A DNA stretch of 41,288 nucleotides, from assembly GCA_013298545.1 (NCBI GenBank), contig JAAFIA010000043.1, positions 1 to 41,288 on the forward strand. The letters run 5' to 3'. The DNA is from Bacteroidota bacterium (lineage in GTDB: Bacteria > Bacteroidota > Bacteroidia > Palsa-965). Shown here piece by piece: positions 1 to 41,288 of the stretch. The position numbers and the translations under genes were made by a program. The notes beneath the pieces were generated by a model that worked only from the letters and a program-made list of their open reading frames with translations, did no database searches and was not told where the DNA came from. How positions within the stretch are numbered: position 1 is the stretch's first letter; the number at the start of each line of letters is the position of its first letter.

Positions 1-282
1 ATTTCCAACAACAGGTGTGCCTTGTCCAATCACCGAGGTAAATAAACCAAAGGCGTTGGTATTTACACTTGTGTTTTCTTCATATACAAGTATGGTCAGT
101 GCAGCATCGCTGTACAAACGGTATTTAACATCTAAGGCCGTATTGGTCAGTTCCTGTCCTTGCGGATTACGCGCAATGGCTTGGTAGTTCACGCCTTGGG
201 GGGCTTGGGCATGAAGCCCAAACTGACTGGCTAACACGAGTACAGAAATTAATACGTGTGTGCGTTTGATGAGGTCGTTCAT
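1..282 (-). CDS. N-terminal part of a secreted Bacteroidota surface protein (3' end outside window)
   Basis: The reading frame opens with ATG at 282 and stays open to the window edge (94 codons seen). The first 26 or so residues are a signal peptide with a hydrophobic core, ending at an Ala-Gln junction typical of this phylum. The mature protein begins APQGVNYQAIARNPQG, a start I know from many Bacteroidota cell-surface proteins, often with collagen-like, tail-fibre or adhesin bodies. The function cannot be told from this fragment. It starts only 11 bp downstream of the stop of the T9SS cargo gene at 294-2873 on the same strand, so the two are probably co-transcribed. The family resemblance of the N-terminus is clear; the nature of the rest is unknown. 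Confidence 0.75.
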   Translation of the reverse strand, partial: MNDLIKRTHVLISVLVLASQFGLHAQAPQGVNYQAIARNPQGQELTNTALDVKYRLYSDAALTILVYEENTSVNTNAFGLFTSVIGQGTPVVGN

Positions 283-293
283 TTTTTATGCAA

Positions 294-2873
294 TTATCGT
301 GTTACTTCTAACCAGCCACGTCTGGTTTTTGTACCAATGGTGATGAGGTAATAATACGTTCCATCGGCAACGGCATTTCCATTTTCGTCAAAACCACGAA
401 AAACAATATCGGTGTTGTTGTAGCGATTCGTGTTCCAAATGATTCCTCCCCAACGGTTGAATATGGTTACACGTACATTGGATGCGTTTTCGATTCCTGA
501 AATTATCCAGACATCGTTTTTGCCGTCGGCATTGGGGGTAATGCCGTTGAATATTTCTAGAACTACTGTTGTGCTATCCTCACACAAAGCCGTGTCTGTT
601 GCAATCGTAATTAATTCATACGCTTCGCATCCTGAATTCTGATCTGTAGCTGTTACGAAGTATGCGGTTGTTTGTGCAACGGTTGCAATTGGACTTGAGC
701 TAAATGGATTGTCTAATCCAGAAGATGGTAGCCAATTGTAAGAACAGGTAGCACATCCATTTATATTCAATTGAATAGGCTCATCTGGACAAATAGTCGT
801 ATCGGCTGTTGCTGTGATTGTAAAGCCGTTGGAGACATTGACCGTATAGATTGTGGGTAAGCTATAACACGTTGCACCAACGATATTGGGTGTAAAAATT
901 ACATAGTAGGTGTATGCTCCAGCGGGTGTATTGCTTGTAAATGGCGGTGTGTAGCTTGTTCCAAGTGCAACCAAATTTCCAAAAGCATCGAACCAAACTG
1001 GATTTTGTCCCTGGACGGCGGTAATCTGCAAAACAGGAATTGCTGAAGGATTGCACCACGATAAAGTTGTGGATTGATTATCGGGTTGTGGTGCTGCTGG
1101 AATACCCGTTACATAAATAGAATCGCGGAAAAAATCGGTACAAAATGGAACACCAACACGGTATTCGACCACAACCCACACCGGTAAACTTGCACTAGAA
1201 ACCGCATTCAGATCGATTTCTCCAGTGAATTGATCGACTGAAATACCTGCGACGCTTTGTGGCGAAATGAGCGTATAAAGACCGCCTGGTGTTTGCGGAA
1301 AAATGTCTTGTACAACAACTTGATCGCCGCAAATAAATTCGTCGGGATAATCAAATGCGGCTTGCGGAATGGGAGAAGAAACAATGAATACCGAATCGGT
1401 AACACTACAATTTAAGGTATCGGTAATCACCACATAATTCCATCCATCAGACAAATTAAATGCGGTAGAACCCGTTGCATTTGTTTGTGGCCAATAGAAT
1501 GTGTAAGGAGCTGTTCCTCCCGTTACGGAGGCTTGCGCTACACCATTTCCTGGGCCGCAACTGATGCTTACCTGATTCACATTTGATAGCAGTACAAAAG
1601 GAACTTTGACAGCAGTAATGGTGTAACATCCTGTACTTTGATTGTATGCAGACAATGTATAAGATCCCGCATTGGAGACAGGAAACACAAACGATGTAAT
1701 GGTGATGTTGAGCGCAGAATCGACAGCTTGATTATTCACATCATACAAATAATAATCAATCGTATCGGAAGCATTTGCATTGCTCACTCCAATTATTGCA
1801 GTTCCGTTATTGCAGTCTATTGACCCGTTTACAAATACGATTGGAGACACACAACTATCGCTAAACGCTTTTAATTCGAGTTTCAATGCAGGGTCAGGAC
1901 CACACGAAGTTGTTGCAGCACTTCCTGTTTGTCCGTCATTGAAAACATAAATTTTTGTAAGCAAATCGCCACCAGAATAAGCAGGCTTGACAATAGCTTC
2001 CCAGCAGGCTTGCCAAGACTGCAGAATAGTTGCGGCATCGCCCGTATTGTTATTTGGATTGCTATCTAAATCACCATCATAAAAGAAACCAAGTTGAGGT
2101 CCAAGTGGTGTCGAAGCCGTTGTCCATATCCAGCCATTGGTGGTATTTGGAGAACTTGGGGTATTGATCGGAACAATCGAATTGGGCAACCATTCGGCAC
2201 CAACCAAAGTTGGGATAATGCTATGCAAAGAAGATATGCCTTGGGTATTGAACCGATCTATTGTCAGACACATTTCGACTACATCGCCTGGGTAATACTG
2301 ACCATTTACAGGCGGTGTATTTAATTCAATGGACATATCCATAACACATTCGTTGCACGACTCAACACCAGCTACCGTAAGTTCGAAAGTGCCTTCTTCT
2401 TCCTCATCATATCCACCGATTTCCAAATAATATACACCGTTAAATGTTGGTGTATAAAAATCAACCAACATGGATCCTATTTGTGTGGTTGAACAATTAA
2501 GAGGGATTAGATTAACGCAATTGTTTTGCTCATCGAAGATGCGCACAAAAATAGAATCAAAGCCTACCGTAGTGGAAAATAAATTAATACGAACATAAGT
2601 AGATCGGGTCGTGAATTTATACCAAACATCGGGGCTACCCAATGGAAAGCAACTCGAACCTACAGGCCAAGCATAATCATAAGCAGCCCATTCGGTATCA
2701 CCAGAAACCGTAACAGAATCGCCCGCACCACAAGGGACAAAGTCCAATAAACCTAAGTCAGTTGCATTGCACTGTTGATCGTTTGGCGGTGGCGGATTTA
2801 TGGGCATTGCATAAATATCTACCGAACAGATGCAGAGGCAAAATAGGATAAGAAGGCGTATAGGTGTTTTCAT
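294..2873 (-). CDS. Secreted multidomain protein with type B T9SS sorting domain (gliding motility-associated C-terminus)
   Basis: An 859-residue exported protein. Residues 1-22 are a signal peptide. Residues about 35-170 look like a pre-peptidase-type beta-sandwich (SPDVWYKFTT, YYLEIGGYDEEEEGTFELTV), a fold common in secreted Bacteroidota proteins. The middle part is Ig/SprB-like beta-repeats with regularly spaced Cys (for example GGTAPYTFYWP). The last 90 residues are the CHU_C/TIGR04131-type domain: FNGITPNADGKNDVWII, then FNRWGGIIW and DGTYYYLI. This domain directs export by the type IX system and often surface attachment. No catalytic motif was seen, so an adhesin or surface structural role is the best guess. 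The ATG at 2873 is followed at once by the signal peptide. The gene has no recognisable -7 box upstream. Confidence 0.9.
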   Translation of the reverse strand: MKTPIRLLILFCLCICSVDIYAMPINPPPPNDQQCNATDLGLLDFVPCGAGDSVTVSGDTEWAAYDYAWPVGSSCFPLGSPDVWYKFTTRSTYVRINLFSTTVGFDSIFVRIFDEQNNCVNLIPLNCSTTQIGSMLVDFYTPTFNGVYYLEIGGYDEEEEGTFELTVAGVESCNECVMDMSIELNTPPVNGQYYPGDVVEMCLTIDRFNTQGISSLHSIIPTLVGAEWLPNSIVPINTPSSPNTTNGWIWTTASTPLGPQLGFFYDGDLDSNPNNNTGDAATILQSWQACWEAIVKPAYSGGDLLTKIYVFNDGQTGSAATTSCGPDPALKLELKAFSDSCVSPIVFVNGSIDCNNGTAIIGVSNANASDTIDYYLYDVNNQAVDSALNITITSFVFPVSNAGSYTLSAYNQSTGCYTITAVKVPFVLLSNVNQVSISCGPGNGVAQASVTGGTAPYTFYWPQTNATGSTAFNLSDGWNYVVITDTLNCSVTDSVFIVSSPIPQAAFDYPDEFICGDQVVVQDIFPQTPGGLYTLISPQSVAGISVDQFTGEIDLNAVSSASLPVWVVVEYRVGVPFCTDFFRDSIYVTGIPAAPQPDNQSTTLSWCNPSAIPVLQITAVQGQNPVWFDAFGNLVALGTSYTPPFTSNTPAGAYTYYVIFTPNIVGATCYSLPTIYTVNVSNGFTITATADTTICPDEPIQLNINGCATCSYNWLPSSGLDNPFSSSPIATVAQTTAYFVTATDQNSGCEAYELITIATDTALCEDSTTVVLEIFNGITPNADGKNDVWIISGIENASNVRVTIFNRWGGIIWNTNRYNNTDIVFRGFDENGNAVADGTYYYLITIGTKTRRGWLEVTR

Positions 2874-2932
2874 CAGGCCATGTTATAGGTAATCAAACAT
2901 TTAGCAAAATAATACAATTTCCTTTAACACAT

Positions 2933-2970
2933 AAAAAAAAGGTAAAACTTACCTGTTTTACCTTTTTTTT
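2933..2970. terminator. Bidirectional intrinsic terminator
   Basis: An 8-bp perfect stem (GGTAAAAC 2941-2948 pairing with GTTTTACC 2955-2962, loop TTACCT) is flanked by eight A on the left and eight T on the right. It can therefore terminate in both directions. It lies just after the stop of the PP2C gene (minus strand, stop at 2989) and so ends the yfiR-like/TPR/PP2C operon, separating it from the T9SS cargo gene downstream. Confidence 0.85.
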
Positions 2971-2988
2971 ATATCAGAAAAAATGTGC

Positions 2989-4779
2989 TTAAGCGATTCG
3001 GAACGCCATCACCAAAATATCATCCACCTGCTCTAAGTTTCCACGCCATTGCTCGATCGTAGCATCCATTGTTCGTTTTTGCTCGTGCATCGGAAGCGTA
3101 TGAATCTGTGTGAGGAAGGTACGGAACTGTCCAACCATAAACTTCTTGCCTTTCGGGCCGCCAAACTGATCGGCATACCCATCAGAAAAAATGTAAACCG
3201 TATCGCCTGCTTCGAGTTGAATTTCATGGTTGGTGAATCTTTTCGGAGCACCTTCATCGAGATAGCCAATAGACATTTTATCGACTTTAATTTCGGTCAA
3301 TTGATTGTTGCGAAACAGGTACATGGGATTGTTAGCACCAGCCATATTCATCACACGTGTTTTCGGATTGATGATGCAAAGTGTTAAATCCATCCCATCG
3401 CGTACAGCCGTTTCTTCGGAGTGTTGGTTGATGGTTTTTCCGGCCAGTGCATTCAGTTCATCCAGCATTTCTCCGGCTTTCAGCAAAGGACGCTCTTTCA
3501 CAATCTGATTGAGCATGTTGTTACCCACAATACTCATGAAAGCGCCTGGTACACCGTGGCCCGTACAATCAATCGCGGCAACTAAGATGTGTTCCTCTTT
3601 TTCAAACATCCAATAAAAATCGCCGCTAACGATGTCTTTGGGTTTAAAGAGAATAAACGAATCGGGCAACACACGGTTAATCGTTGCTGGTGCAGGAAGA
3701 ATGGCATCTTGCAAACGTTTCGCGTAGCGAATACTATCGGTTACGTGGTTGTATAGAATTTCGAGTTTGCGGCTTTGCAATTCGATTTCTTCTTTTTGAC
3801 GCACAACTTCTTCGGTACGTTCAATTACTTTGGCTTCGAGTACACGTTCATTCTCGCGCAAATCCTCGCGCATTTTGATCAATGCGTAACCCAAAGTGTC
3901 TTCGTTAGAAAGTGGTTTGTAGTACGAATCGAAATTACCCGCCCCGACTTCATTGGCAAATTCGGTTGTGAGTTTCATCGAATCGACGAGGCTATTGAGC
4001 GCAATAGACATTTCACCAATTTCGTCGTTCCGATTTTTGATCGATTCGCGCGGCAATACACCACGCGCCATTTGTAAGAGTATCGATTTTAATTTCTGTA
4101 CCGGTTTGGTAATTGTTCTGGCTGTAAGAATCGCAATGAGAATACCACCGACCGGAAGTACAATAAGCAGCAACATCACCACAATCTGCAATTGCTCAAA
4201 CGACTTGAGCATCTTGGTACGTGTAGCCCCAGCAGCTTTGTACTGTGCATTAATTAAGCGATCGAGGCGTTCAGAAATAACACGGGTTTGCACGGTAATC
4301 TCACCATCTTCATCAAGCACCATGGAACGCATGGGAAAAAAGATATTTGGATCTTCGTAATTATCAAATTTCCCTAATTGGTCTATGACTTGGCGGTGCA
4401 TGAGCCACAACGCTTCGCATTCGCTAAAAATAGAATCCATTTCATTGCGATCCTTTTTCTCCCATTGCGGCGTAAGTGTTGTAAAGCGGTTTTTTAATTC
4501 GAAGTAATTGGAATCAATCAAGGTACGCAAACGTGTTTTATCATCGCTCTGCCCTTGAATATTCACCCAATTGGAAACAAGCAATTTAGAACGCGTAATG
4601 AGCAAGCGAGAATCTTGCAACGCATCAATCGAAGGCGTATAAAGTCGCGCAATTTTATCGTTGATTTCGCGACTCTGCCTGATGGTAAAAAGCGTCAGTG
4701 CAAAAGCTAAGAGTGTGAGAAAAATCAGCACACTGAAACCTAATATAATTTTACGACCAATGGTAAAGCGGAAATTCAT
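2989..4779 (-). CDS. Membrane-anchored PP2C (SpoIIE-type) serine phosphatase with HAMP domain
   Basis: A 596-residue sensor phosphatase. It has TM1 at about 11-33, an alpha-helical periplasmic sensor of four-helix-bundle type at about 34-197, TM2 at about 198-219, a HAMP domain at 220-272 (starts ARTITKPVQKL) and a coiled coil at about 305-345. The PP2C/SpoIIE domain spans about 350-596. Metal-binding acidic residues are in SGDFYW (D386), DCTGHGVPGA (D404), DGMDL (D462), SDGYADQFGG (D533) and QVDDILV (D586), so it should be active on phospho-Ser/Thr. This architecture matches SiaA of Pseudomonas. The catalytic domain closely resembles that of the protein at 19914-23261. It is the last gene of an operon with a YfiR-like and a TPR protein, 49 bp after the TPR stop. 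The likely substrate is a SiaC-like or anti-sigma-antagonist-like phosphoprotein; SiaC is encoded at 24970. Confidence 0.92.
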   Translation of the reverse strand: MNFRFTIGRKIILGFSVLIFLTLLAFALTLFTIRQSREINDKIARLYTPSIDALQDSRLLITRSKLLVSNWVNIQGQSDDKTRLRTLIDSNYFELKNRFTTLTPQWEKKDRNEMDSIFSECEALWLMHRQVIDQLGKFDNYEDPNIFFPMRSMVLDEDGEITVQTRVISERLDRLINAQYKAAGATRTKMLKSFEQLQIVVMLLLIVLPVGGILIAILTARTITKPVQKLKSILLQMARGVLPRESIKNRNDEIGEMSIALNSLVDSMKLTTEFANEVGAGNFDSYYKPLSNEDTLGYALIKMREDLRENERVLEAKVIERTEEVVRQKEEIELQSRKLEILYNHVTDSIRYAKRLQDAILPAPATINRVLPDSFILFKPKDIVSGDFYWMFEKEEHILVAAIDCTGHGVPGAFMSIVGNNMLNQIVKERPLLKAGEMLDELNALAGKTINQHSEETAVRDGMDLTLCIINPKTRVMNMAGANNPMYLFRNNQLTEIKVDKMSIGYLDEGAPKRFTNHEIQLEAGDTVYIFSDGYADQFGGPKGKKFMVGQFRTFLTQIHTLPMHEQKRTMDATIEQWRGNLEQVDDILVMAFRIA

Positions 4780-4828
4780 AGCGTATTGCGGGCAATTTTT
4801 TTATTTCGGAAGAACTATTCCGTGTGTG

Positions 4829-5734
4829 TTATTTTTGTTTGCGTAAATCTTCCAGCATTTGCTGAAACATCTGCGACTTCTGAAAATCATTCAGGCTATA
4901 ATAAATACCTGAAAGCACGATGAGTGTTTCCTCACGCTTGGGTTCCATCAGGTAAGCCTTTTCAGCATACGGAAGCGATTGTTTAAACATTTCCACACTA
5001 CGATCTTGCATGTCAAAAACAACATCAATGCTATCGTCGAGGTTAATGTCATTGTAAATCACATCGACACCTTTGTTCCAATAAAGTAAGCCCATATTGA
5101 AATTGGCTTTGTAATCATTGGGATCAATGGTAAGCACTTTTAAATAGGTATCGCGTGCTAAATCGAAGTATTTGATGTTTGCTTTTTTATCGGCTGTGTA
5201 TGCTGTATTAAACATGGTTCCAAGCGCGTTGTAATACTCCACATCTTTGGTTTTGATGTTGAAGTTAGGTTCGGCGGCCAATGTACACTCGCGGTAATAA
5301 TTGTAATTGATGGTTGACTTTTTATAATTCAGCGTATCCAATGTTTGTGCCGCATCGTTGTAGAAACGGCTTCCCAAGTAGCGCAGGTTGTCGCGTGTGG
5401 CTTGAATACGGACCTTAGACGTATCAATACCAATCGACTTGATAAATGCGTCTTTCGCCACAATGCGATATGGCGATTCCACATTCGTGTTTTCGTACTT
5501 TTTATAAAGTTCTTTGTAAACAAAACCGTTGATGTACCACGAATCGGGATCGTTGGCCGCACCAGGCTCTTTCATACGAAGGTCGATTTCCTTTTTCGCG
5601 CTGTCGATCTGCCCCTGTTGCAAATACATAAACGCAGCATTCACATGCATACTCGTTTGTGCATTTAGCAACACGCCGGACAGCATCGCCAGAGCGAGTG
5701 CCAAGAAAATCCGTATGTGCTTGCGCTTGTTCAT
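4829..5734 (-). CDS. Secreted tetratricopeptide (TPR) protein, middle gene of the YfiR/PP2C operon
   Basis: A 301-residue protein when started at the ATG at 5734, four bases after the stop of the preceding gene. A longer version from a TTG at 5755 would overlap that gene and is less likely. Residues 1-25 form a signal peptide ending LLNAQ. The rest is helical with TPR-like units: AAFMYLQQGQIDSAKKEI near the N-terminus, DTYLKVLTIDPNDYKANFNM in the middle and YAEKAYLMEPKREETLIVL near the end. It is probably a periplasmic scaffold. Its position between a YfiR-like protein and a sensor phosphatase suggests it takes part in presenting a periplasmic signal to the phosphatase; this is inference from context only. 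Confidence 0.85.
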   Translation of the reverse strand: MNKRKHIRIFLALALAMLSGVLLNAQTSMHVNAAFMYLQQGQIDSAKKEIDLRMKEPGAANDPDSWYINGFVYKELYKKYENTNVESPYRIVAKDAFIKSIGIDTSKVRIQATRDNLRYLGSRFYNDAAQTLDTLNYKKSTINYNYYRECTLAAEPNFNIKTKDVEYYNALGTMFNTAYTADKKANIKYFDLARDTYLKVLTIDPNDYKANFNMGLLYWNKGVDVIYNDINLDDSIDVVFDMQDRSVEMFKQSLPYAEKAYLMEPKREETLIVLSGIYYSLNDFQKSQMFQQMLEDLRKQK

Positions 5735-5738
5735 GAGT

Positions 5739-6275
5739 TTAGTTGTCTTTGTCAACCGGAATGGCCAAATTGACCAGTGCCGATGATACTTTCAAACTAT
5801 ATTTTTCTGCGTTTGTTTTATTTAATTCAAATTTTTGCTTGTTGTCCACAATCACAAAATTGATTGCAGAACCTTTACCCGCAAGGCCAGGCTTTTCGGT
5901 TACCAACAACGTACTCTTCCCTTTCAACTTGCTGATGATGTCCGATAGTTGGCTGCTGTTTTCTGGTGTTACATATAAAATATGTGGCTTTCCAATGCCC
6001 TCCAGTACAGTCGTTTGCTTGATTTCGATTTTTTGCGAACCCACATTCTTCACTTTTGCCATGTTGTTCAACTCCATGAGCAAACCCGAATTGGAGCCAT
6101 AAACATTGATCACAAAATTGCCCGCTTTATACTCTTCCGGCCATTCGATGTAACGCGTGAAATTGTAGAGAAAAACAGCTTTGAGGCGCGCGTTAGCATC
6201 GCCCGTCGGACCGACTTGAAAGCCGAAAACCGAAGGCAATAAAAAACAACACACAATGACAAGCAGGCGCTTCAT
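5739..6275 (-). CDS. YfiR-like periplasmic protein (DUF4154)
   Basis: A 178-residue protein with an N-terminal signal peptide. The mature part starts with the family signature KAVFLYNFTRYIEWP, followed by NFVINVYGSNSGLLMELN, ILYVTPENSSQLSDII, TLLVTEKPGLAGKGSAINFV and VSSALVNLA. These match the DUF4154/YfiR family. In Pseudomonas, YfiR is a periplasmic repressor of the diguanylate cyclase YfiN. The ATG at 6275 is chosen over an upstream in-frame start at 6332, because a strong promoter places the transcription start near 6334 and because this start gives a normal signal peptide. It is the first gene of a three-gene operon with a TPR protein and a HAMP/PP2C phosphatase, so the probable partner here is a phosphatase, not a cyclase. 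Confidence 0.9.
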   Translation of the reverse strand: MKRLLVIVCCFLLPSVFGFQVGPTGDANARLKAVFLYNFTRYIEWPEEYKAGNFVINVYGSNSGLLMELNNMAKVKNVGSQKIEIKQTTVLEGIGKPHILYVTPENSSQLSDIISKLKGKSTLLVTEKPGLAGKGSAINFVIVDNKQKFELNKTNAEKYSLKVSSALVNLAIPVDKDN

Positions 6276-6339
6276 AACCGAATCATCAGGCAAAGGTCGG
6301 GCCAAATGTTTTGATGATAAACATTCAGCCACAATCCAC

Positions 6340-6370
6340 CAAAAGTAAGGTTTTTTTGGATTTCCGCAAA
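6340..6370 (-). promoter_or_regulatory. Bacteroidota sigma-A-type promoter for the YfiR/TPR/PP2C operon
   Basis: Read on the minus strand: TTTG (6370-6367), a 19-bp spacer, then TACTTTTG (6347-6340). This is an exact match to the Bacteroidota consensus TTTG-N19-TAnnTTTG. The transcription start would be near 6334, leaving a leader of about 60 nt before the ATG at 6275. Confidence 0.75.
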
Positions 6371-6452
6371 CTAATGGTTTTCAACACCTTATGGCTCGCA
6401 ATTGCATGGAACGATTTTCGCAACACCCGTCTATCACCCTAACTTTGATCGT

Positions 6453-7016
6453 ATGTTTATTTCCTCCATAACACGACCATTTAAAAACCGCAGCCGGCTT
6501 CGTATCGGTTGTGCCATGTTCTTGTGTTTGTTGGTATTGGGGAGTTCTTGCCGCAACCACCGCAGTTCAGAAACCGGACCATCGGCAGAGCAGCGTCGCT
6601 TGCAGACCAAATACGCCCCCCTGTTGGGTGTACCCGAAAGTGAAATCAAAAATTTCGCCTTGTACGGATTTATCGATGAATGGTATGGCGTGCATTACCT
6701 CTATGGCGGAAAAACCAAATCGGGTATTGATTGTTCGGGACTAGTAGGTACACTCTATAAACAAGTTTACCAAAAAGATTTTACCGGAACCTCCGCATCC
6801 ATGCACACGCGCTGCGAAAAAAAAGCAAGCAATCAATTGCAAGAAGGCGATCTGGTCTTTTTTAAAATCGGAGGCAATAAGGTTTCGCATGTCGGAGTTT
6901 ATCTCAAAAACAGAAAGTTTGTACACGCCTCCACCAAAAAAGGAGTCATCATCAGCTCACTTGACGAAACCTACTACAAAACATATTTCTTTGAGGGTGG
7001 AAGGCCCAAATTTTAG
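6453..7016 (+). CDS. NlpC/P60-family cell-wall endopeptidase, probable lipoprotein
   Basis: A 187-residue protein from the ATG at 6453. A TTG at 6402 would lengthen it, and an ATG at 6516 would shorten it to begin MFLCLLVLGSSC. A basic N-terminus plus LVLGSSC gives a lipoprotein signal with the lipidated Cys near residue 33. The C-terminal domain has the NlpC/P60 catalytic triad: Cys94 in GIDCSGLVG, His in KVSHVGVYL and His in FVHASTKKGV, with the WYGVHYLYGG lead-in. Such enzymes cut peptidoglycan stem peptides. A -7-like box TAACTTTG at 6440-6447 lies so close to the 6453 ATG that the true start could be 6516. The stop codon is now TAG because a miniature element inserted in the original TAA. 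Confidence 0.88.
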   Translation: MFISSITRPFKNRSRLRIGCAMFLCLLVLGSSCRNHRSSETGPSAEQRRLQTKYAPLLGVPESEIKNFALYGFIDEWYGVHYLYGGKTKSGIDCSGLVGTLYKQVYQKDFTGTSASMHTRCEKKASNQLQEGDLVFFKIGGNKVSHVGVYLKNRKFVHASTKKGVIISSLDETYYKTYFFEGGRPKF

Positions 7017-7189
7017 AGCCTGTTTAAAGAAAATTTGAGAATTGTTATGATGGCTTTTTGTGTCAGGCGAGGCGCGTTTTGAAGGCCATAGCAGCGCGAC
7101 CACGGTCAAAAAACGCAACGAAGTATGGTGCAAAAATGCGCATAACAATTCCGAGGCTTCGGAACAAAGGATGAAATTTAAACAGGCTC
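7016..7189. mobile_element. Miniature inverted-repeat element, copy 1 (174 bp)
   Basis: A non-coding element bounded by 13-bp perfect terminal inverted repeats (GAGCCTGTTTAAA and TTTAAACAGGCTC) and flanked by a 3-bp direct repeat TTA (7013-7015 and 7190-7192). A second inner inverted repeat, GAATTGTTATG with CATAACAATTC, means the whole element can fold into a long imperfect hairpin. A copy with most of the internal sequence identical lies at 28736-28898 in the same orientation. No transposase is encoded. The ends and 3-bp T-N-A duplication resemble those I recall for IS5-family (IS1031-type) elements, so it is probably mobilised in trans; that assignment is inference. Confidence 0.85.
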
Positions 7190-7196
7190 TTAATTC

Positions 7197-7242
7197 AAAA
7201 AAATAGTTGATAGCGCAAGTAAATTACTTGATCTATCAACTA
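7197..7242 (-). terminator. Intrinsic terminator of the T9SS adhesin operon
   Basis: A 10-bp perfect outer stem (TAGTTGATAG 7204-7213 with CTATCAACTA 7233-7242) encloses an inner inverted repeat (CAAG with CTTG). On the minus strand it is followed by seven T (complement of 7197-7203). It lies 21 bp downstream of the stop of the gene at 7264-8934. Confidence 0.88.
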
Positions 7243-7263
7243 AATAGAATTAACTTATTCCTT

Positions 7264-8934
7264 TTATTTCGCCGAAATCAAATGCACAAACCCGTGCAAA
7301 TCAATCGCCTCATTCTGAATCGAGGTAGCTTCAACAACCCAATAATAAACACCATCCGTAGCCATTTTGCCTGAAGTGGTGCGCCCATCCCACGACCCCG
7401 TTAAACCATCCCATGCATATACTTTCACCCCCCAACGATCGTAGATGGTGCAGCGCAGCGCCGTTAATCCAATCCATGTAACCTCAAAAACATCGTTGTT
7501 GCCATCGGTGTTTGGCGTAAACACATTGGGAACCGAAATGATGGCTTCGCCCAACACAGTAACACATTGCGTTGCCGTATCCAAACAACCAGCCGCATTG
7601 GCCACAATCAAATCAACACAAATGGCACTCGTATCAGGAATCGTGTAACAATAATCGATCGTTGAATCAACCGGAATGCCATTGACAGACCAAATCCAAG
7701 CCGTGCCACCAACGGTATTATCTGTCATGCACAATTGCCCCGGATAATTTGCTGTTGGTGCAGGTGAAAGCGAAAATTGAGCAACCGGATAAGCCTCTTG
7801 CGCAATGGTTACCGTATCGCTTCCAATAAAACAACCACTTGCGTCCACAACATTTACAGTATAAGTTCCATAGGGTTGATTGGTCAGCGAAGACGTTGTT
7901 CCTCCCCCCGGTTGCCATTGATAACTATACGGCCCTTGCCCCCCCGAAACACTCGCAGAAAGCGACCCTTCATTCGGAAAACAAGTGCCCGATCCTGTTG
8001 CATCCACATTCAACGTTGTACTCAACGCAGGTGTACAGACATTGCAAGTACCCGTCTGGTAATACGTTCCCATCATCATAAAATTGTAACAATCGCCAAC
8101 CGAACTCACGTTGAATGAAGAACTTGACTGTGCCGGCGTAAATTGTGCCGTAGGCTGATCCACATAATTCCACCAATCTTCTACAATTGTAAATGGCGCA
8201 CTATTATTCATCGAGATGGTAGAACCCAAGCCTTGCAAATCGGCCACCAACATAAAAGCAGTCTGGTTGCTCGAATTGGCACAAACCGTTTGATTGATCA
8301 TAACCTGCGTCGTTGTACTCCCAATAATAACCACACAACCATCCCAGATATTGATGTGTCCTTCCCAAGTAGCTGTTGGATCGCGGTAAATAATCATCAT
8401 TGCAAAACCATCCACATCGTCTTGCCCCCCCGCAGGCCCAACCGGAAATCCCGAAAAAACATAATTCCCATTGCCCGAAATAATCGACGTTACATCGGCG
8501 CGGTACGACGTAGTTCCCGGAAATCCCCAACACTTATCAATATCCGTTCCGATATTCGTCATCGGGAAATTTTGGGTAACACTCGCCGGATTTGTAATCG
8601 TTGCCGTAATCGGCGTTCCCGAACCGGAAGCATCGCACCACAAAAACGCTTTTTCGATGTAATAGCAAGCGGGCAATCCGCTTACACTTACCGTTGCAGG
8701 TTGTGGCACTCCCGCAGGTGTAAAACGTTGTCCTACTTTTTGCGAAACAGTTAAGTAAGACAATCCACACGTATCTTTTTTGTAGGTAAACCCTAACGTC
8801 GTACTTCCGTCTAACGGTTGCACACAATTCATACACGCGCCGCCCACATTAGCCCCGCGTATTGTGGTTGAAGACTGTGCAAACACAACTGTTGCAGAGG
8901 CAAGTAAGCCAATAACCAAAAAACGAATACGCAT
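7264..8934 (-). CDS. Secreted protein with type B T9SS sorting domain
   Basis: A 556-residue exported protein. It has a signal peptide at 1-19 and a Cys-rich N-terminal beta domain at about 30-290 (YRADVTSIISGNGNYVFSGF, DGFAMMIIYRD) that recalls DUF3344-like surface domains. An SprB-type repeat follows at about 303-375 (GQGPYSYQWQPGG), then a PKD-like domain at about 385-460. The CHU_C domain fills the last 90 residues (SVPNVFTPNTDGNNDVFEV, YDRWGVKVYAWDG, DGVYYWVVEA). It starts 16 bp after the 1866-aa adhesin gene, and their C-terminal domains are close paralogues, so both are probably made and exported together. No enzymatic motif was seen. An adhesin or surface-layer role is inferred. Confidence 0.9.
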   Translation of the reverse strand: MRIRFLVIGLLASATVVFAQSSTTIRGANVGGACMNCVQPLDGSTTLGFTYKKDTCGLSYLTVSQKVGQRFTPAGVPQPATVSVSGLPACYYIEKAFLWCDASGSGTPITATITNPASVTQNFPMTNIGTDIDKCWGFPGTTSYRADVTSIISGNGNYVFSGFPVGPAGGQDDVDGFAMMIIYRDPTATWEGHINIWDGCVVIIGSTTTQVMINQTVCANSSNQTAFMLVADLQGLGSTISMNNSAPFTIVEDWWNYVDQPTAQFTPAQSSSSFNVSSVGDCYNFMMMGTYYQTGTCNVCTPALSTTLNVDATGSGTCFPNEGSLSASVSGGQGPYSYQWQPGGGTTSSLTNQPYGTYTVNVVDASGCFIGSDTVTIAQEAYPVAQFSLSPAPTANYPGQLCMTDNTVGGTAWIWSVNGIPVDSTIDYCYTIPDTSAICVDLIVANAAGCLDTATQCVTVLGEAIISVPNVFTPNTDGNNDVFEVTWIGLTALRCTIYDRWGVKVYAWDGLTGSWDGRTTSGKMATDGVYYWVVEATSIQNEAIDLHGFVHLISAK

Positions 8935-8950
8935 AGGAGGATGTGTTAAC

Positions 8951-11900
8951 TTATTTGTTGTTCACCAACTGCACAAATCCTTGTTTCTCGATAATTTTAT
9001 TGTTGAAATCGGTAATCGTAGCCACATAAAAATACACCCCATCAACAGCCTGTTGGCCACTTGTCGATCGGCCATCCCATCCGCCACTCACACCATCCCA
9101 AGTGTAAATTTTCACCCCCCAACGGTCGTACAATTCACACGTAATGGCTTTCACACCCGTTGCTGTGATCGTAAACACATCATTGTTGCCATCAGCATTT
9201 GGCGTGAATACATTCGGAATCGAGAATACTGCTTCGTTCTCAACATCAATACACAATTCCGTTGTATCGGCACAACCACCACTTGATTGCACAATTAATT
9301 CCGCACAGTAATATCCTGTATCGTTTACTTGAAAGCATGGCGATTGTTGTGTTGATGTACCCGTGTCAAATGTCCAATTCCAAGTTGTTGCCGCTTGCGA
9401 ATTATCTGTAAAACATACCTGAGCCGTTCCACCAGTTTGCAAGACAATCAAATTGTTTGGCGCATCGCTTGTAAATGCTGCGGTTGGAACAGGGTTTACC
9501 GTAATCAAATTCGGAATCGTAACCGTGCCTACACACCCAATCGCATCGGTACACGTAAACGTTACACTATACGAACCCGCTTGCGTGTAACAATTGTTCG
9601 GATTTTGTTGCGTCGATGAATTTAGATCGCCAAAATCCCAAGCAACAGAAGCACAATTTCCGGTCGATTGTCCCGTAAAATTGACACACAAAGGTGCGCA
9701 ACCCGACAACGCATCAGCACTCAGTGTTACAACCGGAGCTTGATTGACCGTTACCGTTACATTTGCCGTTGCCGAAGGCGTTGTACAACCATCCGTTACG
9801 GTTACCGTATAGGTTGTTGTTGTAGCAGGATTGACGGAAATAGTGTTGGTTGTGAAATTTCCAGGCATCCAGTTTACCGTATAGTTGCCATCGCCACCTG
9901 TTGGCGATACCGAAAGTGTTGCCGTATCGCCCGAACAAATGATTGTAGCACCCAACACCGATAAGTTCAATGGCGGATTTACTGTTACGGTAATGGACTG
10001 CGTTGCAGAAACACAACCGAGCGAATCGGTTACAGCTACGGTATAGGTTGTTGTTGTTGCTGGCGAAACTGTATGCGGACCAGCTCCAGTTAAATTATTG
10101 CTCCACGCGTAGGTATAAGGCCCAATTCCGCCCGAAGGGCTTGCACTGATGCTCGTGTTTTGCCCGATGCAAATGGTAACAGCATTACTTACTGCTAATG
10201 AAATTGGCCCACTCACATTGACTGTAACCGAGTCTAATCCCTGGCAGCCATTCTGATCAGTAACCAAAACGGTATAGGTTGTGGTAGAAACTGGCGAAGC
10301 TACTGGATTGGAAATTGAAGCATTGTTTAAGGTTACTGCTGGCAGCCACGCATAAGTTGCATTAGCAATGGTGTTAACAGAGATAGCTGCTGTGTTTCCA
10401 GCACAAATCCAAGCATCGTTGCTTGCCGTAACCGTCAATTGATTGGATACGGTTACGATGAGTGTATCTGTATCACTACATCCAGCCGCAGTTGTTCCCG
10501 TTACAACATAAGTGGTTGTGATGAGCGGTGAGGCTACTGGATTGGCAATCGAATCGTCGCTTAAGCCAGTTGCAGGTGTCCATACATACGTTGTTGCGCC
10601 AGAAGCATTGAGCTGAATCGAACTGTTGGCGCAGATATTGACATCGTTGCCTGCCGTAACAAGAGGTGTAGGATTAACAAGCACCGTAACGCTATCGACA
10701 TCGTCGCATCCTGCAGCAGAAGTTACCGTCATGACATACGTTGTTGTAAGGCTTGGGCTTGCAACAGGATTAGCAATATTGGCATTCGATAATGTTGCTG
10801 CCGGAGTCCAAGTGTATGTACCCGTTCCTGATCCGTTGAGCTGTGCTGTTGCACCAGAACAAATGGTTATGTCTGCACCAGCGTTGGCAATAGGTGTTGG
10901 ATTAACTGTAATCAAAAGATCGTCTGTATCTGTACATCCATTTGCTGCCGTAACAGTGAGTGTATAGGTTGTTGTTGTAGCCGGAAACGCAATTGGATTG
11001 TTGATTGTGTTTGATGTGATGTTTGCATTCGGTAACCATGAATAGGAACCGCCACCTGATGCATTGAGTTGTGCACTATCGCCACTACAAATAGTAACAT
11101 CTGCACCTGCAAGTGCTACCGGAGTGGTATTCACAACAACCAGAACACTAGCCGTATCAACACATCCATTCGCATCGACAACAGTAAGTGTGTAGGTTGT
11201 GGTCGAATTTGGATTTGCGTTTGTTGTCTGTGTATTGGTAGAACTCAAATTTACCGCCGGACTCCAGAGATAAGTACATGTATTGCAAGCTGTGGCTGTA
11301 AGTAGTGTTGTATCGCCACTGCAAATCGGATTGGTACTTGCACTGCAAATAGCCACCGGAGGTGTATTGGCAAAAACGGTCATTTGATCGCTTGCTGTAC
11401 ATCCGTTAGCAGCTGTTACAACGACGGTGTATGTTGTTGTTGTGGCAGGAGAAACCGTTTGCGAAGCACCAGCCGCATTGACCAATGTTCCACCATTCCA
11501 AGTATATGTTCCGCCGCCACTTGCCGTAAGTGTTACGGAAGTTGAACTACAAATGGTTTGATCAACTCCTGCATTGGCAACAGGAAGGGTATTCACATTG
11601 ACCAAAATTTGATCGGTTGCTGTACAACCATTTGCTGCCGTTACTAAAACGGTATAAGTTGTTGTTGTTGCAGGAGAAACGTTTTGTGATGCGCCAGCAG
11701 CATTAACGAGTGTTCCACCATTCCACGTGTAAGTGCCGCCACCCGTAGCCGTTAGCGTAACAGGATTTCCGGCACAAATGGTTTGATCGAGTCCCGCATT
11801 AGCCGTTGGTGTTGGATTGACATTGACCGTAATCTGATCTGTTGAAGTACATAAACCAACTGCTGCTGTTACAGTATAAGTTGTTGTAGTGGTTGGGGAA

Positions 11901-14551
11901 ACAGTTTGTGATGCGCCTACTGCGTTCACGAGTGAGCCACCATTCCAAGTATAAGTACCGCCACCACTTGCCGTGAGTGTAACCGATTGCCCACCTTGCC
12001 GTGAGTGTAACCATTTGTAGTGGGCAATTGGTGCTGGTGAAACAATAACTTGAATCTGATCGGTAGCAGTACAACCATTAGCAGCCGTTACAACAACAGT
12101 ATAAGTTGTAGTTGTGGAAGGAGCAACGTTTTGCGATGCGCCAGCAGCATTGACGAGTGTACCGCCATTCCAACTATAAGTGCCGCCACCCGTAGCCGTT
12201 AGCGTAACAGGATTTCCAGCACAAATAGTTTGATCGAGGCCCGCATTGGCGGTTGGTGCTGGATTGACATTGACCGTAATCTGATCCGTAGAGGTACATA
12301 AACCAATGGCAGCTGTTACAGTATATGTTGTGGTTGTGGAAGGAGAAACCGTTTGCGATGCGCCGGTGGCGTTGACGAGTGTGCCTCCATTCCAAGTGTA
12401 AGTTCCGCCACCGCTTGCTGTGAGGGTTACAGATTGTCCACTGCAAATGGTTTGATCCAATCCGGCGTTGGCAATTGGTGCTGGAGAAACGATAACTTGA
12501 ATTTGATCTGTAGCCGTACAACCACCAACACCAGTAACAACAACGGTATAGGTCGTTGTTGTTGCTGGCGAAACGTTTTGCGATGCGCCAGCAGCATTGA
12601 CAAGCGTTCCACCATTCCAAAGATATGTTCCACCACCAGTAGCGGTTAAGGTAACTGGATTACCAGCACAAATTGTTTGATCGAGTCCTGCATTGGCAAC
12701 AGGTGCTGCATTGATTGTTACGACAACGGGCACACGGAACCAGCCCGGGCAAGAGCCAACATAGTAGGTTGTTGTGGTCGTAAGCGCAGGTGTTGTAAAA
12801 CTTGTTCCTGTTCCTAAAGTATTTCCAGCAACAGCTGCATCGTACCAAATTAATGTGCCTCCAACAGGCGGTGTTCCGGTAAATGCTGCCGTGAGTGTGG
12901 CCGTTTGGCCAGAACAAATACTCACGTTAGCAGCAGTAATATTGTAATTGGTGATTGTTGCATTGTTTGTTCCTAAACCACCACGCGTTGCGCCATTGGG
13001 AGGAAACTCGCTCAATGCAGGAGACGTTGTTGTACCGTTATTTCCACCAGTTGTTGTTCGTGCAATGGCGCCAGATGAAACCGCGATATAACCGCCGCCG
13101 CCGCCACCACCCGGCCCTTCGGCTTCGTTGATGGTTCCGAAAAAGAATGGTCCAGCTGTCATCACCTGATTGCCACCGTTGCCGCCATTCGCTGTTGCCG
13201 AAATACCCGTGATCGTTCCGGTTGCATTGATTACAATTGTGCCGCCCGCGCCACCACCGCCAGCACCATCTTTGCCCGAATAGCTTGTTGATGCAGGAGT
13301 ACCCTGCGCGTTATTGCCGTTGTTGCCATTGGATACAACAGATCCGGTACCACTGACACTGCCAAAACAAATTAAGAATACCATACCACCACCTGCGCCG
13401 CCATTGCCACCAAACCCTTCGTTCTGATCGCCAGCTCCGCCACCGCCGCCCAAAAACAAACGACCTGTTGAATAATCTAACGGCCGTCCGCCGTAACCAT
13501 TGGCTTGCGAATTGCGGCTATCGCCAGCCCACGCACCATTTCCAGGTCCAGTTACACCAGCATTTTGATTCGATCCAGAAAAGGTATAACCACCTTTTCC
13601 TCCACCCGAAGAATTGGCCGTTGTCAGCGTTGTAATCGTATTAATGGGCGGTTCTAAATTCCATGCCGCTGTATAAGCGCCATTCGGATCGGGAACGCCT
13701 AAACCTTTCCAGTTGGCAATAACGCCGCCGTTTGCTCCACCGCCACCGCCTGCATTGTGCGCGCATCCGCCGCCGCCCGCATTGCCCGCAGCACCACGAC
13801 CGTAACGGCCTCCCATAGGATCGTAATCAAACTGCGATCCGCAAATGCCTTCGCCTTTGGCCGCACCAAAAAGAGGGTCGTTTGAACCAACATTGTTTAC
13901 ACCATACTGCGCCACATTATCGCCAACCAAATCGCCACCACGGAATCCTCTTCCAGTTGCATTCAATCCATTGGCGTTATTGATAACCGTATTGTTCAAC
14001 ACCTCAACAACCAAAATACCACCAACACTACCATTCCAAGCATCACAGGTTACAGTACCTGTCGAGATGGTGAGCGAATTGTAACGAGGTACACGAATGA
14101 CTTGACTACGCGATGTGCCACCAACCGTATAGGTATTTGAAAGGTTACAATCGAGGACGATGGTTGTTGCATTGGTAACCGAACGCACCTGCACAAATTC
14201 ATAGCGACCACACGTATTGTAATTGGTAATGCGTCCCCACGAAGTGTCTAAAGGAAACGCAATGTTTCCGGTAAGCATTCCGTTGAGTGTTGCCCCTTGT
14301 GTGGTGTAGATCATCAACAAATCGCCAGGTTGAAGAGCTGTTGCAAAACGCCCATTCGCATTCAGCGATGAATTGGCAACCGTTATCGTATTCGATCCAG
14401 CCAAAGCTGTTGTCGAAAGTGCGGTATATTCATTGACAATCACATTCGCTGCCGTAACGGTTATAGAACCATGAACGCCTCGTTGTGCGAATGCAACAAA
14501 AGAGCTAAGCGATACTACTAAAATCAGGGACAGTCGTGAAAACTGTTTCAT
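8951..14551 (-). CDS. Giant repetitive T9SS adhesin (1866 aa), glycine-rich region plus Ig-like repeats
   Basis: The start is set at the ATG at 14551, which begins a clear signal peptide (MKQFSRLSLIL...AFA). The open frame continues 86 codons upstream to 14809, but that part overlaps the previous gene and lacks export features. Order of parts: signal peptide 1-22; beta-helix-like N-terminus; glycine-rich segment about 185-520 with many GGGG runs; about a dozen Ig/SprB-like repeats at about 550-1600, several nearly identical; two PKD domains (AWDFGD at about 1604-1684, WNWTFD at about 1684-1770); CHU_C type B sorting domain over the last 90 residues (SIPNVFTPNADGNNDVFTI). It is probably a surface adhesin or filament. 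One repeat is damaged at residues 844-853 (see findings). It is followed after 16 bp by a smaller paralogue. Confidence 0.9.
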   Translation of the reverse strand: MKQFSRLSLILVVSLSSFVAFAQRGVHGSITVTAANVIVNEYTALSTTALAGSNTITVANSSLNANGRFATALQPGDLLMIYTTQGATLNGMLTGNIAFPLDTSWGRITNYNTCGRYEFVQVRSVTNATTIVLDCNLSNTYTVGGTSRSQVIRVPRYNSLTISTGTVTCDAWNGSVGGILVVEVLNNTVINNANGLNATGRGFRGGDLVGDNVAQYGVNNVGSNDPLFGAAKGEGICGSQFDYDPMGGRYGRGAAGNAGGGGCAHNAGGGGGANGGVIANWKGLGVPDPNGAYTAAWNLEPPINTITTLTTANSSGGGKGGYTFSGSNQNAGVTGPGNGAWAGDSRNSQANGYGGRPLDYSTGRLFLGGGGGAGDQNEGFGGNGGAGGGMVFLICFGSVSGTGSVVSNGNNGNNAQGTPASTSYSGKDGAGGGGAGGTIVINATGTITGISATANGGNGGNQVMTAGPFFFGTINEAEGPGGGGGGGYIAVSSGAIARTTTGGNNGTTTSPALSEFPPNGATRGGLGTNNATITNYNITAANVSICSGQTATLTAAFTGTPPVGGTLIWYDAAVAGNTLGTGTSFTTPALTTTTTYYVGSCPGWFRVPVVVTINAAPVANAGLDQTICAGNPVTLTATGGGTYLWNGGTLVNAAGASQNVSPATTTTYTVVVTGVGGCTATDQIQVIVSPAPIANAGLDQTICSGQSVTLTASGGGTYTWNGGTLVNATGASQTVSPSTTTTYTVTAAIGLCTSTDQITVNVNPAPTANAGLDQTICAGNPVTLTATGGGTYSWNGGTLVNAAGASQNVAPSTTTTYTVVVTAANGCTATDQIQVIVSPAPIAHYKWLHSRQGGQSVTLTASGGGTYTWNGGSLVNAVGASQTVSPTTTTTYTVTAAVGLCTSTDQITVNVNPTPTANAGLDQTICAGNPVTLTATGGGTYTWNGGTLVNAAGASQNVSPATTTTYTVLVTAANGCTATDQILVNVNTLPVANAGVDQTICSSTSVTLTASGGGTYTWNGGTLVNAAGASQTVSPATTTTYTVVVTAANGCTASDQMTVFANTPPVAICSASTNPICSGDTTLLTATACNTCTYLWSPAVNLSSTNTQTTNANPNSTTTYTLTVVDANGCVDTASVLVVVNTTPVALAGADVTICSGDSAQLNASGGGSYSWLPNANITSNTINNPIAFPATTTTYTLTVTAANGCTDTDDLLITVNPTPIANAGADITICSGATAQLNGSGTGTYTWTPAATLSNANIANPVASPSLTTTYVMTVTSAAGCDDVDSVTVLVNPTPLVTAGNDVNICANSSIQLNASGATTYVWTPATGLSDDSIANPVASPLITTTYVVTGTTAAGCSDTDTLIVTVSNQLTVTASNDAWICAGNTAAISVNTIANATYAWLPAVTLNNASISNPVASPVSTTTYTVLVTDQNGCQGLDSVTVNVSGPISLAVSNAVTICIGQNTSISASPSGGIGPYTYAWSNNLTGAGPHTVSPATTTTYTVAVTDSLGCVSATQSITVTVNPPLNLSVLGATIICSGDTATLSVSPTGGDGNYTVNWMPGNFTTNTISVNPATTTTYTVTVTDGCTTPSATANVTVTVNQAPVVTLSADALSGCAPLCVNFTGQSTGNCASVAWDFGDLNSSTQQNPNNCYTQAGSYSVTFTCTDAIGCVGTVTIPNLITVNPVPTAAFTSDAPNNLIVLQTGGTAQVCFTDNSQAATTWNWTFDTGTSTQQSPCFQVNDTGYYCAELIVQSSGGCADTTELCIDVENEAVFSIPNVFTPNADGNNDVFTITATGVKAITCELYDRWGVKIYTWDGVSGGWDGRSTSGQQAVDGVYFYVATITDFNNKIIEKQGFVQLVNNK
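11400..12710 (-). repeat. Higher-order tandem repeat array inside the giant adhesin gene
   Basis: Units of about 65 codons alternate between two types. Type A reads ICAGNPVTLTATGGGTY and ends GCTATDQ. Type B reads ICSGQSVTLTASGGGTY and ends GLCTSTDQ. The observed order is A-B-A-B-A, then a third type (ICSSTS). The nearly identical DNA of the units suggests recent duplication of an A+B superunit of about 430 bp, probably by unequal recombination or slippage. Confidence 0.85.
11967..12028 (-). repeat. Quasi-palindromic template-switch scar in an adhesin repeat
   Basis: An 18-bp segment (CTTGCCGTGAGTGTAACC) occurs at 11967-11984 and again at 11995-12012. The 9-bp inverted arms ATTGCCCAC (11986-11994) and GTGGGCAAT (12020-12028) surround the second copy. 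Sister repeats have a different sequence here. The frame is kept, but ten residues are replaced. Confidence 0.8.
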
Positions 14552-14663
14552 GAGGATGAGTTTGGTTTGTACGGATAATTTAGAAAGTTCACAAATTAGT
14601 ACTTTCTGACGAGAAAAAAAAGGATCGTGTTTTGGGAAAATAATACAGCGGCAGCGAAAACTG

Positions 14664-15905
14664 CTATTCCTCGCCACCAATGGCTTTAAATGGGCTACGA
14701 GGAGTCCATTCTGAGGGACGTAAATACTCGATAAAGGGTCGAATAATTTGGTTCGAGAACGCGTTGCGGTGCCGGATATAGCACACCAGATTGTATGCCT
14801 GTGCACCAACCGTACTTTTTATTTCGGCAGCCGTACGTCCAAGCATGAGATTGGCCACACGGGCCTCAATCGCATCGTTTACAAAATCGTACAACATGCG
14901 TTGGTACAAGGCAAGTTCTTCGTTGACGGAGTAATCCAAACCAATAAAATGCCCTTCTAGTGAATCTTCTAGGCGCACCGTTGTTCTGAATCCAACGATT
15001 TTCCCTTCAAACTCGTAAACAAAAAACCGGAACTGTTGTGGGAACCTTTGCTTCATGCCTATAAAATAGTCAGCAGTAAGCGATGACAACCGAAATTTTG
15101 CTTTGCGGTGAACTGCAGAATAGAGTTCCATCAATCGTTCTGAATGAAGAGCAATCGCATCGGTATCCAATTCGCGAATGGTCATGGCTGCCGATTTTTT
15201 CAAAACAGATTTGGCTCGATTGCGGTACTTTTTACTCATATCGGCCAAATAATCGTCAAACGTTTTCCAATCTTCTAGAATCGCGACAATCATTTCTGGT
15301 TCAACGTTGAACTGATGGTAACGAGAACGCCGCAACCCTTGCGATTCTTGGTTATCGTAAAAGTCTTTGATCAAAATACACGAAATCAATCCATTCTTTC
15401 GATCTTCTTGTGTGATCACTTTAACGGTTTCGGCAAGGCAAGCAAAAGCTTCGACTTCTGAATATTCACGGGCACGTCCCATCCCATAATTTCCGCTCAC
15501 AAAATTGTTCCCCGAAATCAGTACGCGCATGGTTAATTCATCATTTCCTTTCCGAATCCATTCGCGCCATCCGGCAGTAAATCCAACATATTTTTTGGAC
15601 GAAGCGAGTGGGGAAAGAATTTCACTCAGTTGTGCATTATCGAGGTGAATGACTTGGAAATACATGGCCGAAACCACTTTCCCATCGCGGTAGGCAAGCG
15701 CGTAATGAAAACTCAATTCGGGCGCAGCCGTTTCTTCAAATGCTTGCAGATAATCGCCCGAAAGAAAAAAGTCGCTATTCCAAACGGCAACGTCCCAATC
15801 AGAACGATTGACATCGGCAAACGATTGCACCAAATGCAATTGCAAGCCCGATGGCAATTCATACCAACCATTTTTTCCTTGAATGCGACGACAAATACGA
15901 ATCAT
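14664..15905 (-). CDS. FemAB/GNAT-like acyltransferase
   Basis: A 413-residue cytosolic protein from the ATG at 15905; a GTG at 16013 would add 36 residues of unlikely composition. The C-terminal half has the layout of GNAT fold proteins of the BioF2/FemAB type (Acetyltransf_6): MSKKYRNRAKSVLKKS, then ELYSAVHRKAKFRLSSL, FRFFVYEFEGKIVGFRTTV and LEGHFIGLDYSVNEELALYQ. Such enzymes transfer acyl or aminoacyl groups to cell-envelope precursors or lipids. The substrate cannot be told. It lies 156 bp after pfkA and 112 bp before the giant adhesin on the same strand, so an envelope-related role fits. The family is fairly sure, the exact reaction unknown. Confidence 0.75.
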   Translation of the reverse strand: MIRICRRIQGKNGWYELPSGLQLHLVQSFADVNRSDWDVAVWNSDFFLSGDYLQAFEETAAPELSFHYALAYRDGKVVSAMYFQVIHLDNAQLSEILSPLASSKKYVGFTAGWREWIRKGNDELTMRVLISGNNFVSGNYGMGRAREYSEVEAFACLAETVKVITQEDRKNGLISCILIKDFYDNQESQGLRRSRYHQFNVEPEMIVAILEDWKTFDDYLADMSKKYRNRAKSVLKKSAAMTIRELDTDAIALHSERLMELYSAVHRKAKFRLSSLTADYFIGMKQRFPQQFRFFVYEFEGKIVGFRTTVRLEDSLEGHFIGLDYSVNEELALYQRMLYDFVNDAIEARVANLMLGRTAAEIKSTVGAQAYNLVCYIRHRNAFSNQIIRPFIEYLRPSEWTPRSPFKAIGGEE

Positions 15906-16061
15906 AGATACTGGACACGAAGGTAAGAAGCCTTGCCGTAATTCGGCAGATTCTTTACAACGGTTTGCAGCAAGCAGCGATTGGCGAAAATACCAAAGGG
16001 CGAGTTCGGACACAACTTGATAGTCGGTTGACTGTTGTATTTTAGTTTAAATGGAAACTCA

Positions 16062-17030
16062 TCAATGCGCCAAAACTTCCATCATCCGCAACAATCCGGC
16101 ATCGGGAACAATGTGTTCTTTCACCGCTTTTTCAAATGGAGTAAATGAAACCTGATTGTTTTTGATCCCAATCATTTCTTGTTTGCGCCCTTGCATCAAA
16201 GCTTCCACCGCTGCATGGCCCATGCGCGAAGCATTTACCCGCTCCATACACGAAGGCGCGCCCCCCCGCTGAATATGCCCCAACACCGAAATCCGTACAT
16301 CCAAATCTGGAAAATGCTCGCCAATCAGCTGCCCCACGTTCATCGCGCCACCCGTTTCGTCGCCCTCCGCCACCAATATAATTTTAGAATGTTTATCGCT
16401 CCGACTTTGACGCAAACGCTCTACCAAATTGCCCAAATCTTGACTCGATTCGGGAATTAAAATACCTTCCGCACCAACACCGATTCCGCCATACAAAGCC
16501 AACAAACCCGAATCGCGCCCCATCACTTCCACCACAAACACACGGCTATGCGACTCTGCCGTATCGCGAATTTTATCTACCGCCTCCACAACCGTATTGA
16601 GTGCCGTATCGTAACCAATCGTAATATCTGTGCCAAGCAAATCATTGTCAATCGTTCCCGGACACCCTACGAAAGGCACCGCACAAATTTTCGAAAACTC
16701 AACCGCACCCCGAAATGTCCCATCGCCACCGATTGCAACCACGCCCTCAATACCGTTTTTCTCAAGCGTCGCTTTGGCTAATGTACGTCCTTCAAGCGTC
16801 AAAAAACGTTTGCTTCTAGCCGTTTTTAAAATCGTACCGCCACGGTGAATAATATTCGCAACCGATTTGGCATTCATGCGTACCAAATCGCCATCAATCA
16901 TGCCTTCGTAACCAAAACGGATGCCATACACTTCAATATTGTGATGAACAGCCGTGCGCACCACCGCGCGCAAACACGCATTCATACCTGGCGAATCGCC
17001 ACCCGATGTAAAAACAGCTATTTTTTTCAT
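16062..17030 (-). CDS. pfkA: ATP-dependent 6-phosphofructokinase
   Basis: A 322-residue enzyme of the normal bacterial PfkA length. It phosphorylates fructose 6-phosphate to the 1,6-bisphosphate in glycolysis. Visible motifs are the ATP-binding TSGGDSPGMNA near residues 8-18, RFGYEGMI, the GGDGTFRGA loop, the catalytic PGTIDNDLLGTD region near 126-137 (base Asp in TIDND), VVEVMGRDSG and the C-terminal LGHIQRGGAPS. The start is taken as the ATG at 17030 (MKKIAVFTSGG); an upstream in-frame start would add only eight residues without family support. It follows the RNA methyltransferase gene by 33 bp on the same strand. Nothing unusual is seen. Confidence 0.97.
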   Translation of the reverse strand: MKKIAVFTSGGDSPGMNACLRAVVRTAVHHNIEVYGIRFGYEGMIDGDLVRMNAKSVANIIHRGGTILKTARSKRFLTLEGRTLAKATLEKNGIEGVVAIGGDGTFRGAVEFSKICAVPFVGCPGTIDNDLLGTDITIGYDTALNTVVEAVDKIRDTAESHSRVFVVEVMGRDSGLLALYGGIGVGAEGILIPESSQDLGNLVERLRQSRSDKHSKIILVAEGDETGGAMNVGQLIGEHFPDLDVRISVLGHIQRGGAPSCMERVNASRMGHAAVEALMQGRKQEMIGIKNNQVSFTPFEKAVKEHIVPDAGLLRMMEVLAH

Positions 17031-17063
17031 GCGCAAAAATGCTTGATACAACAACTTTTTAAA

Positions 17064-18296
17064 TTACGTCTTAGGCCCTTGATTTTTACTCGCTTTTTTA
17101 GAACCATCGTACAATTCGTATTTCACAAAACGACATTCGAGCGGACCATTGAAAATTGGAATTTTTTTCGACGGACGCAACCCCACTTCTTTCAAGCCTT
17201 CTGGATTTGAAGTAATCATCCACGCCTCATAACCCGCGTATTTGTGCTTGAGTGTACGACCAATACCACCATACAATTCTTTCACATCGTCTTCAACCAT
17301 GCGCTCGCCATACGGCGGATTGAGGATAAGTGTTCCACGTCCTTTCGGCGGTTCGTAATCGAAAAAATTCATGCATTGTGTTTTGATCACATCGTCCACA
17401 CGCGCCAGTTTAATGTTGGTGCGCGCCTTTCGAAGTGTATTGAATGAAAGTTCGATCCCAATCAATTCTTGCGTATCGTTGCTGATTTTATTGATCGCAC
17501 TTTCGGTAATGGTTTCCCAAAGAGCCGCATCAAAATCGGGCCAACGTTGAAAACCAAACGACTCGCGATACCAACCCGCAGGAATATTATTGGCCATCAA
17601 AGCCGCTTCAATCAAAATCGTTCCAGAGCCACACATCGGATCAATCAACCGGCTGCGACGGTCCCAACCCGTGAGCGAAATCAATCCAGCCGCCAACACC
17701 TCATTCATCGGCGCACGGCCTGTATCCTCGCGGTACCCACGCTTGTGCAACGATTCGCCCGAACTATCGAGCGACACCGTTACTTTCGTATCATTGATGT
17801 GGATGTTGATGCGCAACGTTGGCTTTTCGGTATCAACCGATGGACGAATACCAAATTTATCGCGGAAGCGATCGACAACCGCATCTTTCGTTTTTTGCGC
17901 CATAAAAAACGAATGCGTAAACAATTCCGAACTCAATGTGCAATCGACGGCCAAGGTTTGTTCTGCGGTCAAGCGTTCTTCCCAAGGCAAAGCACGAATC
18001 GCATCGTAAAATTCTTGCTCCGTTGTCGCTTCAAATTCGGCAACCGGAATCAATACACGCAAGGCCGTACGCAGTTGGTAATTGGTTTTGTACAAAGTGC
18101 CCATATCGCCCACAAAACTGACCGCGCGGCGATGCGTTTCAATCTCACGCGCACCCAAGCGCAACAATTCTTTCCCTACATTATCTTCCAATCCCTGCAT
18201 GGTTTTAGCCACCATCCGAAATTCGCCCGATAACGTAAAGCGGTTGTTGTTCGGAATTTCGTTTGTATCCGGCAAGGAATCTTGTAATTCGTCCAT
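17064..18296 (-). CDS. THUMP-domain class I RNA methyltransferase (RlmL N-domain-like)
   Basis: A 410-residue protein. The N-terminal 30-180 region contains the ferredoxin-like and THUMP parts that bind RNA (AKTMQGLEDNVGKELLRLG, RINIHINDTKVTVSLDSSG). The methyltransferase domain covers about 185-390, with the link SLHKRGYREDTGRAPMNE, SAM motif I in LIDPMCGSGTILIEAAL near 215 and the N6/N2-methylating motif NPPYGERM near 328. This matches the RlmL/YcbY N-terminal family, which makes m2G in 23S rRNA, or a close relative. The target base is inferred, not shown. It starts 9 bp after the ZIP transporter gene, so it is co-transcribed with it. Confidence 0.92.
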   Translation of the reverse strand: MDELQDSLPDTNEIPNNNRFTLSGEFRMVAKTMQGLEDNVGKELLRLGAREIETHRRAVSFVGDMGTLYKTNYQLRTALRVLIPVAEFEATTEQEFYDAIRALPWEERLTAEQTLAVDCTLSSELFTHSFFMAQKTKDAVVDRFRDKFGIRPSVDTEKPTLRINIHINDTKVTVSLDSSGESLHKRGYREDTGRAPMNEVLAAGLISLTGWDRRSRLIDPMCGSGTILIEAALMANNIPAGWYRESFGFQRWPDFDAALWETITESAINKISNDTQELIGIELSFNTLRKARTNIKLARVDDVIKTQCMNFFDYEPPKGRGTLILNPPYGERMVEDDVKELYGGIGRTLKHKYAGYEAWMITSNPEGLKEVGLRPSKKIPIFNGPLECRFVKYELYDGSKKASKNQGPKT

Positions 18297-18305
18297 GAGA
18301 AAATA

Positions 18306-19040
18306 TTAAAGTGTGAGCAACCAAGCCGTGCAAACACCAACGAGCATGGTTACAAACTTGATGGCATTGAACCGGTGATTTTCACTGGTTTCAAAAAGTA
18401 TTGTTGTCGAAATGTGGAGAAAAATACCAACCACCATCGCCATGATGATTTTAAATAGCGGATCATCTTCGCCCATTTCTACCCCCAATAAATGAGTCGT
18501 TAACATACCCAATGGAGTCATCAGTGCAAACACACTTAAAAACACAAGTGCTTTCATGCGCTGCAATTTCAAATGCAACATCAGACTCATAAAAGCCACC
18601 GCAATGGGAATATTGTGCAGCACAATTCCGGTAAGAAAAGGACGCAAATTATCGCCCGCCGTAGTTTGCGAACCCAATGGCATACCTTCTAAAAACGAGT
18701 GAATACACAATCCCGCAATGATGCCAAACGGCAAATGCGCGTGTGTATGATCGTGCCCGTGCTCGTGGTGTTCGTGCACATGAATATGTCCATGCTCGAT
18801 GCCTTGCGTAATGTATTCCAATAAAAGTTGCAAGAAAAACCCAGCCAAAATAAACATCCCAATGCGGTGATCGCCACCTTCGTACAAATGCGGAATCAAA
18901 TGCAACAAACTCAACGCAAACAAAAATGCGCCGCTAAACGAAAGCAACAAACGCAAGCCCGTTTTGGGTAAGCGAAACATCCAGACACTCAGTCCGCTCA
19001 AGAGTATTGAAATAAAAACGAGAAGCCCCGTGAGTAACAT
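18306..19040 (-). CDS. ZIP-family divalent metal transporter
   Basis: A 244-residue inner-membrane protein with about eight hydrophobic segments. A His-rich loop (HGHIHVHEHHEHGHDHTHAH) lies between the third and fourth segments, as usual in ZIP proteins. The metal-site helices are visible: LCIHSFLEGMPLG (His-Ser...Glu-Gly) and GIVLHNIPIAVAFM (His-Asn-Ile-Pro). These are the conserved HxxxE and HNxPE-like motifs that bind Zn or Fe in transit; in the second, the Glu of HNxPE is replaced (HNIPIA), which is common in divergent members. It starts 6 bp after the methyltransferase gene. It probably imports zinc or another divalent ion. Confidence 0.9.
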   Translation of the reverse strand: MLLTGLLVFISILLSGLSVWMFRLPKTGLRLLLSFSGAFLFALSLLHLIPHLYEGGDHRIGMFILAGFFLQLLLEYITQGIEHGHIHVHEHHEHGHDHTHAHLPFGIIAGLCIHSFLEGMPLGSQTTAGDNLRPFLTGIVLHNIPIAVAFMSLMLHLKLQRMKALVFLSVFALMTPLGMLTTHLLGVEMGEDDPLFKIIMAMVVGIFLHISTTILFETSENHRFNAIKFVTMLVGVCTAWLLTL

Positions 19041-19046
19041 ACGTTG

Positions 19047-19799
19047 TTAACTGATTTTGCGTGCAATTAAAATTAAGCGATCCGATTTTTCTGCTTCAAA
19101 TGGTTCAAGGGCATAATTTCCAAAAACATGCTCAATGTGTAACGCATCACCAAAATACATTTTAAAATCAGCCAGTTCAAGCAATTCAACCTGTTCTTGA
19201 AATTCAAAATGCTGTCCTTGATCTTCAAAGTTGATTTTTTTTAGCACACGATTATTCGCAATTGTTTTTTGAATCTGAAACGTGATTGGGCCTTCTGTTT
19301 GCGAAAATGAATGATTGGTTTGCAACATACTCCGCACTTTAATCGCATTGAAAAAGTCGATCACTAAAACGCCTTGTGGTTTCAACGCTTTAATCATGCC
19401 CGAAATGGCCCGTTGGTTGTCGCGCTCCGTTTGGAAATAGCCGAAACTTGTAAACAAGTTGAACACATACGCATAATAATTGCTCCGAAATGGTCGGCGC
19501 ATATCGTGCTCAAAAAATTCAAGTCCCTCTTGTTCGTAGTGTTTTGCTTCAGCAATACTTTCCGGCGAAAGGTCGATGCCCGTAACGCGCAGCCCGAGTT
19601 TGTGCAATTGCACCGCATGGCGGCCTTTTCCACACGCCAGATCGAGGGCGAAGGCGTTTGGCAAAACGTGCAGAAAACCGCCTAAACGTTGGATAAATGC
19701 TGTCGCCTCTTCTTGATTCCGATTTCGGTACAAAAGATGATAATACGGACTATCGAACCAAGAGGCAAACCAGTTCGTTTTATCGGGCAAAGCGTTCAT
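19047..19799 (-). CDS. Class I SAM-dependent methyltransferase
   Basis: A 250-residue cytosolic enzyme from the ATG at 19799; an upstream in-frame start adds 19 residues without support. SAM motif I is ALDLACGKGRHAVQLHKLG near 48-66, followed by motif II VTGIDLSPESIAEAK, motif III FFEHDMRRPF and YVFNLFTSFGYF, and the post-motif GVLVIDFFNA. This is the Methyltransf_25-type fold used for small molecules, lipids or proteins. The substrate is not identifiable. It is the first gene of a run of closely spaced minus-strand genes (6, 9 and 33 bp gaps) and is divergent from the sensor phosphatase gene at 19914. Confidence 0.88.
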   Translation of the reverse strand: MNALPDKTNWFASWFDSPYYHLLYRNRNQEEATAFIQRLGGFLHVLPNAFALDLACGKGRHAVQLHKLGLRVTGIDLSPESIAEAKHYEQEGLEFFEHDMRRPFRSNYYAYVFNLFTSFGYFQTERDNQRAISGMIKALKPQGVLVIDFFNAIKVRSMLQTNHSFSQTEGPITFQIQKTIANNRVLKKINFEDQGQHFEFQEQVELLELADFKMYFGDALHIEHVFGNYALEPFEAEKSDRLILIARKIS

Positions 19800-19859
19800 G
19801 GATGGCAAAAGTAAGCAAACAAAACGAGAGGTTTGATGAATTGGTAATTCACCCACTCG

Positions 19860-19891
19860 CCAATTCAGGAAATTACCAATTCAGGAATTTA
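19860..19891. repeat. Two tandem 16-bp repeats in the divergent intergenic region
   Basis: CCAATTCAGGAAATTA (19860-19875) is followed directly by CCAATTCAGGAATTTA (19876-19891), differing at one position. They lie between the divergent starts at 19799 and 19914, about 23 bp before the ATG of the sensor phosphatase. They could be a regulator site or a slippage product. Confidence 0.6.
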
Positions 19892-19913
19892 CTATCTTGC
19901 ACGGGTAATTTTT

Positions 19914-22900
19914 ATGGGGCTAAAAATCACATTTCGGTTTTATTTCATTTTGGTCTGTTTGCTTGCAGCTAATTTTTTGCGCGCGCAGGACTATAAATTT
20001 GCGCATATTGGTGTTGAGCAAGGGCTTTCGCAATCTGTTGTCAATTGTATTTTGCAAGACAGCAGAGGATTCATGTGGTTTGGAACACAAGAAGGCTTGA
20101 ATCGCTACGACGGTTACAACTTCAAAGTATTCAAACGCGATCCCGAAAACCCCAATTCCATTGCCGGAAATTTTATCTACACCCTCTTTGAAGATAAAAG
20201 CGGAACAATTTGGATTGGGACAAACGGCAATGGCCTCGATGCGTACAATCCGATTCTTGAAACATTTACCCATTATGCCAATGATCCTAAAAACGTTAAA
20301 TCCATTAGCGATAATGCCGTTCGTGTTATTTATCAAGATTATAAAGGTCGGCTTTGGTTTGGAACGGATAATGGGTTGAATCTCTTTGACGAATCGACCA
20401 AAACATTTACCCGTTTTGTAAACAATAAGAATGACGAGCGCAGTTTGAGTGGAGATCATATTTACAGCATCATCGAAGATGTTCAGAAAAATCTTTGGGT
20501 ATCGACATACGAAAACGGGTTGAATTTATTTGATGAATCCAAGCGACAATTTTTAAACTACCAGCCCACACAAGACGATGCCAATCATTTGTACCCCAAA
20601 GCTTTTTCAAGTGATCCAGAATTGGTTGAACAAATGCACCAAGTGCGCGCCATAAAACGCATGAGCGATGGCAATTTTTTATTGGGTGCCGATGGTGCTG
20701 GCCTCGAGATTTTCAATCCGAATGCACGTCGTTTTATTCGTGCTTTTTATCCCAATTCCAATCCCGATTCCTCCTCACTGCTCAACGACAAACGTATTTT
20801 CGATATTGAGACCGATCAAAATGGACAGATTTGGCTCGCTACCTATAAAGGTGGTGTCAATGTCTTGAGCAGCGATTTCAAAACATCGCAGTATTATTTA
20901 CCCAACGATAAAGACCCATTTGCCATCAAAGGCAATTCCATTCGCTGTATTTTTTCTGATGCGCAGGGCAATATCTGGATTGGTAGCAATGGAAATGGCA
21001 TTGATGTGTATTTCAAACAAACATCACTCATCACACACATCCGCAAATCGGAACGCCTTGAAGTTGGGACAAATACCTTGCCGAGCAACGCAGTATTCAG
21101 TATTCTCGAAGACCGCGAAGGCTTTTTATGGATTGGTACATTGGGCGGGGGCCTAAGTCAATTGAATCCAAAAACGGGTGTATATACACACCATCCCGAA
21201 TTGTCAACAGCCAGCAACAATGGTGTTTTGGCACTACTCGAAGATCGCCGCGGACAAATTTGGGTAGGAACGTATGGCGAAGGCATCAATGTGTGGAATA
21301 AACAAACAAAAAAAGTTCGGAAAATCCTGACCAATTATACACGCGGCGATGGGACAATTCTTTGCATGGCCGAAGAACCCGCAACTGGTGCAATTTGGTT
21401 TGGAACGTATGATGGTGGTATTTTTCGAGTCGATGCACAAACCGATTCGGTTACGCGCATTTCGAGCGATGATGGCTTGTCAACCGATATTATTTTCTCC
21501 ATTCATTTTGATCCAGCAGGAACCATGTGGATGGGCGGAAAAGGTGGCGGACTCATGAAACGCGATCCGAACACAGGAAAAATAACCGTTTACAAAAACG
21601 ATCCTAAAAAAACAAGTTTATCCAACAACATCATCAGCTTCATCACTTCGGATAAAAAAGGCGATATCTGGATTGGTACAACCAATGGGTTGAATCGGTT
21701 CAATCCAAAATCCGAAACATTTTGGGTGTATTACGAAAAAGATGGTATTGCCAGCGACAATATTTACGCTGCACTTCAAGACGATCAAGGCTTAATTTGG
21801 TTAAGCCATACCAAAGGAATTTCTAGTTTTGATCCAAACGAAGAAGGTGTTGTACATTTCCACAATTATGGTACGCCAGAAGGTGTGCAGCCCGGAGAAT
21901 TTAATCAAGGTGCTTGGTTTAAATCCCGTAACAATATTTTGTTTTTCGGTGGTCAAAATGGGTTGAATATCATTGATCCAAAAAGTATTGTAAAGGCACA
22001 AAGTAAAGCATACGTTCAAATTATTTCTTACCAGCGTTTTGGCAATGAAGTAAAACTCGATAGTACCATTTCGGCTAAACGATTCATTGAAGTGAGTTGG
22101 AAAGAAAATGATTTTCAATTTGAGTTTTTTAGCACCAATTTGATTGCGCCGAGTAAAAATTTATTTCAATACTACCTCGAAGGATTTAACGATAGTTGGT
22201 CGGTTCCTTCAACCAATCATTTTGCAACATATACCAACCTTTCTGGTGGCAATTATGTTTTTCATGTGCGTTCCGTTGGGCCAGATGGAAAACCAGCATC
22301 CGAAGAAACCCTTTTGTATATTCGGATTCGTCCGCCCTTCTGGCGTACCTATTGGTTTTACGCCTTGTGTGGAATTTTAACCGCCGTTTCGATTTTTGTA
22401 TTTATCCGTTTGCGTACCAGTGCTATTCAGAAAGAAAATAAAATTTTGGAAGCGCGTGTCGAGCAACGTACATACGAATTGGCACAAAAAAACCAAGACA
22501 TTACCAGTAGTATCCAATATGCACGCCGTATTCAGGTGGCCATGCTCCCCGAAACAAGTCATATTTTTAGGCATTTGTACGACGCATTTATCATGTACAA
22601 ACCAAAAGATATTGTAAGTGGCGATTTTTATTGGTTCTCCGAAAAAAATGGACGCAAAATTATTGCGGTTGCCGATTGTACTGGCCACGGCGTTCCCGGT
22701 GCACTGATGAGTATGATTGGGCACAACTTACTCAACCAAATTGTTCAAGAAAAAAACATCATCGAACCCGCTGCTATTTTACAATTGTTAAATGAAGGCG
22801 TTCGTGCGGCACTCAAACAAGATCAGCACCTCGATCAAGACCAAGATACCGCAGATGGCATGGATATGGCCATTTGTAGCATTGATATTATTTCTGGAGA

Positions 22901-23261
22901 TGTGTTGTTTGCAGGTGCCTTGCGCCCACTCGTCATTGTCCGAAAAGACAGCATCGAAAAAATAGAATGTGATCGGTTTACGATTGGTGGCTCGCAAGAT
23001 AACCGCGAACGCATCTATACCGCACATCAAGTAAAACTCAACCGTGGCGATCGGATGTTTATGTTTACCGATGGCTTTGCCGATCAGTTTGGTGGTCATG
23101 ACGGAAAAAAATTCATGGTGAAACGACTACTCGAAACCCTACAAACTCTTCCGGGCGAATCGATGCAGGAACAGGGCCTTGCCCTCGATAAAATTTTTAC
23201 CGATTGGTGCGGCACACACACACAAGTCGATGATGTGTTGGTGGTGGGCATTCGTTTATAA
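19914..23261 (+). CDS. Periplasmic Reg_prop/Y_Y_Y sensor fused to cytoplasmic PP2C (SpoIIE) phosphatase
   Basis: A 1115-residue transmembrane sensor. It has a signal peptide at 1-25 and then two-component-regulator-type beta-propeller repeats at about 30-700 (recurring IWIGTNGNGLDAYNP, LWFGTDNGLNLFD, IWVGTYGEGINVWN). A Y_Y_Y domain follows at about 727-810 (FQYYLEGFNDSW, GGNYVFHVRSVGPDG), then one TM helix at about 811-832, a coiled coil, and a PP2C/SpoIIE domain at about 864-1115. Metal ligands are in SGDFYWF, DCTGHGVPGA, DGMDMAI, TDGFADQFGG and QVDDVLV. In better-known relatives this sensor sits on a histidine kinase; here the output is a Ser/Thr phosphatase. Its catalytic domain resembles that at 2989-4779. 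The SiaB/SiaC genes about 1.1 kb downstream are the likely partners. Confidence 0.93.
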   Translation: MGLKITFRFYFILVCLLAANFLRAQDYKFAHIGVEQGLSQSVVNCILQDSRGFMWFGTQEGLNRYDGYNFKVFKRDPENPNSIAGNFIYTLFEDKSGTIWIGTNGNGLDAYNPILETFTHYANDPKNVKSISDNAVRVIYQDYKGRLWFGTDNGLNLFDESTKTFTRFVNNKNDERSLSGDHIYSIIEDVQKNLWVSTYENGLNLFDESKRQFLNYQPTQDDANHLYPKAFSSDPELVEQMHQVRAIKRMSDGNFLLGADGAGLEIFNPNARRFIRAFYPNSNPDSSSLLNDKRIFDIETDQNGQIWLATYKGGVNVLSSDFKTSQYYLPNDKDPFAIKGNSIRCIFSDAQGNIWIGSNGNGIDVYFKQTSLITHIRKSERLEVGTNTLPSNAVFSILEDREGFLWIGTLGGGLSQLNPKTGVYTHHPELSTASNNGVLALLEDRRGQIWVGTYGEGINVWNKQTKKVRKILTNYTRGDGTILCMAEEPATGAIWFGTYDGGIFRVDAQTDSVTRISSDDGLSTDIIFSIHFDPAGTMWMGGKGGGLMKRDPNTGKITVYKNDPKKTSLSNNIISFITSDKKGDIWIGTTNGLNRFNPKSETFWVYYEKDGIASDNIYAALQDDQGLIWLSHTKGISSFDPNEEGVVHFHNYGTPEGVQPGEFNQGAWFKSRNNILFFGGQNGLNIIDPKSIVKAQSKAYVQIISYQRFGNEVKLDSTISAKRFIEVSWKENDFQFEFFSTNLIAPSKNLFQYYLEGFNDSWSVPSTNHFATYTNLSGGNYVFHVRSVGPDGKPASEETLLYIRIRPPFWRTYWFYALCGILTAVSIFVFIRLRTSAIQKENKILEARVEQRTYELAQKNQDITSSIQYARRIQVAMLPETSHIFRHLYDAFIMYKPKDIVSGDFYWFSEKNGRKIIAVADCTGHGVPGALMSMIGHNLLNQIVQEKNIIEPAAILQLLNEGVRAALKQDQHLDQDQDTADGMDMAICSIDIISGDVLFAGALRPLVIVRKDSIEKIECDRFTIGGSQDNRERIYTAHQVKLNRGDRMFMFTDGFADQFGGHDGKKFMVKRLLETLQTLPGESMQEQGLALDKIFTDWCGTHTQVDDVLVVGIRL

Positions 23262-23275
23262 GAAATCGAAACATC

Positions 23276-23308
23276 TTGTGCTTCATTTCGTTAAAAGGCT
23301 TAATTTTG
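23276..23308 (+). promoter_or_regulatory. Candidate Bacteroidota promoter for the lipoprotein gene
   Basis: TTG at 23276-23278, 22-bp spacer, TAATTTTG at 23301-23308 (exact TAnnTTTG). The transcription start would be near 23315, giving a leader of about 55 nt before the ATG at 23371. The spacer is at the long end of the usual range. Confidence 0.5.
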
Positions 23309-23370
23309 TTTAACAATTAAACCTATTGGTTAACCTGACGTCTTAACCTCAACATCAAAAATACTTCCAC

Positions 23371-24192
23371 ATGAAACGTATCCTCCTTCCTATTCTTTTC
23401 CTTGGTGCAAGCGCCCTTGTACTCGATGGCTGTAAAAAAGAGCCACAAGACACCGAAACAACATCAGCTACCGACAACAGCTTTTGCGAAGGTGAATTTA
23501 TGCGTGTGTTGCCGACTGTAAATAAAATCAATATCGACGAACCGGGCGTTCACCGCCTTGGTAATCCTGGCAATAACGAGGTAGCCTCAACCTGCTATAC
23601 TGTTATTTTTAACTCACAGCCCAATCAGTTTCCGTTGAGCATTACCGTTGATTTTGGTTCCGGTTGCCCTGACCAACAAGATGGCCGCATCCGCGCTGGA
23701 AAAATGACAACCACCATCGACCGTTCGGTTGATTCGATTGGCTGTGTAACAACAATCGTTCTCGATAGTTTTTATGTGAATGGTGTACATTTTGAAGGTA
23801 CCGTCCGTTTGACCAAACTTTCGGCAACCTCCTATCGCAAAGAAGTTATTGGTGGAAAATGCACCAAAACTGGCGCCAACCCTTGGGTTATTCTTTGGGC
23901 ATGCGACCGCACCATCAGCCTTGTTGCTGGCGCTTCGACAACGGCACAATACGATGATATCATTGAAGTATCTGGCACAAATGCCGGTACTGATCGCAAT
24001 GGTAAAACATGGAATTCCAATATTACAAGTCCGCTTGTTCGCGATATGTCTTGTTCTTGGATGACTAAAGGCACAATGGAACTCACACCAGAAGGTAAAG
24101 CGACGCGTACCATTGATTTCGGCGACGGCAGTTGCGATAATAAAGGAACGATCAGCATCGAAGGCACATCGTTTGAGTTTACGATGAACTAA
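23371..24192 (+). CDS. Lipoprotein of unknown function
   Basis: A 273-residue protein with a lipoprotein signal: MKRILLPILFLGASALVLDG followed by the lipidated Cys, then KKEPQDTE. The mature part is rich in beta strands, Thr and Asp/Asn-Gly turns, with several Cys (YTVIFNSQPNQFPLSITVDFG, GKMTTTIDRSVDSIGC, ATRTIDFGDGSCDNKGTI). I do not recognise the family, though many Bacteroidota lipoproteins of this type exist. It has its own likely promoter and a strong terminator, so it is probably a separate unit and not part of the flanking signalling genes. Confidence 0.85.
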   Translation: MKRILLPILFLGASALVLDGCKKEPQDTETTSATDNSFCEGEFMRVLPTVNKINIDEPGVHRLGNPGNNEVASTCYTVIFNSQPNQFPLSITVDFGSGCPDQQDGRIRAGKMTTTIDRSVDSIGCVTTIVLDSFYVNGVHFEGTVRLTKLSATSYRKEVIGGKCTKTGANPWVILWACDRTISLVAGASTTAQYDDIIEVSGTNAGTDRNGKTWNSNITSPLVRDMSCSWMTKGTMELTPEGKATRTIDFGDGSCDNKGTISIEGTSFEFTMN

Positions 24193-24203
24193 ACCTGATA
24201 TTT

Positions 24204-24240
24204 AAAAAAAATGGCCCGTTTTCAACGGGTCATTTTTTTT
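24204..24240 (+). terminator. Intrinsic terminator after the lipoprotein gene
   Basis: Stem ATGGCCCGTT (24211-24220) with AACGGGTCAT (24224-24233), including one G-T pair, loop TTC, followed by a run of eight T. An A-run on the left also allows action in the other direction. Confidence 0.88.
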
Positions 24241-24328
24241 ATCGCTGAATTACAACCATCAAAAAAGCACATTCAGCCCCCATAAACCTATAAAACATCT
24301 AAAATCTGCATATTTTTTTTTCAGATGT

Positions 24329-24358
24329 TTTGATATTCCAAACACTTACCTATATTTG
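24329..24358 (+). promoter_or_regulatory. Bacteroidota sigma-A-type promoter for siaB-siaC
   Basis: TTTG at 24329-24332, an 18-bp spacer, then TATATTTG at 24351-24358, an exact match to TAnnTTTG. The predicted transcription start near 24365 leaves about 30 nt before the ATG at 24396. It makes the SiaB/SiaC pair an independent transcription unit. Confidence 0.7.
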
Positions 24359-24395
24359 TTCACCTCACTTTAATCCGAGCTAGCTGTATTCGTAT

Positions 24396-24953
24396 ATGAT
24401 GGTTGACATCTACGATTTTTATGATAAAATGGAGCGTAATAACATTATGCTCTCCTTCAAGGGCGATGTGACCTCGGAACTTCTTACCTCTATTTTGCAA
24501 ATCATGGAGTCGAAACTCGACAATTTGCAAGAAGAACCTAAGGTGAAGAAAAAGGTTTACAACGTACTTGTGGAATGTCTCCAAAATCTCTATCACCACA
24601 TGGATGAGATTCCGATGGGCGACAACATCGCCGAAAATGAATCTGCGCGTTCTGCAATTTTCATGATCGGTAAAATTGACAACCAGTACAACATCATTAC
24701 AGGAAATTACATCCGCACACAAAACGTCGATGGGCTGCGCACACGCCTTGACGAGATCAACAAACTGACCAAGGAAGAACTCAAAGATTATTATAAAACA
24801 GTGCTCAATAATGGCGAAATTTCGCTCAAAGGTGGTGGTGGGTTAGGAATGATTGATATTGCCCGCAAAACCGGACAAAAACTCAATTACCATTTCATGC
24901 CGATCGATAATCAGCACTCGTTTTTCAGTCTCAATATCAAAATTGCCCAATAA
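24396..24953 (+). CDS. siaB: SiaB-family protein kinase (DUF6272, GHKL-like)
   Basis: A 185-residue cytosolic protein. Its nucleotide-binding features follow the GHKL plan: an N-box in VLVECLQNLYHHMDE (E60, N64) and a Gly-rich lid KGGGGLGMIDIARK at about 145-158. The end, FFSLNIKI, is the usual last strand. I recognise it as the SiaB type. In Pseudomonas aeruginosa SiaB phosphorylates SiaC, and the SiaA phosphatase reverses this. The SiaC-type gene follows after 16 bp. ATG 24396 and 24399 are both possible starts. Two PP2C phosphatases in this window (2989-4779, 19914-23261) could serve the SiaA role. Confidence 0.88.
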   Translation: MMVDIYDFYDKMERNNIMLSFKGDVTSELLTSILQIMESKLDNLQEEPKVKKKVYNVLVECLQNLYHHMDEIPMGDNIAENESARSAIFMIGKIDNQYNIITGNYIRTQNVDGLRTRLDEINKLTKEELKDYYKTVLNNGEISLKGGGGLGMIDIARKTGQKLNYHFMPIDNQHSFFSLNIKIAQ

Positions 24954-24969
24954 ATTATTCAGCACACAC

Positions 24970-25350
24970 ATGGAAAAGTTTAGCATTGAAGGAACACCTA
25001 AAACCCCAACCATCAATTTTGATATGGTTAGTGGGCACTTGGAAGTGAAAGGCCGTTCCATTCCTGAAAACTCCATTGAGTTTTACAAACCGCTTGTAGA
25101 AGCACTCGAACGCTATGCGCAAAAGCCACAAGCAGCAACCAACGTCAACATTCAATTAGAATACTTCAATACAAGTTCTTCTAAGTGCATTCTCGATGTT
25201 TTCAAAAAACTCGAAAGCATTCAAAAAGCCGGAAGTGCGACAACCATTAATTGGTACTATGAAGAAGACGATGAAGATATGCTTGAAGCTGGCGAAGATT
25301 ATCAAGCCATTATCAGCATCCCATTCAAAATGATTGAAGTAGATGGATAA
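24970..25350 (+). CDS. siaC: SiaC-family regulatory phosphoprotein (DUF1987)
   Basis: A 126-residue cytosolic protein starting at the ATG at 24970. Signatures of the family are FSIEGTPKTPTINFD, GHLEVKGRSIPENSIEFYKP and LEYFNTSSSKCILDVFKKLE. The Thr in FNTSSSK is residue 68, the same number as the phospho-acceptor Thr68 reported for Pseudomonas SiaC. It should therefore switch between phosphorylated and free forms under SiaB and a PP2C phosphatase. In Pseudomonas free SiaC activates the diguanylate cyclase SiaD; no such cyclase is near here, so the partner is unknown. The frame is open further upstream inside siaB, but that extension is not like the family. It forms a two-gene operon with siaB. 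Confidence 0.92.
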   Translation: MEKFSIEGTPKTPTINFDMVSGHLEVKGRSIPENSIEFYKPLVEALERYAQKPQAATNVNIQLEYFNTSSSKCILDVFKKLESIQKAGSATTINWYYEEDDEDMLEAGEDYQAIISIPFKMIEVDG

Positions 25351-25365
25351 TATCCTCAAACAATA

Positions 25366-25410
25366 AACCAAAAGCGGCTGTATTCAAGGAATGCAGCCGC
25401 TTTTGGTTTT
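25366..25410 (+). terminator. Strong intrinsic terminator after siaC
   Basis: A 15-bp stem (AACCAAAAGCGGCTG 25366-25380 with CAGCCGCTTTTGGTT 25394-25408) has a loop containing a small ATTC/GAAT stem, followed by TT. It is symmetrical enough to act both ways. It ends the siaB-siaC operon. Confidence 0.88.
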
Positions 25411-25492
25411 GTACCATCCTGTTCAGAATTTAGTGCTGCCCCACATAGCATTTTTTTATACCTTTCATCAACTTTACCAATCCCTTACCGAT

Positions 25493-28400
25493 ATGAGAAA
25501 AAAAATACTTTTTCCTTTAGCACTGTTGCTCTCGCCCGTTGCGTTCGCACAACCCTGCGCCGCACCAATAGCCACAGGAAGTTCTTCCAACATCTTTACC
25601 AACATCCGCAATGGCACCGACCCGCTTGTTGCCGATAAAGACCTGAATACGGTACTCTTTCTTCACCGCAATAACGCAACAGCTTTTGGTGGTAGTTCGG
25701 GAAATCTGCGCTACGACCTTTCTACCGATGGTGGAAATACGTTTACAAACGATCAGGGTGTAGTGAATCCACTCATGACACGCCAAGCGCGCTATCCGCA
25801 AGCCGCAATTTACAATCCGGTGGGCAATACGGTTGCCGCCAATGCGTACCTCAGCTATTATGCGCCAACACTCAATGGAGCCAATTTTGAAGGCTATGTG
25901 AGTGGTGTTCGCCAACTCAACGGATCTGGAAATACAGAAAACTACAACCAAGCAGCAGCGCTTCAAACGCTTATTCCAAATGATATTACAAAAGGCGCGC
26001 CCGGTACATTCTGGAGCATCGATGCCGTCTGGACTGGTACTGCCGTAACCGGATTTCGCGTTTTAAAAGGCGTGTGGAATGGCAATAACGATATTGTTTG
26101 GTCCATCAACACCACACTTACACCAACATTCAACACCGCATTTAGTGGTGCGGCGCAAGTTGGCGATTACCACATTGCATTCGATCCAACAGGGCAAATT
26201 GGTTGGATTTCTGTGCTCACACACCTTACGCCTGGACCAACACCAAGTGCATTTTACCCTGTTTTTTGGCGCACCACCGACGGTGGAAATACGTGGAGCA
26301 GTCCCGAACAAGTAGATGTCGGACAATTTACGTGTATCTCTGCAAACATCACAATTGGAAATTTTGCATCCACCACATTTGAATCCGATCTAACGGTTGA
26401 TGCTGCTGGCGAACCACATTTACTCACCACCATTGCCAATGGAAATAATGCGTATGCTATATTCTTTGCACAATGGCATCACATGTTTGACATTACACGC
26501 ACCAATGGTGTATGGAATGCCCTTGATATTGCCAACGTTCAAGCCGGACGCGGAACATTTGGGATTGCACCAAACACCGCAAACCTAGACATGGCGCCGC
26601 AAATTTCGCGTAGTGCAAATGGTAATATTATTTTTTATGGCTGGTCAGACAATAGCACCTACACCATTGGTGCGGCAAACCAAACACCGAATTTATTCAT
26701 TCGCGGATACAACACGGTTACCGATCAATGGACCAATGTTCGCGATGTTACGAGTTGCAATGTGGCTACAAATGGTGCTGCGTTCTTTCCCAAAATCGCA
26801 TCCGAATTATTAGAACCTGTTTCGGGCCAATACAAAATTGCAGCACTCATTGGTAGCATGACATCCAACGATCCTGTTTTGCTTGCGAATTTCCGGTTCT
26901 TAAACAACTTAGTTTTTACAACTGCCGATTTCAACATCGCACAACCCACAGCCACCATCGCCATTGACCAAGGAAGCAGTTACATCAAATGCGCAAGCAC
27001 AGCAGCCAATCTTTCTGTTACTGGTTCGTACAGTGCGCTTTTGTGGAGTTCGGGATCAACGATCAATACCGCTTCTGTCAACACAACCGGAACGGTTACC
27101 ATTACTGGACGACTTGGGTGTTTAGTGGGTTCTGATACCATTAACATTGTTGCTTTAGTTGCTGATACTGCTGGAACAACAGACATTTGTTTAAACAGTT
27201 CCACCACATTGAGCGTTTCTGGAAACGCCATTTCTTCTGTTTGGAATCCCGGAAATATCAGTGGTAATACAGCAACCGTTTCACCAACCGTTACGACAAC
27301 TTATACCCTCACATCGACGGGAACAGGTGGTTGCACCGAAACCTTACCCATTACGGTTACCGTTGATACGGCACGGGTTCACGCATCAGCAGACGTAAGC
27401 ATTTGCGCAGGCGATTCGGTTGGCCTTTCGGCAATTGGTGTTACTACTTACAATTGGCCTGCACTCAGCAGTACCAATGCAAACGTCAATGTGAGTCCTT
27501 CGACGACCACAACATTTGTAGTGAATGGCGTAAGCAGCAACGGATGCGCATCTTCCGACTCGGTTCAAGTAACGGTCAATCCACTACCCCCAGTTACACT
27601 CAGTCCAGATACATCATTCTACTGTCCAACAGATTCACCTGCAAATTGTCCTTTACCTAATTTCCCTGGTGGCATTTATTCCGGTCCAGGTGTATTTGGC
27701 AATTTATTTGATCCACAATTAGCCGGATCAGGAACGCACACCATTACCTATACTTATACCGATATTAATACAGGCTGTACGAATATGGCAAGCGCAATAA
27801 TTATCGTTCGCCTAGCGCCTGTCTTGCAAGTAACAGCGAGCGCAACAACCATCTGCGCTGGAAGTTCCGATACACTTACCGCATCGGGCGCGTCAACGTA
27901 TTTATGGCAACCCATTAACCAAACTACGGCGAGTGTTGTGGTTTCGCCAAGTAGCACAACCACGTATTACCTTACCGGAACAGATGCCAATGGTTGTTAT
28001 GCAAACGATACGCTTGAAGTTCAAGTCAACGCACTTCCAGATGTAACCGCTGGTCTTTCCGATCCATTTGTATGCGAAGGTTTTGTCATTACGCTTTCGG
28101 GCCTCGGCGCGAGTACATACACTTGGAATCCGGGCAATTTAACGGGACAACTGGTTAATGTAGCGGCAACGGTTACAACAACGTACACCTTGGTCGGTAC
28201 CGACGCACAAAACTGTTCGGATATAGATTCTGTTACGGTTACGGTTTATCCATCGCCCAATGCAAGTTTCAATACACCAGCAACGGTGTGTTTGGCCGAC
28301 GCGCCATTTACCATCACAGGTGGATCGCCTGTGGGTGGATCGTATTTCGGACCAGGCGTAAACAATGGTATTTTCTCGCCTGCGGTAGCCGGAACCGGAA

Positions 28401-28735
28401 CATTCCAAATTGGTTATGCGGTTACCAACAGCGACGGTTGTTCTGATACAGCATTAGTGCTTTACACCGTCGATCCGTGCATTGGCATTACCGAAAATGG
28501 GTTGACAGACGCTATGCGTTTCTACCCGAATCCATTCAATAATCTACTCCTCATCGAAGGCGTTCCGGTTGGTGCAACACTCGAATGGATGGATGCATTG
28601 GGCCGTGTGGTGATGACTTCGCAAATCAGCCGTGAGCGCGAAGAGCTTGAAACGTCTATGCTTCCTGCTGGCATGTATGTTGTACGCATCCAGTACGAGG
28701 ATCAGCAAAAACAAATCAAGTTGATTAAAGAATAA
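25493..28735 (+). CDS. Large secreted protein with propeller-like N-half, Ig-like repeats and type A T9SS tail
   Basis: A 1080-residue protein from the ATG at 25493, which opens the signal peptide MRKKILFPLALLLSPVAFA. The open frame extends 34 codons upstream through the siaC terminator, which is rejected. Residues about 30-520 look like a BNR/sialidase-type propeller: Asp-box-like STDGGNTFTNDQG, FWRTTDGGNTWSSPE. Residues about 530-1000 are Ig/SprB-like repeats (DVSICAGDSVGLSAIG, TTICAGSSDTLTASG). The last 70 residues are a Por-type sorting tail: MRFYPNPFNNLLLIEG, DALGRVVM and LPAGMYVVRIQ. It is exported by the type IX system and processed at the tail. No catalytic residues for a glycosidase could be confirmed. 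Its stop codon abuts miniature element copy 2. Confidence 0.9.
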   Translation: MRKKILFPLALLLSPVAFAQPCAAPIATGSSSNIFTNIRNGTDPLVADKDLNTVLFLHRNNATAFGGSSGNLRYDLSTDGGNTFTNDQGVVNPLMTRQARYPQAAIYNPVGNTVAANAYLSYYAPTLNGANFEGYVSGVRQLNGSGNTENYNQAAALQTLIPNDITKGAPGTFWSIDAVWTGTAVTGFRVLKGVWNGNNDIVWSINTTLTPTFNTAFSGAAQVGDYHIAFDPTGQIGWISVLTHLTPGPTPSAFYPVFWRTTDGGNTWSSPEQVDVGQFTCISANITIGNFASTTFESDLTVDAAGEPHLLTTIANGNNAYAIFFAQWHHMFDITRTNGVWNALDIANVQAGRGTFGIAPNTANLDMAPQISRSANGNIIFYGWSDNSTYTIGAANQTPNLFIRGYNTVTDQWTNVRDVTSCNVATNGAAFFPKIASELLEPVSGQYKIAALIGSMTSNDPVLLANFRFLNNLVFTTADFNIAQPTATIAIDQGSSYIKCASTAANLSVTGSYSALLWSSGSTINTASVNTTGTVTITGRLGCLVGSDTINIVALVADTAGTTDICLNSSTTLSVSGNAISSVWNPGNISGNTATVSPTVTTTYTLTSTGTGGCTETLPITVTVDTARVHASADVSICAGDSVGLSAIGVTTYNWPALSSTNANVNVSPSTTTTFVVNGVSSNGCASSDSVQVTVNPLPPVTLSPDTSFYCPTDSPANCPLPNFPGGIYSGPGVFGNLFDPQLAGSGTHTITYTYTDINTGCTNMASAIIIVRLAPVLQVTASATTICAGSSDTLTASGASTYLWQPINQTTASVVVSPSSTTTYYLTGTDANGCYANDTLEVQVNALPDVTAGLSDPFVCEGFVITLSGLGASTYTWNPGNLTGQLVNVAATVTTTYTLVGTDAQNCSDIDSVTVTVYPSPNASFNTPATVCLADAPFTITGGSPVGGSYFGPGVNNGIFSPAVAGTGTFQIGYAVTNSDGCSDTALVLYTVDPCIGITENGLTDAMRFYPNPFNNLLLIEGVPVGATLEWMDALGRVVMTSQISREREELETSMLPAGMYVVRIQYEDQQKQIKLIKE

Positions 28736-28898
28736 GAGCCTGTTTAAAATTTGTTTTTGAGAATTGTTATGATGCATTTTTGTGCCAGACGAGGCGCGTT
28801 TTGAAGGCCATAGCAGTGCGACTACGGTCAAAAAACGCAACGAAGTATGGTGCAAAAAGGCGCATAACAAACTCAAAGGATGAAATTTAAACAGGCTC
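28736..28898. mobile_element. Miniature inverted-repeat element, copy 2 (163 bp)
   Basis: The same element as at 7016-7189. It has the same 13-bp terminal inverted repeats GAGCCTGTTTAAA/TTTAAACAGGCTC and the same core (GAGGCGCGTTTTGAAGGCCA, AAAAAACGCAACGAAGTATG). The 3-bp direct repeat is TAA (28733-28735 and 28899-28901). It lacks the extra 16-bp palindrome of copy 1. The left TAA is also the stop codon of the preceding gene. Confidence 0.85.
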
Positions 28899-28917
28899 TA
28901 AAACGAATACATTTTTC

Positions 28918-28954
28918 AAAAAAGCGCGGCAAATGCATATAGCCGCGCTTTTTT
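28918..28954 (+). terminator. Intrinsic terminator of the T9SS gene, now displaced by the miniature element
   Basis: Stem AAAAAAGCGCGGC (28918-28930) with GCCGCGCTTTTTT (28942-28954) and an 11-nt loop. It is bidirectional in form. It lies 183 bp after the stop at 28735; without the inserted element and its duplication it would lie about 17 bp after the stop. Confidence 0.88.
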
Positions 28955-29030
28955 GTTGTTTTCAACTACCCATGTTGATAGTTTACCGCAACTGATAGCC
29001 GTGAATGCCTTACCAATGTAAAGGATTTCT

Positions 29031-29038
29031 TACCTTTG
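29031..29038 (+). promoter_or_regulatory. -7 promoter box for the alpha-oxoamine synthase gene
   Basis: TACCTTTG matches TAnnTTTG exactly. It lies 29 bp before the ATG at 29068, giving a leader of about 23 nt. No convincing -33 TTTG was seen. Confidence 0.5.
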
Positions 29039-29067
29039 CCCATCTTTCGATAACACTTCGAACATCC

Positions 29068-30312
29068 ATGAGAGACTTATTTGACAAAATCCGGGAAAAC
29101 CGCGGCCCGATTGGCCAACACGCCAAAGAATCGCACGGTTATTTCACCTTTCCAAAATTGGAAGGTGATATTAGTAATAAAATGATTTTCCGCGGCAAAG
29201 AACGCCTTGTGTGGAGTCTGAACAATTACCTCGGACTAGCCAACCACCCCGAAGTGCGCAAAACCGATGCTGACGCTGCTGCACAATATGGCTTTGCTTT
29301 ACCTATGGGTGCGCGCATGATGTCTGGAAACTCTAATTTTCACGAAGAATTAGAAGCCGGACTTTCTGAGCTTGTCAAAAAACAAGATACCATTCTTTGC
29401 AATTTCGGTTATCAAGCCATGGTTTCGGCCATCGATTGCTTGGTCGATCGCCACGATGTTATTGTGTACGATGCCGAATCGCATGCGTGTATCATCGACG
29501 GTGTTCGTCTGCACATGGGCAAACGTTTTGTGTATCCGCACAACGACATGGTCAACCTCGAAAAACAATTGGAGCGCGCAACCAAACTTGTTGAAAAAAC
29601 AAATGGTTCGATTCTGGTGATTACCGAAGGTGTATTTGGCATGTCGGGCAATCAAGGAAAGCTCAAAGAAGTTGTTGAATTAAAGAAAAAATTCCAGTTC
29701 CGTTTGTTTGTGGATGATGCGCACGGATGTGGCACCATGGGACCAACAGGTGGCGGAACAGGCGAAGCACAAGGTTGCCAAGATGGTATTGATGTGTATT
29801 TCGGAACATTTGCAAAATCGTTTGCGTTGATTGGCGGATTTATTTCGTCGGAAGAAAACGTAGTCGAATACTTACGCTACAACATGCGTTCGCAGATTTT
29901 CGCGAAATCAATGCCAATGCCATTGGTTGTGGGTGCGCTCAAGCGTCTCGAACTCATGAATAAGCATCCTGAATTGCGCGAGCAATTGTGGACAGTTACC
30001 AATGCGTTGCAAAGTGGTTTGAAAAATGCTGGTTTCAATATTGGTACAACCAATTCTCCGGTTACTCCAGTGTATTTGAATGGTTCTATTCCTGAAGCCA
30101 CCAACCTCATTCTCGACCTGCGCGAAAATTTCAATATTTTCTGCTCGATGGTTGTTTATCCGGTTATTCCAAAAGGACAAATCATTCTGCGTTTGATTCC
30201 AACGGCTGTACATACCATGGATGACGTAAACTATACGATTGATGCGTTCTCGAAAATTTCGCACAAACTGACTTCCGGTCAATATCAAAGCGATAAAATC
30301 GCAGCATTTTAA
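29068..30312 (+). CDS. Alpha-oxoamine synthase family PLP enzyme (serine palmitoyltransferase/KBL/BioF-like)
   Basis: A 414-residue cytosolic enzyme from the ATG at 29068 (MRDLFDKIREN). It has the class II aminotransferase fold with SLNNYLGLANHPEV, GARMMSGNSNFHEELE, LCNFGYQAMVSAI, ITEGVFGMSGNQGKL, LFVDDAHGCGTMGPTGGG and the PLP-lysine motif TFAKSFALIGGF (Lys about 250). The family joins an amino acid with an acyl-CoA or acyl-ACP and releases CO2. In Bacteroidota the likely versions are serine palmitoyltransferase (sphingolipids), cysteate acyltransferase (sulfonolipids), glycine C-acetyltransferase or BioF. The lack of bio or kbl partner genes favours a lipid role, but this is inference. It is monocistronic, between its own -7 box and terminator. 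Confidence 0.9.
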   Translation: MRDLFDKIRENRGPIGQHAKESHGYFTFPKLEGDISNKMIFRGKERLVWSLNNYLGLANHPEVRKTDADAAAQYGFALPMGARMMSGNSNFHEELEAGLSELVKKQDTILCNFGYQAMVSAIDCLVDRHDVIVYDAESHACIIDGVRLHMGKRFVYPHNDMVNLEKQLERATKLVEKTNGSILVITEGVFGMSGNQGKLKEVVELKKKFQFRLFVDDAHGCGTMGPTGGGTGEAQGCQDGIDVYFGTFAKSFALIGGFISSEENVVEYLRYNMRSQIFAKSMPMPLVVGALKRLELMNKHPELREQLWTVTNALQSGLKNAGFNIGTTNSPVTPVYLNGSIPEATNLILDLRENFNIFCSMVVYPVIPKGQIILRLIPTAVHTMDDVNYTIDAFSKISHKLTSGQYQSDKIAAF

Positions 30313-30331
30313 TTTTCAAATATTCTGTTTC

Positions 30332-30365
30332 AAAGCCGTCAGCAAAATTTCTGACGGCTTTTTTT
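30332..30365 (+). terminator. Intrinsic terminator after the alpha-oxoamine synthase gene
   Basis: Stem AAAGCCGTCAG (30332-30342) with CTGACGGCTTT (30351-30361), loop CAAAATTT, followed by more T to 30365. The next gene starts 12 bp after its end. Confidence 0.88.
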
Positions 30366-30377
30366 AATTCATACACC

Positions 30378-31169
30378 ATGAGTTCCATCGACAAACGTTT
30401 TCTGCAAAGTGTATTGCTTTATTTGAGCATTATGCTGATCTGGCATGCCGCCTTTCCGTTTTTAGTGTGTCTTGTTTTGCCACGTTTATTTGTAGGTGAT
30501 GGTTTGCTCACTACGGTTTTGTACATCGCCATGTATGTTCCTTACTTAATTGGTTGCGGACATATTCTTACGCGTATGTGCAAAGTGCCTGTGAGTGTGG
30601 GCATACTCTTGTGTTTTGGTGGAACACTTTTTATTCTACTCATCGGCAACTGGATTTACCGCGATAAAATTGAGGGCTTGTCGTTGGCGTTTGAAATTGT
30701 GTTGGCATACATCATTACGTTTTTCAATTTAGTTCCCTTGTTGTGGAAAGCCGGAAGCATGCGCCGTGAATTGATGACAGAAATTTTGACCGATCGGATC
30801 AAAGGGCTTCCTTCGCCTGTTGCGCCGTTTTTCTTAAACGATGAAAAAACAATTTCGTGGGGCAACCGTCCGATTTTGATGATGCCGGTTTTGTTTCAAA
30901 CACATGGCGGCTGGAATGTCCATTTCTTTGTCCTCATTGGCGATGATGCGTATGAATGGACGTATTTTAAAGAACAACTTTATATTTCTCAAAACACAAG
31001 CATAGATGGCGCCATTGCGGCACACCTCAGAAAAGTTACACCCGATTATTGGTTTCCCGAAACACAATTGAACGATAAACATTTCTGGGATCATTGTGTC
31101 TTGGCGATATACGGAACACAATTTGCGTATTTGAAAATATTGCCGGAGGTGTTTTATAAAATGAATTAA
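30378..31169 (+). CDS. Membrane protein of unknown function
   Basis: A 263-residue protein with four hydrophobic segments in the first half, at about 11-38, 42-63, 70-92 and 100-124. A soluble C-terminal half of about 135 residues follows, with conserved-looking patches such as FFLNDEKTISWGNRP, HGGWNVHFFVLIGDDAYEW and DYWFPETQLNDKHFWDH. I do not recognise the family. The C-terminal half has many aromatic residues and His/Asp but no known catalytic motif. The ATG lies just 12 bp downstream of a strong terminator, so it either has a promoter hidden in that short stretch or depends on read-through. It is followed by a repeat cluster. Confidence 0.8.
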   Translation: MSSIDKRFLQSVLLYLSIMLIWHAAFPFLVCLVLPRLFVGDGLLTTVLYIAMYVPYLIGCGHILTRMCKVPVSVGILLCFGGTLFILLIGNWIYRDKIEGLSLAFEIVLAYIITFFNLVPLLWKAGSMRRELMTEILTDRIKGLPSPVAPFFLNDEKTISWGNRPILMMPVLFQTHGGWNVHFFVLIGDDAYEWTYFKEQLYISQNTSIDGAIAAHLRKVTPDYWFPETQLNDKHFWDHCVLAIYGTQFAYLKILPEVFYKMN

Positions 31170-31180
31170 TTCTGGTGTAG

Positions 31181-31387
31181 TTTTTTTTACCGCAAAGTCC
31201 GCAAAGTTTTTTTTACCGAAGAGCACAAGTTTTTTTACCGCAAAGTCCGCAAAGGTTTTTTTACCGAAGAGCACAAGTTTTTTTTACCGCAAAGTCCGCA
31301 AAGGTTTTTTTACCGAAGACCACAAAAAAAATTACCGCGAAGGGCTTTGCGAACTTTGCGCCTTCTTTGCGCTCTTTGCGGTTAATC
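31181..31387. repeat. CGCAAAG-type repeat cluster with inverted right arm
   Basis: Three tandem units of about 48 bp start at 31181, 31230 and 31278. Each consists of a T-run, ACCGCAAAGTCCGCAAAG, a T-run and ACCGAAGAGCACAAG. On the right, CTTTGCG occurs four times (31345, 31354, 31365, 31374) and ends CTTTGCGGTTAAT, the inverse of the left arm. The region can fold into a large hairpin. It separates the convergent genes at 30378-31169 and 31449-33410. I know similar CGCAAAG repeats from intergenic regions of other Bacteroidota. The rest of this 279-bp gap holds no gene. Confidence 0.85.
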
Positions 31388-31448
31388 CTCAGCCATAATC
31401 TTCGCAGTTAATCCCCAAAATAATATTTACAAAAAAACCACCACCCCA

Positions 31449-33410
31449 TCAATTCCCCAACCCGCGAAAAGCCTTCCACACCACACGAATATCATTCTCG
31501 ATTTTATAATCCTTCGCATACAATAAATTCAACCGATTGGAAATAATTCCCGTGCGCTGCGAATCGTCCAACGCATCAGCCGAAGAAAGTACGCCCTGTT
31601 TTATTTTCGGCAAATGAATCGTTCCCGAATCGGGTGCATAACCTACCCACGATTTTTGTCCAAACAAAACCGCAACAATATTCCCAACAAATCCAAACGG
31701 TTTTTTCATCGCCCACATCAACACCGGAAATGTTCCTAAAAACAAAATACTCAATCCAACATCAATCACCCGTTTGTTGCGTCGATTCACTGGCTTATTT
31801 ACCGAATTCATATCAATCACATACAAATCGCCAGCCGTATCAATCGAGTTGCTGCCAATGATGGAAAGACTTTCTGGCGGCGCGATTTTAAAATCAATCG
31901 TGCGGCCCGACGAAAGTTGCGCCATGCGATCAATGATGTGTTCGGCTGGTAAATCTTTGGCACAAAAAACAACTTCTTCAATCGCATAAATCGTAACAAT
32001 ATCATTGAGCTGATCGAAGCGACCGAGATAAACATTATCCGTTGTAGGCAAATCGGCAACAGAAACAAAACCGATAAATCCTGTACTCACATTTGTCTGC
32101 CGCAAAACACCTTGCACCCGTTTGCATTCGTCAGGACTACCCACAATGGCCATGCGTTTGACACGACCGCTATCGATGCGTAAATTTTTGAAACGCGCCA
32201 AATGAAATAACATGCGCGTGAGCAAAAAACTCGTGATGGCCCAACCCGCGCCTAACAAAATCAAGGCGCGCGAAAAACGCAAATGTTCTGGCAACAAGGC
32301 ATACGCAATCAAAATCAAGGCTGTTCCCGCCACCACGCCACGCACAATTTTCAGCAAGCGAATCGGTTTATCGTAACCACCACTGAAATAAACCGCAATG
32401 AGCCAAATCAACGTGTATGCCGGAAACGCAATGTTTACCAACTGTTGCGAGTAGTAATCGCCTTCGCCAAGTTTCACATTTGTTTCGTACGCCTGTTTGA
32501 TGAAATACAAACCGCCCAATAAAACCGCCGCATCAAAAGCAGGCAAAGCCATTGCCTTGAGAAAACGTGCCGCAATCGCCGCACCTGCACGCAACCAAAT
32601 GGCCATGTTGATGAGCAACGAAAACAAGCGCGCATTTTTTTGCGAAAAATGTTTCTGCGCAAAAATTACCATTGCACGGTAAAACACAAACACATAATTG
32701 ACGCTGCTCTTTTTCGTACTCTCGCCTTTGTAGTGAATGATGCGCGTATCGTGGAAATAATAATTTTTCCAACCACCCTGCACAATGCGGTACGAAAGAT
32801 CAATGTCTTCGCCGTACATAAAAAACGCCTCATCCAACAAACCTACTTTATCCAAGGCCGATTTACGCATGAGCATAAACGCACCCGACAAAATTTCAAT
32901 CTCATGTGTTTGGTGTTGATCGAGGAACCCGAGGTGATAGCGCCCGAATGTTTTTGATTTTGGAAACAACGCCGACAAGCCAAATATCTTGTAAAACGCT
33001 ACACGCGGTGTTGGCAAACCGCGCTTCGACTCGGGAAGAAAATTGCCTTTGCCATCGAGCATCTGTACGCCTAATCCACCAGCGTCTGCATGCGTATCCA
33101 TGAACGCAATGACTTTGCTGAATGTGGTTTCTTCAACCACCGTATCGGGATTGAGGAGCAACACATATTCGCCTTTAGCGAGGCGCATGGCTTGGTTATT
33201 GGCTTTCGAGAAACCGGTGTTTTCGCGATTGGCGATGAGTATGGCTTCTGGAAATTTTTCGCGCACCATCGCTACTGAACCGTCAACCGAATTATTGTCC
33301 ACCACAAATACTTCAAGCGGAATCGATCCGGTTGCTTTGCGGACACTGTGCAAGCATTGTTCTAAAAAATGCTGCACATTGTAATTGACAATGATGACGC
33401 TGAGTTTCAC
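31449..33410 (-). CDS. GT2 glycosyltransferase fused to a membrane/Rossmann module related to sugar-phosphate transferases
   Basis: A 653-residue protein if started at the GTG at 33410 (VKLSVIIVNYNVQHF); a TTG at 33458 would add 16 residues. Residues 1-290 are a family 2 glycosyltransferase: VVDNNSVDGS, NTGFSKANNQAM, LLLNPDT (metal/UDP site) and MYGEDIDLSYRI (catalytic base region). About five TM helices follow at about 265-420. A nucleotide-binding-type domain (RMAIVGSPDECKRV) lies at about 425-545. The end, NKRVIDVGLSILFLGTFPV...LFGQKSWVGY, resembles the first part of WcaJ/WbaP-type sugar transferases, but the catalytic half with its DE motif is missing. It probably acts in polysaccharide or lipid-linked glycan assembly. 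It is 80 bp downstream of obgE. Confidence 0.88.
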   Translation of the reverse strand: MKLSVIIVNYNVQHFLEQCLHSVRKATGSIPLEVFVVDNNSVDGSVAMVREKFPEAILIANRENTGFSKANNQAMRLAKGEYVLLLNPDTVVEETTFSKVIAFMDTHADAGGLGVQMLDGKGNFLPESKRGLPTPRVAFYKIFGLSALFPKSKTFGRYHLGFLDQHQTHEIEILSGAFMLMRKSALDKVGLLDEAFFMYGEDIDLSYRIVQGGWKNYYFHDTRIIHYKGESTKKSSVNYVFVFYRAMVIFAQKHFSQKNARLFSLLINMAIWLRAGAAIAARFLKAMALPAFDAAVLLGGLYFIKQAYETNVKLGEGDYYSQQLVNIAFPAYTLIWLIAVYFSGGYDKPIRLLKIVRGVVAGTALILIAYALLPEHLRFSRALILLGAGWAITSFLLTRMLFHLARFKNLRIDSGRVKRMAIVGSPDECKRVQGVLRQTNVSTGFIGFVSVADLPTTDNVYLGRFDQLNDIVTIYAIEEVVFCAKDLPAEHIIDRMAQLSSGRTIDFKIAPPESLSIIGSNSIDTAGDLYVIDMNSVNKPVNRRNKRVIDVGLSILFLGTFPVLMWAMKKPFGFVGNIVAVLFGQKSWVGYAPDSGTIHLPKIKQGVLSSADALDDSQRTGIISNRLNLLYAKDYKIENDIRVVWKAFRGLGN

Positions 33411-33490
33411 AGGCAATAAGAAAAATTCAACAGATTCCTGCCGCTTGGTTTGCAGCAAACAGGTTCAGCCGAATACGATTGGTGTAGCGT

Positions 33491-34498
33491 TCAATTCATC
33501 AATTTCCAGAGTTCGTCTTTGAGTTGAAGCACATTTTTGGTACTGTGCGAAGAGAAAATCACATAAGGAATTTTAAATTTCTTCGCAAAACGTTTATCCA
33601 GATCGGCTTTGACTGCAGCGTACAATTCCTCGTCGAGCAAATCGGCTTTAGAAATTCCGAGCATGCGTTTTTTATCCAGCAATTCGGGATTGTAGAGTTT
33701 TAATTCGTTGAGCAGAATTTTATAATCTGCAACAATATCATTGCTATCAGCCGGAACTAAAAAGAGCAAGCTCGAATTGCGTTCGATGTGGCGCAAGAAA
33801 CGTACCCCCAAGCCTTTTCCTTCGTGTGCGCCTTCAATGATTCCGGGAATATCGGCCATCACAAACGAGCGGTGGTCGCGGTAACTCACCATGCCCAAAT
33901 TGGGAACGAGTGTGGTAAACGGATAATCGGCAATTTCTGGTTTTGCCGCCGAAACAACAGACAGCAAGGTTGATTTACCCGCATTCGGAAAACCAACGAG
34001 GCCCACATCGGCGAGCAATTTCAATTCAAATACTTTCCACTCAATTAATCCTTCTTCGCCGGGTTGGGCGTAGCGTGGTGTTTGGCGCGTCGATGTTTTG
34101 AAAAAGCTATTTCCTTTTCCACCACGTCCGCCAGGCACAACAATGCGTTCTTCGCCGTCTTCGGTAATTTCAAAAATGATTTCACCGGTTTCGCCATCGC
34201 GCATCACGGTTCCGAGTGGTACTTCAATAACTTCGTCTTTGCCCTCTGCGCCCGTCATGTTTTGGCGCGATCCGCTTTCGCCATCGGCAGCAATAACATG
34301 CTTGCGGTACTTGAGGTGTAGCAAGGTCCAGAGTTGCGCATTGCCACGCACAATCACGTGCCCACCGCGCCCGCCATCGCCACCATCGGGACCACCTTTA
34401 GCTGTTTGGGCGGTACGCAACAAATGCACCGATCCACCGCCTCCTTTTCCGGAGCGGCAACAAATCTTCACATAATCAACAAAACTGGATTCGGACAT
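33491..34498 (-). CDS. obgE: Obg-family ribosome-assembly GTPase
   Basis: A 335-residue protein of normal length. The N-terminal Obg fold (about 1-160) is glycine-rich: [44 protein letters not shown]. The G domain follows, with G1 [12 protein letters not shown]2 [12 protein letters not shown]3 [18 protein letters not shown]4 GISKADL and G5 FSSHSTK. It acts in late 50S subunit assembly and stress response. It lacks the extra C-terminal domain of some Obg proteins, as is usual in this phylum. It starts 28 bp after adk in the hpt-adk-obg operon, a conserved order in Bacteroidota. Confidence 0.97.
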
Positions 34499-34526
34499 AG
34501 GAACTCAATATTTAAATAGCGCGCAA

Positions 34527-35711
34527 TTAGTTGCGGCGTGTATTTTTCTTTTTGGCAACAGGACGTGTGGCTTTTTTAGCAACCGCTTTTTTAGCCGGAG
34601 CTTTTTTCGCAACGGGCTTCTTAGCCACTACTTTTTTGGCAACTGGTTTCGCCAGTTTTTTAGTTACTTTTTTTGCCACCACTTTTTTCGCAGCGGGTTT
34701 TGTTGTTTTTTTCACAACAAGTTTTTTAACAGCTTTCTTCGCTACACTTTTCTTTGTTACTTTTTTCGCAGCGGGCTTCGCCACTTTTTTCGCAACGGTT
34801 TTCTTCGCTGTTATTTTTTTCGCGGCTTGTTTTGCAACAGGCTTCGTTACTTTTTTAGCAATGGTTTTCTTCGCTGCTTGCTTTGTAACTTTTTTAGCGG
34901 CAGGCTTGGTTGTTTTTTTAACTGCGGCTTTTTTATCGCTTGTAGTTGCTGCGGCTTTTTCTTCTTTCACACCAAGGATGGCAGGAAGTGGTTCACGCAA
35001 TTTTTCCATGGCGGCCAAGCGTTTGGCTTCTTTTTCGGCAGCTGCCTTACGCGCTTTGATGCGTTTGGCTTTTCGTTCTTGAGCCGCTGCACGTGCTGCT
35101 TCTACTTTTATCGATCCTTTTACACGCAAGGGCGCTGTTTCAGCGTTGATGCGCAAACACAATTCGGCATAAACAACTTCGACCATGTGTTCACCGTTTA
35201 CGCCACGATACAAGCGACGGAATTTATACACATCAATCACAGGCGATGTTTCGTCTTCATACACTTTCAACCGATTGCCAACTACAACAGGATCTTGATC
35301 GTCTGCACGGTCAGAAAGTTTGCCACGCTCAACAATACGACGAATCAATTCGTCGCGGTTTTTCACTTCGAGCGAAACAACAACGGTGAGCTTGCCGCCA
35401 CGACGTTGCAGCATGTCATCCAACATCGGAACTTGCTCCACGGTACGTGGAAATCCGTCGAAAATAAATCCTTCCGCTTTCGGATATTTATTCATTTCAT
35501 TTTCGAGCACACCAGCCACCAACGAATCAGGAACAAGTTGTCCTTGGTTGATGAAATCTTGCGCTTGCTTGCCAAGTGGTGTTCCTGCTTTGCGTTCTGC
35601 ACGCAAAATATCTCCGGTAGAGAGGTGAACAACGTTATACTTCGCAGCAAGTTTTGCCGATTGTGTTCCTTTGCCAGCGCCAGGAGGGCCGAAAATAACG
35701 ATATTGAGCAT
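34527..35711 (-). CDS. adk: Adenylate kinase with a long histone H1-like Lys/Ala-rich C-terminal tail
   Basis: Residues 1-190 form a complete short-LID adenylate kinase (ATP + AMP to 2 ADP): P-loop GPPGAGKGTQ (8-17), STGDILRAE for AMP binding, GFIFDGFPRT (81-90), the Arg-rich RADDQDPVVVGNRL and VIDVYK. Bacterial Adk normally ends near here. This one continues with a charged helix at about 200-240 (AARAAAQERKAKRIKARKAA), a short linker, and about 140 residues of KK-x-x-AKK repeats ending KKKNTRRN. The tail resembles histone H1/Hc1-type DNA- or RNA-binding tails. The frame is continuous with no sign of a shift, and no separate start is needed. It lies in the hpt-adk-obg operon, 43 bp after hpt. 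Kinase activity is near certain; the tail function is unknown. Confidence 0.93.
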   Translation of the reverse strand: MLNIVIFGPPGAGKGTQSAKLAAKYNVVHLSTGDILRAERKAGTPLGKQAQDFINQGQLVPDSLVAGVLENEMNKYPKAEGFIFDGFPRTVEQVPMLDDMLQRRGGKLTVVVSLEVKNRDELIRRIVERGKLSDRADDQDPVVVGNRLKVYEDETSPVIDVYKFRRLYRGVNGEHMVEVVYAELCLRINAETAPLRVKGSIKVEAARAAAQERKAKRIKARKAAAEKEAKRLAAMEKLREPLPAILGVKEEKAAATTSDKKAAVKKTTKPAAKKVTKQAAKKTIAKKVTKPVAKQAAKKITAKKTVAKKVAKPAAKKVTKKSVAKKAVKKLVVKKTTKPAAKKVVAKKVTKKLAKPVAKKVVAKKPVAKKAPAKKAVAKKATRPVAKKKNTRRN

Positions 35712-35754
35712 AGTGTTGGTTTGAGAAACGTTTGTCTTTATGGTGTGTAAGCGT

Positions 35755-36306
35755 TTAATCTTTGCTGATGACCCAAATGTCTTTCAAATTGCGACCAAGG
35801 CCATTGTAATCGAGGCCGTAACCAACAATGAACGCATCGGGTATTTCGAGTCCGATGTAATCAATCGGAATGGTGCGGGTGTAAGCGTGTGGTTTGAAAA
35901 GCAAGGTGGCGATACGAATTTCGGCGGCGTGTTTTTCTTTCAACAAACCTACCAACGTTTCCATTGTAAATCCGGTATCTACAATATCTTCGACAATAAC
36001 AACCGTACGACCATTCAAATCTTCGTTCAAGCCGATAAGTTGTTTCATGGTACCGGAAGATGAAGTGCCGTGATACGAAGCGAGTTTGACAAACGAAAGT
36101 TCGCACTCAATGCGTACATCGCGCAACAAATCGGCGGCAAATAAAAATGCGCCGTTGAGGACAACCAAAAATAATGGACGTTTGCCTTTGAGGTCTTCGT
36201 TCATGCGTTCGGCCAAAGCCAAAACCGATTCCCGAATCCGCGTTTCGGAAATGTAAGGGACGAACGTTTTGTCGTCGAGGCGGATAATGGATGTGGTGCT
36301 GGTCAC
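35755..36306 (-). CDS. hpt: Hypoxanthine phosphoribosyltransferase
   Basis: A 183-residue enzyme when started at the GTG at 36306 (VTSTTSIIRLDDKTF), which gives the normal family length. The frame is open to 36480 but the extra part is unlike the family and overlaps the divergent gene. It makes IMP or GMP from hypoxanthine or guanine and PRPP (purine salvage). Motifs are LVVLNGAFLFAADLLR, SFVKLASYHGTSSSG, the PRPP loop VVIVEDIVDTGFTME, and VGYGLDYNGLGRNL near the end. It is the first gene of the hpt-adk-obg operon. A -7 box lies only about 10 bp before the GTG. Confidence 0.95.
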   Translation of the reverse strand: MTSTTSIIRLDDKTFVPYISETRIRESVLALAERMNEDLKGKRPLFLVVLNGAFLFAADLLRDVRIECELSFVKLASYHGTSSSGTMKQLIGLNEDLNGRTVVIVEDIVDTGFTMETLVGLLKEKHAAEIRIATLLFKPHAYTRTIPIDYIGLEIPDAFIVGYGLDYNGLGRNLKDIWVISKD

Positions 36307-36315
36307 AATAAGGCG

Positions 36316-36323
36316 CAAATTTA
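36316..36323 (-). promoter_or_regulatory. -7 promoter box of the hpt-adk-obg operon
   Basis: On the minus strand it reads TAAATTTG, an exact TAnnTTTG. It sits directly before the GTG of hpt at 36306, which would make the mRNA leaderless or nearly so. No good -33 element was seen. Confidence 0.45.
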
Positions 36324-36395
36324 GGAAAAGTAAGCTGATTTGTGTTATATTCTTTTGGGTTGGGTAAGAACCTTTTTTAATCTGGTGAATAAATC

Positions 36396-36403
36396 TACAT
36401 TTG
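36396..36403 (+). promoter_or_regulatory. -7 promoter box of the T9SS gene at 36426
   Basis: TACATTTG matches TAnnTTTG exactly and lies 22 bp before the GTG start at 36426, leaving a leader of about 16 nt. No -33 TTTG at the usual distance. Confidence 0.45.
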
Positions 36404-36425
36404 GCATCCAAAAATTTCCCTGACC

Positions 36426-37670
36426 GTGAAAAAAATTCTTGTTTTACTACTGCTTTCATGCAGTTTCTTTGCCCAAGCACAAACCACTTCCGTGTTTCAT
36501 GTCGAATCGGAATATACTGTTCAATATGGCTATCGGTATTTTTTCGATAAACTCAATCCGCAAACAGGTGTTTCTGTACAAATTGCGCAATTACCCATTG
36601 TTGGTTTTTTTAGTGGTACGGGGTTCTTCAATTGTTTTGGACATTATGTTTTTCAAGGTATAGACAGTGTGCTCCAAAACGGCGATAATGCGAATGCGCT
36701 ATACGAAGTTGATACGCTGGGCAACTTGATTCGTTCTTTTCCGATGGATACCGCGCAAGGTACATGGTATCTTTCTACTTTTCCTTCTGCCGGAACCGCA
36801 TTCTATTATGCCATCCGATTGGATGTATTTACAGGCAACTGGATCGCCGAAAAAATCAATGCGCTTACAGGTGCACGAACGCTGCAGACACTTCCCATTC
36901 CGACAACGTACAGTTTTATCAATTCGGCACAAACCATAACCCGAAACGATGTGCTTTGGTTTAGTGTATATGATCAACTCGCAACAAATACTTATTTGCT
37001 GAGTTTCGATCCGGCAAACGGGCAATTGACATACGCCGATACGCTTCTCGGTTATGGTTATGATTACGAAGCATTGAATTATGATTGCGCCAACGATACG
37101 ATTTACGGTTTTGTGGCGCATGGCGATACCGTTTCGGGTGCAGAACTGATTAAAATTCATGGGGCTTCTGGTACCGTTATACATACTGGCATTACCGCGC
37201 AGGGTGTATTGAATGATCGTTTTGCTGGTCGTTCGCATACGCGTTTAACTGATGGGCGTTTTTACATGCACACGTTCAATGCAACGTATTTGCTTCCCAA
37301 TTTTTATGTTTCAGGTCCAACATTTGTTTTGCCTACTACAGCTGCACAACAAACGCTTTCGGTCTTTTGTATGGCTGCCCCGCGCGAAACGTGTAGCTTT
37401 TATACGGCTTGCGAAACCAATGGAATTGGTGTTTTAGCAGAAACACAAACGAGTTTGTTTCCCAATCCGGTAGTGCATGGGTTGGTTTATATCAACGGTG
37501 AGGGTGAGTTTATCTTGACCATTTTTGATCTTACAGGAAAACGTGTGCTTGAGGTTTCGGGCAATAAAGGGATGGTTGTTTCTTTGGCGAGTTTGGCTAG
37601 GGGTATTTATGTGGCTCAACTCGTAACAGACGGAAAAACTGCTGTACAAAAACTAATTATTGAGCCTTAA
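36426..37670 (+). CDS. Secreted protein with type A T9SS (Por) sorting tail
   Basis: A 414-residue protein with a GTG start at 36426 (GTG AAA AAA ATT). Residues 1-19 are a signal peptide ending FFAQAQ. The body to about 330 is all-beta, with repeating patterns that look like a propeller recording values (YEVDTLGNLIRSFPMD, LLSFDPANGQLTYADTLLG, YDCANDTIYGFVAHGD). The last 75 residues are a Por-type tail: TSLFPNPVVHGLVYINGEG, IFDLTGKRVLEVSG and LARGIYVAQLV. It should be exported by the type IX system. No enzyme motif was found, so its role is unknown. It is divergent from hpt. Confidence 0.88.
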   Translation: MKKILVLLLLSCSFFAQAQTTSVFHVESEYTVQYGYRYFFDKLNPQTGVSVQIAQLPIVGFFSGTGFFNCFGHYVFQGIDSVLQNGDNANALYEVDTLGNLIRSFPMDTAQGTWYLSTFPSAGTAFYYAIRLDVFTGNWIAEKINALTGARTLQTLPIPTTYSFINSAQTITRNDVLWFSVYDQLATNTYLLSFDPANGQLTYADTLLGYGYDYEALNYDCANDTIYGFVAHGDTVSGAELIKIHGASGTVIHTGITAQGVLNDRFAGRSHTRLTDGRFYMHTFNATYLLPNFYVSGPTFVLPTTAAQQTLSVFCMAAPRETCSFYTACETNGIGVLAETQTSLFPNPVVHGLVYINGEGEFILTIFDLTGKRVLEVSGNKGMVVSLASLARGIYVAQLVTDGKTAVQKLIIEP

Positions 37671-37921
37671 ATAGGGCATTGTTCTGAAAATTAGCTTGCT
37701 ATGTTTGGAAATAAGCTAGTATGTGCCTGATGCGCTTTTTTAGTTGTGAACAACTGCCCAAAACAAGGCTTATTTCCGTACCTTCCTGAAAGATTGATGC
37801 GGAAAACGATGCACCTCTGGTTTTCAACAAAATGTGTATAAACCATGTTCATATCGCTTTTTTGGAAGGGTAATCTACTCACTACCAAGCAATAAGGCGA
37901 AACGTTCATAAACCAGTCTTT
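37671..37921. other. Intergenic stretch with no recognisable gene
   Basis: About 250 bp between the T9SS gene and the dnaB promoter. A small open frame on the minus strand (37691-37909) has no start context or family resemblance. There is a short imperfect direct repeat (AGCTTGCTATGT, AGCTAGTATGT near 37692-37723) and a small hairpin AGTTG-TGAA-CAACT. I see no tRNA, riboswitch or terminator that I can support. Confidence 0.4.
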
Positions 37922-37957
37922 TTTGAGGTTTCCCGCTCACTGAAATTTTTACTTTTG
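37922..37957 (+). promoter_or_regulatory. Candidate promoter of dnaB
   Basis: TTTG at 37922-37925, a 24-bp spacer, then TACTTTTG at 37950-37957, an exact TAnnTTTG. The -7 box is 26 bp before the ATG at 37984. The spacer is longer than usual, so the -33 element is doubtful. Confidence 0.45.
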
Positions 37958-37983
37958 TACCCCCCAAATAAAAAGCAATTGCC

Positions 37984-39576
37984 ATGAGCCAGGCGGATGA
38001 ACAATTTAACCGACAGAATAAAACGACCCGACGTTCGCCAGCGTTGACGAAAATCTCGCAATCGACCTTGTTGCAAGATGGACGTTTGCCGCCACAAGCG
38101 GTTGAACTGGAAGAGGCGGTACTCGGTGCGCTCATGTTGGAAAAAGATGCGCTCACAACGGTGATTGATATTTTGCAGCCGGCGAGTTTTTACAAAGACG
38201 CGCACCAAGAAATTTTTTCGGCCATTCAAAACCTGTTTCAGAAATCGGAGCCTGTCGATATTTTGACGGTTACGCACGAATTAAAAACGGCGGGCAAACT
38301 CGAAATTGCGGGTGGTGCGTATTATATTTCGCAGCTCACCAACCGCGTTGCGTCTGCGGCCAACATCGAATTTCACGCGCGTATCATTGCGCAAAAACAC
38401 ATTCAACGCGAACTCATCCGCATTTCGACGAACACGATTACGAATGCGTACGACGATACGGCTGACGTATTCGATTTGCTCGATACCGCCGAGCGCGATT
38501 TGTTTTCGGTTGTAGAAGGAAATATCCGCAAGAATTACGACAAGATGAGTACGCTCATCAACCAATCTTTGCAAATGATTGAAACCGCCCGTAACCAGAA
38601 ATCAGGTGTAACGGGTGTTCCAAGTGGTTTTACGGCACTCGACCGCATGACTTCGGGTTGGCAAAATTCAGATTTGGTTATTCTTGCGGCTCGTCCGGCG
38701 ATGGGTAAAACCGCCTTCGTGCTCTCGCTTGCGCGCAATGCGTCGGTAGAATTTAATCGCCCGATTGCGGTGTTCTCGTTGGAGATGGCTTCGGTTCAAT
38801 TGGTGCAGCGTTTGATTTCGAGCGAATCGGAATTGCCTGCCGAGAAATTGAAAAAAGGACAACTCGAAGATCACGAGTTTCAGCAATTGCACGTTAAAAT
38901 TGGTAAGCTTTCCGAAGCTCCGCTTTTTATCGACGATACGCCAGCACTTTCTATTTTTGAATTGCGCGCGAAATGTCGTCGCTTAAAAGCACAACACGAT
39001 ATTCAGTTGGTCATCATCGACTATTTGCAGTTGATGACAGCGGGTGGCGATAGCAACCGCAACGGAAACCGCGAACAAGAAATTTCTACCATTTCGCGTT
39101 CCTTGAAAAGTATTGCCAAAGAATTGAATGTGCCAGTGATTGCGCTTTCGCAGTTGAGTCGCGCGGTAGAAACGCGGGGCGGCGACAAACGGCCACAACT
39201 TTCCGACTTACGTGAATCGGGTGCGATTGAGCAAGATGCGGATATGGTCTTGTTTATTCACCGTCCAGAATATTACGGTTTCACACAAGATGCGGAAGGC
39301 AACAGTACACAAGGCGTTGCCGAAATCATCATTGCCAAGCACCGGAATGGCGCGGTGGGCAGCGTAAACCTGCGCTTCATTGATCGTTTGGCGAAGTTTA
39401 TGGATTTAGACGGCGGCGGCGGATTCGATGGTTCGATGGGCGGCTACAGCGGCGGCGATGGCAACGGCCCATACAACCCCAGCGCGGGCCTCGGCCCTTC
39501 TACCGATTTTGGCATGGGCAACAATACCGTGATTGTTGGATCGAAGTTGAATGATATTGAGGAAGATCCGTTTTAG
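37984..39576 (+). CDS. dnaB: Replicative DNA helicase
   Basis: A 530-residue hexameric helicase that unwinds DNA at the fork. The N-terminal helical domain (about 25-130) contains PPQAVELEEAVLGALMLEKDA. The RecA-type motor (about 195-470) has Walker A AARPAMGKTAF near 235, VFSLEMASVQLVQRL (DnaB motif), Walker B VIIDYLQLM, then VIALSQLSRAVE, LRESGAIEQDAD and AKHRNGAVG with the arginine finger region. The last 60 residues are a Gly-rich tail (GGGGFDGSMGGYSGGDG), common in Bacteroidota. No intein or insertion was seen. It is convergent with the DUF262 gene, 57 bp away. Confidence 0.97.
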   Translation: MSQADEQFNRQNKTTRRSPALTKISQSTLLQDGRLPPQAVELEEAVLGALMLEKDALTTVIDILQPASFYKDAHQEIFSAIQNLFQKSEPVDILTVTHELKTAGKLEIAGGAYYISQLTNRVASAANIEFHARIIAQKHIQRELIRISTNTITNAYDDTADVFDLLDTAERDLFSVVEGNIRKNYDKMSTLINQSLQMIETARNQKSGVTGVPSGFTALDRMTSGWQNSDLVILAARPAMGKTAFVLSLARNASVEFNRPIAVFSLEMASVQLVQRLISSESELPAEKLKKGQLEDHEFQQLHVKIGKLSEAPLFIDDTPALSIFELRAKCRRLKAQHDIQLVIIDYLQLMTAGGDSNRNGNREQEISTISRSLKSIAKELNVPVIALSQLSRAVETRGGDKRPQLSDLRESGAIEQDADMVLFIHRPEYYGFTQDAEGNSTQGVAEIIIAKHRNGAVGSVNLRFIDRLAKFMDLDGGGGFDGSMGGYSGGDGNGPYNPSAGLGPSTDFGMGNNTVIVGSKLNDIEEDPF

Positions 39577-39633
39577 GGGGAAAGGTTTGCTTGAAATTTT
39601 CTATGTCCTTGAGTTAATTAGTATTTCTCCTTT

Positions 39634-41288
39634 TTACACGTTAAAATATTTTTCTGACCATAATTCCTCACAGATTCGCTGAACAAGTTTTTGTCTTTCT
39701 CCAATTTCCTTTTTCTTGAACTGCAAATGTGGCTTGAATCCTAACTGTTGTACACTTTCCGATTTCATAAAATTGGGATTCTTCAAATAGTAAGCCGGAT
39801 GCAACGTTTGAGCGTATGTATTTTCTTTAATATAGTGCTCTAATTTGTCTTCGTACCGATCACTACTGAATGACTGATTGGTTCCATGTGGCAATAAAAT
39901 TAAAGCCCCTAAAGCATTTCTCCATTCTTGAAAATCATCTTTTTGATCAAACTCGTCTGTATGTTCTTCAAATTTGTTAGCCCAAATGTGTTCTATTTCA
40001 AATTGTTTTCCGCTGGGATGATGATAAGTAACATAAGTCGTGTCTTTACCAACCAAATTGTCAACATAACTTGATACGCGTGAAAGTAGATGTTTTACAA
40101 ATTTCCTATTCATGCCATGCAAGCGAAAGTCCCAAACACCACCCCATGTTTCAGTAATTTGAGCAACTTCAGTAGATAAGTGTGAACACAATATATTCAA
40201 GTCATTATCTCGAATGAGTTTGATGACATTGAACATGGTGTACTTAATTGCTGTTTGACCAAACTTCTTGAAATTTATACTTCTTCTAACGGTGAATGTT
40301 TCGATGTATCGAGCAACAAAGTCTAGTTTCTTTTTGATCGTCGTTTCACCATCATCGTAGTTTATTGCAGAAAGAAGCAATGGCTCTTGTAGCGATTCCG
40401 CAATACCCCAATGATAAATATAGTTTAAGTGCGGTATGTCGTGAGTGTATGTAGATTGATTTTTTCTAATTTCAATATACCATTTGACAAAAAACGGAAA
40501 CTGATTTTTGAAAAAAGAATAAAACTCATCAGGTGAGTTTAGTTTGAATAATGATTTATGATTGTCTTTAAACCAATTATGAAAACGTGATCCAATCAAT
40601 TCAAAATCTTGATTTTCCGAGCCTACTTTACCCGGCCTAATACTAACGGCATATTTAGCTCTGAACCATGCTTGAAAAAAACTTTGGTCTGTTGTTTCTC
40701 CATATTCATGAAGTAGTTGGATTTTGTCTTTCCATAGGTCATTAATTTCTGCTCTTTTCTTTTTATCTATAATTTTTGAGAGAATATACCCTTTCAACAT
40801 TTCTGTTGGTGTGAGGTTCAACCCTCGGTCATTCATTGTTTCAAAAATAGTATATGCGTTCTCGTCCGAATAGGCAGTGATTTCGACGATGACAACTTTT
40901 TCGATAAACCAGTCGATAAAAAAAGGCAATGCTTGTGGATTGATTTCTTCAGGGAAAGACGCTTCAATATCTTCATAGCGTTCTAACATATTATGTACCG
41001 TTTCATCATCATTTTCCGTCGGTTCGTATTCTCCTAATTCGAATAGTGCTTTCAAACATGCTTCACGTGAATCGTCGCTCATGTTAAACGACTTTTCGCC
41101 ATACTTCTCAGAAAACACAAGTTCTGCAATGTTTACTTGTTGCTGATTCTTTTTTTGCAGATGATTGAGATAAATGAGTAAAAGAGTAATCGACGTAATA
41201 CGTTGTTGACCATCGATAATCGATTTTTTACCGCTTTCTGTGTTCACACTAAACACCACAGGCCCCAAGTAGTAACTTTGGTAGTGAG
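39634..41288 (-). CDS. DUF262/DUF1524 protein, GmrSD-like (5' end outside window)
   Basis: The open frame runs through the right edge (codons upstream of 41268 read HYQSYYLGPVV), so the start is missing and at least 550 residues are seen. The N-terminal part is DUF262 (ParB-like nucleotide-binding fold): IIDGQQRITSITLLLIYL, VEITAYSDENAYTIFETMN and DRGLNLTPTEMLKGYIL. The C-terminal part is DUF1524 with an HNH-like nuclease core: FEIEHIWANKFEEH, then WRNALGALILLPHGTNQSFS. This two-domain plan is that of GmrSD-type IV restriction enzymes and related defence proteins. The gene is visibly richer in A+T than dnaB beside it, which suggests recent acquisition. The target, if it is a defence enzyme, is unknown. 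Confidence 0.9.
   Translation of the reverse strand, partial: HYQSYYLGPVVFSVNTESGKKSIIDGQQRITSITLLLIYLNHLQKKNQQQVNIAELVFSEKYGEKSFNMSDDSREACLKALFELGEYEPTENDDETVHNMLERYEDIEASFPEEINPQALPFFIDWFIEKVVIVEITAYSDENAYTIFETMNDRGLNLTPTEMLKGYILSKIIDKKKRAEINDLWKDKIQLLHEYGETTDQSFFQAWFRAKYAVSIRPGKVGSENQDFELIGSRFHNWFKDNHKSLFKLNSPDEFYSFFKNQFPFFVKWYIEIRKNQSTYTHDIPHLNYIYHWGIAESLQEPLLLSAINYDDGETTIKKKLDFVARYIETFTVRRSINFKKFGQTAIKYTMFNVIKLIRDNDLNILCSHLSTEVAQITETWGGVWDFRLHGMNRKFVKHLLSRVSSYVDNLVGKDTTYVTYHHPSGKQFEIEHIWANKFEEHTDEFDQKDDFQEWRNALGALILLPHGTNQSFSSDRYEDKLEHYIKENTYAQTLHPAYYLKNPNFMKSESVQQLGFKPHLQFKKKEIGERQKLVQRICEELWSEKYFNV

What the first reader, a model, noticed from the sequence alone, without database searches (positions are those of the whole stretch)
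34527..35711. Adenylate kinase carrying a histone H1-like tail
A complete Adk domain (1-190) runs without a break into a charged helix and about 140 residues of KK-x-x-AKK repeats, like histone H1/Hc1 tails. I do not know of a described Adk of this kind. The tail could tether nucleotide metabolism to the nucleoid or ribosome, or respond to polyphosphate or RNA. Its operon partner Obg is a ribosome-associated GTPase, which makes a ribosome link plausible.
Basis: partly seen in the sequence, partly recalled or inferred. Interest (0 to 1): 0.6.

Follow-up and report, generated by a model that had tools for sequence, protein, structure and literature searches.

The report
Adenylate kinase with histone H1-like tail
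A common energy-balancing enzyme here carries a long, floppy, positively charged tail like that of histone H1; the same addition has arisen or been lost several times in unrelated bacteria, which suggests that the tail does something useful, probably holding the enzyme on DNA, RNA or polyphosphate.

Summary
Window 34527-35711 (-) encodes one 394-aa protein: a complete short-type adenylate kinase (Adk, about 1-190, all invariant residues of its relatives kept), a charged helix (to about 238) and a disordered lysine/alanine-rich tail (about 247-394, net charge +54, pI 11.5). It is the only adk in the genome and sits in the usual hpt-adk-obg order.

It is neither an assembly join nor unique. A congener's tail is over 270 aa, made of KPAA repeats, and its assembly breaks inside it. 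Tailed Adks occur in 13 of 96 sampled Bacteroidia with an Adk, in a patchwork needing at least 5-7 gains or losses. They also occur in two Gammaproteobacteria and in an Alphaproteobacteria-like group that NCBIfam already models (NF010381/PRK13808) without naming the tail. In one gammaproteobacterial order a separate H1-like gene lies just downstream of adk in 5 of 30 loci.

Most likely the tail is a flexible polycation that anchors active Adk to a polyanion: nucleoid DNA, RNA or polyphosphate. The best analogue is the KPAA tail of AlgP. The ribosome/Obg argument fails: Obg also neighbours tailless Adks. No binding was tested. Ruling: a repeatedly arising new variant of a known kind, apparently undescribed.

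The parts
35142..35711 (-). adenylate kinase domain, short type, residues 1-190 (P-loop GPPGAGKGTQ, GFPRT, R-x-DD motif)
   Evidence: Pfam ADK 1.4e-47; NF001381 adenylate kinase above cut-off; 20-sequence alignment with all invariant residues kept; AlphaFold2 pLDDT mostly 83-95
34974..35141 (-). charged alanine/lysine/arginine/glutamate linker, residues 191-246, predicted as a continuation of the last Adk helix to about residue 238
   Evidence: composition, net +9; AlphaFold2 helix 177-238 with a weak point at 197-200
34530..34973 (-). histone H1-like disordered tail, residues 247-394 (36% K, 22% A, net +54, pI 11.5)
   Evidence: composition; HC2 sub-threshold match 6e-5; pLDDT mostly below 52
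33491..34498 (-). obg/cgtA GTPase, downstream neighbour (context only)
   Evidence: Obg_CgtA above cut-off; found beside tailed and tailless adk
35755..36480 (-). hpt, hypoxanthine phosphoribosyltransferase, upstream neighbour (context only); the open frame as listed, the domain covers about its last 165 residues
   Evidence: HGPRTase TIGR01203 above cut-off; conserved neighbour

Best explanation
It is the cell's only and, by its residues, catalytically competent adenylate kinase (2 ADP <-> ATP + AMP), to which evolution has added a helical spacer and a long disordered polycation. The tail most likely works as an electrostatic tether. Its evenly spaced lysines bind a polyanion without sequence specificity (nucleoid DNA, RNA or polyphosphate), which raises the local Adk concentration there or holds a reserve of Adk in condensates. 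Shown: the fused frame, the intact active-site residues, predicted disorder, charge, conservation and repeated acquisition or loss. Inferred: that the tail binds a polyanion and changes location. Open: which polyanion.
For: Single adk in the genome, residues intact. Tail net +54 and disordered. Tailed Adks in 13 of 96 Bacteroidia with a match and in all 9 examined members of family f41. Adk-core tree: at least 7 changes of tail state, at least 5 forced by well-supported branches, so the state changes repeatedly. Length, lysine share and charge are kept (tails 92-257 aa, net +33 to +92 where complete) while the basic part aligns worse than the core, 44-62% against 74-87% identity. In the window the repeats are kept in protein but not in DNA. 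The linker is conserved within families, e.g. 72% identity in f1/g3. H1-like tails fused to Adk also in two Gammaproteobacteria (L005, L120) and in 5 of 199 Pseudomonadota over the NF010381 cut-off. In one gammaproteobacterial order a separate lysine-rich gene lies downstream on the same strand in 5 of 30 adk loci and never upstream. Published analogue: AlgP's C-terminal KPAA tail is needed for polyphosphate granule spacing, and KPAA peptides bind DNA (PMC9239181). TopA lysine repeats raise processivity (PMC7398561).
Against: No binding or localisation evidence exists for any tailed Adk. Congeners G001-G005 do without the tail, so it is not needed for Adk function. Only G000 and G006 carry many KPAA/KPVA units; other tails are KK-V/A rich, so the AlgP analogy is one of composition.
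Confidence: 0.6

Rival explanations
1. The tail is specifically a polyphosphate-granule address: it brings Adk to polyphosphate, where Adk with PPK regenerates ADP/ATP from AMP in starvation. (A narrower form of the best explanation.)
For: AlgP, with a tail of the same kind, is on polyphosphate granules. A review reports that overproduced E. coli PPK1 enhances Adk and yields polyphosphate:AMP phosphotransferase activity (PMC3163519). The own genome has ppk1. Other proteins of this genome with H1-like N-termini are starvation-linked by family: RsfS and a DksA/TraR-like protein.
Against: ppk1 does not go with the tail: 12 of 13 tailed and 63 of 83 tailless genomes have it (Fisher p = 0.29, not corrected for kinship). 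Polycations also bind DNA and RNA.
Confidence: 0.2
2. The tail targets Adk to ribosomes or ribosomal RNA, linked to Obg.
For: Obg is the next gene; basic tails occur on ribosomal proteins; RsfS of this genome has a similar basic N-terminus.
Against: The Obg neighbour is also found beside tailless Adks.
Confidence: 0.08
3. The tail is a near-neutral low-complexity expansion with no selected function.
For: Lysine/alanine repeats can grow by slippage: the G006 tail is a near-perfect KPAA repeat in DNA. Presence is patchy.
Against: In the window repeats are kept in protein but not DNA. Basic composition is kept over several families, linkers are conserved, and the fusion recurs in several lineages.
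Confidence: 0.12
4. The tail is made as a separate H1-like protein from an internal start, or the join is an assembly error.
For: A Met lies in the linker just before the tail in G000 and G006; separate H1-like genes follow adk in some Gammaproteobacteria.
Against: Other tailed Adks have no consistently placed linker Met. In-frame tails recur in independent assemblies, and the G006 tail on contig C47 runs straight on to Obg as expected.
Confidence: 0.03

Closest known systems
NCBIfam NF010381 / PRK13808 'adenylate kinase' (335-position model)
   Same: Short-type Adk followed by a long H1-like K/A tail; the window protein aligns to 3-329 of 335 positions, and members L149-L153 carry tails such as KKAVKKAAKKAHKKGARKAAKKVTKKRAKR.
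   Different: The window protein scores 174 bits against a cut-off of 426; the alphaproteobacterial-type core and tail look like an independent acquisition (inference).
AlgP and PhaF of Pseudomonas (KPAA tails, histone H1-like)
   Same: C-terminal disordered K/A/P repeats; AlgP associates with polyphosphate granules, and KPAA peptides bind DNA (PMC9239181). The G006 tail is a KPAA repeat.
   Different: AlgP and PhaF have other N-terminal domains and no nucleotide kinase domain.
Chlamydial histone-like protein Hc2 (Pfam HC2)
   Same: Composition and short lysine-rich repeats; sub-threshold match 6e-5.
   Different: Below the gathering score; Hc2 is a stand-alone DNA-binding protein.
Actinobacterial topoisomerase I with C-terminal lysine repeats
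   Same: An essential enzyme altered by a lysine-repeat tail, which confers high processivity (PMC7398561).
   Different: TopA acts on DNA; the substrates of Adk are free nucleotides, so the tail is unlikely to serve substrate binding.

Membership tests
Adenylate kinase, short type (PF00406) | ADK domain over the curated cut-off | tested here: met
   162 bits against 26.8; NF001381 208 against 187
Adenylate kinase, short type (PF00406) | P-loop, NMP-binding and catalytic arginine/aspartate residues conserved | tested here: met
   G8-Q17 (all but A12), G86-T90, R125, R129, R135, D137, D138, R147 invariant in the alignment that includes it
Adenylate kinase, short type (PF00406) | Adenylate kinase activity | not testable with these tools
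   needs purified protein
NF010381 / PRK13808 tailed adenylate kinase | score over the curated cut-off of 426 bits | tested here: not met
   174.2 bits although aligned end to end
Histone H1-like HC2 family (PF07382) | score over the gathering cut-off of 40 bits | tested here: not met
   23.7 bits, E 6e-5
AlgP/PhaF-type KPAA tail proteins | C-terminal disordered K-P-A-A repeats | tested here: inconclusive
   6 KP[AV]A units and 9 KKxxAKK in the window tail, 29 KP[AV]A in the two pieces of the G006 tail, few or none in other families; disorder predicted
AlgP/PhaF-type KPAA tail proteins | binding of DNA or polyphosphate granules by the tail | not testable with these tools
   experiment needed

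The most novel reading that the evidence does not exclude
Bacteria have repeatedly turned their single, essential adenylate kinase into a polyanion-anchored enzyme by adding an H1-like tail, so that the energy-charge reaction itself is localised to the nucleoid or to polyphosphate/RNA condensates and may be tuned by them. In some Gammaproteobacteria the same partnership would exist as two adjacent genes, adk and an AlgP-like gene.
Probability: 0.3. Interest if true: 0.75.

Novelty: new variant of a known kind. Interest (0 to 1): 0.5.

Why it matters
Adenylate kinase is usually pictured as a free enzyme that equilibrates the adenylate pool everywhere in the cell. A polycationic tail gained or lost many times on the only copy implies selection for where Adk acts. 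That makes spatial control of energy charge in bacteria directly testable, by cutting the tail off. It also adds an example of H1-like tails being used as a portable address on bacterial enzymes.

Tried and rejected
Assembly join: rejected, since independent genomes carry the tail and G006's tail spans a contig break with Obg following. Internal start giving a separate H1-like protein: no conserved linker Met. Obg neighbourhood as evidence for a ribosome role: also present without tail. Link with ppk1: not significant. Recent DNA repeat expansion: not seen in the window, though seen in G006. Long open frames as a proxy for tails: misleading, because several families carry HPRT-Adk fusions at the other end or long upstream frames, so every counted tail was read as sequence. 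Literature searches for a described Adk of this kind gave nothing.

Full report
What is there. The minus-strand frame 34527-35711 starts with ATG and reads 394 residues without a stop. Residues 6-164 match Pfam ADK at 1.4e-47, and NCBIfam calls it adenylate kinase over the cut-off. Invariant residues of 20 Bacteroidota Adks, including the P-loop, GFPRT and the R-x-DD motif, are all kept. It is the only ADK match in the 4.5-Mb genome, so this tailed enzyme must do the cell's adenylate kinase work if that genome (97% complete) is not missing another copy. The segment 247-394 is 36% lysine and 22% alanine with net charge +54, pI 11.5. AlphaFold2 with a 20-sequence alignment gives a confident Adk core, a last helix running from 177 to 238, and no structure from 246 on, with pLDDT mostly below 52.

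Not an artefact and not a fresh repeat. In the congener G006 the Adk core (74% identical) runs into a KPAA tail that reaches the end of contig C46. Contig C47 begins with 200 further residues of the same repeat and then Obg, the expected next gene. In the window itself, exact DNA repeats of 15 bases or more are no more frequent than in synonymous shuffles of the same protein (15 nt: 4 against 1.4 +/- 2.3; 18 nt and longer: none). The repeat is thus kept as protein while its codons have scattered.

Distribution. Of 99 relatives searched, 96 had a match, and 13 of these, G000 included, have a C-terminal tail with 26-40% lysine. Long frames from a second class-wide search were fetched and read. 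Tails were found in all 9 examined members of family f41 and in G191; the other long frames were HPRT-Adk fusions or upstream open frames. That second list was truncated, so no class-wide frequency is claimed. On a maximum-likelihood tree of 69 Adk cores (22 tailed; a set enriched for tails) tail state changes at least 7 times, and strongly supported branches alone force at least 5. A short single-gene tree cannot tell gains from losses. Five congeners of the window genome are tailless. The cores of G000 and G006 sit together on a long branch (1.35 changes per site), which I cannot explain.

Beyond Bacteroidota. NF010381 (PRK13808) aligns to the window protein end to end at 174 bits, well under its 426-bit cut-off. 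Five of 199 sampled Pseudomonadota pass that cut-off, and their proteins end in long K/A tails. Their large genomes and the model's origin suggest Bradyrhizobium-like Alphaproteobacteria; this attribution is from memory and was not tested. Fused tails also occur in a Chromatiaceae MAG (L005) and in G335 (L120). In the order of Luminiphilus, 5 of 30 adk loci have a lysine-rich frame (17 or more K in 50 residues) downstream on the same strand, 0.4-1.2 kb away, and none upstream. L003, L004 and L006-L008 show the same arrangement, but they were retrieved with tail patterns and are therefore biased. Genes that are neighbours in some genomes and fused in others hint at a functional link; this is suggestive, not proof.

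Selection. Within families the linkers are conserved: 58% identity in f41, with the motif ELTxLExDIEHLDLTxxDF, and 72% in f1/g3; between G000 and G006 they are not alignable. The basic part aligns at only 44-62% (core 74-87%), yet its length and charge stay in the same range. That is what is expected if composition rather than position is selected.

Function. The closest tested analogue is AlgP. Its C-terminal KPAA tail, likened to histone H1, is needed for even spacing of polyphosphate granules, and KPAA peptides bind DNA (PMC9239181). TopA of Actinobacteria shows that lysine repeats added to an enzyme can matter for activity (PMC7398561). For Adk, whose substrates are small, the simplest role is tethering. 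Polyphosphate is attractive because PPK1 overproduction in E. coli was reported to enhance Adk and give polyphosphate:AMP phosphotransferase activity (PMC3163519). The window genome has ppk1, but ppk1 does not track the tail (12 of 13 against 63 of 83, Fisher p 0.29). The Obg argument for ribosomes fails, since Obg lies next to tailless Adks too. Within this genome, similar basic extensions sit on RsfS and a DksA/TraR-like protein, and two stand-alone H1-like proteins exist, so the extension seems to be a reusable module there.

Verdict. Observation confirmed; interpretation partly supported. Adk with an H1-like tail is real, recurrent, already latent in an NCBIfam model, and apparently undescribed in the papers that could be searched (open-licence PMC only). 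The mechanism is inference.

Noticed in passing
G000 C1, about 132.0-133.0 kb (locus L065: 548-1336 and 1345-1986, minus strand): A DksA/TraR-type zinc-finger protein with a long H1-like N-terminus, preceded by a 213-aa stand-alone H1-like protein, downstream of what reads like the end of ileS.
   Followed up: partly
G000 C79:9297 (locus L083): RsfS ribosome silencing factor (PF02410, 1e-31) with a basic lysine/alanine N-terminal extension of about 50 residues.
   Followed up: partly
G000 C92:17935-18120 (locus L092): Small stand-alone KKAAAPKK repeat protein (108-residue open frame), no Pfam match.
   Followed up: no
L042 (G018), 1489-3045: An Adk with a different C-terminal extension of about 330 residues (11% K), without any Pfam match outside the Adk domain.
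   Followed up: partly
L054, L101, L103, L104, L110, L112, L113: HPRT and Adk fused in one frame (HPRT-Adk) in several Bacteroidia: the hpt-adk neighbours have become a single open frame.
   Followed up: partly
window 35142-35711 and G006: The Adk cores of G000 and G006 share a very long branch (1.35 changes per site) compared with other Bacteroidia; tailless congeners G003/G004 also lie on a long one (1.07).
   Followed up: no
L003, L004, L006, L007, L008, L128, L130, L131, L134, L144: Stand-alone lysine-rich AlgP/H1-like genes downstream of adk on the same strand in Gammaproteobacteria (in L004 and L006: mazG-adk-H1like-tsaB-uppP).
   Followed up: partly
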